A stretch of 64,000 nucleotides of DNA, from NCBI RefSeq assembly GCF_016651255.1, contig NZ_JAEKEG010000050.1, forward strand, positions 1 to 64,000. Direction: 5' to 3'. The translations under genes were made by a program, and so were the position numbers. Source of the DNA: Pseudomonas sp. TH10 (GTDB lineage: Bacteria > Pseudomonadota > Gammaproteobacteria > Pseudomonadales > Pseudomonadaceae). This document shows positions 1-64,000 of this stretch, in pieces. Below the pieces are notes generated by a model. The model was given only the letters and a program-made list of their open reading frames with translations, ran no database searches and was not told the DNA's origin. The first letter of the stretch is position 1. Every line of letters begins with the position of its first letter.

Positions 1-817
1 GAAGATCGTGCTCGACTGCGCCCACGGTGCGACCTACAAGGTGGCCCCGAGCGTATTCCGTGAGCTGGGGGCTGAAGTCGTAGTGCTTTCCGCCCAGCCC
101 AACGGCCTGAACATCAATGACAATTGCGGTTCGACCCACATGGGCCAGTTGCAGGCTGCCGTACTGGCCGAGCATGCAGACCTGGGTATCGCCTTTGATG
201 GCGATGGCGATCGGGTATTGATGGTCGATCACACCGGGGCCATCGTTGATGGCGACGAGTTGCTGTACATCATTGCCCGCGACCTGCATGAGCGCGACAA
301 GCTGCAGGGCGGCGTGGTCGGTACCCTGATGAGCAACCTGGGCCTGGAGCTGGCACTGGCTGAGCTGTCGATTCCTTTTGTTCGCGCCAATGTCGGTGAC
401 CGGTATGTGATTGCTGACCTGCTCGAGCGCAACTGGCTGGTGGGTGGCGAAAACTCCGGGCATATCGTGTGCTTCAGCCACACCACTACGGGCGATGCGA
501 TCATTGCGGCGCTGCAAGTGCTGATGGCGCTCAAAACTCGCGCCGAAGGCCTCGCCCAGGCACGCCAGGCGCTGCGCAAGTGCCCTCAGGTGCTGATCAA
601 TGTGCGTTTTGGCGGCGGCGCCAACCCGCTTGAACATCCGGCAGTCAAGGAGGCCAGCCAGCGCGTTACTGACGCCATGGCGGGTCGTGGACGCGTGCTG
701 TTGCGCAAGTCCGGTACCGAGCCGCTGGTGCGTGTCATGGTCGAAGGCGAGGACGAAACACAGGTTCGCGGCTACGCCGAAGAGCTGGCAAAGCTGGTTA
801 CTGAAGTTTCTGCCTGA
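1..817 (+). CDS. glmM: phosphoglucosamine mutase, 3' part
   Basis: Interconverts glucosamine-6-phosphate and glucosamine-1-phosphate in the cytoplasm, on the route to UDP-GlcNAc for peptidoglycan and LPS. The reading frame is open to the left edge, so the N-terminus and the phosphoserine loop lie outside the window; about 270 of the usual ~445 residues remain. Visible are the metal-binding DGDGDR loop (coded near 197-214), the sugar-recognition stretch GGENSGH and the C-terminal phosphate-binding RKSGTEP motif. It lies 66 bp upstream of tpiA on the same strand, the usual Pseudomonas order. The family assignment is firm. Confidence 0.95.
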
Positions 818-883
818 ATTCGGCTTGCAAGCCATGATTGTGTTGGGTAACATCTGCGCCCACTTTGACCGACGAGGTACAGC

Positions 884-1639
884 ATGCGTCGCCCTATGGT
901 AGCTGGTAACTGGAAGATGCACGGTACCCGCGCCAGCGTCGCTGAGCTGATCAACGGCCTTCGTCATCTGGCCTTGCCAAGCGGTGTTGATGTCGCGGTA
1001 TTCCCGCCTTGCTTGCATATCAATCAAGTGATTGATGGTTTGAAAGGTAAATCGATTTCGGTCGGTGCGCAGAATTCTGCGGTGGAATCCATGCAAGGTG
1101 CATTGACCGGTGAAATTGCACCGAGTCAGTTGGTGGATGCAGGTTGTTCCCTGGTGCTTGTCGGGCACTCCGAACGCCGTCAGATTATGGGCGAGCGAGA
1201 CGGAATGCTGAATCGCAAGTTCGCAGCGGCACAGGCATGTGGCTTGATTCCGGTGTTGTGTGTAGGGGAAACCCTGGAACAGCGCGAAGCCGGGAAAACT
1301 CTTGAGGTTGTCGGGCGTCAGCTGGGCAGCATCATCGAGGAGCTGGGTGTAGGTGCTTTTGCCAATGCAGTCATTGCTTACGAGCCTGTCTGGGCCATTG
1401 GTACCGGACTGACTGCAACGCCGCAACAGGCTCAGGATGTGCATAAAGCCATTCGCGAGCAGTTGACGGCAGAGAATTCTGAAGTCGCACGAGGTGTGCG
1501 GCTTCTATACGGCGGCAGCGTGAAGGCGGCCAATGCGGTCGAACTGTTCGGCATGCCGGATATCGATGGGGGGCTCATTGGTGGAGCTTCCCTGAATGCA
1601 GATGAGTTCGGTGCGATCTGTCGCGCCGCGGGAAACTGA
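884..1639 (+). CDS. tpiA: triosephosphate isomerase
   Basis: Cytoplasmic glycolytic/gluconeogenic enzyme interconverting dihydroxyacetone phosphate and glyceraldehyde-3-phosphate. It has 251 residues, normal for the family. The N-terminal GNWKMHG holds the catalytic Lys11, VGHSERR holds the electrophilic His, [11 protein letters not shown] holds the catalytic Glu, and a C-terminal YGGSV phosphate loop is present. The ATG follows a GAGGTA ribosome-binding site. secG starts 4 bp after the stop, so the two are probably co-transcribed. Confidence 0.97.
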
Positions 1640-1643
1640 AAAA

Positions 1644-2030
1644 ATGCTGGAAACAGTCGTAGTCGTTTTTCATCTGCTGGGTGCATTGGGCGTAGTTGCT
1701 CTGGTTTTGCTGCAGCAGGGTAAGGGTGCGGACGCTGGCGCGTCTTTCGGAGCAGGTGCTTCAAATACTGTGTTCGGAAGCCAAGGTTCCTCTACCTTTC
1801 TTAGTAAGTTTACTGCTATACTTGCCGCCGGTTTCTTCATAACCAGCTTAGGGTTAGGTTACTTTGCTAAAGAGAAGGCTCATCAGCTGACTCAAGTAGG
1901 TTTGCCAAACCCAGCAGTGTTGGAAGTACCTAAGCAACAACAACCGGCTTCTGATGATGTCCCGGTGCTTCAAGAGCAAAAGTCGGCTACTCCAGCGACT
2001 GACGTACCTCCAGCTCAAGAGCAGAAGTAA
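1644..2030 (+). CDS. secG: SecG subunit of the SecYEG protein translocase
   Basis: Small inner-membrane subunit that assists SecA-driven export through SecYEG. The 128-residue protein has two hydrophobic segments (about residues 3-22 and 52-72) separated by the conserved [20 protein letters not shown] stretch, then a polar Gln/Pro-rich tail. An in-frame codon upstream would overlap tpiA; the ATG at 1644 gives the standard N-terminus MLETVVVV. tRNA-Leu starts 22 bp after the stop, so the tRNA may be processed from a tpiA-secG transcript. Confidence 0.96.
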
Positions 2031-2052
2031 GAAGAGTTTCAAATGTAGTTTT

Positions 2053-2138
2053 GCCGAGGTGGTGGAATTGGTAGACACGCAACCTTGAGGTGGTTGTGCC
2101 CATAGGGTGTAGGGGTTCGAGTCCCCTTCTCGGTACCA
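2053..2138 (+). tRNA. tRNA-Leu (GAG)
   Basis: This is an 86-nt class II tRNA with an encoded CCA end. The acceptor arm starts GCCGAGG, the anticodon stem CAACC/GGTTG closes the loop TTGAGGT giving anticodon GAG, there is a long variable arm, and the T loop contains TTCGAGT. It sits directly behind secG and ahead of a strong terminator. Confidence 0.96.
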
Positions 2139-2150
2139 ATTAGTCAGGAG

Positions 2151-2172
2151 AGCCCGCTGTTGCGGGCTTTCT
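2151..2172 (+). terminator. rho-independent terminator after tRNA-Leu
   Basis: Stem AGCCCGC / GCGGGCT with a short TGTT-type loop, followed by TTCTT. It ends the secG-tRNA-Leu transcript just before the promoter of the initiator tRNA. Confidence 0.85.
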
Positions 2173-2190
2173 TGCAGGTGGAAGGTTACA

Positions 2191-2219
2191 TTGACCCTAT
2201 AAGGGATCGGTCGTATACT
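2191..2219 (+). promoter_or_regulatory. sigma-70 promoter of the initiator tRNA
   Basis: TTGACC at 2191-2196 and TATACT at 2214-2219 are separated by exactly 17 bp. The tRNA starts 17 nt after the -10 box, so the tRNA (and possibly rimP-nusA-infB by read-through) can be transcribed independently of secG. Confidence 0.85.
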
Positions 2220-2235
2220 TCCGCCCCAGCTTTGT

Positions 2236-2312
<77 letters not shown>

Positions 2313-2320
2313 GTTTAAGG

Positions 2321-2343
2321 AGCCCCTTTTAAGGGGCTTTTTG
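2321..2343 (+). terminator. rho-independent terminator after tRNA-fMet
   Basis: AGCCCCTT / AAGGGGCT stem followed by TTTTTGTT, 9 nt after the CCA end. Confidence 0.85.
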
Positions 2344-2359
2344 TTAGCTGGACACTTTC

Positions 2360-2410
2360 AACGCCGCTGTTCGACGGCGTTTCAAGGATGGGCGTTATGC
2401 CCATTTTTTT
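2360..2410 (+). promoter_or_regulatory. rimP leader: second hairpin and intrinsic terminator
   Basis: A hairpin AACGCCG / CGGCGTT (2360-2381) is followed by ATGGGC-GTTAT-GCCCAT with seven T residues (2388-2410), ending 42 nt before the rimP start. This is a second complete terminator between the initiator tRNA and an operon that encodes the termination factor NusA. That position suggests an attenuator or antitermination point; this is inference from position. Confidence 0.7.
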
Positions 2411-2451
2411 ATTTTGCATAGCATGCACATATCATGCACTAGGGGGTTCAG

Positions 2452-2910
2452 GTGTCGAGCAAGCTAGAAGAGTTGCAGGCCTTGCTGGCCCCGGTGGTCG
2501 TGGCCCTAGGCTATGAATGCTGGGGTATCGAGTTTTCGGCTCAAGGTCGTCACTCGATGTTGCGCGTTTATATCGATAAAGAGGGTGGCGTGCTGGTGGA
2601 CGATTGCGCCATTGTCAGCCGTCAGATCAGCGGTGTACTGGATGTTGAAGATCCAATCACTGTTGAGTACACCCTCGAAGTTTCCTCGCCTGGCATGGAG
2701 CGCCCACTGTTCACTCTTGAGCAGTTCGCCCAATTTGTCGGTGAACAAGTGAAGATCAAGCTGCGCTCGCCTTTTGAAGGTCGGCGCAATTTTCAGGGCC
2801 TTCTGCGCGGTGTAGAAGAGCAGGATGTCGTGGTGCAGGTAGATGACCATGAGTTCCTGTTGCCGATCGATATGGTCGACAAGGCCAACATTATTCCCAG
2901 TTTTGACTGA
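2452..2910 (+). CDS. rimP: ribosome maturation factor RimP
   Basis: Assists late maturation of the 30S subunit. The 152-residue protein has the two small domains of the family, with the conserved [10 protein letters not shown] stretch at the domain junction and the [13 protein letters not shown] stretch in the second domain. The start is a GTG preceded by AGGGGGTT. It is the first protein gene of the rimP-nusA-infB-rbfA-truB-rpsO-pnp operon; nusA follows 47 bp downstream. Confidence 0.96.
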
Positions 2911-2957
2911 GACGCGGATCCCGCGGATCCAATGGCTTGCGAAAGGCGAGGCGTACG

Positions 2958-4439
2958 ATGAGCAAAGAAGTACTGCTGGTTGTTGAGTCGGTATCCAATG
3001 AAAAGGGCGTACCGGCAAGCGTAATTTTTGAAGCGCTGGAGCTGGCTTTGGCCACTGCTACCAAAAAGCGTTTTGAAGACGAAGTTGACCTGCGTGTGGA
3101 AATTAACCGCCACACCGGGGCATACGAAACTTTCCGTCGCTGGACGGTCGTCGAAGAGAATGATCTCGACGATCCGGCCATTGAAACCTGGCCGAGCAAG
3201 GTTGCTGAAACGCATCCTGGCGCCAAGGTCGGCGACGTCGTCGAAGAAAAAATCGAATCCATCGAGTTCGGCCGCATTGCTGCACAGACTGCCAAGCAAG
3301 TCATCGTGCAGAAAGTGCGTGAAGCCGAGCGTGCTCAAGTGGTCGATGCTTATCGCGAGCGCCTGGGAGAAATCATCTCCGGCACCGTGAAAAAAGTCAC
3401 CCGCGACAACGTGATCGTCGACCTGGGCAACAACGCAGAAGCGTTGCTGGCTCGTGAAGACATCATCTCCCGCGAAACTTTCCGGGTTGGCGTGCGTTTG
3501 CGTGCGCTGCTCAAGGAAATCCGCACCGAGAACCGCGGCCCGCAGCTGATCCTGTCGCGTACCGCGCCGGAAATGCTGATCGAGCTGTTCCGCATCGAAG
3601 TGCCGGAAATTGCCGAAGGCCTGATCGAAGTAATGGCTGCGTCCCGCGATCCGGGTTCGCGCGCCAAGATCGCCGTCCGCTCCAAGGACAAACGCATCGA
3701 CCCGCAGGGCGCTTGCATTGGTATGCGCGGTTCGCGCGTCCAGGCAGTGTCGGGCGAGTTGGGCGGTGAGCGTGTTGACATCGTTCTGTGGGACGACAAC
3801 CCGGCTCAGTTCGTGATCAACGCCATGTCCCCGGCTGAGGTTGCGGCAATTATCGTTGACGAAGATGCCCACGCAATGGACATCGCCGTTGGCGCAGACA
3901 ATCTGGCTCAGGCCATCGGTCGCGGTGGTCAGAACGTACGTTTGGCTAGCCAGTTGACTGGCTGGACCCTGAACGTGATGACCGAATCGGACATCCAGGC
4001 TAAGCAGCAAGCAGAAACCGGCGACATCCTGCGCAACTTCATCGACGAGCTGGAAGTCGACGAAGACCTGGCACAGGTGCTGGTAGATGAAGGCTTCACC
4101 AGCCTGGAAGAGATTGCCTACGTACCGTTGGAAGAAATGCTCAACATCGACGGCTTTGACGAAGATACCGTCAACGAGCTTCGCGCTCGTGCCAAGGATC
4201 GTTTGTTGACCAAAGCCATCGCTACTGAGGAAAAGCTGGCAGACGCCCATCCGGCCGAAGACCTGCTCTCGCTTGAGGGTATGGACAAGGATTTGGCGAT
4301 GGAACTGGCGGTGCGCGGCGTAATTACCCGCGAAGACCTGGCCGAGCAGTCTATTGACGACCTGCTCGACATCGACGGCATTGACGATGATCGTGCCGGC
4401 AAGTTGATCATGGCCGCCCGAGCCCACTGGTTCGAGTAA
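2958..4439 (+). CDS. nusA: transcription termination/antitermination factor NusA
   Basis: Binds RNA polymerase and nascent RNA and modulates pausing, termination and antitermination. The 493-residue product shows the N-terminal polymerase-binding domain ([17 protein letters not shown]), an S1 domain ([17 protein letters not shown]), two KH modules ([12 protein letters not shown] and [13 protein letters not shown]) and two acidic C-terminal repeats ([15 protein letters not shown] and [15 protein letters not shown]). The ATG at 2958 gives the family N-terminus and follows GGCGAGG; in-frame upstream starts lack support. Being downstream of two terminators, its level may depend on its own activity, as in E. 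coli. Confidence 0.97.
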
Positions 4440-4466
4440 TTAGGCGCGGCCTGAGGAGAGAAGTGC

Positions 4467-6998
4467 ATGACGCAAGTCACGGTGAAACAACTGGCCGATG
4501 AGGTCAAAACACCGGTAGAGCGCCTGTTGCAGCAGATGCGTGAGGCAGGTCTGCCGCACACCGCCGCCGAAGAAAATGTGACTGACAGTGAGAAGCAGTC
4601 TCTGCTGACTCACTTGAAAAGCAGCCACAAGGCGAAAGTGGAAGAACCACGCAAGATCACGCTGCAGCGTAAAACCACCAGCACCCTGCGTGTGGCTGGT
4701 AGCAAAAGCATCAGCGTAGAAGTTCGCAAGAAGAAAGTTTTCGTACAGCGTAGCCCGGAAGAAATCGAAGCCGAGCGCAAACGCGAACTGGATGAACGTC
4801 GCGCAGTAGATAATGCTGCTCGTCAGAAGGCTGAAGAAGAAAGCAAGCGTCGCGCCGAAGAAGAAGCGCGTCGCCAGCCTGCTACTGCGCAAACCGCTAC
4901 CAACGACGCAGTCGCGGCTCCTGCTGCGGCCGCCGAACCTGTGCGTGAAAGCGCTCCGGTTGTGGCTGCTGCTCCAGCACCGTCTGCAGACGTTCGTAAC
5001 AAGCAGAACGAACAGCGCCGTCCGGACAAACCACGTGCAGACGATAACAATCGTCGCAGCGGTGGTGGCGATGGCGAGCGCAAGAACGCTCCGCATCGCG
5101 CTTCGGTTAAAGAAAAAGCGCCGGCTCCACGTGTGGCGCCACGCACTACCGACGAAGAAAGCGATGGTTTCCGTCGTGGTGGTCGCGGCAAGGCCAAGCT
5201 GAAGAAGCGCAACGCTCACGGTTTCCAGAGCCCAACCGGCCCTGTCGTGCGTGATGTGCAGATCGGCGAGACCATCACTGTTGGCGATCTCGCCAATCAG
5301 ATGTCGGTCAAGGCTGCTGAAATCATCAAGTTCATGTTCAAACTGGGTACTCCAGCGACCATCAACCAGGTGCTTGATCAGGAAACTGCTCAACTGGTAG
5401 CCGAAGAACTGGGCCACAAAGTGACCCTGGTCAGCGACACCGCCCTGGAAGATTCCCTGGCCGAGTCCCTGAAGTTTGAAGGTGAGTCGTTCTCCCGTGC
5501 TCCAGTCGTGACCGTAATGGGCCACGTTGACCACGGTAAAACTTCCCTGCTCGACTACATCCGTCGTGCCAAGGTTGCTGCTGGCGAAGCCGGTGGTATC
5601 ACCCAGCACATCGGTGCATACCACGTTGAAACCGAACGCGGCATGGTCACCTTCCTCGACACCCCGGGTCACGCCGCGTTTACCGCAATGCGTGCTCGTG
5701 GTGCCAAGGCGACCGACATCGTTATTCTGGTAGTTGCAGCGGACGACGGCGTGATGCCGCAGACCATTGAAGCTGTTCAGCATGCGGTAGCGGCTGGCGT
5801 GCCACTGGTTGTTGCAGTGAACAAAATCGACAAGCCGGGCGCTGATCTCGATCGCATCCGTAGCGAACTGTCGGTTCACGGCGTGACTTCCGAAGAGTGG
5901 GGCGGTGATACGCCGTTCGTACCGGTGTCGGCGAAAGTCGGTACTGGCGTCGACGAGCTGCTTGAAGCCGTTCTGCTGCAAGCTGAAGTTCTCGAACTGA
6001 AAGCGACTCCATCGGCTCCTGGCCGTGGTGTTGTGGTTGAATCGCGTCTCGACAAAGGTCGTGGCCCGGTGGCAACCGTTCTGGTTCAAGACGGTACCCT
6101 GCGCCAAGGCGACATGGTCCTGGTCGGTTCGAACTATGGTCGCGTTCGCGCCATGCTCGACGAGAACGGCAAGCCAATCAAGGAAGCCGGTCCTTCTATC
6201 CCTGTCGAGATTCTCGGCCTGGACGGTACCCCGGACGCTGGCGACGAGATGAGCGTGCTGTCGGACGAGAAGAAAGCCCGTGAAGTGGCTCTGTTCCGTC
6301 AAGGCAAGTTCCGCGAAGTCAAACTGGCTCGCGCTCACGCCGGCAAGCTGGAAAACATCTTCGAGAACATGGGCCAGGCAGAGAAGAAGACGCTTAACAT
6401 CGTCCTCAAATCTGACGTCCGTGGTTCGCTGGAAGCGTTGAACGGCGCCTTGAACGGCCTGGGTAACGACGAAGTGCAAGTGCGTGTTGTCGGTGGCGGT
6501 GTCGGTGGTATCACCGAGTCCGACGCCAACCTGGCACTGGCTTCCAACGCTGTACTGTTCGGCTTCAACGTGCGTGCCGATGCTGGCGCTCGCAAGATCG
6601 TCGAGCAGGAAGGTCTGGATATGCGTTACTACAACGTGATCTACGACATCATCGAAGACGTCAAGAAAGCCCTGACCGGCATGCTCGGCAGCGATGTTCG
6701 CGAGAACATCCTGGGTATCGCCGAAGTGCGTGACGTGTTCCGTTCGCCGAAGTTTGGCGCGATCGCAGGCTGCATGGTGATCGAAGGTGTTGTGCACCGT
6801 AACCGTCCGATCCGTGTACTGCGTGAAGACATCGTTATCTTCGAAGGCGAGCTGGAATCCCTGCGCCGCTTCAAGGATGACGCTTCCGAAGTACGTGCCG
6901 GCATGGAATGCGGTATCGGCGTGAAGAGCTACAACGACGTCAAAGTCGGCGACAAGATCGAAGTCTTCGAGAAGGTTCAGGTTGCTCGCAGCCTCTAA
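4467..6998 (+). CDS. infB: translation initiation factor IF-2
   Basis: GTPase that places fMet-tRNA on the 30S subunit, encoded in the same operon region as that tRNA. The 843-residue protein has an N-terminal IF2_N fold, a long charged Ala/Arg/Glu linker (about residues 100-250), a second IF2_N fold, and the GTPase domain with GHVDHGKT (about 352-359), DTPGHAAF and NKID. IF2 domains 2, 3 and 4 follow. The start follows GAGGAGA. No internal starts were tested, although E. coli makes shorter IF2 forms. Confidence 0.97.
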
Positions 6999-7069
6999 CT
7001 CGCGCACTTCAGGAGCCGTGATGGTCGGCCGCACTCAAGGGTGTGGCGCATCACAAGGACTCTAAACGC

Positions 7070-7103
7070 AACGCCCGGTCTGGCTTTTGTCAGGCCGGGC
7101 GTT
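7070..7103 (+). terminator. infB-rbfA intergenic hairpin
   Basis: AACGCCCGG / CCGGGCGTT, a 9-bp stem with a 16-nt loop, followed only by TTGCC. The weak T tract makes partial termination or an mRNA-processing role more likely than a full stop, because rbfA and truB have no obvious promoter of their own. Confidence 0.55.
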
Positions 7104-7158
7104 TGCCGCTTTCAGACCTTGCGGGTTTCACCGTGGGGCAGTAACAGGTAACAAAATC

Positions 7159-7557
7159 ATGGCAAAAGAATACAGCCGTACCCAACGTATCGGCGATCAG
7201 ATGCAGCGCGAGCTGGCCCAACTGATCCGTCGCGAAGTCAAAGATCCGCGCGTAGGCCTGGTCACCATTACCGCTGTGGAAGTCAGCCGTGACGTCGGTC
7301 ACGCGAAAATTTTCATCACCGTGATGGGCCAGGACAACGCTGAAGACATCGCGCAAAGCATCAAGGTGCTGAATGCCGCCGCAGGTTTCCTGCGTATGCA
7401 ATTGGCTCGCGAGATGAAGCTGCGCAGCGTCCCGCAATTGCACTTCCACTACGACGAATCCGTCGTGCGTGGTGCGCACCTGTCGGCCCTGATCGAGCGC
7501 GCCGTGGCTGAAGACAATCAGCACCCGGCGGCTGAACCTGAAGACACCAAGGAGTAA
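7159..7557 (+). CDS. rbfA: 30S ribosome-binding factor RbfA
   Basis: Cold-shock-linked factor for 16S rRNA 5'-end maturation. It has 132 residues and a single KH-type domain; the family stretches [28 protein letters not shown] and [14 protein letters not shown] are visible. The ATG at 7159 gives the usual [11 protein letters not shown] start, whereas a longer in-frame reading from 7087 runs through the intergenic hairpin. truB begins 4 bp after the stop. Confidence 0.96.
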
Positions 7558-7561
7558 TTCG

Positions 7562-8479
7562 GTGGCTCAGGTCAAACGTATCCGTCGTAACGTCAGTGGC
7601 ATCATCCTGCTCGACAAGCCGTTGGGTTTCACCTCCAACGCCGCGTTGCAGAAGGTTCGCTGGCTGCTCAATGCCGAAAAAGCCGGGCACACCGGTAGCC
7701 TCGACCCATTGGCCACCGGCGTTCTGCCGTTGTGCTTCGGCGAAGCAACCAAGTTCTCGCAATACCTGCTCGATTCCGACAAAGGTTATGAAACCCTGGC
7801 GCAACTGGGCAAGACCACCACCACGGCAGACGCCGAAGGTGAGGTTTTGCAGGAGCGCCCGGTGACCGTTGGTCGCGTCGATATCGAAGCGGCTTTGCCA
7901 AAATTCCGTGGGCAAATCAGTCAGATACCGCCTATGTACTCGGCGCTCAAGCGTGACGGGCAGCCGCTGTACAAGCTGGCTCGTGCAGGCGAAGTAGTGG
8001 AGCGTGAACCGCGTTCTGTTACTATTGCGCGCTTGGAATTGCTGGCCTTCGAAGGCGATACTGCGCGACTTGCGGTGGATTGCAGCAAGGGCACCTATAT
8101 TCGCACCCTGGTGGAGGATATCGGTGAGCAACTCGGTTGTGGTGCGTACGTCGCAGAATTGCGCCGTACCCAGGCCGGGCCTTTCACCTTGGCGCAGACG
8201 GTTACCCTCGAAGAGCTGGAAGCGGTACATGCCGAAGGCGGCAACGAAGCGGTCGACCGTTTCCTGATGCCATCGGACAGCGGTCTGCTGGATTGGCCGC
8301 TGCTGCACTTCTCCGAAGCTAGCGCGTTCTACTGGCTCAACGGCCAGCCGGTACGTGCTCCGGACGCGCCGAAGTTCGGCATGGTACGGGTACAGGATCA
8401 CAATGGTCGCTTCATCGGTATCGGTGAAGTGAGCGAAGACGGGCGCATCGCGCCACGTCGCTTGATTCGGTCAGAATGA
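7562..8479 (+). CDS. truB: tRNA pseudouridine(55) synthase
   Basis: Converts U55 in the T loop of tRNAs to pseudouridine. The 305-residue protein carries the catalytic motif [12 protein letters not shown] with Asp48, the KGTYIRTL stretch near residue 180, and a C-terminal PUA-like region. The start is a GTG with GGAG 8 nt upstream, inside the end of rbfA. It is translationally close to rbfA and 117 bp ahead of rpsO. Confidence 0.97.
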
Positions 8480-8529
8480 CCGGACGAGTGTGGCTGTTAA
8501 CAGGCACGGTCACGACTCATTTATAGATA

Positions 8530-8573
8530 CAGGGATTTGTCCCTGGCCTGTTGAAGCTGTTTCCCTGAAACAG
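8530..8573 (+). promoter_or_regulatory. paired hairpins in the rpsO leader
   Basis: Two hairpins lie directly ahead of rpsO: CAGGGA-TTTG-TCCCTG (8530-8545) and CTGTTTC-CCT-GAAACAG (8557-8573). The second ends 23 nt before the ATG, close to the AAAAGGA ribosome-binding site. S15 represses its own translation through leader structure in E. coli; a similar role here is inferred only from position. Confidence 0.5.
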
Positions 8574-8596
8574 TTTCCTGATAAAAGGATTGCCTC

Positions 8597-8866
8597 ATGG
8601 CTCTCGACGTTCAAGAAAAAGCTCAAATCGTTGCTGACTACCAGCAAGCTGTTGGTGACACTGGTTCGCCAGAAGTGCAAGTTGCACTGCTGACCCACAA
8701 CATCAACAAACTGCAAGGTCACTTCAAGGCCAACGGTAAAGATCACCACTCCCGTCGTGGTCTGATCCGCATGGTAAACCAGCGCCGCAAGCTGCTGGAC
8801 TACCTGAAAGGCAAGGATCTGGGTCGTTATCAGACTCTGATCGGTCGCCTGGGTCTGCGTCGCTAA
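8597..8866 (+). CDS. rpsO: 30S ribosomal protein S15
   Basis: Primary 16S rRNA-binding protein of the platform of the small subunit. It has the standard 89 residues and all family signatures ([44 protein letters not shown]). It is followed by a 193-bp leader and pnp, the classical rpsO-pnp pair. Confidence 0.98.
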
Positions 8867-8900
8867 TCAGCGATTGCGCTATGAGGTTGGTGGTCTGTCA

Positions 8901-8926
8901 GGCGTCAGCGGTTTACCGCTGGCGCC
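8901..8926 (+). promoter_or_regulatory. 11-bp stem-loop in the rpsO-pnp spacer
   Basis: GGCGTCAGCGG-TTTA-CCGCTGGCGCC pairs over 11 bp (one G-T) with a 4-nt loop and no T tract, 134 nt before pnp. In E. coli an RNase III-cut stem in this position starts PNPase autoregulation; this is a candidate equivalent. Confidence 0.55.
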
Positions 8927-9059
8927 TTGCAGGCTCCCAGCCTCAAGTTTTATCTGGATACACGTTTTACCCTGGACAGGCGTTGGGCCGATTCCCGACA
9001 TTGCCCAAGAATTCGCAAGAAACCAGTTCCCCCAAGAGCCACAAAGAAGGTAGGACACC

Positions 9060-11165
9060 GTGAACCCGGTAATCAAAAAATTCCAGTTCGGTCAATCGAC
9101 CGTTACCCTCGAGACTGGCCGTATCGCCCGTCAGGCCTCCGGCGCAGTATTGGTCACCGTTGACGACGACGTCAGCGTATTGGTGACTGTAGTCGGTGCA
9201 AAACAAGCCGATCCAGGCAAGGGCTTCTTCCCTCTGTCCGTTCACTACCAGGAAAAGACTTACGCTGCCGGTAAGATCCCTGGCGGTTTCTTCAAGCGCG
9301 AAGGCCGTCCTTCCGAGAAAGAAACCCTGACTTCCCGACTGATCGACCGTCCGATCCGTCCGCTGTTCCCAGAAGGCTTCATGAACGAAGTGCAGGTTGT
9401 CTGCACCGTCGTTTCCACCAGCAAGAAGACCGATCCGGACATCGCTGCGATGATCGGTACCTCGGCTGCCCTGGCCATCTCGGGTATTCCTTTCGACGGC
9501 CCGATCGGCGCCGCTCGTGTAGCTTTCCACGAAAGCACCGGCTACCTGCTGAACCCGACTTACGAGCAGCAAGCTGCTTCGAGCCTGGACATGGTCGTTG
9601 CCGGTACTTCGGACGCTGTGCTGATGGTTGAATCGGAAGCCAAAGAGCTGACCGAAGACCAGATGCTGGGCGCGGTACTGTTTGCTCACGACGAATTCCA
9701 GGTTGTGATCAACGCGGTTAAAGAACTGGCCGCTGAAGCTGCCAAGCCAACCTGGAACTGGGCTCCGGCTCCAGAAGCCACCGAACTGCTGGGCGCTATC
9801 CGTGCCGAGTTCGGCGAAGCGATCTCCCAGGCTTACACCATCACCATCAAGGCCGACCGTTACGCTCGCCTGGGTGAGCTGAAGGATCAGGTTGTTGCCA
9901 AGCTGTCCGGTGAAGAAGGTCAGCCTTCGTCCAGCGAAGTCAAAGCTGCTTTCGGCGAAATCGAATACCGCACCGTTCGCGAAAACATCGTAAACGGCAA
10001 GCCACGTATCGACGGCCGCGACACCAAGACCGTACGTCCGCTGAACATCGAAGTCGGCGTTCTGCCGAAGACTCACGGTTCGGCGCTGTTCACCCGTGGT
10101 GAAACTCAGGCTCTGGTAGTCGCGACTCTGGGTACTGCCCGTGACGCACAACTGCTGGACACCCTGGAAGGCGAGAAAAAAGACCCGTTCATGCTGCACT
10201 ACAACTTCCCTCCGTTCTCGGTGGGCGAGTGTGGTCGCATGGGTGGTGCTGGTCGTCGTGAAATCGGTCACGGCCGTCTGGCCCGTCGTTCGGTTTCGGC
10301 CATGCTGCCAGCCGCCGACGTGTTCCCGTACACCATCCGCGTTGTATCGGAAATCACCGAATCCAACGGTTCGAGCTCGATGGCTTCGGTCTGCGGCGCT
10401 TCCCTGGCCCTGATGGACGCTGGTGTGCCGATGAAGGCACCGGTTGCCGGTATCGCCATGGGTCTGGTTAAGGAAGGCGAGAAATTCGCAGTCCTGACCG
10501 ACATCCTCGGCGACGAAGACCACTTGGGCGACATGGACTTCAAAGTAGCCGGTACCGCCAAAGGTGTGACCGCGCTGCAGATGGACATCAAGATCAAGGG
10601 CATCACCGAAGAGATCATGGAAATCGCTCTGGGCCAAGCCCTGGAAGCGCGCCTGAACATCCTCGGTCAGATGAACCAGATCATCGGCCAGTCGCGTACC
10701 GAACTGTCGGCCAACGCTCCGACCATGATCGCGATGAAGATCGACACCGACAAGATCCGTGACGTTATCGGTAAAGGTGGCGCGACCATCCGTGCGATCT
10801 GCGAAGAAACCAAAGCTTCGATCGACATCGAAGACGACGGTTCGATCAAGATCTTCGGCGAAACCAAGGAAGCTGCTGAAGCTGCACGTCAGCGCGTTCT
10901 GGGTATCACCGCTGAAGCCGAGATCGGCAAGATCTACGTCGGCAAAGTTGAGCGCATCGTCGACTTCGGCGCATTCGTCAACATCCTGCCGGGCAAGGAC
11001 GGTCTGGTGCACATCTCGATGCTGAGCGACGCTCGCGTAGAGAAGGTGACCGACATCCTGAAAGAAGGCCAGGAAGTGGAAGTGCTGGTACTGGACGTGG
11101 ACAACCGCGGCCGTATCAAGCTGTCCATCAAAGACGTGGCAGCGGCCAAGGCTTCGGGCGTTTAA
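9060..11165 (+). CDS. pnp: polyribonucleotide nucleotidyltransferase (PNPase)
   Basis: 3'-5' phosphorolytic exoribonuclease of the RNA degradosome. The 701-residue protein has two RNase PH-like domains (the second with [14 protein letters not shown] and [14 protein letters not shown]), then a KH domain ([16 protein letters not shown], about 560-575) and an S1 domain ([18 protein letters not shown], near 620-640). The start is a GTG preceded by AAGGTAGGA. A strong terminator follows, closing the operon. Confidence 0.97.
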
Positions 11166-11198
11166 TCACCCCATCGCTTGAAAGCTTCGACGTTGTAA

Positions 11199-11236
11199 AA
11201 AATGCCCCGCAGTGAACGCTGCGGGGCATTTTTTTG
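11199..11236 (+). terminator. rho-independent terminator of the pnp operon
   Basis: AATGCCCCGCAG / CTGCGGGGCATT with a TGAACG-type loop and seven T residues, 34 bp after the pnp stop. Confidence 0.92.
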
Positions 11237-11252
11237 CTCTGTACAGAAAGAT

Positions 11253-11323
11253 CAAAAGATCGCAGCCTGCGGCAGCTCCTACACGGTTTCAATGTAGGAG
11301 CTGCCGCAGGCTGCGATCTTTTG
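11253..11323. repeat. REPIN-like inverted repeat (GCAGGCTGCGATC type)
   Basis: Two ~31-bp arms, CAAAAGATCGCAGCCTGC... and its complement ending ...GCAGGCTGCGATCTTTTG, flank a 9-nt centre. The same arm sequence recurs at 31353, 36826 (variant), 38671, 50527 and 55290. It sits between the pnp terminator and tRNA-Thr. Confidence 0.85.
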
Positions 11324-11379
11324 TTATTAGGGCGTATGAAGTTGCCTGACTCTATAGTCAGTGCTAGGTTTAGCCCACC

Positions 11380-11455
11380 GCCCGTGTAGCTCAGCCGGTA
11401 GAGCAGCGCACTCGTAACGCGAAGGTCGCAGGTTCGATTCCTGTCTCGGGCACCA
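11380..11455 (+). tRNA. tRNA-Thr (CGT)
   Basis: 76 nt with encoded CCA. The D arm (GCTC...GAGC), T arm (GCAGG TTCGATT CCTGT) and loop CTCGTAA with anticodon CGT are clear. Two stem positions do not pair: U6-U67 in the acceptor stem and A31-C39 at the top of the anticodon stem. The overall sequence still resembles bacterial tRNA-Thr(CGT). Confidence 0.88.
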
Positions 11456-11590
11456 GCGACACGTTGTTTTCAGATGATCCACGAATGGTTCTGAAGGCCA
11501 GACAAGCCGGGCTTCAATCGGTTTATTTGCGTCAGAGAGATCCTTGATGATCCAGATCCATCCTCCATTCTTATGATCAGAGAGAACGCC

Positions 11591-11890
11591 ATGACCGAAT
11601 TAACTCAAGAGCAACGTCACGAAAAAGCGCTGGAAAAGTACATCCTGGACGTTCCGGATCTGAAAGAAGAGATCAAGGACCTGAGTCCCGATGATCAGAA
11701 AGATCAGATCCAATGGGCCTTTGAAGACGAAGCCGAATCCCAGGGCCTGCAGCCGTGGGAGCTGACGCTCAAGTACACGAGCACGCCGGAAGAGTTCGAA
11801 GCGCAGCGCCTTGTGCTGCACAAGGAAGCGGCCGAAGTATTGGGCGTCGACTGGGACGAGTACTGCGAGATGAATAATCTGGTGGTGTAA
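11591..11890 (+). CDS. small acidic protein of unknown function (DUF6388-like)
   Basis: A 99-residue, strongly acidic soluble protein with no signal peptide or membrane segment, probably mostly helical. It resembles small Pseudomonas proteins that I recall being grouped as DUF6388, but this is from memory and no function is known to me. The ATG at 11591 follows GAGAGAA; a start six codons earlier is less likely. It stands alone, 135 bp after tRNA-Thr, and is closed by a compact hairpin shared with convergent nadC. Confidence 0.75.
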   Translation: MTELTQEQRHEKALEKYILDVPDLKEEIKDLSPDDQKDQIQWAFEDEAESQGLQPWELTLKYTSTPEEFEAQRLVLHKEAAEVLGVDWDEYCEMNNLVV

Positions 11891-11897
11891 TACGTGT

Positions 11898-11924
11898 GGG
11901 AGCGGCGGTCGCACCGCCGCTCCC
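11898..11924. terminator. compact palindrome between convergent genes
   Basis: GGGAGCGGCGGT-CGC-ACCGCCGCTCCC is a perfect 12-bp stem with a 3-nt loop. It begins with the same GTGGGAGC head as the REP family, so it may be a short REP acting as a bidirectional terminator for the small acidic gene and nadC. There is no T tract. Confidence 0.6.
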
Positions 11925-11944
11925 ATCTGTGATGGGGTGTTGCC

Positions 11945-12793
11945 TTAGATACTCAAGCGCATCGACAGGTCGACCGCTTTGACATCCTTGGTCATCGCAC
12001 CGATCGAGATGTAATCCACGCCAGTCTCGGCGATCGGCAACAGCGTGCTTTCGTTGATCCCGCCGCTGGCCTCCAGTTTCGCTTTGCCACCGTTCAGGCG
12101 CACGGCTTCGCGCATGTCATCCAGGCTCAACTCATCAAGCATGATGATGTCTGCGCCGGCCGCTAATGCTTCCTTCAGCTCATCCAGACTTTCGACTTCG
12201 ATTTCCACCGGTTTGCCCGGGGCGATCTTGTGCGCGGCGGCAATAGCCTGCGCGATGCCACCGCTGGCAGCGATGTGGTTTTCCTTGATCAGGAACGCGT
12301 CATACAGGCCAATGCGGTGGTTGTGGCAACCGCCGCAGGTGACCGCGTACTTTTGCGCCAGGCGCAGGCCGGGGAGGGTTTTACGGGTGTCGAGCAGCTT
12401 GACCTCAGTGTTTGCAACGAAATCCGCCAGGTACCGGGCGCGAGTGGCAACGCCCGACAGCAGTTGCAGGAAATTCAGTGCGCAGCGCTCACCCGTCAGC
12501 AGAGACCGCGCCGGGCCTTCGAGGTGAAACAGTGCCTGATTGGGTTGCACCCGGTCGCCGTCACTCACCTGCCAATGCACTGCCACCCGCGGGTCCAGCT
12601 GCCGGAACACGGCATCGACCCAGGCGGTACCGGCGATGACGGCTGCGTCTCGAGTAATGATGGTGGCTTTGGCCAGGCGTTCGGCCGGGATCAGTTGCGC
12701 GGTGATGTCGCCGCTGCCGATGTCTTCGAGCAACGCACGGCGCACGTTGGCTTCGATTTCGGCGGTCAAATCGGCGAGACGTAGATTCGGCAT
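11945..12793 (-). CDS. nadC: nicotinate-nucleotide pyrophosphorylase (carboxylating)
   Basis: Cytoplasmic enzyme making nicotinate mononucleotide from quinolinate and PRPP in de novo NAD synthesis. It has 282 residues. Family stretches seen are [59 protein letters not shown] and LEASGGI. The start at 12793 gives MPNLRLADL; a longer in-frame reading has no family resemblance. It is divergent from ampD, as in P. aeruginosa. Confidence 0.96.
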
Positions 12794-12988
12794 AACGGGC
12801 TCCACAAACAAAGTGGTTCGATTATAGGGGCATGGCGCGGGCCAACCCAAGGCATCAGAAGCCCTGCGCGGTGGTGAAACCTGCATTTGGTCGCCTAGCC
12901 CGGGAGATCAATCGTGGCAAGTGATCGCGCACGGAGGGTCTATCGCGGCATACTGGGGGCCAATACAGTCGACCCTGAAGGAGCCGGT

Positions 12989-13549
12989 ATGCAGTTGGAC
13001 CCCGCGAGTGGTTGGTGTGAAGGTGCCCAGGTCTGCCCTTCGCCCAACTTCAATGCGCGCCCTACGGATGAAATTTCCCTGCTGGTGATCCACAACATCA
13101 GCCTGCCGCCAGCGCAATTCGCCACCGGCAAGGTGCAGGCGTTTTTCCAGAATCGCCTGGATGTCACGGAGCATCCGTATTTTGCCGGAATTGCCGATCT
13201 GCGGGTGTCCGCGCACTTTCTGATTGAACGAGACGGCACCCTGACTCAATTTGTCTCCTGCCTTGAGCGTGCCTGGCACGCGGGGGTCTCGGTTTTCGAA
13301 GGGCGGGAAACTTGTAACGATTTTTCCGTGGGCATTGAGCTTGAAGGCACCGATGATCAACCTTTCACCGATGCTCAATACGAGGCGCTGACGGGGCTGA
13401 CCCGACAATTGCAGAGGGCTTTCCCGGCCATCACGCCACAGCGTATTTGCGGTCATAGTGACATCGCACCCGGTCGCAAGACCGATCCGGGGCCAGCGTT
13501 CGACTGGGCACGCTATCGCGCAGCCCTGGCAAAAGAGGAACAACAATGA
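12989..13549 (+). CDS. ampD: 1,6-anhydro-N-acetylmuramyl-L-alanine amidase
   Basis: Cytoplasmic zinc amidase that cleaves the peptide from anhydro-muropeptides in cell-wall recycling; its loss induces AmpC beta-lactamase. The 186-residue product has the zinc ligands His35 (LLVIHNIS), His156 and Asp166 (CGHSDIAPGRKTDPG), plus Glu118 of GIELEGTD. The ATG at 12989 is preceded by GAAGGAG and matches the usual MxxDxxxGW start; a GTG at 12914 would add 25 unrelated residues. It overlaps ampE by 4 bp (ATGA). Confidence 0.96.
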   Translation: MQLDPASGWCEGAQVCPSPNFNARPTDEISLLVIHNISLPPAQFATGKVQAFFQNRLDVTEHPYFAGIADLRVSAHFLIERDGTLTQFVSCLERAWHAGVSVFEGRETCNDFSVGIELEGTDDQPFTDAQYEALTGLTRQLQRAFPAITPQRICGHSDIAPGRKTDPGPAFDWARYRAALAKEEQQ

Positions 13550-14382
13550 GTTTTCTGGTGTTGCTGTTGGCGGTCTGGATCGAGAAGTTCTCGGCCCTGC
13601 GTCATCGGGTCCAGCGCGACGGCGGATGGTTGCGCGAACTGCACAAGCTTGAAGCCAGCCCCCGCCTGGCGAGCCACCCATGGCTGGTGCTGGTGATTCT
13701 GGTGTTGCTGCCGGTTGCGCTGCTGGGCCTGCTATTGGTCGTCCTCGATCCGGTGGCCTACGGCTTGTTGGCCTTGCCTGTGCATTTGCTGGTGGTGATC
13801 TACAGCCTGGGCCGCGGCGATCTGCTCGCCGGCCTCGGCCCTTTCCGCGACGCCTGGCGCCGGGAAGACTTGCAAGCGGCCGGGCATGTGGCGAACCGTG
13901 ATCTGGCTATCTGCGCAGACAGTGGCGAACAGTTGCTCGAACGCGTCCAGGCTCACTTGCTGTGGGAGGCCTACCAGAGTTTCTTTGCGGTGATCTTCTG
14001 GTACTTCCTGCTGGGCCCGGTCGCGGCACTGAGCTATCGCCTGCTGGCACTGGCCGAAGTCCACTCCCGGAACCCCGCCGTCGCCGAGCGTGCCGCGCAA
14101 TTGCGCCATGCCTTCGACTGGATACCGGTACGCCTGTTGGCGGCGAGCTTTGCATTGGTCGGCAACTTTGTTGCGGTCAGCCGTGTCATGCTCCACGAAC
14201 TGCTGAACTGGGACATCAGCGCGGCCCAGCTGATCGAAAAAGTTGGCCTGGTGGCCGGCGAGATCCCGGCACCGGTGGTCGGCCCGGACGGTATCAACAG
14301 CCTCGACCGGATCTGGGAGCTGCTGCTGCGCGCAGCCGTGCTCTGGTACGCCGGTTTCGCCCTGTGGACAGTCCTTCCCTGA
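13546..14382 (+). CDS. ampE: AmpE, regulatory inner-membrane protein
   Basis: Inner-membrane protein of the ampDE operon; its molecular role in beta-lactamase signalling is not settled. It has 278 residues with four or so hydrophobic segments (N-terminal, about 47-85, 145-165, 200-215 and the C-terminus). The MSFLVLLLAVWIEKFSALR start is typical. Translation is coupled to ampD through a 4-bp overlap. Confidence 0.93.
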   Translation: MSFLVLLLAVWIEKFSALRHRVQRDGGWLRELHKLEASPRLASHPWLVLVILVLLPVALLGLLLVVLDPVAYGLLALPVHLLVVIYSLGRGDLLAGLGPFRDAWRREDLQAAGHVANRDLAICADSGEQLLERVQAHLLWEAYQSFFAVIFWYFLLGPVAALSYRLLALAEVHSRNPAVAERAAQLRHAFDWIPVRLLAASFALVGNFVAVSRVMLHELLNWDISAAQLIEKVGLVAGEIPAPVVGPDGINSLDRIWELLLRAAVLWYAGFALWTVLP

Positions 14383-14395
14383 ATCCTGCCACCTG

Positions 14396-14430
14396 AACGA
14401 CGAAGATCGATGCACACGATCTTCGTCGTT
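14396..14430. terminator. 14-bp perfect inverted repeat after ampE
   Basis: AACGACGAAGATCG-ATGCACA-CGATCTTCGTCGTT starts 14 bp after the ampE stop. It can serve as the ampDE transcript end, although the bases after it (AACCTTAAG) lack a T run. Confidence 0.6.
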
Positions 14431-14434
14431 AACC

Positions 14435-14461
14435 TTAAGTTACAAAACCTCCCTTCGATTT
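14435..14461 (+). promoter_or_regulatory. candidate sigma-28 (FliA) promoter of the chemoreceptor
   Basis: TTAAGTTA (14435-14442), an 11-bp spacer, then TTCGATTT (14454-14461). Against the FliA pattern TAAAGTTT-N11-GCCGATAA the -35 box matches 6 of 8 and the -10 keeps the central CGAT. Position, 90 bp before a chemoreceptor gene, fits the flagellar regulon. Confidence 0.5.
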
Positions 14462-14550
14462 GAGCTATACAGAGATGGCGCTCGATAGTGGCTATCTGCT
14501 GTCGCCTCGCGCCTGCCAATAAAAACAAGAAAAACCAAGGGAGACTTCCA

Positions 14551-16581
14551 GTGAAGAGCTTGCTCTATCCCGCCGTCTCGCTGATGAACCGTCTGAGCTT
14601 CGGCATGAAGTTCAGCCTGATCAGCGTGCTGTTCCTGGTGCCGATGCTGGTGACCAATTTCTATCTGGTGCGCGACTCTTATCGCGAGTTTCAGGGGACT
14701 CAGGTGGAGTTGCAAAGCCTCGACCTGCTGGGCAGCAGCCTGACCCTGCGCCGGGATCTGGAGACCCTGAACAATCTGGTGCAGATCAACGTCACCCTCG
14801 GTCAGTCCGGCAAGGCCGGTAACATCGAGTCGCAGATCACCACGCTCGAACAAAGTCTGCTTGCCCGGCTGCAAGGCCTGAAAGCGATGACTGATGATTC
14901 CGGGCAGATCAAGGTGTTTGAAGGCAAGCGCGATGAAATGATCACCGCGTTCAAGGCCCAGCAAGCGGAAAGCTCCCTGCAAAGTAAAAGCGCTTTGATC
15001 GGTAAACTGCTCGGCAACGCGCAGATTTTCAGCCAGATCATTGCCAGTCAGGCCGGCCTGAGCCGCGATACGCAAAGCGACATGCGGCAACTGACCGAAC
15101 TCATTACCACCGTTACGCCTGCGGTCACCCAGTTGCTGGGTGAAGGGCGGGCCATGGGTGCGTTTTCCCTGGGGCAGGGCTTTCTCAATTCGGCGTCGAG
15201 CACTCGCTTCGACGAGCTGTTGGCACAAATCGAAAAGCTCCAGGGCGAGTACGGGCTGAAGCTGCAGGACGCACTCGGTTCAAGCAAGGCGGCCAGGGAA
15301 AGCCTGACGGCTCAAGCCGACATCAGCCAGTCGACCCTGAAAAAAGCCATCGAGCTGTTTGAAGAGCAGGTGGTCATGGCTGACACGTTGGACGCGCCTT
15401 GGCAGGGTTTCTACGACCAGGTCACGGGCCTGATGGACCAGACCTACCAGCTCAATGAAGCCACCCTGAAATTCCTCGGGACCCAGCTGCAGCAACGCCT
15501 TGAGCAGAACCGCACGCACATGGTGCTGCAGGCTGTGGCGTTATCGGTGGTGTTTGTGCTGATTTTCTATCTCTACGGCGGTTTTTACGCCTCCACACGT
15601 ACAACGCTGAAACGCCTGGGCGCGATGATGGACAAGGTTGCGGCCGGCGACATGACGGTCAACTTCGTGGCGCACAGCCGCGATGAGCTGGGCGAGTTGG
15701 GCGAAGTGTTCAACGGAACGGTGAAGAAAATTCATGACTTGATCGAGCGCGTCGGCCAAACCGTCGGCGAAGTCGAGCGGCAGGCCGGACAGGTGGAGAA
15801 CGTCTCCGCGCAAAGCAATCAGGCCGTCGCCGGGCAGCGTACACAGATCGAGCAAGTGGCGACGGCAATGAACCAGATGTCGGCGACGTCTCTGGAAGTG
15901 GCGCGCAGTGCTGCTGCAGCGGTGAGCAGCGCCCACAGCGTGAATGACGAGACCATCAGTGGTCGTGGTCTGGTCGAGTCACAGCAGGGCAGCATTGCTG
16001 CGCTGGCCAGCGAGATCGATCAATCGGTGCTGGTGATCAACCAATTGGCCAGTGACAGCCAATCGATCAGTCGCGTCCTGGAAGTGATCAAGAGCATCGC
16101 CGAACAGACCAACCTGCTGGCGCTCAACGCCGCGATCGAAGCCGCACGCGCCGGGGAGCAGGGACGCGGTTTTGCGGTGGTCGCAGACGAGGTGCGCACG
16201 CTGGCCAAACGTACCCAGCAATCAACCGAAGAAATCGAAAAGATGATCGCCAAACTGCATGGCGGTGTCGGCGCGGCGGTGAAGGCCATGGGCGTCAGCC
16301 ATCAAATGGCCAATGGCACGGTAGGGCAGTCGGAAAAGGTTCAGCAGGCGTTGGAAAACATCCTCGGCGCGGTGGGCATGATCGTCGACCAGAACCAGCA
16401 GATCGCGGCTGCCGTCGAGCAGCAGACGGCCGTGGCGCACGACATCGACCAGAACATCGTCGAGATCAACCGTGCGGGCGAAAGGACGGCCGAAGGGGCG
16501 CACCAGACCGAAGACGCGAGCAGGGCACTGTCGGCCCAGGTGGTGGAGTTGAAGCAGCTGATCAGCGCATTCCGGGTCTGA
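14551..16581 (+). CDS. methyl-accepting chemotaxis protein
   Basis: Transmembrane chemoreceptor that signals through CheW/CheA. The 676-residue protein has an N-terminal membrane segment (about 18-35), a large helical periplasmic region (about 40-325), a second membrane segment (about 328-347), a HAMP domain and a cytoplasmic signalling domain whose hairpin tip NLLALNAAIEAARAGEQGRG lies near residues 515-540. The C-terminus lacks a CheR-binding pentapeptide. The GTG at 14551 follows AAGGGAGA. Its position after ampE matches P. aeruginosa PA4520. The ligand cannot be read from the sequence. Confidence 0.93.
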   Translation: MKSLLYPAVSLMNRLSFGMKFSLISVLFLVPMLVTNFYLVRDSYREFQGTQVELQSLDLLGSSLTLRRDLETLNNLVQINVTLGQSGKAGNIESQITTLEQSLLARLQGLKAMTDDSGQIKVFEGKRDEMITAFKAQQAESSLQSKSALIGKLLGNAQIFSQIIASQAGLSRDTQSDMRQLTELITTVTPAVTQLLGEGRAMGAFSLGQGFLNSASSTRFDELLAQIEKLQGEYGLKLQDALGSSKAARESLTAQADISQSTLKKAIELFEEQVVMADTLDAPWQGFYDQVTGLMDQTYQLNEATLKFLGTQLQQRLEQNRTHMVLQAVALSVVFVLIFYLYGGFYASTRTTLKRLGAMMDKVAAGDMTVNFVAHSRDELGELGEVFNGTVKKIHDLIERVGQTVGEVERQAGQVENVSAQSNQAVAGQRTQIEQVATAMNQMSATSLEVARSAAAAVSSAHSVNDETISGRGLVESQQGSIAALASEIDQSVLVINQLASDSQSISRVLEVIKSIAEQTNLLALNAAIEAARAGEQGRGFAVVADEVRTLAKRTQQSTEEIEKMIAKLHGGVGAAVKAMGVSHQMANGTVGQSEKVQQALENILGAVGMIVDQNQQIAAAVEQQTAVAHDIDQNIVEINRAGERTAEGAHQTEDASRALSAQVVELKQLISAFRV

Positions 16582-16656
16582 CTCCCCGGCTGGCCCTGCA
16601 GATGCAAACTCAGCGCAAGCAAGGCTTTGTGGAAGCAAACTTTTGTATGAGCCAAC

Positions 16657-16752
16657 CTCTGTGGGAGCAAAGCTTGCTCGCGATGACGGACTGACATGCA
16701 GCACCTATGTCGACTGTCATGCAGCAATCGCGAGCACGCTTTGCTCCTACAG
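16657..16752. repeat. REPIN-like inverted repeat (GAGCAAGCTTGCTCGCGA type)
   Basis: CTGTGGGAGCAAAGCTTGCTCGCGAT and an inverted, diverged copy ending GCTCCTACAGG flank about 45 bp of less conserved sequence. The right end supplies the stop codon of the neighbouring TatD gene. Confidence 0.8.
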
Positions 16753-17547
16753 GCCGCTCTGAGTTGGAATAGTCCAATCGAACACTGCGCACGCATTGGC
16801 AGTGCTGGCAGCCGCCAACTGCTCGGCACTGACGCCCATGATCGCCGCCAATGCCACACAAATAGCCGGCAAATGCGCCGGGCTGTTTCGCTCGCCGGGG
16901 TACATCGCCGGTGCCATGTCCGGCGAGTCGGTTTCCAGCACCACGGCGTCCAGGGGCAACTCGGCCAGCACCCGGTGCATGCGCAGGGCCTGGGGCCAGG
17001 TCGCGGCGCCGCCCAGGCCAAGCTTGAACCCCAGCTTGATGTACTCGCGAGCCTCTTCCTTGCTGCCGGCAAACGCGTGGATGATACCCGCGCGTTTCAG
17101 GCGCAGGCGTTTGAGCGTGGCGATGACGGCCGCATGGCTGCGACGCACATGGATCAGCGCCGGCAAGTTGAAATCCGCGGCCAGTTGCAATTGCGCTTCG
17201 AACAACGCCTGCTGGCGCTCGCGGTCCAGGGTTTCTATGAAGTAATCCAGGCCGATCTCGCCCACCGCGCACACCTGTCGATGGCCGGCCAGGCGCTCGA
17301 GCCAGGCGCCCAGCTCGGGTAGATCCTCAGGCTGGTGCTGGTCCAGATAAACCGGGTGCAAGCCGAACGCCGCGTACAAGCCAGGATCGCTTTGCACCAG
17401 GTCCCACACCCGCTGCCAGTTATCCTTGAAAACCCCCAGCACCACCATCTGCCGCACACCCAGTGCGCGGCTTTCAGCCAGCAGCGCCGTGCGATCGGCG
17501 TCGAAGTCGGCAAAGTCCAGGTGGGTGTGGGTATCGATCAGCTCCAC
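16747..17547 (-). CDS. TatD family metal-dependent hydrolase
   Basis: TIM-barrel amidohydrolase-like nuclease family (TatD/YcfH/YjjV). The 266-residue protein has the metal ligands of the N-terminal DTHTHLDF (His7, His9), GEIGLDY, the His of LIHVRRS, IHAF and ETDSPDM. The real substrate of this paralogue (the YjjV-like branch) is not known. The last codons CTG-TAG fall in a REP repeat. The upstream regulator gene cra ends 3 bp before its start, so the two may be co-transcribed. Confidence 0.92.
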   Translation of the reverse strand: MELIDTHTHLDFADFDADRTALLAESRALGVRQMVVLGVFKDNWQRVWDLVQSDPGLYAAFGLHPVYLDQHQPEDLPELGAWLERLAGHRQVCAVGEIGLDYFIETLDRERQQALFEAQLQLAADFNLPALIHVRRSHAAVIATLKRLRLKRAGIIHAFAGSKEEAREYIKLGFKLGLGGAATWPQALRMHRVLAELPLDAVVLETDSPDMAPAMYPGERNSPAHLPAICVALAAIMGVSAEQLAAASTANACAVFDWTIPTQSGL

Positions 17548-17550
17548 GAT

Positions 17551-18546
17551 TCAGTCCTGGCGAATACGCTGCTTGAAGGTCCGGGCGATGGCTTGCACGC
17601 CAGGTTGATAGTCCTGCTGCTCGATGGCTGCCAATGCCAGTTGCAGGGCCTTGTCGGCGATCAGCTGATGTTGCTGGGCCATGGCATTCACCGGCAGTGG
17701 CAGGAAATCCAGCAACTGGGTGTCGCCAAATGTGCCAAGGCGCAACGGCCGGGATTTCAGCGGGAAATCGTGCAAGGCATCGAACACGCCCTGCAACAGC
17801 ACATAGGAGGTGGTAACGAGCGCGTCGGGCAGGTGCCCCAGGCGTTGCAGCATTTGCTCCATCAGCTGCTTGCCACATTCGCGGCTGAAGGATTCGCCGT
17901 GCTCTATCAGCACCTCGCCATCAAACCCGGCCAACGCTTGCTTGAAGCCTGCAGCACGCTCCTGGCTGATGCTCAGTTCAGGGCGCGCGCCGATCAGGGC
18001 AATCTGCGTGGGCAGGGGCTGCAACAGACTGCGGGTCAATTGCAGACTGGCCTCGCGGTCGTCGCTGATCACCGAGCAGAAATGCTCCGGTTCCATGACC
18101 CGGTCGATGGCGATGATCGGCAAGCCTTTGGCCTGCAACTGACGATAACTGTCGTCCCCGGCCGGCAGGCAACTGGCGACGATCAGGGCATCGCAGCGAC
18201 GCGCGCGGAACAGTTGCAGCAGTTGCCGTTCGCTTTCGGGTGCATCGTCGGAACTGGCGATCAGCAACTGATAGCCGCGCGCCCGCGCCCCTTGCTCCAG
18301 CAGTTTGGCGATCCGCGCGTAACTGGGGTTTTCCAGATCCGGCAGAATAAAACCCAACGTGCGGGTGTGGCGGCTGCGCAACCCGGCCGCTTGTGGGTTT
18401 GGCGTAAAGCCATGCAGGTCGACCACTGCGCGCACCCGCTCGACAGTGGCGGTGCTGATGCGTTGCTGTTCGGCCTTGCCGTTGATGACGTAGCTGGCGG
18501 TGGTCACGGACACTCCGGCCAACCGCGCGATATCACTGAGTTTCAA
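17551..18546 (-). CDS. cra: LacI-family catabolite repressor/activator Cra (FruR)
   Basis: Represses the fructose operon and is released by fructose-1-phosphate. The 331-residue protein starts with the LacI helix-turn-helix MKLSDIARLAGVSVTTASYVING, followed by a periplasmic-binding-protein-like sugar domain (from RTLGFILPDLENPSYARI). It is divergent from fruB, with a perfect copy of the known P. putida Cra site between them. TatD follows on the same strand after 3 bp. Confidence 0.93.
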   Translation of the reverse strand: MKLSDIARLAGVSVTTASYVINGKAEQQRISTATVERVRAVVDLHGFTPNPQAAGLRSRHTRTLGFILPDLENPSYARIAKLLEQGARARGYQLLIASSDDAPESERQLLQLFRARRCDALIVASCLPAGDDSYRQLQAKGLPIIAIDRVMEPEHFCSVISDDREASLQLTRSLLQPLPTQIALIGARPELSISQERAAGFKQALAGFDGEVLIEHGESFSRECGKQLMEQMLQRLGHLPDALVTTSYVLLQGVFDALHDFPLKSRPLRLGTFGDTQLLDFLPLPVNAMAQQHQLIADKALQLALAAIEQQDYQPGVQAIARTFKQRIRQD

Positions 18547-18691
18547 CCCGGGATTTCCTTGTTTTTGCGAGCTTGCCGCAACATTTTCGCCAATCCTACC
18601 CGATTAGGGCAGGCGACTATTGTCGCAACGCATCCGACAAGTTGGACTTCAAGGATGGAACATTATCGAGTAACGTGCCGATCAATCTAGA

Positions 18692-18703
18692 TTAAACGTT
18701 TCA
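18692..18703. promoter_or_regulatory. Cra operator in front of fruB
   Basis: The sequence is TTAAACGTTTCA, identical to the operator described for P. putida Cra at the fruB promoter. It lies 149 bp before the fruB ATG in the 306-bp cra-fruB spacer. A weak Crc/Hfq-like A-rich stretch (AACAATAC, 18813-18820) lies nearer the ATG; otherwise I see nothing else in the spacer. Confidence 0.85.
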
Positions 18704-18852
18704 GCAAGCGTATTTTCTACGTTTTAGACGCCTTTGGCCGGTTCTGCCGTGAAACCGCCAAAACTGCCGCTGAAAAGCGAAGCGTTAGAGCGCCTAAGCT
18801 GCAACCATTCAAAACAATACCTGGCGTCATCCGATGCCAAAAAGGAGATCGC

Positions 18853-21714
18853 ATGCTCGAGCTCACTATAGAGCAGATATCCATGGGCCAATCGGCCGTG
18901 GATAAACCCGCCGCCCTGCAATTGCTGGCCAATCATCTGGTGGCCGATGGTCTGGTCGCCGACGGCTACCTTGCCGGATTGCAGGCCCGGGAAGCCCAGG
19001 GCTCGACCTTTCTCGGTCAAGGTATCGCCATTCCCCACGGCACCCCGGAAACCCGCGATCAGGTGTTCGCCACTGGCGTGCGCCTGATGCAGTTTCCCGA
19101 GGGCGTGGATTGGGGCGATGGCCAGATCGTTTATCTGGCCATCGGCATTGCCGCCAAATCCGACGAACACCTGCGTCTGCTGCAACTGCTGACCCGCGCC
19201 CTCGGCGAGACTGATCTGGGCCAGGCCCTGCGTCGCGCCAGTTCGCCCGAAGCGCTGCTGAAACTGCTGCAAGGCGCACCGCAGGAACTGGCGCTGGATG
19301 CCCAGATGATTGGCCTGGGTGTGTCCGCCGACGACTTCGAAGAGCTGGTGTGGCGCGGTGCGCGTCTACTGCGCCAGGCGGATTGTGTGAGTAATGGTTT
19401 CGCTGCGGTATTGCAGCAGGTTGAAGCGCTGCCGCTGGGTGACGGTTTGTGGTGGCTGCACAGCGAACAGACAGTCAAGCGTCCTGGCCTGGCATTCGTG
19501 ACGCCGGACAAACCGATGCGCTACCTCGGTCAGCCGCTGAGCGGTCTGTTTTGCCTGGCCAGTCTCGGCGAAGCGCATCAGGCCTTGCTTGAGCGCTTGT
19601 GCGCGCTGCTCATTGAAGGTCGCGGCCACGAACTCGGTCGGGCCACCAGCAGCCGCAAAGTCCTCGAAGTGCTCGGCGGTGAACTGCCCGCTGACTGGCC
19701 GAGTGCACGCATTGCGCTGGCCAACGCCCACGGCTTGCACGCGCGCCCGGCGAAGATCCTCGCGCAATTGGCGAAGAGTTTTAATGGCGAAATCCGTGTG
19801 CGCATCGTCGATGGCCAGGACAGCGCCGTGTCGGTGAAGAGCCTGAGCAAACTGCTCAGCCTCGGCGCCCGTCGCGGTCAGGTGCTGGAGTTGATTGCTG
19901 AACCGAGCATCGCCGCCGACGCCTTGCCGGCACTGCTCGCCGCCATCGAAGAAGGCCTCGGTGAAGAAGTCGAGCCGCTGCCCGCCATCAGCCAACAGCG
20001 CGAAGTGCTCACCGACATCGCCGAAGTGCTGATCGCTCCGGCCTCCGGCAGCCTGCTGCAAGCGATCCCGGCAGCACCGGGCATCGCCATCGGCCCGGCG
20101 CACATTCAAGTGCTGCAAGCCATCGATTACCCATTGCGTGGCGAGTCCGCCGCCATCGAGCGTGAGCGCCTCAAGCAAGCGCTGGCCGATGTGCGCAACG
20201 ATATTCAAGGCCTGATCGAACGCAGCAAAGCCAAAGCGATCCGCGAGATCTTCATCACCCATCAGGAGATGCTCGACGACCCGGAACTCACCGACGAAGT
20301 CGACACGCGTCTCAAGCAGGGCGAAAGCGCTGAAGCGGCGTGGATGGCGGTGATCGAAGCGGCCGCCAAGCAGCAGGAATCGTTGCAGGATGCCTTGCTC
20401 GCCGAACGTGCGGCGGATCTGCGTGACATTGGCCGCCGCGTGCTGGCGCAACTGTGTGGCGTGGCAACCCCGAGCGAGCCTGAGCAACCGTACATTCTGG
20501 TGATGGACGAGGTCGGCCCATCCGATGTGGCGCGGCTCGATCCGGCGCGGGTGGCGGGAATACTGACCGCTCGCGGCGGTGCCACGGCGCACAGTGCAAT
20601 CGTCGCCCGTGCTCTCGGCATTCCGGCACTGGTCGGTGCTGGCGCAGCGGTGTTGTTGCTGGCGCCGGGCACGCCGTTGCTGCTCGATGGCCAACGCGGT
20701 CGCCTGCACGTCGACGCCGATGCGGCGACCCTGCAACGCGCCGCCGAAGAGCGCGACACCCGCGAGCAACGCCTGAAGATTGCCGCCGAACAACGCCACC
20801 AACCGGCACACACTACCGACGGTCACGCCGTCGAAGTGTTCGCCAACATCGGTGAAAGCGCCGGTGTGATCAGCGCGGTGGAGCAGGGCGCCGAAGGCAT
20901 CGGTCTGCTGCGCACCGAGCTGATTTTCATGGCCCACCCGCAAGCGCCGGACGAAGCCACCCAGGAAGCTGAATACCGCCGCGTCCTCGACGGCCTCGCC
21001 GGTCGGCCGCTGGTGGTGCGCACGCTGGATGTCGGCGGCGACAAACCGCTGCCGTATTGGCCGATCGCCAAGGAAGAGAATCCGTTCCTCGGTGTGCGCG
21101 GTATTCGCCTGACCTTGCAGCGTCCGCAGATCATGGAAGCGCAATTGCGTGCCTTGCTGCGTTCGGCGGACAACCGTCCGCTGCGGATCATGTTCCCGAT
21201 GGTCGGCAGCGTTGAAGAGTGGCGCCAGGCCCGTGACATGACCGAGCGTCTGCGTCTGGAAATCCCGGTCGCTGACCTGCAACTGGGGATCATGATCGAA
21301 GTGCCGTCCGCCGCATTGCTGGCGCCGGTGCTGGCCAGGGAAGTCGACTTCTTCAGCGTCGGCACCAACGACCTGACCCAATACACCTTGGCCATCGACC
21401 GTGGCCATCCAACGCTGTCGGCGCAGGCGGACGGCTTGCACCCGGCGGTACTGCAATTGATCGACATCACCGTGCGCGCCGCCCATGCCCATGGCAAATG
21501 GGTCGGCGTGTGCGGCGAACTGGCGGCGGATCCGTTGGCGGTGCCGGTGCTGGTCGGCCTCGGTGTCGATGAGCTGAGCGTGTCCGGCCGCAGCATTGCC
21601 GAAGTGAAAGCGCGCATCCGCGAACTCAGCCTGACCCAGGCGCAAACCCTTGCTCAACACGCCCTGGCCGTCGGCAGCGCGAATGAAGTACGCGCACTAG
21701 TGGAGGCCCTGTAA
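18853..21714 (+). CDS. fruB: fructose PTS multiphosphoryl transfer protein (EIIA-HPr-EI)
   Basis: Carries phosphate from PEP to the fructose permease FruA in one 953-residue cytoplasmic polypeptide. Domain order is EIIA-Fru (His62 in GIAIPHGTPE), a linker, HPr (His296 in AHGLHARPA) and enzyme I from about residue 400 (active His580 in GGATAHSAIVAR, PEP-binding FFSVGTNDLTQY and VCGELAADP near the C-terminus). The ATG follows AAGGAG. Its stop overlaps the fruK start (TAATG). Expression is probably controlled by Cra at the upstream operator. Confidence 0.96.
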   Translation: MLELTIEQISMGQSAVDKPAALQLLANHLVADGLVADGYLAGLQAREAQGSTFLGQGIAIPHGTPETRDQVFATGVRLMQFPEGVDWGDGQIVYLAIGIAAKSDEHLRLLQLLTRALGETDLGQALRRASSPEALLKLLQGAPQELALDAQMIGLGVSADDFEELVWRGARLLRQADCVSNGFAAVLQQVEALPLGDGLWWLHSEQTVKRPGLAFVTPDKPMRYLGQPLSGLFCLASLGEAHQALLERLCALLIEGRGHELGRATSSRKVLEVLGGELPADWPSARIALANAHGLHARPAKILAQLAKSFNGEIRVRIVDGQDSAVSVKSLSKLLSLGARRGQVLELIAEPSIAADALPALLAAIEEGLGEEVEPLPAISQQREVLTDIAEVLIAPASGSLLQAIPAAPGIAIGPAHIQVLQAIDYPLRGESAAIERERLKQALADVRNDIQGLIERSKAKAIREIFITHQEMLDDPELTDEVDTRLKQGESAEAAWMAVIEAAAKQQESLQDALLAERAADLRDIGRRVLAQLCGVATPSEPEQPYILVMDEVGPSDVARLDPARVAGILTARGGATAHSAIVARALGIPALVGAGAAVLLLAPGTPLLLDGQRGRLHVDADAATLQRAAEERDTREQRLKIAAEQRHQPAHTTDGHAVEVFANIGESAGVISAVEQGAEGIGLLRTELIFMAHPQAPDEATQEAEYRRVLDGLAGRPLVVRTLDVGGDKPLPYWPIAKEENPFLGVRGIRLTLQRPQIMEAQLRALLRSADNRPLRIMFPMVGSVEEWRQARDMTERLRLEIPVADLQLGIMIEVPSAALLAPVLAREVDFFSVGTNDLTQYTLAIDRGHPTLSAQADGLHPAVLQLIDITVRAAHAHGKWVGVCGELAADPLAVPVLVGLGVDELSVSGRSIAEVKARIRELSLTQAQTLAQHALAVGSANEVRALVEAL

Positions 21715-22655
21715 TGGCCAAGATCCTGACCCTGACCCTCAACCCGGCACTGGACCTCACTGTCCAGTTGCCCCGCCTTGAACCCGGCCAGGTCAATCGC
21801 AGTGACGAGATGCACACCCACGCGGCCGGCAAGGGCGTGAACGTGGCGCAGGTACTGGCAGACCTCGGGCATCAATTGACGGTCAGCGGGTTTCTCGGTG
21901 CAGACAATCCCCAGGCATTCGAGACGCTGTTCGCCAAGCGTGGCTTTGTCGATGAGTTCATTCGTGTTCCGGGTGAAACCCGCAGCAACCTCAAGCTCGC
22001 CGAGAGCGATGGGCGCATCACCGACGTCAACGGTCCGGGACCGCTGGTCAGCGTCGCGGCGCAGCAGGCGTTGCTTGACCGCCTGGATCAAATCGCACCC
22101 GATCATGACGCGGTCGTCGTCGCCGGCAGCTTGCCCCAGGGTGTCAGCCCGGCATGGTTGCAGGCACTGATCGAGCGTCTAAAGAATCTCGGCCTGAAGG
22201 TGGCCCTCGACACCAGCGGCGAAGCCCTGCGCGCAGCGCTCAAGGCCGGACCCTGGCTGATCAAGCCCAACGCCGAAGAACTGGCCGAGGTATTCGATAG
22301 CGAAATGGTGTCGGTGGCTGCGCAGGCTGCAGTAGCGGGTCGCCTGCACGCGCAAGGTATCGAGCACGTAGTGATCTCCGATGGCGCGCAAGGTGTGAAC
22401 TGGTTCAGCGTTGGCTCGGCGATGCACGCCACGCCGCCGAAAGTCAGTGTCGCCAGCACGGTTGGCGCTGGTGATTCGCTGTTGGCCGGCATGCTTCACG
22501 GTCTGCTCAGCGCCGACACGCCGGAGCAAACCCTGCGCACTGCCACGGCGATTGCAGCGATGGCGGTGACGCAGATCGGTTTTGGCATCAACGACGCCGC
22601 GCAACTGGCGCAGCTCGAACAGGGCGTGCGCGTGCGCCCCCTGACAGAACAATAA
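21714..22655 (+). CDS. fruK: 1-phosphofructokinase
   Basis: Phosphorylates fructose-1-phosphate, the product of the PTS, to fructose-1,6-bisphosphate. The 313-residue protein is a PfkB-family ribokinase-like kinase: TLNPALDLTVQL at the N-terminus, GKGVNVAQVL, and the catalytic-base motif STVGAGDSLLAG with the Asp near residue 251. It overlaps fruB by one base and is followed by fruA after 11 bp. Confidence 0.96.
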   Translation: MAKILTLTLNPALDLTVQLPRLEPGQVNRSDEMHTHAAGKGVNVAQVLADLGHQLTVSGFLGADNPQAFETLFAKRGFVDEFIRVPGETRSNLKLAESDGRITDVNGPGPLVSVAAQQALLDRLDQIAPDHDAVVVAGSLPQGVSPAWLQALIERLKNLGLKVALDTSGEALRAALKAGPWLIKPNAEELAEVFDSEMVSVAAQAAVAGRLHAQGIEHVVISDGAQGVNWFSVGSAMHATPPKVSVASTVGAGDSLLAGMLHGLLSADTPEQTLRTATAIAAMAVTQIGFGINDAAQLAQLEQGVRVRPLTEQ

Positions 22656-22666
22656 GAGGGTTTGTC

Positions 22667-24405
22667 ATGAAGTTAGCCATTGTTACGGCGTGCCCGAACG
22701 GCATGGTCACCAGTGTGCTGTGCGCCCGTTTGCTGGATGCTGCAGCGCAGCGCCAGGGCTGGAGCACCAGCGTCGAAGTCACCGATGCGGCGCACCCTGA
22801 GCGGCAATTGTCGGCCGCCACCCTGGAGGCGGCCGAGTGGGTATTGCTGGTGACCAGTGCGCCTGTGGACATGTCGAGATTCGTCGGCAAGCGCGTGTTC
22901 CAGAGCACTCCGGCCCAGGCCCTGCAGGACGTAGAGGCGGTGCTGCGCAAGGGCGCCGATGAGGCGCAGATTTACGTGGCCCCCGAAGCCGTTGCCCAGG
23001 CACTGCCCACCGGCCAGGCCGCGCCGAGACTGGTGGCGATTACCGCCTGCCCGACCGGTGTCGCCCATACGTTCATGGCCGCCGAAGCCCTGCAGCAAGC
23101 GGCCAAGCGCCTGGGCTACGACCTGCAAGTCGAAACCCAGGGGTCGGTCGGCGCGCGCAATCCGCTGAGCGCCGAGGCCATTGCCCAGGCCGATGTGGTG
23201 CTGTTGGCCTGTGACATCGAAGTGGCGACCGAGCGTTTTGCCGGGAAAAAATCTACCGCTGCGGCACGGGTATCGCCCTCAAGCAAGCCGAGGCCACCCT
23301 CAACAAAGCGCTGGCCGAGGGCTCGCAGGAAACTGCAGCGAGTGGAACCCAAGGCCCCGCCAAGCAGGAGAAGACGGGCGTCTATAAGCACTTGCTGACC
23401 GGCGTGTCGTTCATGCTGCCGATGGTGGTGGCAGGCGGCTTGATGATCGCTTTGTCGTTTGTGTTCGGCATCACCGCGTTCAAAGAGGAGGGCACCCTGG
23501 CTGCCGCGCTGATGCAGATCGGTGGCGATACCGCATTCAAACTGATGGTGCCGTTGCTGGCGGGTTACATCGCCTACTCGATCGCCGACCGCCCGGGCCT
23601 CGCGCCGGGGATGATCGGCGGTATGCTGGCGAGCACTCTTGGCGCGGGCTTCATCGGCGGGATCATTGCCGGTTTCATCGCCGGTTATGCCGCCAAGGCG
23701 ATCAATCGTTATGCGCGATTGCCGCAGAGCCTCGAAGCGCTGAAACCGATCTTGATCATCCCGTTGCTCGCCAGTTTGTTCACCGGCCTGGTGATGATCT
23801 ATGTGGTTGGCAAACCCGTAGCCGGGATGCTGGAAGGGCTCACTCACTTCCTCGACAGCATGGGCACCACCAACGCGATCCTGCTGGGCGTGTTGCTCGG
23901 CGGCATGATGTGCGTCGACCTTGGCGGGCCGATCAACAAGGCCGCCTACGCGTTCTCGGTAGGGCTGCTGGCATCGCAGAGTTATGCACCGATGGCCGCG
24001 ACCATGGCCGCCGGGATGGTGCCGCCGATCGGGTTGGGCATCGCCACCTTCATCGCCCGGCGCAAGTTCGCCCAGTCAGAGCGTGAGGCGGGTAAGGCTG
24101 CTTTTGTGTTGGGGCTGTGCTTCATTTCCGAAGGCGCGATTCCCTTCGCTGCCAAGGATCCGTTGCGGGTGATCCCGGCGAGCATCGCCGGTGGGGCGCT
24201 GACGGGTGCATTGTCGATGTACTTCGGCTGCAAGCTCATGGCACCGCACGGCGGGTTGTTTGTGCTGGCCATTCCGAATGCGATCAACCATGCCTTGCTC
24301 TATCTGCTGGCGATCGTTGCAGGGAGCCTGGTGACAGCGGTGGCTTACGCGCTGCTCAAGCGCCCGGAAACCGTCGAACTGGCACTCGAGCCCGCCAAGG
24401 CCTGA
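22667..24405 (+). pseudogene. fruA: fructose PTS permease EIIBC with a -1 frameshift
   Basis: Membrane permease that takes up fructose as fructose-1-phosphate, phosphorylated by FruB. The intact protein would be about 579 residues: a degenerate EIIB' domain (ITVACP-type motif, Cys9), an EIIB domain (Cys128 in ITACPTGVAHT) and a multi-span EIIC domain. Frame 1 runs from 22667 to 23398, but family similarity ends at 23250 after ERFAGKK. It resumes as IYRCGTGIALKQAEATL in the -1 frame from 23251, open to 24405. The break is at six A residues (23246-23251); seven would restore the gene. It may be a sequencing indel, a real mutation, or slippage during expression. Confidence 0.9.
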
Positions 24406-24413
24406 TACCACCC

Positions 24414-24515
24414 ACTGTAGGAGCGAGCTTGCTCGCGAAAACGCGAAGACAGCGCGGGGTGTCATGCAACCCTCGTCATCGTTAACGACCATCGCGAGCA
24501 AGCTCGCTCCTGCAG
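24414..24515. repeat. REPIN-like inverted repeat (GAGCGAGCTTGCTCGCGA type)
   Basis: CTGTAGGAGCGAGCTTGCTCGCGA and its inverted copy TCGCGAGCAAGCTCGCTCCTGCAG bracket about 55 bp, between convergent fruA and piuB. Near-identical elements occur at 27222 and 33006. Confidence 0.85.
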
Positions 24516-24559
24516 GATGTCGGCGGCGCACCCGCCGGCTTATCCCGGGATCTTGGGTA

Positions 24560-27100
24560 TCAGTAAACGTCGCGTCTGTAGCGGCCTTGCTCGATCAGCT
24601 TGTCGACTTGTTCAATTCCGAGCACTTCGTTGAGTACGTGATCCACCCCTGAGGCCATGCCCTGCAGGCTGCCGCAGATGTAGATTACTGCGCCTTCGGC
24701 GAGCCATTGCTTGAGTAGATCGGCCGACTCGCGCAGCCGGTCCTGCACATAAATCTTCTGCGCCTGGTCTCGCGAGAACGCCAGGTCCAGATGCTCCAGA
24801 TCGCCCGAAACCAGCCATTCCTGAAGCTCATCGCGGCAGAGGAAATCGTGTTGACGATTGCGCTCGCCAAACAATAACCACTGGCGCTGCTGGCCGTCGG
24901 CAATCCGTGCCTTGAGCAAGCTGCGCAGCCCGGCCAGCCCGGTGCCGTTGCCCAAAAAAATCATCGGTACCGGCTCGGTTGGCAGGTGGAAACTGCTGTT
25001 GCGCCGCACGCGCAGGCTGATGCTGCCACCTACCGGTGCGTGCTCGGTCAACCAGCCGGAACCGATGCCCAGGCTACCGTCCGGGTGCACTTCCTGACGC
25101 ACGATGAGCTCCAACACACCGTCGCCGGCAATCGAGGCAATTGAATATTCGCGCATGTTCAGCGGCACCATCGCATCAACCAGCGCCTGCGCATGCAGGC
25201 CGACCAGGTGCGCGCGGTGCTCAGGCAATTGACGCGAGGCCAGCGCGACTTCCAGCGGCTCGTCGAGGCCGTTGATTTTCACCGAGGTCTCGCCACGAAT
25301 GCCGAGGCCGTCGAGAAAGTGCTCGATGACCCAAGGACAGTTGCGCGGCAGCACTTCGACCAGGTCACCGGCCAGCCAGCTGCTGGTATTCGGTGCGCTC
25401 AGGCCCAACAGATAAACCGGGGAACCACTGCTGTCCGGGTTCATCAGTTCGCGGCGCGTCAGTGTCCAGTTGTCGTAGCTCGGCGCTTGCCAGGTATCGA
25501 CCGGAGCCTGACCGGTGAGCAGGCCAAGTTGGGTTTGCCAGTGGCGCAGGGCGTAGGGATCGCCACTGTCGACTTCTACCGGCGCGAACAAGGTCTTGCC
25601 ACCGTGATCGCTCAGCCATTGATGCAGGCGTTTGGCGAAGCCACAGAAGTGCTGATACTGACGATCGCCAAGACCGAGCACCGCGTAGTTCAGGTTGTCG
25701 AGTGCTGAAGCTTTGCTCAGCACCTTGCGCTCGAAACCACGCGCACTGTCCGGCGCTTCGCCGTCGCCAAACGTGCTGACCACGAATAGCGCGTTGTTTG
25801 ATTCACGCAGATCCTGTTCGCTGACATTCGCCAGTGGCTGCACCTTTACCGGCAACCCGGCGGCCTGCAATTGGCCGGCGGTCTGCCACGCCAGTTGCTC
25901 GGCAAAACCGCTCTGGCTGGCAAAACCGATCAGCCACCCCGACGCATCGCCGGCTGGTTGGTCGAGACCTTTGCGGGCATCCTTGATCTGCTTTTTCTTG
26001 CGCCGACGATCCAGATACAACAGCCATCCGGTGATGAAGAACAGCGGCATGCACACCGCCGCGACGGTGACGATGATCCGCCCGACGAGGCCGAAATAGC
26101 TGCCGACGTGCAACGCGTAAATGCTGGTCAGCAACTGCGCCTTGAGGCTCTTGTCGCTGTAGCGGTCATGCCGCTTGACGATGCCGGTGGTCGGGTCGAG
26201 GGTGATCTGGTTCAGGGCGCGATCATGGGGTGAGCTGTCGAGCAGATAGAACACGGTCGCCGGTTGGCCGGCCACCGCCGGCATGCGGATGTTGTAGGCG
26301 CTCAGTGCGGGACCCGCAGCGCTGTAGATACTGCTCCACATGGCCGCGTAGTCGGCTGTCGGCGCCGGACCGCTGGGGGCAGGCCCGCGTCCGCCGCGCA
26401 CCCGCTCATTTTGCGGTGAGTCGGACAGCAAGCGGGTCAGGCCCTTGTTGTACCACTCGTACGACCACGACAACCCGGTCAGCGCCAGCAACAGGTAGAC
26501 CAACAGGCACCAGGTGCCGGCCACCGAGTGCAGATCCCAGTTGAAGGCGCGACCCTTTTTCTTCCAGTCGAGGGTCAGCCACACACGCCAGCGGTTCCAC
26601 TGACGCGGCCAGCGCAGGTACAGACCAGACAGACAAAAGAACAGCAGGATCAGCGTACAGGCGCCGGTGATGTTGCGCCCGGTATCGCCCATCGCGAGGA
26701 AGCGGTGCAGTTGCAGCATCAGGCCGAAGAAATCCTGGCCGACGGCATCGCCCATGAATTCGCCGGTGTACGGGTCGAAGTAACGCATCTCGCCGCGACG
26801 TTCGCCCTTGGGCGGGGTGAAGAACACCTTGGCCGCTGCGCCGCTGTCGGTTTCGACGCAGAGCATCGAGACGGTCTTGCCCGAAGTGGCTTCGATGCGT
26901 TCCACCAGTTCGACGGGCGGCAGCACGCCGGCGACTTGTTTTTCCACCTGCAACACGGAGGGGTTCAGCGCCCGCAGGATTTCATCCTGAAACGAATAGG
27001 TCGCACCGGTGATGCCCATCAGGGCCAGCACCAGGCCTGCAGTGATGCCAAAAAACCAGTGCAACTGGAACAGGGTTTTCTTCAACACGTCACTCGCCAT
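24560..27100 (-). CDS. piuB: PiuB-like PepSY/flavodoxin/ferredoxin-reductase membrane protein
   Basis: A predicted inner-membrane reductase that probably passes NADPH electrons to imported ferric-siderophore iron or haem-like groups. The 846-residue fusion has a PepSY-type membrane part (helix about 12-35, then further helices to about 380). A flavodoxin-like domain follows ([14 protein letters not shown] and [11 protein letters not shown]). The C-terminal FAD/NADPH reductase has [20 protein letters not shown] and [10 protein letters not shown]. The start at 27100 gives [18 protein letters not shown]; 27130 is possible, and neither has a good ribosome-binding site. It sits downstream of piuA as in P. 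aeruginosa. Confidence 0.9.
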
Positions 27101-27168
27101 CCGTTCGAAAATTGTCTTCACGGCGCGCATTATGCCGTGGGTTATCGAGAAGCGTTCTTTATTACGCA

Positions 27169-27199
27169 GAAAAGCCCCGCTCAATTGAATGAACGGGGC
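27169..27199 (-). terminator. terminator after piuA
   Basis: Read on the minus strand, GCCCCG / CGGGGC with a 14-nt loop is followed by TTTTC. It overlaps the region just upstream of piuB, so piuB is partly separated from piuA. Confidence 0.6.
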
Positions 27200-27221
27200 C
27201 AGGCGGTAACGCTCGGCGCTA

Positions 27222-27321
27222 CCTGTAGGAGCAAGCTTGCTCGCGAAAACTCGAGAGCAACGCGGGGTATCTGGGTGCCCGCGTCATCGTTGACGACCAT
27301 CGCGAGCGAGCTCGCTCCTGC
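27222..27321. repeat. REPIN-like inverted repeat (GAGCAAGCTTGCTCGCGA type)
   Basis: CTGTAGGAGCAAGCTTGCTCGCGAAAAC pairs with ATCGCGAGCGAGCTCGCTCCTGC across about 52 bp. It lies in the piuA-piuB spacer and shares even its central bases (CGCGGGGT, GTCATCGTT) with the copy at 24414. Confidence 0.85.
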
Positions 27322-27343
27322 TATGGGTGGAGTTCACCCTTTA

Positions 27344-29659
27344 TCAGAAGTGGAAGTTGGTGCTCAGCAGTGCCGTACGCCCCGCCGCCTGGTTGGCGAA
27401 GTGGGTCGAGAAGGCTTTGTCGTAGTAGGTTTCGTTGGTCAGGTTCTGCACGTTGAGTTGCAGGTCGACGTTCTTGGTCAGCTTGTAAGCTGCCATCGCG
27501 TCGTAGCGAACATAGTCATCAACCATGGTGGTGTTGGCCACGCTGCCGAACACGTCATCGACGTAGAACGCGCCGCCACCGACGGTCAGCTTCGGCGTGA
27601 CCTGGTAGGTCGTCCACAGGCTGGCACTGTTTTTCGGTGTGTTCGGCAGTTCGTTGCCATCGTTGGCTGCGCCCAGTGGGCCGCCATCCACCTGCTCGCT
27701 GTCCATGTAGGCGTAACCGGCGAAGACCTGCCATTTGTCAGTGATCTTGCCGCTGGCCGACAGTTCGACACCTTGCACGCGGGTCTTGCCGGCGTTTTCG
27801 TACGACGTGGTATCGACTTGCACACGAGCGTTTTCTTTCTCGGTGCGGAAGATGTCGGCGGTCAGCGACAGACGATCATTCAACAGATCCCACTTGGTAC
27901 CGATTTCGTAGTTCTTGGTGGTTTCCGGCTCCATGTCGCTGCTCAGCAGATTGCCGCTGCGATCGGTGGCGCCGCCCAACGGGTTGCCGTCCATGCCTTC
28001 ACCGAGGGTGTTGCCCGGTGGCGTCGCCGAGGTGGCGTAGGAGGCATAGATGCTGCCGTTTTCTGCCGGCTTGTAGACGATGCCGAACTGGCCGGTAACG
28101 AACTCGCTGGTGTCATCGCCCTTGGCCGTGGTCGCGCCGGCAGCGGTATACGATTTGTAGTCGGTGTCGAAATGGTCGTAACGCAGACCCATGTTCACCA
28201 GCCACTGCTCGTTCAACTCCAGGGTGTCGAACACATACAGCGCGTAGGTGTTGGCCTTGGTGTCGGTGCCGGCGTAGTTACGCGAGATCGCACCGTTCCA
28301 TGGATCGCTCGGGTTCGGGCTGGACAGCGAGGTGCAGTTGTAGCCACTTGGCGCGCCGATCAGCGCAGGGGTGCAGTTGGTGGTCGCGGCGCTGGTGCGT
28401 GGCGTGGTGTCGGTGTTGACGTTGTACGAGGACTTCTGGCTTTCCTCACGGGTGTATTCAACGCCAGTGGAGAAGCTGTTCTTGAAGCCGGCGACGTAGA
28501 AGTTGCCGAACAGGTCGGTCTGGTTGGTGGTGGTCTCGGTGTTGCTCACCCGAGTATTCGCACGACGCCAGACGCTGCCATTGTTGACGTTGCCCTTGCT
28601 GTCGTCCGGCTGAGTGAGGATGTAATCCTGCATGCTGGTGCCGTGACGCAGGGTGTTCTTGATCGTCAGCGAGTCGCTCAGGTCATGCTCGATGGCGAAG
28701 GTCGCGGTGTCGGTGCGGCCCTTGCGGAAGTCGCGATCCAGACCGTAGAAGTTGCTGTGGTCGCCACCCGAGTACGGTTTGTCAGGGTTGGACTTGGTGC
28801 GCGCCGCCGAGCCACCGGTTGGAATGGTGTACGGGATGCCCGAGTCCGGGGTGTCGTTGCTTTCGAGATGGTAGTAATCGAGGTTGACGCGGGTGTCGGT
28901 ACCCAGGCCAAAGGCCAGGGACGGGGCGATACCCCAACGGTCGTAATCGACCTTGTCGCGACCGGCAACGTTGCTCTCGTGGCTCATCAGGTTGAGACGG
29001 CCGGCGGCGGTGTCGCTGAACTGGTAGTTGCCGTCGAGGGTGTAGCGCTGGGTCTGGTCGGAGCCCCAGGTGAAACCACCGTCGAACGAGTTGCCCAGAT
29101 GGGCTTTCTTGCTCACCATGTTGATGCTGCCACCGGCAGCGCCACGGCCGCCAATGGCCGAGTTCGGGCCTTTGCTGACTTCGATCGACTCTACCGCGAA
29201 GATCTCTCGGCTTTGCGAGCCGGTGTCGCGCACGCCGTCCAGGTACGTGTCGCCCTGGGCATCGAAACCACGGATGAATGGACGGTCGCCCTGCGGGTTG
29301 CCACCTTCACCGGCGCCGAAAGTGATGCCCGGAACGGTACGCAGCGCGTCCTGCATGTTCAGGGCGCCGGTGTCTTTCAGAACCTGTTGCGGAATTACCG
29401 TTACCGAGCGCGGCGTGTCGACCAGCGGTGCGGTGTACTTGGGCGAGGAGGCTTTCTCGACCTGGTAGGACGTCGGGTCCTGCGTTTCGCCGGTGATGGC
29501 GGTAGCGTCCAGGGCGATGGCATTACCAGAGGCTTTGCTGTCGGTTTTTTCGGCAGCGAACACCATGTGGCCTGCAGAGCTGGCGGTAATCGCTACGCCA
29601 ATTGCAGAGGCGAGCAAACGTGGTGAACTGACTGGTAATTGTGCGTGTTGACGTGCCAT
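27344..29659 (-). CDS. piuA: TonB-dependent catecholate-type siderophore receptor PiuA
   Basis: Outer-membrane beta-barrel receptor for ferric siderophores. It has 771 residues: a signal peptide (about 1-36, ending SSAGHMVFAAE), a plug domain (DTPRSVTVIPQQVL, ALRTVPGITFGAGEGG, FIRGFDAQGDTYLDG, GRGAAGGSINMVSK) and a barrel ending in FHF with a terminal Phe. The ATG at 29659 is preceded by GGGGAGGGG. Its neighbour piuC is divergent and a Fur-like site lies in between. In P. aeruginosa and related species PiuA is an entry route for catechol-type siderophore-antibiotic conjugates (known for the family). Confidence 0.92.
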   Translation of the reverse strand: MARQHAQLPVSSPRLLASAIGVAITASSAGHMVFAAEKTDSKASGNAIALDATAITGETQDPTSYQVEKASSPKYTAPLVDTPRSVTVIPQQVLKDTGALNMQDALRTVPGITFGAGEGGNPQGDRPFIRGFDAQGDTYLDGVRDTGSQSREIFAVESIEVSKGPNSAIGGRGAAGGSINMVSKKAHLGNSFDGGFTWGSDQTQRYTLDGNYQFSDTAAGRLNLMSHESNVAGRDKVDYDRWGIAPSLAFGLGTDTRVNLDYYHLESNDTPDSGIPYTIPTGGSAARTKSNPDKPYSGGDHSNFYGLDRDFRKGRTDTATFAIEHDLSDSLTIKNTLRHGTSMQDYILTQPDDSKGNVNNGSVWRRANTRVSNTETTTNQTDLFGNFYVAGFKNSFSTGVEYTREESQKSSYNVNTDTTPRTSAATTNCTPALIGAPSGYNCTSLSSPNPSDPWNGAISRNYAGTDTKANTYALYVFDTLELNEQWLVNMGLRYDHFDTDYKSYTAAGATTAKGDDTSEFVTGQFGIVYKPAENGSIYASYATSATPPGNTLGEGMDGNPLGGATDRSGNLLSSDMEPETTKNYEIGTKWDLLNDRLSLTADIFRTEKENARVQVDTTSYENAGKTRVQGVELSASGKITDKWQVFAGYAYMDSEQVDGGPLGAANDGNELPNTPKNSASLWTTYQVTPKLTVGGGAFYVDDVFGSVANTTMVDDYVRYDAMAAYKLTKNVDLQLNVQNLTNETYYDKAFSTHFANQAAGRTALLSTNFHF

Positions 29660-29708
29660 TGAAATTCCCCTCCCCAAGGATTTGAGGGGGCGGAATATAG
29701 GGTAAACA

Positions 29709-29726
29709 GGTATTCGTATCAATTGC
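29709..29726. promoter_or_regulatory. possible Fur box between piuA and piuC
   Basis: The minus strand reads GCAATTGATACGAATACC, which matches only about half of the Fur 19-mer GATAATGATAATCATTATC. Position, 50 bp before piuA in an iron-uptake locus, is the stronger argument. The AT-rich stretch to 29780 is probably the shared promoter region. Confidence 0.4.
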
Positions 29727-29866
29727 GAAACATTGCTAACTGCACTGAATTTACATTCTTTACATTTTAACCTTACGGTTTTTGCCAGTTCATTCGTCTC
29801 TCGGGTTTTACACGGCCAATAAGAATCAATACCATTGCCGCCTCTTTGCCATCAGGTGACATCGCC

Positions 29867-30547
29867 ATGCTGCTGCACATCCCCGGACTGTTCGCCAAAG
29901 ACGAGGTGCAGCGCATCCGCGAGGCGCTGGAACAGGCCGATTGGGCCGATGGCAAGATCACTGCCGGCTTCCAGTCGGCCAAGGCCAAGCACAATTTGCA
30001 GTTGCCCGAAGGCCATCCGCTGGCCAAGGAAATCGGTGCAGCGATGCTTGAGCGGTTGTGGAAAAATCCGCTGTTCATGTCCGCCGCGTTGCCGCACAAA
30101 GTATTCCCGCCGTTAGTGAACTGTTACACGGCCGGTGGCAGTTTCGACTTCCACATCGACAACGCGGTGCGCCAACCGAAAGGCAGTATCGAGCGCGTAC
30201 GCACGGATCTCTCGGCGACGCTGTTCTTCAGTGAGCCTGCGGATTACGACGGCGGCGAACTGGAGATCCAGGACACTTACGGCACACAACGGGTGAAGCT
30301 ACCGGCCGGCGACATGGTCTTGTACCCCGGCACCAGCCTGCACAAGGTCAACGCGGTCACTCGCGGCGCACGCTATGCGTCGTTCTTCTGGACGCAAAGT
30401 CTGGTGCGCGAAGACAGCCAGCGTGCGTTGCTGTTCGAGATGGACGGGGCGATCCAGCAGCTCACTCAAGACATGCCTGATCACCCCTCGCTGATCCGCC
30501 TTACCGGCACTTATCACAATTTGCTGCGTCGCTGGGTCGAGGTCTGA
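29867..30547 (+). CDS. piuC: PiuC, Fe(II)/2-oxoglutarate-dependent PKHD-type hydroxylase
   Basis: A cytoplasmic non-haem iron dioxygenase of the PiuC/YbiX family, always found with siderophore receptors; its substrate is unknown, perhaps the imported siderophore. It has 226 residues. The iron triad is His96-X-Asp98 (FDFHIDN) and His159 (GTSLHKV), and Arg169 (TRGARYASF) fits the 2-oxoglutarate site. The ATG at 29867 gives the family start MLLHIPGLF. The next gene begins directly at the stop codon. Confidence 0.93.
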
Positions 30548-31312
30548 GTGACAGACTTTCGCTTGCGCCGCGAGGAAGTTCTCGACGGCGCGCAATTCAA
30601 CGCCATGCTCGCAGAGAGCCCGGCCCGTGCCGCGCAGGCGATTTTGCTGGCGGCGGGGGCCAATGTCCTCGAAGCGCAGGCGCTGCTCGGGCAGATCCTG
30701 CTGGATGGCCAAGGCATAGCGCAGGATCAGCCGTTGGCGCTGCGCTGGTTCGGCATCGCTGCCGGACGCGGCCATCTGATGGCGCGCAACATGCTCGGTC
30801 GATGCCATGAGCACGGGTGGGGGTGCGCTGCGGACGCCGCAGTGGCGGCCGGGCATTATCGGATCGCCGCAGACGCAGGCCTGGATTGGGCGATGTACAA
30901 CTACGCCAACCTGCTGGCAACCGGGCGTGGGGTAACGGAAGATCAGGGGCAGGCACTTGCTCTGTACCGCCGTGCCGCCGGGCTTGGCCACGCGAAATCG
31001 ATGAACCTGCTGGGGCGTTATCTTGAAGAAGGCCAGTACTGCCCGGGTGATCCGAAGGCGGCGCGTGACTGGTATCGACGCTCGGCGGTTGGCGGCGATT
31101 TTCGCGGGCAGTTCAGTTATGCCGCCGTGCTGGCGGATGAAGGCAATGTCGCCGAAGCGCTGCACTGGTTACGCAAGGCACTGTCGGGCGGGAACCTGAA
31201 TTTCCTGCGGGTGGCGAGCCAGGCGTTGGCGAGCGCCGCCGATCCGCAAATCCGCGCATTGGCAACCGACTACGCCCAGCGCCAAAGCGAATTGGAACGC
31301 GATCCCCTGTAA
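30548..31312 (+). CDS. Sel1-repeat protein
   Basis: A 254-residue protein made mostly of Sel1/TPR-like helical repeats, for example ALLGQILLDGQGIAQDQPLALRWF, MARNMLGRCHEHGWG and ANLLATGRGVTEDQGQALALYRRAAGLGHAKSMNLLGRYLEEG. There is no signal peptide, so it is likely a cytoplasmic adaptor. The GTG start follows the piuC stop without a gap, which implies translational coupling. The same pair occurs in P. aeruginosa (PA4515-PA4516). Its partner is unknown. Confidence 0.88.
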   Translation: MTDFRLRREEVLDGAQFNAMLAESPARAAQAILLAAGANVLEAQALLGQILLDGQGIAQDQPLALRWFGIAAGRGHLMARNMLGRCHEHGWGCAADAAVAAGHYRIAADAGLDWAMYNYANLLATGRGVTEDQGQALALYRRAAGLGHAKSMNLLGRYLEEGQYCPGDPKAARDWYRRSAVGGDFRGQFSYAAVLADEGNVAEALHWLRKALSGGNLNFLRVASQALASAADPQIRALATDYAQRQSELERDPL

Positions 31313-31352
31313 TTGCGGGCAATGACGAAACGCTACCTGCACTGCAATTGGC

Positions 31353-31438
31353 CGTAGGAGCTGCCGCAGGCTGCGATCTTTTGATCTGGTGTTTTAAAAA
31401 CAAGATCAAAAGATCGCAGCCTGCGGCAGCTCCTACAG
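31353..31438. repeat. REPIN-like inverted repeat with a 34-bp perfect stem
   Basis: GTAGGAGCTGCCGCAGGCTG... (31354-31387) is the exact complement of 31403-31436, with a 15-nt centre. It belongs to the GCAGGCTGCGATC type and lies between convergent transcripts. Confidence 0.88.
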
Positions 31439-31458
31439 GGACTGCATTTCAAGGCACA

Positions 31459-31488
31459 AAAAAGCCCATGACGCGTCATGGGCTTTTT
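31459..31488. terminator. bidirectional terminator of speC and the Sel1 gene
   Basis: AAAAAGCCCATGACG is followed directly by its complement CGTCATGGGCTTTTT. A/T runs flank both sides, so it works on both strands. Confidence 0.9.
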
Positions 31489-31506
31489 GTTTTGCGCGGC
31501 GACCGC

Positions 31507-32670
31507 TTACACGTAATACGATTTCAGCGGCGGGAAGCCATTGAACTCTACGGCGCTGTAGCTAGTGGTGTAGGCACCGGTCGACAGCCAGTACATACGG
31601 TCACCGATCGCCAGGTTCAGTGGCAGGCCGTATTTGTAGTTTTCGTACATGATGTCGGCGCTGTCGCAGGTCGGACCGGCGATGACGACTTCTTCCATCT
31701 CGCCTTTCTTTTCGGTCCAGATCGGGAACTTGATCGCTTCGTCCATGGTTTCGATCAGGCCGGAAAACTTGCCCACATCCGTGTACACCCAGCGCTCGAC
31801 GGCGGTGCGCGACTTACGCGCAACCAGCACCACTTCGCTGACCAGAATGCCGGCGTTGGCGATCAGCGAACGGCCCGGCTCGAGAATGATTTCCGGCAAG
31901 TCATCACCGAAGTCTTCTTTCAGGAAGCGGATGATTTCTTCGGCGTAGGTTTCCAGGCTGTTGGTGCGGGTGATGTAGTTGGCCGGAAAGCCGCCGCCCA
32001 TGTTGATCAGCTTGAGGTGGATGCCGTCTTCTTCTTTCAGGCGTTCAAAGATCACCTTGACCTTGGCGATCGCCGCGTCCCACACGCTGATGTCGCGCTG
32101 TTGCGAGCCAACGTGGAACGAGATGCCGTAAGGCACCAGTCCGAGGTCACGGGCGAGGATCAGCAGGTCCATGGCCATGTCGGTCTGGCAGCCGAATTTG
32201 CGCGACAGTGGCCAGTCAGCGGTGGTCGAGCCTTCAGTCAGAATACGTACATAGACTTTCGAACCCGGTGCAGCCTTGGCGATGTTGCGCAGGTCGGCCT
32301 CGGAGTCGGTGGAGAACAGGCGCACGCCTTTCTCATAGAAGTAGCGGATGTCCTTGGATTTCTTGATGGTGTTGCCGTAGCTGATACGGTCGGCGCTGAC
32401 GCCGCGATCCATCACTTTGTCCAGCTCATAGATCGAGGCGATGTCGAAGCTCGAACCTTTCTCTTTGAGCAGGTCGATGATCTCGACGGCCGGGTTGGCC
32501 TTGACTGCGTAGTAGACCTTGGCGAATTCGAAACCGGCGCGCAGGTCATCGTAGGCCTGGCTGATCATCGCGGTGTCGATCACCACGAACGGGGTTTCTT
32601 GCTTGTCGGCGAACGCCTTCATTTTGTCAAAAGTGGCGCGCGCGAAATAATCTTCGACGTTGATCGACAT
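31507..32670 (-). CDS. speC: ornithine/lysine decarboxylase (PLP, fold III)
   Basis: Makes putrescine from ornithine (and possibly cadaverine from lysine) as the first step of polyamine synthesis. It has 387 residues, the eukaryotic-like alanine-racemase fold. PLP Lys57 is in YYAVKANP, phosphate-binding glycines in NMGGGFPA, EPGRSLIANAG follows, and the active-site Cys335 is in GPTCDSAD. The ATG at 32670 follows TTAGGAG. The P. aeruginosa SpeC (PA4519) has the same length. A terminator-like hairpin lies in its leader. Confidence 0.93.
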   Translation of the reverse strand: MSINVEDYFARATFDKMKAFADKQETPFVVIDTAMISQAYDDLRAGFEFAKVYYAVKANPAVEIIDLLKEKGSSFDIASIYELDKVMDRGVSADRISYGNTIKKSKDIRYFYEKGVRLFSTDSEADLRNIAKAAPGSKVYVRILTEGSTTADWPLSRKFGCQTDMAMDLLILARDLGLVPYGISFHVGSQQRDISVWDAAIAKVKVIFERLKEEDGIHLKLINMGGGFPANYITRTNSLETYAEEIIRFLKEDFGDDLPEIILEPGRSLIANAGILVSEVVLVARKSRTAVERWVYTDVGKFSGLIETMDEAIKFPIWTEKKGEMEEVVIAGPTCDSADIMYENYKYGLPLNLAIGDRMYWLSTGAYTTSYSAVEFNGFPPLKSYYV

Positions 32671-32772
32671 GCTGGAGACTCCTAAGGGCAAACTGGTTTG
32701 GTCAATGGGTGTAAATGAACGTCCTCCGTATCCCCACTTTGGTTCGCCTACTTCCCAAGGCATGTCGCCGAA

Positions 32773-32806
32773 AGCAAAAAGGCCATGGGGCTCTGCCCTT
32801 GGCCTT
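32773..32806 (-). promoter_or_regulatory. intrinsic-terminator hairpin in the speC leader
   Basis: On the minus strand AAGGCCA-(AGGGC-AGA-GCCC)-TGGCCTT type pairing (7 bp plus 4 bp after a small internal loop) is followed by TTTTTGCTTT. It ends 103 nt before the speC ATG, where full termination would silence speC, so it is a candidate attenuator. The rest of the 447-bp gap holds a REPIN at 33006 and no gene. Confidence 0.6.
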
Positions 32807-33005
32807 GCTGTCTCGTCGTCAGTACTTGAGCCGGATGGATCGTTTCCAGCATGGACGTTCGGCGCGAACTTTAGGGGGTGAGGGGCCTGAGATCAACTAA
32901 AAATGTCGCGTTTTTGCACGCTTCCGTCGTGCGGTCCTGGACAGTTACTGATGTAACCGACCTGCATGACAGTGTGATGTTCCCCAAGGAGGGAGATTTC
33001 AATAC

Positions 33006-33107
33006 GTGCAGGAGCGAGCTTGCTCGCGATGGACGTCAACGATAGCGCAGGGAACCTGATACCCCGCGGGGCCATTGAGTGCATCGCGAGCAAGCTCGCT
33101 CCTACAG
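33006..33107. repeat. REPIN-like inverted repeat (GAGCGAGCTTGCTCGCGA type)
   Basis: TGCAGGAGCGAGCTTGCTCGCGATGG and CATCGCGAGCAAGCTCGCTCCTACA bracket about 50 bp. It starts 11 bp after the stop of the ABC ATPase gene and probably marks the end of that transcript. Confidence 0.85.
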
Positions 33108-33117
33108 TTATTTTTTG

Positions 33118-34275
33118 TCAGGCGACCGCAGTCTCGGCTGGCGAAACAATGCTGGTCTTGCCGCCACGGGACTTGCCGGAGCTCAGGTACTCGGCAATCG
33201 ACTCCTGAGTGACTTCACCCAGGAACACCCGCTCGGCGTCCATCACCGGCAACCACGAGCGGTTGAACTCGTACATGCGCGACAGCAGGATGCGCAAATG
33301 CTCGTCGTAGGCCGCCGTGGCGTTGAACTCGCGCAGGTATTGCGCGCACGTGCCGGCCTGGCGATGCAGGTCACGACGTCGGACATAGCCCAGCGCCTTG
33401 TTCTCACCATCCGTCACCACCACATAACGGCGGTCATGTTCGTCCATCAGCTCCAGGGCGTCGGCCACCGGGGTTTCCGGGCTGACCGATGGCGCGTTGT
33501 CCGCCGCGTCTTCAGCCTTCACCAGCAACAGGCGCTTGAGGGTGCTGTCCTGGCCGACGAAATTGCTCACGAAATCGTCCGCCGGATGCGCCAGCAGGGT
33601 GTCCGGGTGGTCGATCTGCAGAAGTTTGCCGGCGCGGAAGATCGCGATCTTGTCGCCGAGTTTGATCGCTTCGTCGATGTCGTGGCTGACCATGATCACG
33701 GTCTTGTTCAGCGCGCGTTGCATCTCGAAGAACTCGTTCTGGATCATCTCGCGGTTGATCGGGTCGACTGCGCCGAACGGCTCGTCCATCAGCAGCAGCG
33801 GCGCATCCGCCGCCAGTGCGCGGATCACGCCGATCCGTTGCTGCTGGCCACCGGACAACTCACGCGGGTAGCGATGCAGATACTGCTTGGGCTCCAGCTT
33901 GATCATGCTCATCAGTTCGCGGGCGCGGTCGTGGCATTTCTGTTTGTCCCAGCCGAGCAGCTTCGGCACGACGACGATGTTCTCTTCGATGGTCATGTTG
34001 GGGAACAGACCGATCTGCTGGATCACGTAGCCGATGTTGCGGCGCAGGGTTACTTCGTCGAGGTCGGTGGTGTCTTCGCCGTTGATCAGGATCTTGCCCG
34101 AGGTCGGTTTGATCAGGCGGTTGATCATCTTCAGCGTGGTGCTTTTGCCGCAACCCGATGGCCCGAGGAACACACAGATTTCGCCTTCATTGACGGTCAG
34201 GCTCACCGAGTCCACGGCTTTGACATCTTTGCCGTTGCTTTGGAAAGTTTTGCTGAGGTTTTGAAGTTCGATCAT
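33118..34275 (-). CDS. ABC importer ATPase with CBS domains (betaine/choline type)
   Basis: Energises uptake of a quaternary ammonium compound; OpuCA/ProV/OsmV family. The 385-residue protein has Walker A GPSGCGKSTT, signature LSGGQQQRIGVIRAL, Walker B LLLMDEPFGAVD, and a tandem CBS region (about 255-370) that in relatives senses ionic strength. The start at 34275 (MIELQNLSKTF) overlaps the stop of the upstream permease (ATGA). It is the last gene of a four-gene operon. The exact substrate cannot be told from sequence. Confidence 0.9.
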   Translation of the reverse strand: MIELQNLSKTFQSNGKDVKAVDSVSLTVNEGEICVFLGPSGCGKSTTLKMINRLIKPTSGKILINGEDTTDLDEVTLRRNIGYVIQQIGLFPNMTIEENIVVVPKLLGWDKQKCHDRARELMSMIKLEPKQYLHRYPRELSGGQQQRIGVIRALAADAPLLLMDEPFGAVDPINREMIQNEFFEMQRALNKTVIMVSHDIDEAIKLGDKIAIFRAGKLLQIDHPDTLLAHPADDFVSNFVGQDSTLKRLLLVKAEDAADNAPSVSPETPVADALELMDEHDRRYVVVTDGENKALGYVRRRDLHRQAGTCAQYLREFNATAAYDEHLRILLSRMYEFNRSWLPVMDAERVFLGEVTQESIAEYLSSGKSRGGKTSIVSPAETAVA

Positions 34276-34925
34276 TTGAGGAGTCCTTTTGGAGTCAACG
34301 AGCGTTGCAGCCATTGGAGAATCAGGTCAGCGAAGATGGCCAGGAGACTGACCAGCAGCGCGCCGACGATAAGCATCGACATGTCACTGCGGCTGATTGA
34401 AGCGAGGATCAACACACCGAGGCCGCCAGCGCCGATGGTCGCGGCGATGGTCATCACGCCGATGTTCATCACCACGGCAGTGCGCACGCCGGCGAGGATG
34501 ACTGGCACCGCAATTGGCAACTCAACCATGCGCAGGCGCTGGCCGAACGTCATGCCAATGCCACGTGCAGCTTCACGAATGCCAGGTTCAACGCCGGTCA
34601 GGGCGAGGTAGGTGTTGCGCATGATCGGCAGCAGCGAATAAAGAAACACGGCGGTAATCGCTGGCATCGGGCCGAGGCCCTGGCCGAACTTGGAATAGAA
34701 CGGCAGCAGCAAACCGAACAGGGCAATCGACGGCACGGTCAGCAGCACCGTCGCGCTGGCCTGCAACGGGCCGGCAAGGCTCGGGAAACGCGTCATCAGA
34801 ATGCCCAGCGGCACGCCAACGACAATCGCCAACGTCACGGCGATACCAACGAGGGTGATGTGCTGCCAGGTCAGGTGCATCACCTGCTGCCAGTCGAGAT
34901 GGGAAAAGGCGTTCAGGAATTCCAT
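34272..34925 (-). CDS. ABC importer permease (betaine/choline type), 217 aa
   Basis: Inner-membrane subunit of the OpuCB/CD family with five or six hydrophobic segments and the ATPase-contact loop EAARGIGMTFGQRLRMVELP (residues about 116-136). It overlaps the ATPase gene by 4 bp and follows the binding-protein gene after 13 bp. It presumably forms a heterodimer with the permease encoded at 35866-36582. Confidence 0.9.
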   Translation of the reverse strand: MEFLNAFSHLDWQQVMHLTWQHITLVGIAVTLAIVVGVPLGILMTRFPSLAGPLQASATVLLTVPSIALFGLLLPFYSKFGQGLGPMPAITAVFLYSLLPIMRNTYLALTGVEPGIREAARGIGMTFGQRLRMVELPIAVPVILAGVRTAVVMNIGVMTIAATIGAGGLGVLILASISRSDMSMLIVGALLVSLLAIFADLILQWLQRSLTPKGLLK

Positions 34926-34938
34926 GACTTCTCCTCTC

Positions 34939-35844
34939 TTAATTCAACGGATGTTGGCGCAGGAAATCGGCGGCAACTTTCGATGGGCTTTCGTGATCAA
35001 CGTCGACCCGCGCGTTGAGCTGGCGCATGGTTTCGTCGTCGAAGAGTTCGGCCAACGGTTTGATTTCTTCCGCGAGTTTTGGATGAGCGTCGAGGTAGGC
35101 CTGACGTACCACCGGCGCAGCGGTGTAGTCGGGGAAGTAATGCTTGTCGTCTTCCAGCAGCTTGAGTTTGAAGGCGTTCAAGCGACCGTCGGTGGTGTAG
35201 ACCAGCCCGGCAAAGACCTGGCCATTGCGCAGCGCGGTATAGACCAGGCCCGCGTCCATCTGGCGGATGTTCTTGCGGGTCAGGTTCATGTCGTAGAGCT
35301 TGACCATGCCGTCGAGGCCGTCGGAGCGGTTGGCGAATTCGGTGTCCAGCGCCACCAGATGATTGGTCTTGGCTTCGGCGCGCAGCACTTCGTTCAACTG
35401 ACTGATGTTGTTGATCTGCGGATATTCCTCGGCGACTTTTTTAGGCAGGGCGAGGGCGTAGGTGTTGCTGAATTTCGACGGCGTCAGCCAGATCAGACCT
35501 TTTTTCGCATCGAGTTCTTTCACCCGTGCGTAGGACTCTGCGCTGTCGAGTTTTTCAGTGACATGGTTGTAGGCCACCAGCGACACGCCGGTGTATTCCC
35601 AGAGCATGTCGAGTTGCCCGCTTTCGTGGGCGCTGCGAGCGAGGTTGCTGCCCAGACCACCCGTGACTTGGGTGTCGTAGCCTTTGCTGCGCAGGTATTG
35701 CGAGGTGATTTCGGCCAGCAGTGTCTGTTCCGTGAAGACTCGCGCACCGATGCGAATCACTGGTTTTTCTGCCGCTTGGGCAATGCCTGCGAACAGCAGG
35801 GCACTGCTCAGCATCAGGCCTAGAATCAAGCTGAATCGTTTCAT
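34939..35844 (-). CDS. periplasmic quaternary-ammonium-binding protein (OsmF/OpuCC-like)
   Basis: Substrate-binding subunit of the importer. The 301-residue precursor has a signal peptide (about 1-24, ALLFAGIAQAAE), followed by the family stretch IRIGARVFTEQTLLAEI, GGLGSNLARSAHESGQLDMLWEYTGVSL and LALDTEFANRSDG. There is no lipobox Cys, so it is a soluble periplasmic protein rather than a lipoprotein. It lies between the two permease genes. Confidence 0.9.
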   Translation of the reverse strand: MKRFSLILGLMLSSALLFAGIAQAAEKPVIRIGARVFTEQTLLAEITSQYLRSKGYDTQVTGGLGSNLARSAHESGQLDMLWEYTGVSLVAYNHVTEKLDSAESYARVKELDAKKGLIWLTPSKFSNTYALALPKKVAEEYPQINNISQLNEVLRAEAKTNHLVALDTEFANRSDGLDGMVKLYDMNLTRKNIRQMDAGLVYTALRNGQVFAGLVYTTDGRLNAFKLKLLEDDKHYFPDYTAAPVVRQAYLDAHPKLAEEIKPLAELFDDETMRQLNARVDVDHESPSKVAADFLRQHPLN

Positions 35845-35865
35845 AGGTATTCCTTCGCAAAAGCC

Positions 35866-36582
35866 TTAAGTCGGGCGCAAACCGCGTTCCAGCCAGAGAC
35901 GGCTGGCGAGGGTGACCACGCCATCGAGCAGCAAGGCCAGCAGCGCGGTACACGCGGCGCCGAGCAGCAGTTGCGGCTGATTGTTCAGGGCGATGCCGGG
36001 GAAAATCAGGCTGCCGAGGCTGTTGGCGCCGATCAGGAACGCCAGCGGCGCGGTACCCACATTGATCGCCAGCGCGACACGCACACCACCGATGATGATC
36101 GGTACGGCGTTTGGCAGTTCGACCCGCCATAACACTTGGGTCGGCGTCATGCCGATGCCGACAGCGGCTTCTTTCAGCGAACCCTGGACGTTTTTCAGGC
36201 CTTCATAGGTGTTGCGCACAATCGGCAGCAACGAGGCGAGGAACAGGGCGAAGATCGCAGGACCACTGCCGATGCCAAGGATGCCCAGGGCGATCGCGAG
36301 TACGGCCAACGGCGGCACGGTGTTGCCGATGTTGAAGATCTGCATGAAGCGTTCAGCGCGGCCGACCATGGTCGGGCGACTGAGAAAGATACCGGCGGGG
36401 ATGCCCACGACCAGGGCGGCCAGCATTGAAGCGAGGACGAGAATCAGATGAGCTTGCAGGTAAAACAACAAATCGTCGCGGTAGTGTTCGATCGTGTTGA
36501 TGCCGATCCAGTGGACCAGCAGGGCCAGGAGCGCGATTACAACCGCACCTCCCATCAGCCCTTTGCCATAGCGGATAGCCAC
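35866..36582 (-). CDS. ABC importer permease (betaine/choline type), 238 aa
   Basis: First gene of the operon. It has about six hydrophobic segments and the loop EAAVGIGMTPTQVLWRVELP (residues about 138-158). The start is a GTG with AAGGAG 9 nt upstream. The transcription order permease, binding protein, permease, ATPase is the reverse of the opuCA-CB-CC-CD order I know from P. syringae and P. aeruginosa, so this is probably a separate paralogous system. Confidence 0.9.
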   Translation of the reverse strand: MAIRYGKGLMGGAVVIALLALLVHWIGINTIEHYRDDLLFYLQAHLILVLASMLAALVVGIPAGIFLSRPTMVGRAERFMQIFNIGNTVPPLAVLAIALGILGIGSGPAIFALFLASLLPIVRNTYEGLKNVQGSLKEAAVGIGMTPTQVLWRVELPNAVPIIIGGVRVALAINVGTAPLAFLIGANSLGSLIFPGIALNNQPQLLLGAACTALLALLLDGVVTLASRLWLERGLRPT

Positions 36583-36825
36583 AGGCGGACTCCTTTTTTA
36601 TAGTCGGCGAGCGCAATCCCGTGTGGCATGCCAAACCTTGGCTGCCGGGAAAAACGTTCGCGAGAAGCAGCTCCCTCAGCACCGGCAAAAAGCGGTCTGA
36701 AAGCGAGCCATGAGCGCAGCCTCGTCAGGCTAACTTGCTGATTTTTCAGCCCCTGACGAAATGTCGTAACAGGGGATGGACGTCTCCGTGCTTTAAAAGG
36801 TTCCATAAATAACAGCAAATAGCCA
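36583..36825 (-). other. leader region of the betaine-type ABC operon
   Basis: No convincing gene. Read on the minus strand it contains CGTCAGG...CCTGACG (about 7 bp) enclosing GCTGA-AAAA-TCAGC, then ~100 nt to the GTG start. It could be a structured 5' UTR; I cannot match it to a known riboswitch. An 87-codon open frame here looks spurious. Confidence 0.35.
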
Positions 36826-36924
36826 CCGTAGGAGCTGCCGAAGGCTGCAATCTTTTGATCTTGATCTTCGACGGTTTTTTCAAAACAAGATCACAGGATC
36901 GCAGCCTTCGGCAGCTTCTACGGG
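36826..36924. repeat. REPIN-like inverted repeat (GAAGGCTGC variant)
   Basis: CCGTAGGAGCTGCCGAAGGCTGC... and its inverted copy GCAGCCTTCGGCAGCTTCTACGG flank about 45 bp, between the divergent ABC operon and prfC. Confidence 0.82.
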
Positions 36925-36978
36925 GGATAGGGTGTTTGGGAAGGGTACGAGCGGTGGTCCGTGGGGCGCGTTTTAAGC

Positions 36979-36984
36979 TATAAT
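36979..36984 (+). promoter_or_regulatory. -10 box of the prfC promoter
   Basis: A consensus TATAAT in AAGCTATAATCG lies 38 bp before the prfC ATG. The matching -35 region is poor (around GGTCCG), so the promoter may need an activator or have an extended -10. Confidence 0.5.
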
Positions 36985-37021
36985 CGCGGCCCTTTTTTGA
37001 ATCACCGCCAGGCGATTTCCC

Positions 37022-38605
37022 ATGACCAACCAGGCCGCCGAAGTCGCGAAACGCCGCACTTTCGCCATTATTTCTCACCCCGATGCCGGTAAAACCACGA
37101 TCACCGAAAAGCTCCTGTTGATGGGCAAGGCGATTGCTGTGGCCGGTACGGTGAAATCCCGTAAATCCGATCGCCATGCGACATCCGACTGGATGGAGAT
37201 GGAGAAACAACGGGGTATTTCCATTACTACGTCGGTCATGCAGTTCCCGTATCGCGAGCACATGATCAACCTGCTCGACACCCCGGGCCACGAAGACTTC
37301 TCCGAAGATACCTATCGCACCCTGACGGCGGTGGACTCGGCATTGATGGTTCTCGACGGCGGTAAAGGTGTCGAGCCACGGACCATCGCGCTGATGGACG
37401 TCTGCCGTCTGCGTGACACGCCGATTGTCAGCTTCATCAACAAACTCGACCGTGACATCCGCGACCCGATCGAATTGCTCGACGAGATCGAAGCCGTTCT
37501 GAAGATCAAGGCTGCGCCGATCACCTGGCCGATCGGTTGCTACCGCGACTTCAAAGGCGTGTATCACCTGGCCGATGACTACATCATTGTCTACACCGCC
37601 GGTCATGGTCACGAACGCACCGAAACCAAGATCATCGAGAAACTCGACTCCGACGAAGCTCGTGCGCATCTGGGTGACGAGTACGAGCGTTTCATCGAGC
37701 AGCTTGAACTGGTTCAAGGCGCCTGCCACGAGTTCAACCAGCAGGAGTTCCTCGACGGTCAGCTGACACCGGTATTCTTCGGTACGGCATTGGGCAACTT
37801 CGGTGTCGATCACGTGCTTGATGCTGTGGTGGATTGGGCGCCGCGTCCGTTGGCCCGTGTGGCCAACGAGCGTACCGTCGAGCCGGTCGAAGAGAAGTTC
37901 TCGGGCTTCATCTTCAAGATCCAGGCGAACATGGACCCGAAACACCGCGACCGCATCGCCTTCATGCGTATCTGCTCCGGCAAGTACGAGAAAGGCATGA
38001 AGATGCGCCACGTGCGCACCGGCAAGGACGTGCGCATCGGCGACGCCCTGACGTTCTTCTCCTCTGAGCGCGAACAGCTGGAAGAAGCTTTTGCCGGTGA
38101 CATCATCGGTCTGCACAACCACGGCACCATCCAGATCGGCGACACCTTCAGCGAAGGCGAAACCCTGGGCTTCACCGGTATCCCGCACTTCGCCCCGGAG
38201 CTGTTCCGTCGTGTGCGTCTGCGCGATCCGCTGAAGTCCAAACAGCTGCGCCAGGGCTTGCAGCAACTGGCCGAAGAGGGCGCGACCCAGGTGTTCTTCC
38301 CCGAGCGCAGCAACGACATCATCCTCGGCGCCGTGGGTGTGCTGCAGTTCGACGTGGTCGCCAGCCGCTTGAAAGAGGAATACAAGGTCGAGTGCTCGTA
38401 CGAGCCGATCACCGTGTACTCGGCGCGCTGGATCGATTGCGACGATAAGAAGAAGATGGAGGAATTCCGCGTCAAGGCTGTGGAAAACCTCGCGGTCGAC
38501 GGCGGCGGTCACCTGACCTACCTCGCCCCGACGCGGGTCAACCTGGCCCTGATGGAAGAGCGCTGGCCGGATGTGAAATTCCGAGCAACGCGTGAGCATC
38601 ACTAA
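37022..38605 (+). CDS. prfC: peptide chain release factor 3
   Basis: Translational GTPase that removes RF1/RF2 from the ribosome after termination. The 527-residue protein has the G domain from [15 protein letters not shown] (P-loop, about residues 21-29), the [17 protein letters not shown]3 motif, NKLDRD (G4), then the RF3-specific domains 2 and 3 ending in [10 protein letters not shown]. It stands alone, with its own promoter and terminator. Confidence 0.97.
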
Positions 38606-38622
38606 GCGTTGAGCTGTCACAC

Positions 38623-38655
38623 AAAAGCCCCGTTGCGAAAGCCTCGGGGTTTTTG
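38623..38655 (+). terminator. rho-independent terminator after prfC
   Basis: AAAAGCCCCG / CGGGGTTTTT with a 12-nt loop, 18 bp after the prfC stop. Confidence 0.85.
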
Positions 38656-38670
38656 CTTTCTGGCGAAGAC

Positions 38671-38729
38671 CAAAAGATCGCAGGCTTCGGCGTATACCTG
38701 TAGAAGCTGCCGAAGGCTGCGATCTTTTG
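38671..38729. repeat. short REPIN-like inverted repeat (GAAGGCTGC variant)
   Basis: CAAAAGATCGCAGGCTTCGGC and GCCGAAGGCTGCGATCTTTTG bracket a short centre. The rest of the 303-bp prfC-38909 gap shows no gene. Confidence 0.8.
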
Positions 38730-38908
38730 ATTTTTTGGCCTAACAATTATTCCAAACCAATCTGTCCTTTAGCGGCAATTACTTCTGTTCGCTGGCGTCC
38801 TATCTGGAGAACCCGGTCGATCGGCACTAGATTTCAGTCAGCGCCACGGTAACCGGGTTACGCGCCGGCAGGCACCCATGCTGCATCTCAGAAAGGATGG
38901 ATTCGGCT

Positions 38909-39166
38909 ATGAGCATTCTTCAACGCATTTTGCTGTTGCTAAAGGTTTTGGTGATTATGTCCGTTGGCATGTCCGCAGCGCGGGCGGAATGCCCTGATCA
39001 CGGTGAGCAGGCATCGAGCGGGCAGGTCGGGCATTCAGGCCTGATGATCGCCAAGTCCGAATCCGAGCCCGGTGACCAGGGGCAGGGCGGTAGTGCGGAC
39101 GACGATGATTCCACTACTGACGAGCCGGATTCTGACGACCCGGATGAAGGCGATAGCCAGACGTAA
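38909..39166 (+). CDS. small secreted acidic protein, function unknown
   Basis: An 85-residue precursor with a clear signal peptide (MSILQRILLLLKVLVIMSVG, cleavage predicted after SAARA near residue 26). The mature part of about 59 residues has one Cys and a C-terminal half almost entirely Asp/Glu/Ser/Gly/Pro (for example SADDDDSTTDEPDSDDPDEG). The ATG at 38909 has AAGGA about 12 nt upstream; the ATG at 38897 is too close to that site. I recognise no family. The acidic tail suggests periplasmic or extracellular cation binding, or a disordered region; this is a guess. Confidence 0.65.
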   Translation: MSILQRILLLLKVLVIMSVGMSAARAECPDHGEQASSGQVGHSGLMIAKSESEPGDQGQGGSADDDDSTTDEPDSDDPDEGDSQT

Positions 39167-39186
39167 GAGGTCATTTCGGGCAAAGA

Positions 39187-39228
39187 AAACCCCTTCACTC
39201 CGACATGTACATAGTCGAGGTAGAAGGG
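39187..39228 (-). terminator. possible terminator of the dpp operon
   Basis: On the minus strand an imperfect stem (CCCCTTCTACCTCGAC with GTCGGAGTGAAGGGG) is followed by TTTTCTTTG, about 130 bp after the dppF stop. Confidence 0.5.
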
Positions 39229-39252
39229 GGTCTTGAACAACCAGTCCATAAT

Positions 39253-39345
39253 CCTGTGGGAGCGGGCTTGCCCGCGATGGCGATACCTCAGTGACATCAA
39301 AGTCGACTGGCGGGACGCTATCGCGGGCAAGCCCGCTCCCACAGG
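39253..39345. repeat. REPIN-like inverted repeat (GAGCGGGCTTGCCCGCGA type)
   Basis: CCTGTGGGAGCGGGCTTGCC... and its inverted copy GGGCAAGCCCGCTCCCACAGG flank about 42 bp, 16 bp from the dppF stop. Confidence 0.88.
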
Positions 39346-39360
39346 TTTTTTATTCCACTG

Positions 39361-40341
39361 TCAGGCCACGCCGTCGAGGAATTGCTCGGCGTAGTGGCAA
39401 GCCACCTGGCGATTGTCGAGCGCACGCAGGGCCGGCTCTTCAGTGCTGCAACGTTCGGTCGCATAAGGGCAGCGCTTGTGGAAAGCGCAGCCCGGTGGCG
39501 GGTTCAGCGGGTTGGGCAGTTCGCCGACGATCTTGATCTTCGGCTTGTTCGGGTCCGGGTGAATGGTTGGGGTCGCCGACAGCAGCGCCTGGGTATACGG
39601 GTGCAGCGGGCGCTCGTAGATGGCGTTTTTCGGACCCAGTTCCACCGGACGACCGAGGTACATCACCATCACGTCATCGGCCACGTGTTGCACCACCGCC
39701 AGGTTGTGCGAGATGAACACGTACGCGGTGTTGAACTCCTGCTGCAGATCCATGAACAGGTTGAGCACCTGCGCCTGAATCGATACGTCCAATGCCGAGG
39801 TCGGTTCATCCGCCACCAGCACTTTCGGTTGCAGCATCATCGCCCGAGCCAGAGCGATACGCTGACGCTGGCCGCCGGAGAACATGTGCGGATAGCGCTG
39901 GTAATGCTCTGGGCGCAAGCCGACCTGCTTCATCATCGCCTGGACTTTCTCGCGACGTTCGGCAGCACTCAGGTTGGTGTTGATCAGCAGCGGTTCGCCG
40001 AGCTGGTCACCGACTTTCTGCCGTGGGTTCAACGATGCGTACGGGCTCTGAAAGACCATCTGCACGTCTTTGCGCAGTTGCTTGCGCTGGGCCTTGTCGG
40101 CGCCAGCGACTTCTTGCCCGGCGATTTTCAAAGAGCCCGAGGACGGGTCTTCGATCAGCGTCAAGGCGCGGGCGAGGGTGGATTTGCCGCAGCCCGATTC
40201 GCCGACCACTGCGAGGGTCTTGCCGGCTTCCAGTTCGAACGACACGCCGTTGAGGGCGCGCACTGTCGCGTGGCCCTTGAACAGGCCACGGGACACTTCG
40301 TAGTGACGGGTCAGGTCGCGGGCGGTAAGTACGACGGCCAT
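39361..40341 (-). CDS. dppF: dipeptide ABC importer ATPase DppF
   Basis: One of the two ATPases of the dipeptide importer. The 326-residue protein has Walker A GESGCGKSTLARAL, signature FSGGQRQRIALARAM, Walker B VLVADEPTSALD, and the C-terminal oligopeptide-transporter extension with the Cys-rich iron-sulphur-type motif (CAFHKRCPYATERC). The start at 40341 ([10 protein letters not shown]) shares one base with the dppD stop (TAATG); longer readings are unsupported. Confidence 0.94.
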   Translation of the reverse strand: MAVVLTARDLTRHYEVSRGLFKGHATVRALNGVSFELEAGKTLAVVGESGCGKSTLARALTLIEDPSSGSLKIAGQEVAGADKAQRKQLRKDVQMVFQSPYASLNPRQKVGDQLGEPLLINTNLSAAERREKVQAMMKQVGLRPEHYQRYPHMFSGGQRQRIALARAMMLQPKVLVADEPTSALDVSIQAQVLNLFMDLQQEFNTAYVFISHNLAVVQHVADDVMVMYLGRPVELGPKNAIYERPLHPYTQALLSATPTIHPDPNKPKIKIVGELPNPLNPPPGCAFHKRCPYATERCSTEEPALRALDNRQVACHYAEQFLDGVA

Positions 40342-41309
40342 TACGCCACCTCCTGATTCAGCGGGTAGAAGCAGCGGGCGAGGCTGTTGCTTTTCGGGTC
40401 GAGGGCCGGACGCTGGGTGCGGCAATTTTCTTGCACGTACGGGCAGCGCGGCGACAGCAGGCAACCCTGCGGACGGTCATAGCGGCCCGGGACGATGCCC
40501 GGCAGCGTCGACAGACGCGAGGCGCCGAGGCTGTGCTCGGGAATCGCCTTGAGCAGCGCTTCGCTGTACGGATGCGCGGGGATGTCGAACAGTTGCGGCA
40601 CCTGACCGACTTCAACGGCTTGACCGGCGTACATCACGCACACGCGCTGGGCAGTTTCAGCGACGACCGCGAGGTCGTGGGTGATCAGCACCAGGCCCAT
40701 GTTCTGTTCTTTCTGCAACGCCAGCAGCAGATCCATGATCTGTGCCTGAATCGTTACGTCGAGCGCTGTGGTCGGTTCGTCGGCGATCAGCAACTTCGGC
40801 TCGCCGGCAATCGCCATGGCGATGGCGACGCGCTGGCTCATACCGCCGGACAACTGGTGCGGGTAGGCGTCCATGCGGCTGGCTGCGCCGGGGATTTCAA
40901 CTTTTTCCAGCAGTTCGATCGCACGTTTGCGCGCTTGCTTGCTGGACATTTTCAGGTGCAGACGCAGCACTTCTTCGATCTGAAAACCGACGGTGTAGCT
41001 CGGATTGAGCGCCGTCATCGGATCCTGGAAGACCATCGCCAGGTCTTTACCGACGATCTGCCGACGCTGGCGATTGCTCAGCTTGAGCATGTTTTTACCG
41101 TCGAAATTCAGCGCGTCGGCGGTCACGATGCCTGGGTGCTCGATCAGCCCCATCAACGCCATCATGGTCACGGACTTGCCGGAACCCGACTCGCCAACGA
41201 TGGCCAGGACTTCGCCCTTGTCGACCTTGAGGTCGAGGCCATCGACCACTGGCACGGCATTCTTGTCGCCAAAGCGAACATTGAGATTCTTGATTTCTAA
41301 CAATGACAT
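40341..41309 (-). CDS. dppD: dipeptide ABC importer ATPase DppD
   Basis: Second ATPase of the importer. The 322-residue protein has Walker [15 protein letters not shown], signature [15 protein letters not shown], Walker [13 protein letters not shown], and the C-terminal Cys cluster [14 protein letters not shown]. The start at 41309 ([14 protein letters not shown]) lies 10 bp after the dppC stop. Confidence 0.94.
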
Positions 41310-41319
41310 TTGAATCTCC

Positions 41320-42246
41320 TCAGGCGGCGTTCTTGAGTTTCGGGTCCAGCGCATCGCGCAAGCCGTCGCCCATCAAGTTGATTGCCAGCACGCTGAGCAA
41401 AATGGTCAAACCAGGCAGGCTGACGACCCACCAGGCGCGTTCGATGTAGTCGCGAGCCGAAGCCAGCATAGTGCCCCACTCTGGGGTTGGCGGTTGAACG
41501 CCAAGGCCGAGGAAGCCCAGTGCCGCGGCATCGAGAATTGCCGAGGAGAAGCTCAAGGTCGCCTGCACGATCAGTGGCGCCATGCAGTTCGGCAGCACGG
41601 TGATGAACATCAGGCGTGGCAGACCGGCACCGGCCAGACGCGCGGCGGTGACGTAGTCGCGGTTCAGTTCGCCCATGACGGCTGCACGGGTCAGACGCAC
41701 GTAGGACGGCAAGGACACCACAGCAATCGCGATCACGGTGTTGATCAGGCCAGGGCCGAGGATGGCGACAATCGCCACGGCCAGCAGCAGCGACGGCAGT
41801 GCCAGCATGATGTCCATCAGACGCATGATGGTCGGGCCAAGCAAGCGCGGGAAAAACCCGGCGAACAGTCCCAGGAGAATCCCTGGAATCAGCGACATCA
41901 CTACCGACGACAAGCCGATCAGCAGCGACAGCCGCGAGCCCTGGATCAGCCGTGACAGCAGGTCTCGGCCCAGTTCATCGGTACCGAGCAGAAACTGCAT
42001 CTGCCCACCTTCCAGCCAGGCTGGCGGGGTCAGCAGGAAGTCGCGGTACTGCTCGCTCGGGTTGTGCGGTGCCACCCAGGGGGCGAACAGCGCGCAGAAA
42101 ATCACCAGTAACATGAACAGCAGGCCGGCAACCGCGCCCTTGTTCTTCGAGAAGGCTTGCCAGAATTCTTTGTACGGTGACGGGTACAGCAGGCTTTGAT
42201 CCGCGCTGGAAGCAGCGGTGGCTACTGAGGATGTTGGAGTGCTCAT
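41320..42246 (-). CDS. dppC: dipeptide ABC importer permease DppC
   Basis: Inner-membrane subunit of 308 residues. A hydrophilic N-terminal tail is followed by the first helix (about 38-60), the periplasmic loop ([20 protein letters not shown]) and five more helices with the inner-membrane signature region ([23 protein letters not shown]). The start at 42246 gives [10 protein letters not shown]. It is 10 bp downstream of dppB. Confidence 0.94.
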
Positions 42247-42256
42247 GGTATTGACC

Positions 42257-43267
42257 TCAGCGCTGATGACGGATGCGTGGGTTGGCAAAGCCGTAGAGGA
42301 TGTCCACTACGAAGTTGACCAGAATCACCAGGCAGGCGATTAACAGGATGCCGTTTTGTACGACCGGGTAGTCGCGGGCGCCGATGGCTTCGATCAGCCA
42401 TTTACCGATGCCGGGCCACGAGAAGATGGTTTCGGTCAGAACCGCACCGGCCAGCAGCGTGCCGACTTGCAGGCCGACCACGGTCAGTACCGGGATCAGC
42501 GCGTTACGCAGACCGTGGACGAACACCACGCGCGACGGCGACAGGCCTTTGGCCTTGGCGGTGCGGATGTAGTCTTCGCGCAGTACTTCGAGCATCGACG
42601 AACGGGTCATCCGCGCGATAACTGCCAGCGGAATGGTACCGAGCACGATAGCCGGCAATATCAGGTGATGCAGGGCATCGAAGAACGCCCCGACATCATC
42701 GGCCAGCAGCGTATCGATGAGCATGAAACCGGTGCGCGGCTCGATGTCGTAGAGCAGGTCGATGCGCCCGGAAACCGGTGTCCAGCCGAGGCTCACCGAG
42801 AAGAACATGATCAGGATCAGGCCCCACCAGAAGATCGGCATCGAATACCCCGCCAGGGAGATGCCCATCACCCCATGGTCGAACAGGGATCCTCGCTTGA
42901 GTGCCGCGATCACCCCGGCCAGGAGCCCGAGAATGCCGGCGAACAGCAGGGCGGCCATGGACAGTTCCAGGGTCGCCGGGAAGAGGGAGGTGAACTCGGT
43001 CCATACGCTCTCGCGAGTACGCAGGGATTCGCCGAGATCGCCGTGGGCCAGTTTGCCGATGTAGTCCAGATACTGGGCATACAGCGGCTTGTTCAGACCT
43101 AGGCGTTCCATTGCCTGAGCGTGCATTTCGGGGTCGACCCGACGTTCGCCCATCATCACTTCCACGGGGTCGCCAGGGATCATGCGAATCAACGCGAAAG
43201 TCAGCAAGGTGATGCCGAAAAACGTGGGGATCAACAACCCCAGTCGGCGGGCAATAAAACTAAACAT
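42257..43267 (-). CDS. dppB: dipeptide ABC importer permease DppB
   Basis: First permease of the importer, 336 residues, with the typical start MFSFIARRLGLLIPTFFGITLLTFALIRMIPGDPV and the EAA-type loop DYIRTAKAKGLSPSRVVFVHGLRNALIPVLTV. It follows dppA after a 73-bp spacer that contains a strong hairpin, so dppA is probably made in excess of dppBCDF. Confidence 0.95.
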   Translation of the reverse strand: MFSFIARRLGLLIPTFFGITLLTFALIRMIPGDPVEVMMGERRVDPEMHAQAMERLGLNKPLYAQYLDYIGKLAHGDLGESLRTRESVWTEFTSLFPATLELSMAALLFAGILGLLAGVIAALKRGSLFDHGVMGISLAGYSMPIFWWGLILIMFFSVSLGWTPVSGRIDLLYDIEPRTGFMLIDTLLADDVGAFFDALHHLILPAIVLGTIPLAVIARMTRSSMLEVLREDYIRTAKAKGLSPSRVVFVHGLRNALIPVLTVVGLQVGTLLAGAVLTETIFSWPGIGKWLIEAIGARDYPVVQNGILLIACLVILVNFVVDILYGFANPRIRHQR

Positions 43268-43299
43268 CTTGTGTGGTACCTCATCAGCCGGTTAGGCGT

Positions 43300-43329
43300 G
43301 CCCGGTTTCCCTGCGGTCAGGGAAACCGG
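43300..43329 (-). promoter_or_regulatory. hairpin between dppA and dppB
   Basis: CCCGGTTTCCCTG-CGGT-CAGGGAAACCGGG is a perfect 13-bp stem without a T tract on the transcribed strand, starting 11 bp after the dppA stop. Such stems often protect the upstream mRNA of binding-protein genes or cause partial termination. Confidence 0.7.
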
Positions 43330-43340
43330 GAGTTTCTTAT

Positions 43341-44936
43341 CTACTTCACCTGAGTGGTGGCGAAGTTATTAGTGGTGAGAGGGCTGATGTGGTAGCCCTC
43401 TACGTTGTTGCGCATTGCGGTAAACATCCTGGTATGGGCCATGCTGATCCATGGCTGATCCTGATTAAACAGCACTTGTGCCTGTTCGTAGAGCCTGGCG
43501 CGTTCCGCCGGATCTACTTTAGCCCGTGCCTCATCCAGCAGTGTCTGGAATTTCTCGTTGCACCAGCGTGCATAGTTCTCGCCATTCTTGGCCGCTTCAC
43601 AACTGAGCATAGGCGTCAGGAAGTTATCCGGGTCGCCGTTGTCGCCCGCCCATCCGGCCGACACCATGTCGTGCTCGCCGGCCTTGGCGCGTTTGAGCAT
43701 TTCGCCCCACTCCATGACACGGATGTCGATCTTGAGGCCGATCTTGGCCAGGTCGGCCTGCATCATCTGCGCGGCGAGCATCGGGTTGGGGTTGGTCGCG
43801 CCGCCGCCGTTGCGGGTAAACAAGGTCAACACGGTGCCTTCAGGCACGCCTGCTTCCTTGATCAGGGCACGCGCCTTGTCGAGATCACGCGGCGGGTTCT
43901 TCAGGTCGTGGTTGTAGCCCAGCAGCGTGGGTGGGTACGGGTTGACCGCGACCGTCGCGTTGCCTTTGCCAAACAGCGCGTTGACGTAGGCTTCCTTGTC
44001 GAAAGCGATGTCGATGGCTTTGCGCACTCGCACGTCGCTCATGTACTTGTGCTGGGTGTTCATGGCGATGTACGAGACGGTCATTGCGTCGAGTTCTTCG
44101 ACTTTCAGGTTGCTGTCTTTCTTGATGCTCGGGATGTCATCCGGTTTCGGATACAGGGCGATCTGGCACTCGTTGGCCTTGAGCTTCTGCAGGCGCACGT
44201 TGTTGTCGGTGGCGATCGCCAGAATCAGCGCATCGGCCGGCGGCTTGCCACGGAAGTATTCCGGGTTGGCCTTGAAGCGTACCTGGGCATCTTTTGCATA
44301 ACGCTGGAAGATGAACGGGCCGGTGCCGATCGGCTTGTTATTGAGGTCGCCGGTCTTGTTGGCCTTGAGCAACTGGTCGGCGTATTCAGCGGAGTAGATC
44401 GCGGTGAATGGCATGGCCACGTCAGCCAGGAACGGTGCTTCGCGACGGGTCAGGGTGAATTTGACGGTGTTGTCGTCAACCTTTTCCACGTTCTTCAGCA
44501 GTTCTTTGAAGCCCATGCTTTCAAAGTACGGGAAGCCCACGCTCGACAGTTTGTGCCACGGGTGATTCGGGTCCAGCTGACGCTGGAAGCTCCAGAGCAC
44601 GTCGTCGGCGTTCATGTCGCGGGTCGGCTTGAAGTAGTCGGTGGTGTGAAACTTGACGCCTTTGCGCAGGTGGAACGTGTACGTCAGGCCGTCATCGCTG
44701 ATTTCCCAGGAATCGGCCAGCGCCGGAACCACCTCGGTGGTGCCGGGCTTGAAATCGACCAGGCGGTTGAAAATGGTTTCGGCCACCGCATCGGCAGTGA
44801 CTGCAGTTGTGTACTGGACCATGTCGAAGCCTTCCGGGCTGGCTTCGGTGCAGACCACCAAGGGTTTGGCCGAGACGCCGATGGCGGCGCTCAACAACGC
44901 GGCAGCGACGGCCGCACGTAGGGGAAGCATTTTCAT
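43341..44936 (-). CDS. dppA: dipeptide-binding protein DppA (paralogue 1)
   Basis: Periplasmic peptide-binding protein (SBP family 5) feeding DppBCDF. The 531-residue precursor has a signal peptide (about 1-22, ALLSAAIGVSAK) and the family stretches VVCTEASPEGFD, DDGLTYTFHLRKGVKFHTTDYFKPTRDMNADDVLWSFQRQ and SAGWAGDNGDPDNFLTPMLSC. It lies directly upstream of dppB and is more distant from the other two paralogues than they are from each other, by eye. Confidence 0.93.
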   Translation of the reverse strand: MKMLPLRAAVAAALLSAAIGVSAKPLVVCTEASPEGFDMVQYTTAVTADAVAETIFNRLVDFKPGTTEVVPALADSWEISDDGLTYTFHLRKGVKFHTTDYFKPTRDMNADDVLWSFQRQLDPNHPWHKLSSVGFPYFESMGFKELLKNVEKVDDNTVKFTLTRREAPFLADVAMPFTAIYSAEYADQLLKANKTGDLNNKPIGTGPFIFQRYAKDAQVRFKANPEYFRGKPPADALILAIATDNNVRLQKLKANECQIALYPKPDDIPSIKKDSNLKVEELDAMTVSYIAMNTQHKYMSDVRVRKAIDIAFDKEAYVNALFGKGNATVAVNPYPPTLLGYNHDLKNPPRDLDKARALIKEAGVPEGTVLTLFTRNGGGATNPNPMLAAQMMQADLAKIGLKIDIRVMEWGEMLKRAKAGEHDMVSAGWAGDNGDPDNFLTPMLSCEAAKNGENYARWCNEKFQTLLDEARAKVDPAERARLYEQAQVLFNQDQPWISMAHTRMFTAMRNNVEGYHISPLTTNNFATTQVK

Positions 44937-44963
44937 CGATAACCCTCTGCAATCGGTTGAAGA

Positions 44964-45012
44964 CAAAAAACCGAACGGCCGACTCTTCATGAGTCAGCCT
45001 TCGGTTGGCGTT
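44964..45012 (-). terminator. terminator after the OprD-family porin gene
   Basis: On the minus strand an imperfect stem (ACCGAAGGC...GACTC with GAGTC...GTTCGGT) is followed by TTTTTT, immediately after the porin stop. A/T runs on both sides allow bidirectional function. It separates the porin from dppA. Confidence 0.75.
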
Positions 45013-45014
45013 TT

Positions 45015-46448
45015 TTACAGGATGTTGAACGGGATGGTGGTCACGAGACGGAACTCGTTGATGCTGCCGTCGGACTGGAACTCGCTCGCACGGTGCGCGG
45101 TGTAAGTGCCGCGAATGGTGGTGGCTTTCAGAGGACCGCTTTGTACGGCATAGGTCGCACCGATGCCGTATTCATAGTGGTGCTCGCCGTCCTGCTCCTG
45201 GATACCGTCGTAGCCTTTGCCGGCCACGCCTTTGTTGCCGTTGTAGTGAGTGCCGTCGATGCCCCAGCCACGCGCCTGGTAGATGTTGAATTTCAGACCC
45301 GGCACGCCGTATTCGGCCATGTTGATGGCGTAGGAAACCTGGAAGGACTTCTCGTTCGGGCCGTTGAAGTCCGACAGCAGGGAGTTGGCCAGGTAGATGC
45401 CGTTGGTTTCGTGCAGGTAGTCGAAGTACTCGTTACCGTTCACTTGCTGGTACGAGAACGTCAGGTTGTGCGCTTGGTGGGTCAAGCCGAACGACAGCGA
45501 GTAGGTGTCGTTGTCGATTTCGCCCAGCAGTTTTTTGCCTTCGTCGACGGTCTTGTAGTAGTTCAGGCCAGTGGTCAGGCTCAGTACCGAGCTGTCGCCC
45601 AGCACGTGGCTGGCGCCGAAGTAGTACTGGTTCCACAGGTCTTCGGCCTGGGTGCCCCAGAGGCTCGTAGTCAGGCTGGCGAATGGTGTGTAGGTGATGC
45701 CGGCGGTGTTGACGTGATCGGCTTCGGCACTGGAGTCGCCGTATTCGGAGCGGAACTTGCTCAGGCTTTCTTCGGTACGCGGAGAGTTGCGATCGAACGT
45801 AGCCAGATCGAAGGACAGGTTGTTCAGTTCTTCACTGTGCAGCGAAACACCTTCGAAGCTCGAAGGCAGCGCACGGTTACCGATCACATCGACCTGTGGG
45901 CTGCTGAAGCCCATGCGGCCGGCGGTCAGGGTGGTGTTGGAAACGCGAGCCTTGATGTTGGCCAAGCCCACTTTGCTCCACTGGCCCACAGCTTCGCCGC
46001 CTTCGCGGGTCAGGGTGCGGTTGTTGCCCGCGCCTGGACGAGTACCCGGTGCGCCACCGTTGTTGGATGCCAGGTTCTCGCGATCACGCTCCAGGGCGAT
46101 GGCGTTGTACGCCGCGACTTCAGTGCTGAAGCCGACGGTGCCCTCGGTGAAGCCCGAGTTGTACTTGACGATGGTGCCTTGAACCCAGTTGATCCGGCGA
46201 TCTGTTTCGGCCAGCGAACCATTCTTTTTATAGGCGAATTTACCGCCGCGCTCCAGTTGCTCATTGGCGTACCAGTTGCGCGTAGTACCGGTGATCGACT
46301 GACCTTCAACGAAGCCGGTCGCTTCAGCCTGGGCGCTCTTGGTGTTAACGGTCACCGGAGAGAACGCCTGGCTTTGGGTTTCCGCATAAGCCGTGGCGGT
46401 GATGCTGCTGATGGCCAGGGCCAGTATCGCGGTGCTGCTCAGTTTCAT
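45015..46448 (-). CDS. opdP: OprD-family outer-membrane porin (OpdP-like)
   Basis: Substrate-specific outer-membrane channel, most likely for small peptides because it is surrounded by dpp genes; the P. aeruginosa homologue in this locus, OpdP, takes up glycine-glutamate and carbapenems. The 477-residue precursor has a signal peptide (1-22, ITATAYAE), a beta-barrel with alternating pattern, and the OprD features RDRENLASNNGGAPGTRPGAGNN-type loop and a C-terminal FNIL rather than terminal Phe. The start follows AAAGGAG. A 7-bp stem (GAGGGGC/GCCCCTC, 46579-46600) lies upstream. Confidence 0.88.
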   Translation of the reverse strand: MKLSSTAILALAISSITATAYAETQSQAFSPVTVNTKSAQAEATGFVEGQSITGTTRNWYANEQLERGGKFAYKKNGSLAETDRRINWVQGTIVKYNSGFTEGTVGFSTEVAAYNAIALERDRENLASNNGGAPGTRPGAGNNRTLTREGGEAVGQWSKVGLANIKARVSNTTLTAGRMGFSSPQVDVIGNRALPSSFEGVSLHSEELNNLSFDLATFDRNSPRTEESLSKFRSEYGDSSAEADHVNTAGITYTPFASLTTSLWGTQAEDLWNQYYFGASHVLGDSSVLSLTTGLNYYKTVDEGKKLLGEIDNDTYSLSFGLTHQAHNLTFSYQQVNGNEYFDYLHETNGIYLANSLLSDFNGPNEKSFQVSYAINMAEYGVPGLKFNIYQARGWGIDGTHYNGNKGVAGKGYDGIQEQDGEHHYEYGIGATYAVQSGPLKATTIRGTYTAHRASEFQSDGSINEFRLVTTIPFNIL

Positions 46449-46623
46449 GGGTGAAGCTCCTTTACTTTCTTTTTATGCCGGCCTTTTTAGGTTGGCCGGT
46501 TATTGGTTTAGAACTCATTCACACATCGCAAACGTTTGCCAAAGGCCGGATTGGCGAATTTCGGCAAAGCGCTTGCGTGAGGGGCTAGACGGCGCCCCTC
46601 AGCGTTGCGGCTAATCGGTTGGG

Positions 46624-48222
46624 TTAATCGATACTGACACCCGAGAACACGTTGCGGCCGAAGGGACTCACCTTGAACCCTTCAACCCGTGTGCTTAACG
46701 GCTGGTTGACCGTCGAGTGGGCCACAGGCGTGATCGGCACTTGCTGTTTAAGCAATTGCTGGGCCTGTTTGTAAAGCACGGTGCGTTGGTCGCGGTCGGT
46801 GACGATCTTGGCCTGTTTGATCAGCTTGTCGTAAGCCGGGTCGCACCACATGGAGTAGTTGTTGCCGCCAATGGCGTCGCAGCTGTACAGCGTACCCAGC
46901 CAGTTGTCCGGGTCACCGTTGTCACCGGTCCAGCCGATCAGGCTGATGTCGTGCTCACCATTCTTGGTGCGCTTGATGTACTCGCCCCATTCGTAGCTGA
47001 CGATCTTCACTTTCAGACCAATCTTCGCCCAGTCAGCCTGGAGCATTTCGGCCATCAGTTTGGCGTTGGGGTTGTAGGGGCGCTGCACCGGCATCGCCCA
47101 CAGGGTGATCTCGGTGCCTTCTTTGACGCCGGCAGCCTTGAGCAGCTCTTTGGCTTTTTCCGGGTTGTAGGCGGCGTCTTTGATCGTGTCGTCGTAGGAC
47201 CACTGCGTCGGTGGCATGGCGTTGACGGCCAGTTGACCGGCGCCTTGATAAACAGCGTTGAGAATCCCCTGTTTATTCACCGCCATGTCCAGCGCCTGAC
47301 GCACTTCGAGCTGGTCAAACGGTTTGTGCCGGACGTTGTAGGCGATGTAACCGAGGTTGAAACCCGGCTTGGAGATCAGTTGCAGTTTCGGGTCGGCCTT
47401 CAGCGCTTCAACATCGGCAGGGCGGGGATGCAGAGTGATCTGGCACTCGCCGGCCTTGAGTTTCTGCACGCGCACCGAAGCGTCGGTGTTGATGGCGAAG
47501 ATCAGGTTGTCGAGTTTGACCCGGCTCGGGTCCCAGTACTGCTTGTTGCCGCTGAAGCGGATGTTCGAGTCTTTCTGATAACTCTTGAACACGAACGGGC
47601 CAGTGCCGATCGGCTTCTGATTGATGTCGCTTGGCTTGCCTTCGGCGAGCAGTTTGTCGGCGTATTCGGCGGACAGGATCGAGGCGAAGCTCATGGCGAT
47701 GTTCTGGATGAACGCGGCGTCGACGCTGTTGAGCGTGAACTCCACGGTCAGCGGCCCGGTCTTTTCGACCTTGGCGATGTTCTTGTTCAGGCTCATCCCG
47801 TTGAAGTACGGAAACTCCGTTGGATAGGCCTTACGGAATGGCTGCTGTGGATCGAGCATGCGATTAAACGTGAACAACACGTCGTCCGCGTTGAAGTCAC
47901 GGGTCGGCTTGAAGTACGGCGTTGTATGAAATTTCACACCTTCGCGCAGGTGAAAGGTGTACTTGAGACCATCCTCGGAAATGTCCCACTTGGTCGCCAG
48001 GCCCGGTACGACATTGGTCGCGCCTTTTTCGAACTCGACCAGACGGTTGTAGATCGGTTCGGCCGCATCGTTATCGGTGGCTGCGGTGTACTGCGCGGTA
48101 TCAAAACCTGCCGGGCTGCCTTCTGAGCAGAACACCAGACTTTTGCTGGCGGCGAAACTGGCGGACGAGACGGCCAACAGACCGGCGCCCAGCAATGCGG
48201 AAAAAACCAAGGTATGGCGCAT
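46624..48222 (-). CDS. dipeptide-binding protein DppA (paralogue 2)
   Basis: Periplasmic SBP family 5 protein of 532 residues, with a signal peptide (about 1-24, AVSSASFAAS) and the motifs VFCSEGSPAGFDTAQYT, DFNADDVLFTFNRMLD, FVFKSYQKDSNIRFSGN and LIGWTGDNGDPDNWLGTLYSCD. It is very similar to paralogue 3 upstream, so the two probably arose by duplication. The start at 48222 follows GAGGGAG. It may deliver another peptide class to DppBCDF. Confidence 0.92.
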   Translation of the reverse strand: MRHTLVFSALLGAGLLAVSSASFAASKSLVFCSEGSPAGFDTAQYTAATDNDAAEPIYNRLVEFEKGATNVVPGLATKWDISEDGLKYTFHLREGVKFHTTPYFKPTRDFNADDVLFTFNRMLDPQQPFRKAYPTEFPYFNGMSLNKNIAKVEKTGPLTVEFTLNSVDAAFIQNIAMSFASILSAEYADKLLAEGKPSDINQKPIGTGPFVFKSYQKDSNIRFSGNKQYWDPSRVKLDNLIFAINTDASVRVQKLKAGECQITLHPRPADVEALKADPKLQLISKPGFNLGYIAYNVRHKPFDQLEVRQALDMAVNKQGILNAVYQGAGQLAVNAMPPTQWSYDDTIKDAAYNPEKAKELLKAAGVKEGTEITLWAMPVQRPYNPNAKLMAEMLQADWAKIGLKVKIVSYEWGEYIKRTKNGEHDISLIGWTGDNGDPDNWLGTLYSCDAIGGNNYSMWCDPAYDKLIKQAKIVTDRDQRTVLYKQAQQLLKQQVPITPVAHSTVNQPLSTRVEGFKVSPFGRNVFSGVSID

Positions 48223-48480
48223 GACGCTCCCTCTGTTCTCTGAGTATTTTCGACAAGCCTCGTTCCGACTGGGGACGTGGGGTCTTATCGAGCGCAATCC
48301 ATTTACGTGAAGCAAAACCGAGAGCCCACGTATGAGCTGGTCGAACTCCGACGGTATGAGCCATCGGGCCGGCAGTAAATGCGTAGAGTCCTAAACATTC
48401 GTAGGAAAAGTAGACGCGTCCTGCGCCGGCGCTGGAGTCAGCGTCGGACATGGATGTAGGCAAATTCCTAACTTTCCGGC

Positions 48481-48518
48481 AGATAAAGCAACGGCGACGT
48501 CAAAAACGTCGCCGTTGC
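48481..48518 (-). terminator. terminator after DppA paralogue 3
   Basis: GCAACGGCGACGT / ACGTCGCCGTTGC is a perfect 13-bp stem with a 5-nt loop, followed on the minus strand by TTTATCT. Paralogue 3 is therefore its own transcription unit. The remaining 258 bp up to paralogue 2 hold no gene and presumably its promoter. Confidence 0.8.
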
Positions 48519-48524
48519 GTTAAC

Positions 48525-50150
48525 TCAATTGCTGACGCTGACGCCGTAGAAGGAGTTCAAGCCGAATGGGCTGATCTTGAAGTCCTGCACGTTGGCGCGC
48601 ATGGGTTGATACACCGTCGAGTGAGCGATAGGTGTCATTGGGACTGCATCTTTGAGGACGTGTTGCGCCTGTTTGTACAGTTCGGTGCGCTTGCCTTGGT
48701 CGGTGGTGCGCTTGGCTTCCTTCACGAGGCCGTCGAATTTCTTGTCGCACCATTTCGAGAAGTTGTTGCCGCTGAGCGAGTCGCAGCCGAACAGCACGTT
48801 CAGCCAGTTGTCCGGATCACCATTGTCACCGCTCCAGCCAATGATCATGGCCTGGTTCTCGCCACCTTTGGAGCGCTTGATGTACTCGCCCCACTCGTAG
48901 CTGGTGATCTTCACTTTCAAGCCGATCTTGGCCCAGTCGGACTGGAGCATTTCAGCCATCAGCTTGGCGTTCGGGTTGTACGGACGCTGTACCGGCATCG
49001 CCCACAGAACGATCTCGGTACCTTCCTTGACGCCGGCTTCCTTGAGCAGCTGTTTGGCTTTCTCAGGGTCGTACTTGGCATCTTTGATAGTGGTGTCGTA
49101 AGACCACTGGGTCGGCGGCATGGCGTTAACGGCCAGTTGGCCTGCGCCCTGGTAAACCGAGTCGATGATCTGCGGCTTGTTCACGGCCATGTCCAGTGCC
49201 TGACGGACGCGCAGGTCAGCCAGCGGGTTGGCCTCGTTGCTGCCCTTGACCTTGTCCATCACGTTGTAGGCGATGTAGCCCAGGTTGAAACCAGCCTGGT
49301 CAGGCATTTTCAGGGTTTTGTCTTCTTTGAGCGCTTTCAGGTCGGCTGGACGCGGGAACAGGGTGACTTGGCACTCATTCTTTTTCAGCTTTTGAATACG
49401 CACCGACGGGTCGGTGGTGATGGCGAAGATCAGGTTGTCGATCTTCACGTCTTCAGGCTTCCAGTAGTCCTTGTTGCCGGTGTAGCGGATGTTCGAGTCT
49501 TTCTGGTAGCTCTTGAATACGAACGGGCCGGTGCCGACCGGTTTCTGGTTGATGTCGGCGGCTTTGCCTTCCTTCAGCAGCTGGGCTGCGTACTCGGCGG
49601 ACTGAACCGAAGCGAAGCTCATGGCCATGTTCTGGATGAACGCGGCATCCACTTCTTTCAAAGTGAACTTGACGGTGTGGTCATCGACTTTATCGATCTT
49701 GGTGATGTTGGTGTCCATCCCCATGTCGGTAAAGTACGGGAATTCGGTCGGGTACGCTTTGCGGAACGGGTCGTCCTTGTTAATCATGCGATTAAAAGTG
49801 AACAGCACGTCGTCGGCGTTGAACTCACGAGTCGGCTTGAAGTACGGGGTGGTGTGGAACTTGACGCCTTCGCGCAGGTGAAAGGTGTACGTCAGGCCAT
49901 CTTCGGAAATGTCCCACTTGGTCGCCAGACCAGGAACCACGGCGGTGCCGCCACGTTCGAACTGGGTCAGACGGTTGAACATGGTTTCAGCTGAGGCGTC
50001 GAAGTCGGTTCCGGTGGTGTACTGGCCCGGATCAAAACCGGCCGGGCTGCCTTCGGAGCAGAACACCAGGTTAGTCGCAGCGGATGCGAAAGGTGCGGAG
50101 GCTAACAAGCCTGCGCCGACTAAAAACGGAATGACCGCGTGTTTAAGCAT
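48525..50150 (-). CDS. dipeptide-binding protein DppA (paralogue 3)
   Basis: Periplasmic SBP family 5 protein of 541 residues, with a signal peptide (about 1-24, LLASAPFASAAT) and the motifs VFCSEGSPAGFDPGQYT, EFNADDVLFTFNRMIN, FKSYQKDSNIRYTGN and IIGWSGDNGDPDNWLNVLFGCD. The ATG at 50150 follows GAGG. It has a strong terminator of its own. Its local insertion VMDKVKGSNEANPLADLRVRQ is absent from paralogue 2. Confidence 0.93.
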   Translation of the reverse strand: MLKHAVIPFLVGAGLLASAPFASAATNLVFCSEGSPAGFDPGQYTTGTDFDASAETMFNRLTQFERGGTAVVPGLATKWDISEDGLTYTFHLREGVKFHTTPYFKPTREFNADDVLFTFNRMINKDDPFRKAYPTEFPYFTDMGMDTNITKIDKVDDHTVKFTLKEVDAAFIQNMAMSFASVQSAEYAAQLLKEGKAADINQKPVGTGPFVFKSYQKDSNIRYTGNKDYWKPEDVKIDNLIFAITTDPSVRIQKLKKNECQVTLFPRPADLKALKEDKTLKMPDQAGFNLGYIAYNVMDKVKGSNEANPLADLRVRQALDMAVNKPQIIDSVYQGAGQLAVNAMPPTQWSYDTTIKDAKYDPEKAKQLLKEAGVKEGTEIVLWAMPVQRPYNPNAKLMAEMLQSDWAKIGLKVKITSYEWGEYIKRSKGGENQAMIIGWSGDNGDPDNWLNVLFGCDSLSGNNFSKWCDKKFDGLVKEAKRTTDQGKRTELYKQAQHVLKDAVPMTPIAHSTVYQPMRANVQDFKISPFGLNSFYGVSVSN

Positions 50151-50526
50151 GTTGGCCTCATGATTTGTTGTCATTTTTTGATTTGAGGTACGACCTCGTG
50201 AGTCGTGCCTGCGGATACTTATGCAGGGGCCATACCCATTGCAAGATGCAGAGCGACTGCCAGCCTCAAACCGTGGCACGAACGTACCTTAATGTCGCAT
50301 CTGTATAACTTTTGACGCATTTGACCGTTTGCGAGTGGTTTTTACGGTGCATATCGCGCACCCGCGTGGAGCAATCGAAGGCTGAGGTGCACCCGGTTGG
50401 CGCGCGGTGTTACTTATTTATACCCTCGCCATCGGCGCATCTGGCATATCCCACGGATGCGGCATATTTCGCGCACGCGGCGTAATCGACATATTCCACG
50501 TATGCGGCCTGATCGACGTATTCCGC
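50151..50526. other. non-coding gap with a 27-bp tandem repeat
   Basis: No convincing gene. At 50450-50530 three degenerate 27-bp units follow each other (units starting at 50450, 50477 and 50504), best conserved as GCGGC.T.ATCGACRTATTCC. The left part is presumably the promoter region of the DppA paralogue 3 gene. Confidence 0.55.
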
Positions 50527-50603
50527 GCAGGAGCCGCCGAAGGCTGCGATCTTTTGATCTCTAAGGCAAAGTCAAAAGATCGCAGCCTGCGGCACGCTCC
50601 TAC
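50527..50603. repeat. REPIN-like inverted repeat, mixed arms
   Basis: The left arm GCAGGAGCCGCCGAAGGCTGCG and the right arm CGCAGCCTGCGGCACGCTCCTAC are of the GAAGGC and GCAGGC variants respectively, around a 20-nt centre. It ends 10 bp from the stop of the SIMPL-domain gene. Confidence 0.8.
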
Positions 50604-50613
50604 AAGGGGCGGT

Positions 50614-51330
50614 TTAAGGCATCAACACTTCAATCGACCCATCTGCCGTCATGCTGACCTGGCTGGTGCCAGCCTCAACTTCCGGGGTCACCGGAGCGGC
50701 GTCCATGCTGGCGGCTTTCATCATCATCGGCCCGCGCATGTACGGTTGTGGATAACCGTTGCTGTTGAGGTTCAGGTTAACGATCTTGTAGCCCTTGCCG
50801 CCGAGTGCATCGGTGGCCAGTTGGGCGCGGGCCTTGAAGGCGCTGACGGCTTCTTTGAGCAGCGCGTCTTCGCTGGCTTTGCGGGTCGGGTCGGCGATGG
50901 CGAAGTCCATGCCGCCCATTTTCAGGTCACCCAGCAGTTCGCCGGTGAGTTTGGAGAGGGCGGCGAAGTCGGAGCTTTCCAGGCGCAGTTCGGCGCGTTC
51001 ACGCCAGCCGGTGATTTTCTGGCCCTTGGTGTCGTAGATCGGGTAGCTGTTGCGGCTGCCCTGGCGCAGGGTGATGTCTTTGACTTGCTTGGCCTGGGCC
51101 AGTGCCTTGTTCATGGTGGTGCTGACGTCGGCGGCGAGTTTGGCCGGGTCGGTGTTTTGCTCTTCGGTGTAGAGCGTCACGATCATCTGGTCGCGGGCGA
51201 CTTCCTGGCTGACTTCGGCGCGCAGGGAAATCTGGTTGTAGTGCAGCTCATCGGCGGCCAGGGCCGGAAGGCTGGCGACGCTGCCGACGGTCAGGGCGAG
51301 AAGGGCGGCGCTGCGGCGAAATGTGTGCAT
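50614..51330 (-). CDS. SIMPL-domain (DUF541) secreted protein
   Basis: Exported protein of the SIMPL/DUF541 family, whose biochemical role is unclear; the E. coli relative YggE is linked to oxidative stress. The 238-residue precursor has a signal peptide (about 1-25, VASLPALAAD), then EVARDQMIVTLYTEEQNTDPAKLAADVSTTMNKAL and ITGWRERAELRLESSDFAALSKLTGEL. The ATG at 51330 follows AAGGAG. It is divergent from roxS-roxR, as in P. aeruginosa (PA4495). Confidence 0.88.
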   Translation of the reverse strand: MHTFRRSAALLALTVGSVASLPALAADELHYNQISLRAEVSQEVARDQMIVTLYTEEQNTDPAKLAADVSTTMNKALAQAKQVKDITLRQGSRNSYPIYDTKGQKITGWRERAELRLESSDFAALSKLTGELLGDLKMGGMDFAIADPTRKASEDALLKEAVSAFKARAQLATDALGGKGYKIVNLNLNSNGYPQPYMRGPMMMKAASMDAAPVTPEVEAGTSQVSMTADGSIEVLMP

Positions 51331-51460
51331 GAAGGCTCCTTGATGAGGGCGCAGGTGATGGTTCGGGGGCCTGCGTGAAACCATCAGACTCTAGCTTCTA
51401 TGCTCCGGTTCGCCCAGTTACAACTTCTATACAGATCGAAGGCGACCGCTGCGCGGTCAA

Positions 51461-51518
51461 TCGCGAGGCTCGCTCCACAGAGATTGCATCTTAATGTGGG
51501 AGCGAGCCTGCTCGTGAT
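51461..51518. repeat. diverged REPIN-like repeat before roxS
   Basis: TCGCGAGGCTCGCTCCACA and TGTGGGAGCGAGCCTGCTCGTGA form imperfect arms around about 16 bp. The remaining 310-bp SIMPL-roxS spacer holds no gene. Confidence 0.7.
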
Positions 51519-51640
51519 AGCGGTCTAATAGACGCCACCGTTCTTTCTGCCATGTGGTCGTTTGCCGCACTTTCGCCTCTCGAGGCCGTGGCTTGGTTAT
51601 ACTCCGTGCGATCCGCCTGGAGCGCTCATCAGGAGAGCTC

Positions 51641-52903
51641 ATGCTCGCCCCCGTACAACTGACTTCCGCCACTCGCCAGAACCTCTGGCGGCTGACTTTC
51701 ATCCGCACTTTGGTGCTCGCCGCGCAGGCCGGTTCCGTAGGCCTGGCCTACTGGCTGCAACTGTTGCCGTTGCCGTGGGTGCAACTGGCGATGACCCTCG
51801 GCTGCTCGATGCTGTTGTGCGCGTTCACGGCCATTCGCCTGCGCACCTCCTGGCCGGTCACTGAGCTCGAATACGCCGTGCAGCTGGCCTGCGACCTGTT
51901 TATCCACAGTGCGCTGCTGTATTTCTCCGGCGGTTCGACCAACCCCTTCGTGTCCTATTACCTGGTGCCGCTGACCATCGCCGCCGTGACGTTGCCCTGG
52001 CGCTATTCGGTGATCCTGTCCGGCATCGCATTGACCATGTACACCTTGCTGCTGGCGCGTTTCTATCCACTGGAGACCCTGCCGGTCGCCCGCGAGAACC
52101 TGCAGATCTACGGCATGTGGCTGAGCTTTGCGCTGGCCGCTGCGGTGATCACGTTCTTCGCCGCGCGCATGGCCGAAGAGCTGCGTCGTCAGGAAGAATT
52201 ACGCGCGATCCGCCGTGAAGAAGGCCTGCGCGATCAGCAATTGCTGGCCGTCGCCACGCAAGCTGCCGGTGCCGCGCATGAACTGGGTACGCCGCTGGCC
52301 ACCATGAGCGTGCTGCTCAAGGAAATGCAGCAGGATCATCCCGACCCGATGTTGCAGGACGATCTGAAGGTGCTGCAGGATCAGGTCAAACTGTGCAAAG
52401 AGACCTTGCAGCAACTGGTGCGCGCCGCCGAGGCCAATCGTCGTCTCGCGGTCGAAATGCAGGACGTCACCCAATGGCTCGACGAAGCGCTGAACCGCTG
52501 GCACCTGATGCGCCCGGAAGCCAGTTATCGCTTTCATCGCCTGGGCCAAGGCACGGTGCCGCGCATGGCGCCGCCGCCGGATCTGACTCAGGCGCTGCTG
52601 AATCTGCTGAACAATGCCGCCGACGCCTGCCCGGAAAACCTCAAGGTGACGCTGGACTGGGACGCGGAAAACGTGACCATCAGCATTCGTGACCACGGCG
52701 CCGGTGTGCCGCTGGCCATCGCCGAGCAGATCGGCAAACCGTTTTTTACCACCAAGGGCAAAGGTTTCGGCCTGGGCCTGTTTTTGAGCAAGGCCAGCGT
52801 GACACGCGCCGGCGGCTCAGTGAAACTCTATAGTCATGAGGAAGGCGGTACGCTCACCGAGCTGCGCCTGCCCCACGGCGCCCGAGGAGACCAACATGAG
52901 TGA
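51641..52903 (+). CDS. roxS: redox-sensing histidine kinase RoxS (RegB/PrrB family)
   Basis: Membrane sensor kinase that reports the state of the respiratory chain and controls terminal oxidases through RoxR. The 420-residue protein has about six membrane helices in residues 20-180. The family quinone-binding heptapeptide GGSTNPF is at 97-103. The H box GAAHELGTPL has His213, followed by an ATPase domain (LLNLLNNAADACPEN, DHGAGVP, GKGFGLGLFL). The ATG at 51641 follows AGGAGAG. It overlaps roxR by 8 bp. Confidence 0.93.
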   Translation: MLAPVQLTSATRQNLWRLTFIRTLVLAAQAGSVGLAYWLQLLPLPWVQLAMTLGCSMLLCAFTAIRLRTSWPVTELEYAVQLACDLFIHSALLYFSGGSTNPFVSYYLVPLTIAAVTLPWRYSVILSGIALTMYTLLLARFYPLETLPVARENLQIYGMWLSFALAAAVITFFAARMAEELRRQEELRAIRREEGLRDQQLLAVATQAAGAAHELGTPLATMSVLLKEMQQDHPDPMLQDDLKVLQDQVKLCKETLQQLVRAAEANRRLAVEMQDVTQWLDEALNRWHLMRPEASYRFHRLGQGTVPRMAPPPDLTQALLNLLNNAADACPENLKVTLDWDAENVTISIRDHGAGVPLAIAEQIGKPFFTTKGKGFGLGLFLSKASVTRAGGSVKLYSHEEGGTLTELRLPHGARGDQHE

Positions 52904-53456
52904 CGAAATCCAAGTCGAAGGCGAAGAACTGCCGCATTTGCTGCTGGTCGACGACGACGCAACCTTTACCCGCGTCATGGCTCGCGCCATGGCCCGCCGT
53001 GGTTTTCGCGTCAGCACCGCCGGTTCCGCCGAGGAAGGCCTGACCATCGCCCAGGCTGATCTGCCGGACTACGCCGCGCTCGACCTGAAAATGGACGGCG
53101 ACTCCGGCCTGGTGCTGCTGCCCAAGCTGCTGGAACTGGACCCGGAAATGCGCGTGGTGATCCTCACCGGTTATTCGAGCATTGCCACGGCGGTCGAAGC
53201 GATCAAGCGCGGTGCCTGCAACTATCTGTGCAAACCGGCCGACGCCGACGACGTATTGGCCGCGCTGCTCTCCGAGCACGCCGACCTCGACACCCTGGTA
53301 CCGGAAAACCCGATGTCGGTGGACCGCTTGCAGTGGGAACACATCCAGCGCGTGCTCACCGAGCACGAAGGCAACATCTCCGCCACTGCCCGCGCCCTGG
53401 GCATGCATCGTCGCACTCTGCAGCGCAAACTGCAGAAGCGCCCGGTTCGTCGCTGA
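52896..53456 (+). CDS. roxR: redox response regulator RoxR (RegA/PrrA family)
   Basis: Partner of RoxS. The 186-residue protein has a receiver domain (acidic pair VDDD near 18-21, phospho-acceptor Asp63 in ALDLKMDG, Lys in CKPADADD) and a short C-terminal Fis-type helix-turn-helix (GNISATARALGMHRRTLQRKLQ). The start lies inside the end of roxS with GAGGAGA upstream, so translation is coupled. A terminator follows. Confidence 0.95.
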   Translation: MSDEIQVEGEELPHLLLVDDDATFTRVMARAMARRGFRVSTAGSAEEGLTIAQADLPDYAALDLKMDGDSGLVLLPKLLELDPEMRVVILTGYSSIATAVEAIKRGACNYLCKPADADDVLAALLSEHADLDTLVPENPMSVDRLQWEHIQRVLTEHEGNISATARALGMHRRTLQRKLQKRPVRR

Positions 53457-53495
53457 ACCTGCGCTGAACGACTATCGCCAGCCCTCGCGATAAAA

Positions 53496-53521
53496 CGCAC
53501 CGATCTACTATGATCGGTGCG
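53496..53521 (+). terminator. rho-independent terminator after roxR
   Basis: CGCACCGATC / GATCGGTGCG, a 10-bp stem with a 6-nt loop, followed by TGTCTGTTCTTTTC. Confidence 0.75.
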
Positions 53522-53552
53522 TGTCTGTTCTTTTCTATATCGAGCCTTATCC

Positions 53553-55280
53553 ATGAATCAGAACGCTGAATATTCCGCGGTCAACGATGCTGTGCGCGGG
53601 CAGTTTTTTCGTAAGGTGTGGGCGATCATCACGCCTTATTGGCGCAGTGAAGAGAAGGGCAAGGCCTGGACGTTGCTGATTGCCGTAATCGCGCTCTCGC
53701 TGCTCAGCGTGGGCATCTCGGTGTGGTTCAACACTTGGTACAAGGATTTCTATAACGCTCTGCAGAAGAAGGATGAAGCGGCGTTCTGGCGCTTGATTCT
53801 GTATTTCTGCGGCATTGCGGCGGTGGCGATTGTCGGGGCGGTGTATCGGCTCTACCTGACCCAGATGCTGACGATACGCTGGCGGGCCTGGCTCACCGAA
53901 AAGCATTTTTCCCGTTGGCTTGCCGACAAGAATTACTACCAACTGGAGCAGGGCGGTTACACCGACAACCCGGATCAGCGGATTTCCGAAGACCTCAACA
54001 ACTTCACTTCCAACACCCTTGAACTGGGCATTGGACTGCTACGCAATATCGTCAGTCTGGTGTCGTTTTCGATCATTCTCTGGGGCGTGTCGGGGAGCAT
54101 TGAAGTCTATGGCATCACCATTCCCGGCTACATGTTCTGGTGCGTGCTGGTTTACGCCGTGGTAGGCAGTTGGCTGACGCATTTGATCGGTCGTCGTTTG
54201 ATCGGTCTGAACAACCAACAACAACGCTTCGAAGCCGACCTGCGTTTTTCCATGGTGCGGATTCGCGAGAATGCCGAAAGCATCGCGTTGTACAACGGTG
54301 AACCGAACGAAAATCGTCGCTTGAGCGCCCGTTTCGGCAATGTCTGGCACAACTTCTGGGACATCATGAAAGTGTCCAAACGCCTGACGTTCTTCACCGC
54401 CGGTTATAGCCAGGCCGCTATCATCTTCCCGTTCATTGTGGCCTCGCCGCGTTACCTCGCCGGCAAAATCGAGCTGGGTGAACTGATGCAGATCAGTTCG
54501 GCGTTCGGCAACGTGCAAGAGAGTTTCAGCTGGTTTATCAGTGCGTACCAGAGCCTCGCGGCCTGGCGCGCCACCTGTGATCGCCTGCTCAGTTTCCGTC
54601 AGGCCATGACCGAGAATGAGCAAAAGCCGCAGGCCATCGACGTGCAGAATTCGGGCTCGGCGTTAAAAGTACACAACCTGGGGCTGGATCTTGCTGATGG
54701 TCGCCACCTGCTGGCCGACGCCGACATGACGGTGGAGGAGGGTGACCGAGTGATGATCAGCGGCCGCTCCGGCAGTGGCAAATCGACGCTGCTGCGGGCG
54801 ATGGGGCATTTGTGGCCGCGGGGCCATGGCAGCATCCGCCTGCCGGCCGAGCGGTACCTGTTCCTGCCGCAAAAACCCTACCTGCCGATTGGCACCTTGC
54901 GTGAAGCGCTGAGTTATCCACAGGTCGCCGAGACGTATCCGCAAGAGCGTTACGCCCACGTGCTGGAAGTGTGTCGCCTGCCGCACCTGCTGGGACGCCT
55001 GGACGAACCCAATCACTGGCAGCGCATGTTGTCACCGGGTGAACAGCAACGCCTGGCGTTTGCCCGCGCGCTGCTTTATGCGCCTCAGTGGCTGTACATG
55101 GACGAGGCAACGTCGGCGATGGATGAAGAGGATGAAGCCTCGCTGTATCAGGCGCTGATCGACGAGATCCCGGGCTTGAGCATTGTCAGCGTCGGCCACC
55201 GCAGCAGCCTCAAACGCTTCCATCCGCGCCATGTGCGTATCGACAATGGCCATCTGGTGGAGCAACCAGTCACCGCCTAG
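53553..55280 (+). CDS. SbmA/BacA-like ABC transporter (permease-ATPase fusion)
   Basis: A homodimeric inner-membrane ABC protein of the YddA/SbmA-BacA type. The 575-residue product has a membrane domain of about six helices (residues 30-330, with TRWRAWLTEKHFSRWLADKNYYQLE-like and DNPDQRISEDLNNFT stretches typical of the family). The C-terminal ATPase has SGRSGSGKSTLLRAM, LSPGEQQRLAFARALLY and WLYMDEATSAMDEED. Relatives move peptides, very-long-chain fatty acids or cobalamin; the cargo here is unknown. It follows the roxR terminator and stands alone. Confidence 0.88.
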   Translation: MNQNAEYSAVNDAVRGQFFRKVWAIITPYWRSEEKGKAWTLLIAVIALSLLSVGISVWFNTWYKDFYNALQKKDEAAFWRLILYFCGIAAVAIVGAVYRLYLTQMLTIRWRAWLTEKHFSRWLADKNYYQLEQGGYTDNPDQRISEDLNNFTSNTLELGIGLLRNIVSLVSFSIILWGVSGSIEVYGITIPGYMFWCVLVYAVVGSWLTHLIGRRLIGLNNQQQRFEADLRFSMVRIRENAESIALYNGEPNENRRLSARFGNVWHNFWDIMKVSKRLTFFTAGYSQAAIIFPFIVASPRYLAGKIELGELMQISSAFGNVQESFSWFISAYQSLAAWRATCDRLLSFRQAMTENEQKPQAIDVQNSGSALKVHNLGLDLADGRHLLADADMTVEEGDRVMISGRSGSGKSTLLRAMGHLWPRGHGSIRLPAERYLFLPQKPYLPIGTLREALSYPQVAETYPQERYAHVLEVCRLPHLLGRLDEPNHWQRMLSPGEQQRLAFARALLYAPQWLYMDEATSAMDEEDEASLYQALIDEIPGLSIVSVGHRSSLKRFHPRHVRIDNGHLVEQPVTA

Positions 55281-55289
55281 ACGATACGC

Positions 55290-55376
55290 CTGTAGGAGCT
55301 GCCGAAGGCTGCGATCTTTGATTTTGTTTTGCAGGCACCGAGGGTCAAAAGATCGCAGCCTGCGGCGGCTCCTACG
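55290..55376. repeat. REPIN-like inverted repeat (mixed GAAGGC/GCAGGC arms)
   Basis: CTGTAGGAGCTGCCGAAGGCTGCGATC and GATCGCAGCCTGCGGCGGCTCCTAC flank about 35 bp, 9 bp after the ABC transporter stop. Confidence 0.85.
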
Positions 55377-55450
55377 AGGTAGAGGTGATCGTACAACCGC
55401 GTTGAGCTATGATGCGGTTTCAACCGAATTTTTCGAGACCGATGTTCACC

Positions 55451-56200
55451 ATGGAAAACCCGATCGCCACACCACGTCTCCCTCGCAAGCGCCGTAGCCT
55501 CGCTCAGGAACTGGTGACGGTGCTGTCCGAGCAGATCCGCGACGGTCATCTCAAACGCGGTGACAAGTTGCCGACCGAGTCGGCGATCATGGACGCCCAT
55601 GGCGTCAGTCGCACCGTGGTGCGCGAAGCCATTTCACGGTTGCAGGCTGCCGGGCAGGTGGAAACCCGCCATGGCATCGGTACTTTTGTGCTCGATACCC
55701 CAAGCCCGAGTGGCTTTCGCATCGATCCCGCCACCGTGGTCACCCTGCGAGACGTGCTGGCCATCCTGGAGTTGCGCATCAGCCTCGAAGTAGAGTCCGC
55801 CGGGCTTGCCGCGCAACGCCGCAGCGCCGAGCAGTTGGCCCTGATGCGCGCCGCGCTTGATGCCCTGAACGAAAGCGCTGCCCATGCCAGTGACGCCGTG
55901 GCCTCGGACTTCCAGTTTCACCTGCAGATCGCCCTGTCGACCGGCAACCGCTACTTCACCGACATCATGACGCACCTGGGCACCAGCATCATTCCGCGCA
56001 CCCGCCTCAACTCGGCGCGGCTCGCCCACGACGACCAGCAGCATTACATGAGCCGCCTGAGCCGTGAGCACGAAGAGATCTACGACGCCATCGCGCGCCA
56101 GGATTCCGATGCGGCACGGGCCGCCATGCGCCTGCACCTGACCAACAGCCGCGAGCGGCTGCGCCGCGCCCATGAAGAGGCAGAGGCGCAGCGGGGCTAA
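55451..56200 (+). CDS. GntR/FadR-family regulator of hexarate catabolism
   Basis: Likely the local repressor of the galactarate/glucarate genes. The 249-residue protein has a winged helix (RSLAQELVTVLSEQIRDGHL, LPTESAIMDAHGVSRTVVREAISRLQAAGQVETRHGIGTFV) and an all-helical FadR-type (FCD) ligand domain with DFQFHLQIALSTGNRYFTDIM and REHEEIYDAIARQDSDAARAAM. Starts at 55442 and 55451 are equally possible. It is followed by a tandem repeat and then kdgD, whose promoter carries a matching palindrome. Confidence 0.88.
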   Translation: MENPIATPRLPRKRRSLAQELVTVLSEQIRDGHLKRGDKLPTESAIMDAHGVSRTVVREAISRLQAAGQVETRHGIGTFVLDTPSPSGFRIDPATVVTLRDVLAILELRISLEVESAGLAAQRRSAEQLALMRAALDALNESAAHASDAVASDFQFHLQIALSTGNRYFTDIMTHLGTSIIPRTRLNSARLAHDDQQHYMSRLSREHEEIYDAIARQDSDAARAAMRLHLTNSRERLRRAHEEAEAQRG

Positions 56201-56207
56201 ACCTGAC

Positions 56208-56497
56208 GGGAGCAGGGCGTGCTCGCGATGGCGGCGGCACCTCCACTATCGACGCGACAGGAGCACTGCGATCGCCAGCAGCCGCACTCCTGAAACAGGC
56301 ATGAGTGAAATCCGGTTCTGTGTCCATCGACGCTCCCTGTGGGAGCCGGGCTTGCCCGCGATGGCGGCGGTACATCCACTATCGACGCGACAGGAACACT
56401 GCGATCGCCAGCAGCCTCACTCCTGCAACGGGCCTGAGTGAAATCCGGTTGTGTGTCCGTCGACGACCCCTGTGGGAGCCGGGCTTGCCCGCGATGA
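56208..56497. repeat. 133-bp tandem repeat with REP-type heads
   Basis: Two complete copies (56208-56340 and 56341-56473) and the first 24 bp of a third (56474-56497) repeat with an exact 133-bp period. Each copy begins with a REP half (GGGAGCCGGGCTTGCCCGCGATG) followed by about 110 bp of other sequence. The two copies differ at about 14 positions by eye. It starts 8 bp after the GntR gene stop. No open frame looks real across it. Confidence 0.85.
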
Positions 56498-56625
56498 GGC
56501 CAGCGATCATCCCGTCGGCTCTGAAAGTAGACATCCTCGGACAACGTACCTCTCAGCCGTAGCTATCCAACGCCCATCCAGCTGCAGGTTTTCTCACTTA
56601 TTCCCCTCCTGACGATGAAATGCAG

Positions 56626-56665
56626 TTGACGGTTATTTTTTAAGTTGTACGATGACCTACAACTT
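56626..56665 (+). promoter_or_regulatory. kdgD promoter with overlapping palindromic operator
   Basis: TTGACG (56626-56631) and TACGAT (56648-56653) are 16 bp apart. A perfect palindrome AAGTTGTA-N8-TACAACTT (56642-56665) covers the -10 box. Its core TTGT...ACAA fits GntR-family half-sites, and the neighbouring FadR-type regulator is the obvious candidate to bind it. Confidence 0.7.
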
Positions 56666-56722
56666 CGGCGAAGGCTGAAACGGTCCAATCACAAAAAACG
56701 TTGCTACCAGGGTGTTCGAATA

Positions 56723-57634
56723 ATGAATCCACAAGAACTGAAGTCCATCCTCTCTACCGGCCTGCTGTCTTTCCCGGTAACCGATTTCAACGCGCAGGGC
56801 GATTTCCATCGCGCCGGCTACATCAAACGTCTGGAATGGCTGGCGCCGTACGGTGCTTCGGCATTGTTCGCTGCGGGCGGCACCGGTGAGTTCTTCTCCC
56901 TCGCTGCCAGCGAATATTCGGAAATCATCAAGACTGCCGTCGACACCTGCGCGACCAGCGTGCCAATTCTCGCCGGCGTTGGCGGTTCGACTCGTCAAGC
57001 CATCGAATACGCTCAAGAAGCCGAGCGTCTGGGCGCCAAAGGTCTTTTGCTGCTGCCGCACTACCTGACCGAAGCCAGCCAGGATGGGGTTGCCGCCCAC
57101 GTTGAAGCCGTGTGCAAATCGGTCAACATCGGCGTGGTGGTTTACAACCGTAACGTCTGCCGCCTGACCGCACCGCTGCTGGAACGCCTGGCCGAGCGCT
57201 GCCCGAACCTCATCGGCTACAAGGATGGCCTGGGCGACATCGAGTTGATGGTGTCGATCCGTCGCCGCCTCGGCGATCGCTTCAGCTACCTGGGTGGTTT
57301 GCCGACCGCCGAAGTCTACGCCGCTGCTTATAAGGCACTGGGCGTGCCGGTCTACTCCTCGGCGGTGTTCAACTTCATTCCGAAAACCGCGATGGATTTC
57401 TACCACGCCATTGCCCGCGAAGATCACGCCACCGTCGGCAAGATCATCGATGACTTCTTCCTGCCGTACCTGGACATCCGCAACCGCAAGTCCGGTTACG
57501 CCGTGAGCATCGTCAAGGCAGGCGCCAAAATCGCCGGCTATGACGCTGGCCCGGTACGGGCGCCGCTGACCGATCTGACTGGCGAAGAGTACGAAATGCT
57601 CGCCGCGCTGATCGACAAGCAAGGTGCGCAGTAA
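56723..57634 (+). CDS. kdgD: 5-dehydro-4-deoxyglucarate dehydratase
   Basis: Dehydrates and decarboxylates 5-keto-4-deoxy-D-glucarate to 2,5-dioxopentanoate (alpha-ketoglutarate semialdehyde). The 303-residue protein belongs to the DapA/NAL aldolase fold family: [11 protein letters not shown] (substrate carboxylate loop), the Tyr of VVVYNRNV and the Schiff-base Lys167 in [10 protein letters not shown]. The ATG at 56723 gives [10 protein letters not shown]. It is the first gene after the palindromic promoter. Confidence 0.94.
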
Positions 57635-57651
57635 CACCCGATAAAACCGAG

Positions 57652-57676
57652 GCCGCTGAGCAATCAGCGGCTTTTT
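57652..57676 (+). terminator. terminator between kdgD and the semialdehyde dehydrogenase
   Basis: GCCGCTGA-GCAA-TCAGCGGC followed by TTTTTGCG, 18 bp after the kdgD stop. It would lower transcription of the downstream genes unless they have another promoter. Confidence 0.85.
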
Positions 57677-57708
57677 GCGTAAAGGCTTTTAGTTTTGAGG
57701 GCTGCCCA

Positions 57709-59154
57709 GTGACAAATGCAAAGCGCTACGACAACTACATCAACGGTGAATGGGTTGCCGGTGCCGATTACTCGGCCAACATCAACCCGTCCGAGCTGAC
57801 CGATACCATTGGCGAGTACGCCAAGGCGGACCTGGCCCAGGTCCACGCCGCCATCGACGCCGCTCGCGCTGCGTTTGCGGCCTGGTCCACTTCGGGCATT
57901 CAGGCTCGTCACGATTCGCTGGACAAAGTCGGCACGGAAATCCTCGCCCGTCGCGAAGAACTCGGCACCTTGCTGGCGCGGGAGGAGGGCAAGACCCTGC
58001 CTGAGGCCATCGGCGAAGTGACCCGCGCCGGTAACATCTTCAAGTTCTTCGCCGGTGAATGCCTGCGCCTGTCTGGCGATTACGTGCCGTCAGTGCGCCC
58101 GGGCGTCAACGTTGAAGTCACCCGCGAAGCGCTGGGTGTGGTCGGTCTGATCACGCCGTGGAACTTCCCGATCGCCATTCCTGCGTGGAAAATCGCCCCG
58201 GCTCTGGCCTACGGCAACTGCGTCGTGCTGAAACCGGCCGATCTGGTCCCGGGCTGCGCCTGGGCCCTGGCTGAAATCATCTCCCGCGCAGGCTTCCCGG
58301 TCGGCGTATTCAACCTGGTGATGGGCAGCGGTCGTGTGGTTGGCGACGCGCTTGTTCAGAGCCCGAAAGTCGATGGCATCAGCTTCACCGGCTCGGTCGG
58401 CGTTGGTCGGCAGATCGCCGTCAACTGCGTGTCGCGCCAGGCCAAAGTGCAGTTGGAAATGGGCGGCAAGAACCCGCAGATCATTCTCGACGATGCCGAC
58501 CTCAAGCAAGCGGTCGAGCTGTCGGTACAGAGCGCGTTCTACTCCACTGGCCAGCGTTGCACCGCATCGAGCCGCTTGATCGTTACCGCCGGGATTCACG
58601 ACAGGTTCGTTGAAGCCATGGCCGAGCGCATGAAGTCGATCAAGGTCGGCCACGCGCTGAAATCCGGTACCGACATCGGTCCGGTGGTTTCGCAAGCGCA
58701 GCTTGAGCAGGACATGAAGTACATCGACATCGGTCAGTCCGAGGGTGCGCGTCTGGTCAGCGGCGGCGGCCTGGTGACCTGTGATACCGAAGGCTACTAC
58801 CTCGCGCCGACCCTGTTTGCCGACAGCGAAGCGGCGATGCGCATCAGCCGCGAAGAGATTTTCGGCCCGGTGGCCAACATTGTTCGGGTGGCCGATTACG
58901 ACGCCGCGCTGGCCATGGCCAACGACACCGAGTTCGGTCTGTCGGCGGGCATCGCCACCACTTCGCTGAAGTACGCCAACCACTTCAAGCGCCACTCCCA
59001 GGCCGGGATGGTGATGGTCAACCTGCCGACGGCTGGCGTGGATTACCACGTTCCGTTCGGTGGGCGTAAAGGTTCATCCTATGGATCCCGTGAGCAAGGC
59101 CGCTATGCGCAAGAGTTCTACACGGTCGTGAAGACCAGTTACATCGGTTCCTGA
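57709..59154 (+). CDS. alpha-ketoglutarate semialdehyde dehydrogenase
   Basis: Oxidises the kdgD product to 2-oxoglutarate, which enters the TCA cycle. The 481-residue protein has the aldehyde dehydrogenase motifs: TPWNFPIAIPAWKIAPAL, the NAD-binding GSVGVGRQI, catalytic Glu in LEMGGKNP, catalytic Cys in STGQRCTASSR and the C-terminal PFGGRKGSSYGSREQG. The start is a GTG after GAGGG. The specific substrate is inferred from the neighbours; the ALDH family assignment is firm. Confidence 0.92.
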   Translation: MTNAKRYDNYINGEWVAGADYSANINPSELTDTIGEYAKADLAQVHAAIDAARAAFAAWSTSGIQARHDSLDKVGTEILARREELGTLLAREEGKTLPEAIGEVTRAGNIFKFFAGECLRLSGDYVPSVRPGVNVEVTREALGVVGLITPWNFPIAIPAWKIAPALAYGNCVVLKPADLVPGCAWALAEIISRAGFPVGVFNLVMGSGRVVGDALVQSPKVDGISFTGSVGVGRQIAVNCVSRQAKVQLEMGGKNPQIILDDADLKQAVELSVQSAFYSTGQRCTASSRLIVTAGIHDRFVEAMAERMKSIKVGHALKSGTDIGPVVSQAQLEQDMKYIDIGQSEGARLVSGGGLVTCDTEGYYLAPTLFADSEAAMRISREEIFGPVANIVRVADYDAALAMANDTEFGLSAGIATTSLKYANHFKRHSQAGMVMVNLPTAGVDYHVPFGGRKGSSYGSREQGRYAQEFYTVVKTSYIGS

Positions 59155-59165
59155 TCCACGCAATA

Positions 59166-59258
59166 CCTGTGGGAGCTGGCTTGCCAGCGATAGCATCACC
59201 GCGAAAGTGACTGACACTGCGCGGTGCCTGCATCGCGGGCAAGCCCGGCTCCCACAGG
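59166..59258. repeat. REPIN-like inverted repeat (GAGCTGGCTTGCCAGCGA / GGGCAAGCC arms)
   Basis: CCTGTGGGAGCTGGCTTGCC... and GCGGGCAAGCCCGGCTCCCACAGG form arms around about 45 bp, between the dehydrogenase and transporter genes. Confidence 0.82.
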
Positions 59259-59321
59259 AAATCAGCGCCTACAGAACACCGTTATTACCCGCATAAAAAT
59301 AATCAGTGGGAGTACATCTAC

Positions 59322-60683
59322 ATGCAATCGTCCAAGCCTACTCACGTCCGCTATTTGATCTTGCTCATGCTGTTCCTGGTGACCACGATCAACTATGCCG
59401 ACCGCGCGACCATCGCCATTGCCGGTTCCAGCCTGCAAAAAGACCTCGGTATCGACGCGGTCACCCTCGGTTATATCTTCTCCGCATTCGGTTGGGCCTA
59501 CGTCGCCGGGCAAATTCCCGGTGGCTGGTTGCTCGATCGTTTCGGCTCGAAAAAAGTCTATGCGCTGAGCATTTTCACCTGGTCGCTGTTTACCGTGCTG
59601 CAAGGCTTTGTCGGTGAGTTCGGCATGTCCACGGCCATCGTTGCGCTGTTCATGCTGCGCTTTCTGGTGGGGCTGGCTGAAGCGCCATCCTTCCCCGGCA
59701 ACGCCCGCATCGTCGCGGCCTGGTTTCCGACCGCTGAACGCGGCACCGCCTCGGCGATCTTCAACTCGGCGCAATACTTTGCCACCGTGTTGTTCGCACC
59801 GCTGATGGGCTGGATCGTCTACTCCTTCGGTTGGGAGCACGTGTTCATCGTCATGGGCGTGTTCGGCATCGTCTTTTCAGGCATCTGGCTGAAGGTTATC
59901 CACAGCCCGCGCCAACACCCGATGGCCAACGAAGCGGAAGTGCAGTTCATCGCCGACAACGGCGGCATGGTCGACATGGATGTCAAGCAAGGCAAAAAGG
60001 CTGATGGCCCGAAGTGGGATTACATTCGTCAATTGCTGACCAATCGCATGATGCTCGGCGTTTATCTGGGCCAGTACTGCATCAACGGCATCACTTACTT
60101 CTTCCTGACCTGGTTCCCGGTGTATCTGGTGCAAGAGCGTGGCATGACCATTCTCAAGGCCGGTTTCATCGCGTCCTTGCCGGCGATCTGCGGTTTCATC
60201 GGCGGCGTGCTGGGCGGAGTGATTTCCGATTACCTGCTGCGCAAGGGCCATTCACTGACTTTCGCCCGCAAAGCGCCGATCATCGCTGGCCTGCTGGTAT
60301 CGAGCAGTATCGTTGCCTGCAACTATGTTGACGTAGAGTGGATGGTCGTCGGCTTCATGGCTTTGGCCTTCTTCGGCAAAGGCGTTGGCGCATTGGGCTG
60401 GGCGGTGGTCTCCGACACCTCGCCGAAACAGATCGCCGGTCTGAGCGGTGGCCTGTTCAACACCTTCGGCAACATCGCGTCGATCACCACGCCAATCGTG
60501 ATCGGCTACATCATCAGTTCCACCGGTTCGTTCAAATGGGCATTGGTGTTTGTCGGTGCCAACGCACTGGTCGCGGTGTTCAGCTATCTGGTCATCGTTG
60601 GCCCGATCAAACGTGTGGTGCTCAAGGAACCGCCGGTGAGCGGTTCTGAAACGCATAATAAATTGTCCCAAGCGCATTCCTGA
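59322..60683 (+). CDS. gudP: glucarate/galactarate MFS transporter (GudP-like)
   Basis: Inner-membrane proton symporter of the anion:cation symporter family, importing aldarates. The 453-residue protein has 12 predicted helices, the start [30 protein letters not shown], the loop motif [14 protein letters not shown] and [23 protein letters not shown]. The upstream AAAAATAA (59295-59302) resembles the AANAANAA target of Hfq/Crc catabolite repression. garD follows after 11 bp. Confidence 0.92.
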
Positions 60684-60694
60684 GGAGCGGCGTC

Positions 60695-62248
60695 ATGCAG
60701 TTGATTGAACATTCCGACTCGCCGCGCTACATCCGCCTGCACGAGCGGGACAACGTAGTGGTTGTGGTCAATGACCAGGGTGTACCGGCCGGTACTGAAT
60801 TCCCCGATGGCCTGGTCACGGTGGATTTCGTGCCGCAGAGCCACAAGGTCACTCTGGAAGACATTCCCGAGGGCGGCCAGGTAATTCGCTACGGGCAAAT
60901 CATTGGCTACGCGTTGCAGCCGATCCCCCGTGGCAGTTGGGTCAAGGAAGATCAACTGCGCATGCCCACCGCGCCGCCGCTGGACAGCTTGCCGCTGTCT
61001 ACCGAGGTACCGGACGCGCAAACACCGCTGGAAGGCTTCACCTTCGAGGGTTATCGCAACGCCGACGGCACCGTCGGCACGCGGAACATTCTCGGGATCA
61101 CCACCACGGTGCAGTGCGTCACCGGCGTACTCGATCACGCGGTGAAACGGATCAAGGACGAGTTGCTGCCGAAGTACCCGCACGTCGATGACGTGGTGGC
61201 ACTGACCCACAGTTACGGCTGCGGCGTGGCCATTACCGCCACCGACGCCTACATCCCGATTCGCACCGTGCGCAATCTGGCGCGCAACCCGAACCTCGGT
61301 GGTGAGGCGCTGGTGATCAGTCTGGGCTGCGAGAAATTGCAGGCCGGGCAGGTGATGCATGAGGATGATGCGTCGGTCGATCTCAGCGATCCATGGCTGT
61401 ATCGCTTGCAGGATTCCAGTCACGGTTTCACCGAGATGATCGAGCAGATCATGCAACTGGCCGAAGTCCGCCTGAAGAAACTCGACCAGCGCCGCCGCGA
61501 AACCGTGCCGGCGTCCGAGCTGATCCTCGGCATGCAGTGCGGCGGCAGCGATGCCTTCTCCGGCATCACCGCCAACCCGGCGCTGGGTTATGCCTCGGAC
61601 CTGTTGTTGCGCGCGGGGGCGACGGTGATGTTTTCCGAAGTCACCGAAGTGCGCGATGCGATTTATCTGCTGACTTCCCGCGCCGAGACCAAGACCGTCG
61701 CCGAGGAGCTGGTGCGCGAGATGGACTGGTACGACCGTTATCTGGCCAAAGGAGAAGCAGATCGCAGCGCCAATACCACGCCGGGCAACAAGAAGGGCGG
61801 GCTGTCGAACATTGTCGAGAAGTCGTTGGGCTCGATCGTCAAGTCTGGCAGCAGCGCGATCAATGGCGTGCTGGGCCCTGGCGAACGCTTCAAGCGCAAA
61901 GGCCTGATTTTCTGCGCAACCCCGGCCAGTGATTTTGTCTGCGGGACCTTGCAGCTGGCGGCCGGGATGAACCTGCACGTATTCACCACCGGGCGCGGTA
62001 CCCCGTATGGTCTGGCGATGGCGCCGGTAGTGAAAGTCTCGACCCGCACCGAGCTGGCGCAACGCTGGCCTGACCTCATCGATATCGATGCCGGGCGGAT
62101 TGCGACAGGGCGGGCTTCGATCAAGGACCTGGGGTGGGAGTTGTTCCACTATTACCTGGATGTTGCCAGCGGCAAGAAACAGACATGGGCCGAGCAGCAC
62201 AAGCTGCATAACGACATCACCCTGTTCAACCCGGCGCCGATTACCTAA
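60695..62248 (+). CDS. garD: galactarate dehydratase
   Basis: Dehydrates galactarate (mucate) to 5-keto-4-deoxyglucarate, the substrate of KdgD. The 517-residue protein has an N-terminal SAF-type domain (about 1-95) and the UxaA/GarD catalytic part with [66 protein letters not shown] and [33 protein letters not shown]. It completes the pathway garD-kdgD-dehydrogenase to 2-oxoglutarate. No glucarate dehydratase (gudD) is in the window. Confidence 0.94.
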
Positions 62249-62261
62249 GACCGCGTCGCCT

Positions 62262-62492
62262 GCATCGCTGGCAAGCCAGCTCCCACAGGGATTTCTGCGT
62301 TGCATAAAACGTATGAACATCGAGGATCTGTGTGAGCTGGCAAGCCAGCCCCCACAAGGATTTCGGCGTTGCATAAAACGTATGAACGTCGATGAATCTG
62401 TGAGAGCTGGCTAGGCAGCTCCCACAGGGATTTCTGCGTTGCATAGAACGTATGCACGCCGAGGAATCTGTGGGAGCTGGCTTGCCAGCGAT
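62262..62492. repeat. three-copy ~70-bp tandem repeat with REP-type arms
   Basis: Three units share a REP half (GCTGGCTTGCCAGC or GCTGGCAAGCCAGC with CCCACAGGG) followed by GGATTTCTGCGTTGCATAAAACGTATG. The GCGTTGCAT mark is at 62297, 62366 and 62436, periods of 69 and 70 bp. It starts 14 bp after the garD stop and fills most of the 319-bp gap before the next gene. Confidence 0.85.
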
Positions 62493-62567
62493 AGCGGTCT
62501 ACCAGACGCCAACGTCCCGGGTGGCTTATCATTGCCCCCTAACGACGCTCACCCAAGGCTCTCCGGC

Positions 62568-63509
62568 ATGCTGGCAATTTTCCTCGAAACCCTGAACATC
62601 ACCGCGCCGGTGTTTGCCATGCTGTTTCTCGGTGTGCTGCTCAAGCGCATCGACTGGATCAACGACAACTTCATCCACACCGCCTCGTCACTGGTGTTCA
62701 ACGTCACGATGCCGGCGCTGCTGTTCCTCGGCATTCTGCACGCCGACCTGCACGCTGCACTGCAACCGGCGCTGCTGATCTACTTTTCCCTCGCCACGCT
62801 GGTGAGTTTTGCCCTGGCCTGGGGCTGGGCGATTTTCAAATGCCCGCGCGAAGACCGCGGCATCTATACCCAAGGCGCATTTCGCGGCAATAACGGCGTG
62901 ATCGGTCTGGCACTCGCTGCGAGCATGTACGGCGATTACGGCATTTCCCTCGGGGCGATTCTCGCGGCGCTGGTGATCCTGTTTTACAACACGCTGTCGA
63001 CCATCGTGCTGGCGGTGTACAGCCCGGTGATCAAGTCTGATCCGTGGAGCATCTTCAAGAGCGTGATGATCAACCCGTTGATCATCAGCGTGATTGCGGC
63101 GGCGCCGTTTGCTTATTTCAAGATCGGTTTGCCGGGATGGCTGGAAACCTCAGGTCAGTACCTGGCGCAGACCACTTTGCCCCTGGCCCTGATCTGCATC
63201 GGCGGCACCCTTTCGCTGGCAGCGATGCGAAAAAGTGGCTCGATGGCGCTCAGTTCCAGCCTGGTCAAGATGATCGGCCTGCCGGTGCTGGCGACGCTGG
63301 GCGCTTGGCTGTGGGGTTTTCGCGGGGCGGAACTGGGAATTTTGTTCCTGTACTTCGGCAGCCCGACCGCTGCCGCCAGTTTTGTCATGGCCCGCCAGGC
63401 CAATGGCAACCACGAGCTGGCGGCAGCGATCATAGTGATCACGACCTTGATTGCGGCGGTGACCACCAATGTCGGGATCTTTTTGTTGCAGTGGGGCGGG
63501 TGGATTTAG
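62568..63509 (+). CDS. AEC-family (auxin efflux carrier-like) permease
   Basis: Inner-membrane transporter of the AEC family; bacterial members move malonate, malate or other small acids, and the substrate here is unknown. The 313-residue protein has ten predicted helices in two inverted halves, with the family stretches FLGVLLKRIDWIND, GAFRGNNGVIGLALA (Asn in the first-half break) and FGSPTAAASFVMARQANGN. The ATG at 62568 gives MLAIFLETLNITAPVF; a longer reading runs into the tandem repeat. Confidence 0.9.
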   Translation: MLAIFLETLNITAPVFAMLFLGVLLKRIDWINDNFIHTASSLVFNVTMPALLFLGILHADLHAALQPALLIYFSLATLVSFALAWGWAIFKCPREDRGIYTQGAFRGNNGVIGLALAASMYGDYGISLGAILAALVILFYNTLSTIVLAVYSPVIKSDPWSIFKSVMINPLIISVIAAAPFAYFKIGLPGWLETSGQYLAQTTLPLALICIGGTLSLAAMRKSGSMALSSSLVKMIGLPVLATLGAWLWGFRGAELGILFLYFGSPTAAASFVMARQANGNHELAAAIIVITTLIAAVTTNVGIFLLQWGGWI

Positions 63510-63540
63510 CCCAGGGGGTTGCGGCGCTCTTTCGGGCCTC

Positions 63541-63605
63541 TTCGCGAGCAGGCTCGCTCCCACATTTGGAATGCATTCCCCTGTGGGAGCGAGCCTGCTC
63601 GCGAA
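63541..63605. repeat. REPIN-like inverted repeat (GAGCGAGCCTGCTCGCGA type)
   Basis: TTCGCGAGCAGGCTCGCTCCCACA and its complement TGTGGGAGCGAGCCTGCTCGCGAA flank 17 bp, between convergent genes. Confidence 0.9.
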
Positions 63606-63638
63606 GGCGGCAGACCTATCACCACAACTTTCGAATAA

Positions 63639-64000
63639 TCACTCGGGCTTCTGATAGGTATCGATCACTTCCTGCGCCGCCCGAAACGCATCAATCGCTG
63701 CCGGCACACCGGCATACACCGCGCAATGCAGCAGCGCCTCGCGAATTTCATCCACCGTGCAGCCGTTGTTCAGTGCACCGCGCACGTGGCCTTTCAGCTC
63801 TTGCGGGCACTTCAACGCAGTGAGCGCCGCGAGGGTGATGAGGCTGCGGGTTTTCAGCGGCAGGCCCTCGCGATTCCATACGCTGCCCCATGCGTGCTCG
63901 TTGACGAAGTCCTGCAGCGGCTGGGTAAAGTCGGTGGCATTGCCCAGTGCGCGATCGACAAAAGCATCGCCCATCACTTGCCGACGCACTTCAACGCCGG
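63639..64000 (-). CDS. 4-carboxymuconolactone decarboxylase-like protein, 5' end cut by window
   Basis: Protein of the CMD/AhpD-like fold, most similar in layout to PcaC of the protocatechuate pathway. About 120 residues are visible (of ~130), reading GVEVRRQVMGDAFVDRAL at the left and open to the window edge, so the true start lies beyond 64000. Conserved features are HAWGSVWNREGLPLKTRSLITLAALTAL, HVRGALNNGCTVDEIREALLHCAVYAGVPAAIDAF. The name PcaC is not certain because paralogues of this fold act on other substrates and no other pca gene is in view. Confidence 0.85.
   Translation of the reverse strand, partial: GVEVRRQVMGDAFVDRALGNATDFTQPLQDFVNEHAWGSVWNREGLPLKTRSLITLAALTALKCPQELKGHVRGALNNGCTVDEIREALLHCAVYAGVPAAIDAFRAAQEVIDTYQKPE

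Follow-up and report, generated by a model that had tools for sequence, protein, structure and literature searches.

The fruBKA operon of Pseudomonas putida and its divergent cra gene have been described (PMC5141268, in the part of that paper used here). Systematic errors of nanopore sequencing consist mostly of insertions and deletions within homopolymers, and they generate an excess of apparent pseudogenes if they are not corrected (the portion of PMC8011154 considered here). Frameshifts that are singletons and validated by BLASTp are expected to be sequencing errors, and those confirmed by both BLASTp and Pfam may be such errors or may reflect indel mutations in pseudogenes, according to the excerpt of PMC3711429 on which we rely.

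The fru locus of Pseudomonas sp. TH10

The window analyzed here is a stretch of 64,000 nucleotides from Pseudomonas sp. TH10, positions 1 to 64,000 of contig NZ_JAEKEG010000050.1. It belongs to a draft assembly (G000) that comprises 179 contigs and has a completeness of 78%. The window contains a locus similar to that of P. putida KT2440 in its gene order (fruB-fruK-fruA), its divergent cra gene, the EI-HPr-EIIA content of FruB and the domain order of FruA, as these are given in the same part of PMC5141268. It differs from a P. putida-type fruA in that the frame, open in 136/136 relatives, is interrupted in the TH10 assembly. The features of the locus are as follows.

17551..18546, minus strand: cra/fruR, catabolite repressor/activator, 331 aa, intact open reading frame (PRK11303, 489.6 bits; TIGR02417, 461.3 bits)
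18853..21714, plus strand: fruB, EIIA-HPr-EI polyprotein, 953 aa, intact (PTS_EIIA_2, PTS-HPr and PEP-utiliser domains)
21714..22655, plus strand: fruK, 1-phosphofructokinase, 313 aa, intact (TIGR03828, E=2.3e-103, above cut-off)
22667..23398, plus strand: fruA piece 1, zero-frame open reading frame of 243 aa, EIIB'-EIIB
23246..23251, plus strand: A6 run at the frame break; G242 and G059, the nearest genomes, have A7
23251..24405, plus strand: fruA piece 2, −1 frame, EIIC, otherwise open through to the stop codon

The cra/fruR gene, divergent from fruBKA, scored above the cut-offs of both PRK11303 and TIGR02417, and fruB exceeded those of TIGR01417 and PRK11109. The fruBKA operon carries no lesion besides the A6 run of fruA, and fruA was the sole split gene of the window at the thresholds of the two split-gene counts given below, which was counted against a sequencing error.

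The sequence-only reading had proposed that fruA, with its EIIB'-EIIB-EIIC architecture within the Pseudomonas fruB-fruK-fruA operon, is split by a −1 frameshift at a run of six A. This was borne out by the open reading frames, by the domain matches and by the one additional base in the run of the nearest genomes. The run interrupts the gene at 23246-23251 (GCCGGG-AAAAAA-TCTACC). Piece 1 is native to about residue 195, residues 1-195 aligning to the G242 protein, and continues as an out-of-frame tail of 48 codons; it matched the fructose EIIB profiles TIGR00829 and PF02302 and, for the N-terminal EIIB', PF25554. Piece 2 matched TIGR01427 (E=3e-146) and PF02378 (E=7.3e-22), and the FruA proteins of G242 and G059 aligned to it in a single piece over their residues 191-579. 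Along PRK10712 (563 positions), piece 1 covered the profile up to position 180 and piece 2 covered positions 180-558. Both pieces together hold EIIB' and EIIB followed by a fructose EIIC, and the one continuous polypeptide encoded by all 136 relatives read is absent from the TH10 assembly. The EIIC part shows no further decay. The overlap of about 150 bp that had been claimed for the two frames also proved correct, the zero and −1 frames both being open over 23251-23398 (about 148 bp). When the whole assembly was searched with the PTS_EIIC profile, the only match was the fruA gene of the window.

The fruA site in relatives and possible slippage

The fruA site was read at 136 loci, of which 56 came from one genome collection and 80 belong to named records of Pseudomonas and Stutzerimonas. 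They are a subset of all matching genomes (in one collection, 369 of 398 had a match); some contigs seem to be present in both collections, and 131 distinct coding sequences are represented. At every locus, fruA was uninterrupted, with a single frame of 565-586 aa. The nearest genomes found were G242 (97.9% identity across fruA) and G059 (91.7%), both of which have exactly one base more in the A run and encode a FruA of 579 aa. It had been suggested to check whether A7 is universal, and it is not: A7 occurs in 3/136 relatives, namely G242, G059 and a more distant one (L095), and what holds throughout is the uninterrupted frame. In the remaining 133, the longest A run at the site is 5 or less, and A6 was found in none. 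Since 133 of the 136 relatives are without an A run above 5 at this place, the run is a local spelling rather than a conserved element. Phase variation was rejected as a candidate, the longest A run not exceeding 5 in 133/136 relatives.

If the six A were real, the gene might still be used, either by ribosomal or polymerase slippage that restores the frame or as separate domain proteins through reinitiation at TTG 23392, but we regard this as very unlikely. Each domain is complete within its frame, and the TTG of the EIIC frame lies a few bases before the zero-frame stop codon (TGA, 23396-23398), so that a split permease would be conceivable were A6 real, with no further observation in its favor. 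The overlap of 48 codons also exceeds the median of 16 codons expected from the corresponding shadow frame of relatives; however, 24/131 relatives would reach 48 codons or more, and thus no special cause is needed. No Shine-Dalgarno sequence was seen by eye at normal spacing upstream of the TTG. Production of the fructose permease by this strain in the form of two polypeptides (EIIB'-EIIB and EIIC), through termination-reinitiation at this TTG or slippage on A6, is likewise highly improbable.

Slippage is unsupported because the A run is not conserved and synonymous codons are not constrained. A slippery site is not conserved across the fruA orthologues (A7 in 3/136, A6 in none, and no A run above 5 in 133/136), and synonymous variation is not reduced, codon diversity being 0.593 at the site for a gene mean of 0.575, with 64% of the 20-codon fruA windows at or below the value of the site (131 distinct coding sequences). 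The locus resembles dnaX-like programmed −1 frameshifting in having an A-rich run where the frame changes, but differs from it in the lack of conservation of the run and of synonymous constraint, and programmed frameshifting was rejected on these two grounds. We also counted against slippage that G AAA AAA is presumably not a classical slippery heptamer of the A AAA AAG type. A search of a collection of open-access papers found none joining programmed frameshifting, fruA and the phosphotransferase system.

Run lengths and split genes across the assembly

The raw density of A/T 7-runs was non-discriminating, with 3.9 per 100 kb in the TH10 assembly versus 4.0 in the 80 named loci (11.9 in G242 and 10.2 in G059), and runs at the same aligned places were therefore compared in pairs between TH10 stretches and G242 or G059. 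Contigs were sampled by number, and runs were counted only where the four bases flanking them on either side matched. Alignments to G242 were obtained for 20 of the 56 stretches sampled; they total 311,085 bases and average 91% identity. Over these 311 kb, runs of at least 6 were shorter in TH10 in 24 cases, longer in 1 and equal in 46. A/T 7-runs of G242 were read in TH10 as 6 in 8 cases, as 5 in 1 and as 7 in 3, fruA included; that 3/12 stayed at 7 was counted against a sequencing error. In a smaller set, tallied from alignment tables, TH10 runs were shorter in 8 cases, longer in 0 and equal in 14 when compared with G242, and shorter in 4, longer in 0 and equal in 11 when compared with G059. 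In the control comparison of G242 with G059, 1 run was shorter, 1 was longer and 15 were equal, with no such bias. A shortening of runs is thus observed elsewhere in the TH10 assembly and is absent between the relatives.

Split genes were counted from open reading frames of G242 of at least 150 aa that matched the TH10 assembly at 85% or more. In TH10, 158 of these were whole and 13 were split by frameshifts (13/171, with 24 partial matches set aside as unclassified). In the reverse direction, 162 TH10 open reading frames were whole in G242 and 2 were split (2/164, with 26 partial matches set aside as unclassified), both splits being echoes of lesions in TH10. Among the 13, one (L183 into L156) is a shadow open reading frame in a non-ribosomal peptide synthetase gene, for which a one-base difference is present in the alignment, and one (L289) is a complex gap pair. 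In a smaller run at a looser threshold, G242 open reading frames gave 6 splits and 65 whole in TH10 (one gene counted twice, and one antisense frame), and G059 open reading frames gave 7 splits and 61 whole. The controls gave 3 of 70 split for TH10 in G242 (two echoes and one unexplained), 0 of 65 for TH10 in G059, 2 of 67 for G242 in G059 (one antisense shadow frame and one unexplained) and 0 of 67 for G059 in G242; that these comparisons were not empty (2 of 67; 3 of 70) was counted against an error. A first, unfiltered tally had included several antisense shadow open reading frames, most of which are filtered in the two later counts.

The alignments of the lesions show gaps of one or two bases, several of them within A or T runs of 5 to 7; some TH10 lesions are insertions or are sited outside runs. 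Unrelated genes are hit, such as rnfD, a GcvA-like regulator, cobalt-precorrin-6A reductase, an aldehyde dehydrogenase, recJ and others. When nine further split open reading frames were scanned with NCBIfam at 1e-40, 3 had no match. In its shortened A/T and G/C runs and its many apparent split genes, the TH10 assembly resembles drafts with homopolymer indel errors, for example those from nanopore reads (PMC8011154, in the part considered above). Compared with such drafts, it comprises 179 contigs at 78% completeness, and some of its lesions fall outside runs.

The non-ribosomal peptide synthetase gene mentioned above (L156:11921-17190, contig C80) is one base short at one site and one base long at another, about 1.9 kb away, relative to G242. 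Both differences are probably also assembly errors.

Across the whole assembly, 11 matches to class I tRNA synthetases were found. Among the matches identified, one is an isoleucyl-tRNA synthetase, on contig C139 adjoining ribF, and this ileS is broken into two frames at GAACAAAAGTCG. The other PF00133 matches examined were ValRS, MetRS and two LeuRS, a short match on contig C107 being left out of the identification. IleRS is essential. Because cells cannot live without it, the ileS lesion is false unless another copy of the gene sits in the missing part of the genome, and a lesion in a gene that the cell cannot lose is thus found in this assembly, which is 78% complete. The split of ileS points to false frameshifts in the assembly, of the same kind as the break in fruA. 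That a second ileS could lie in the missing part was counted on the opposite side, as was the fact that rpoC, valS, metG and the two leuS-like genes are open, which means that not every long gene is affected.

The two leucyl-tRNA synthetase genes of the assembly are L307 (contig C106, open frame of 839 aa) and L306 (contig C47, 908 aa). A second LeuRS copy may serve for self-resistance when its gene adjoins an antibiotic cluster.

The number of split genes (13/171) could also suggest a hypermutator or a decaying genome, in which the shortening of runs and the splits would be real and fruA one casualty among them. This is extremely improbable: runs of at least 6 differ almost exclusively by being shorter (24 to 1), neither mutS nor mutL is interrupted, and the one ileS found is hit, a loss that a viable cell would not tolerate unless the missing part of the genome holds a further copy. 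A mismatch-repair mutator was rejected as a candidate on the state of mutS and mutL.

A real and recent one-base deletion in the A run, which would make fruA a null or near-null allele with fruB and fruK still intact, takes the sequence as it is given. It agrees with the absence of a second lesion in the operon and with the PTS_EIIC search of the assembly, in which fruA was the sole match, and we also counted for it that A runs are mutation-prone. On the other hand, the EIIC part shows no sign of further decay, and the shortened runs and the split genes, ileS included, make an error far likelier a priori. We thus consider a real deletion unlikely.

A sequencing or assembly error is favored because this assembly shortens runs, has an excess of split genes and breaks ileS, and, judged from these comparisons of sequences, it is very probably the cause of the break in fruA. 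The open frame of all 136 relatives, the A7 of the two nearest genomes and the open state of mutS and mutL were likewise counted for it. A run of seven A would have been called as six, and the organism would most likely carry an ordinary intact fruA encoding one EIIB'BC fructose permease, in a standard fruBKA operon beside cra. We infer that the fruA site is itself one of the errors of the assembly and not a real mutation; the break is probably not a real feature, and fruA is probably ordinary as biology. Of the three options that the sequence-only reading had offered, the homopolymer error is strongly supported by the runs (24/1/46), the splits (13/171) and ileS, slippage found no support, with 133/136 relatives lacking the run and synonymous codons unconstrained, and a recent null mutation is unlikely.

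The TH10 genome appears to carry many false frameshifts, with 13 of 171 comparable reading frames split. Findings of a broken gene, of a split gene or of slippage from this genome should therefore be treated as errors until the reads have been seen.

Other observations around fruA

The stretch from fruK to fruA (21750-24250 of the window) is unusually close to G242, with 98.2% identity across 22700-24200. This value was matched by none of 108 overlapping 1.5-kb windows in positions 1-40000 (mean 90.9%), some of which overlap fruA. Identity to G059 over the same stretch is average (91.6%). On the basis of these alignments, the likeness to G242 suggests a recent exchange between both lineages or a chimeric assembly.

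On the 3' side of fruA, positions 24415-24515 hold a 24-nt inverted repeat, with arms that are 96% complementary and 53 nt between them. Related copies were found in the window near 27223-27321 and 33007-33107, and we take this repeat to be like the dispersed REP elements of Pseudomonas.
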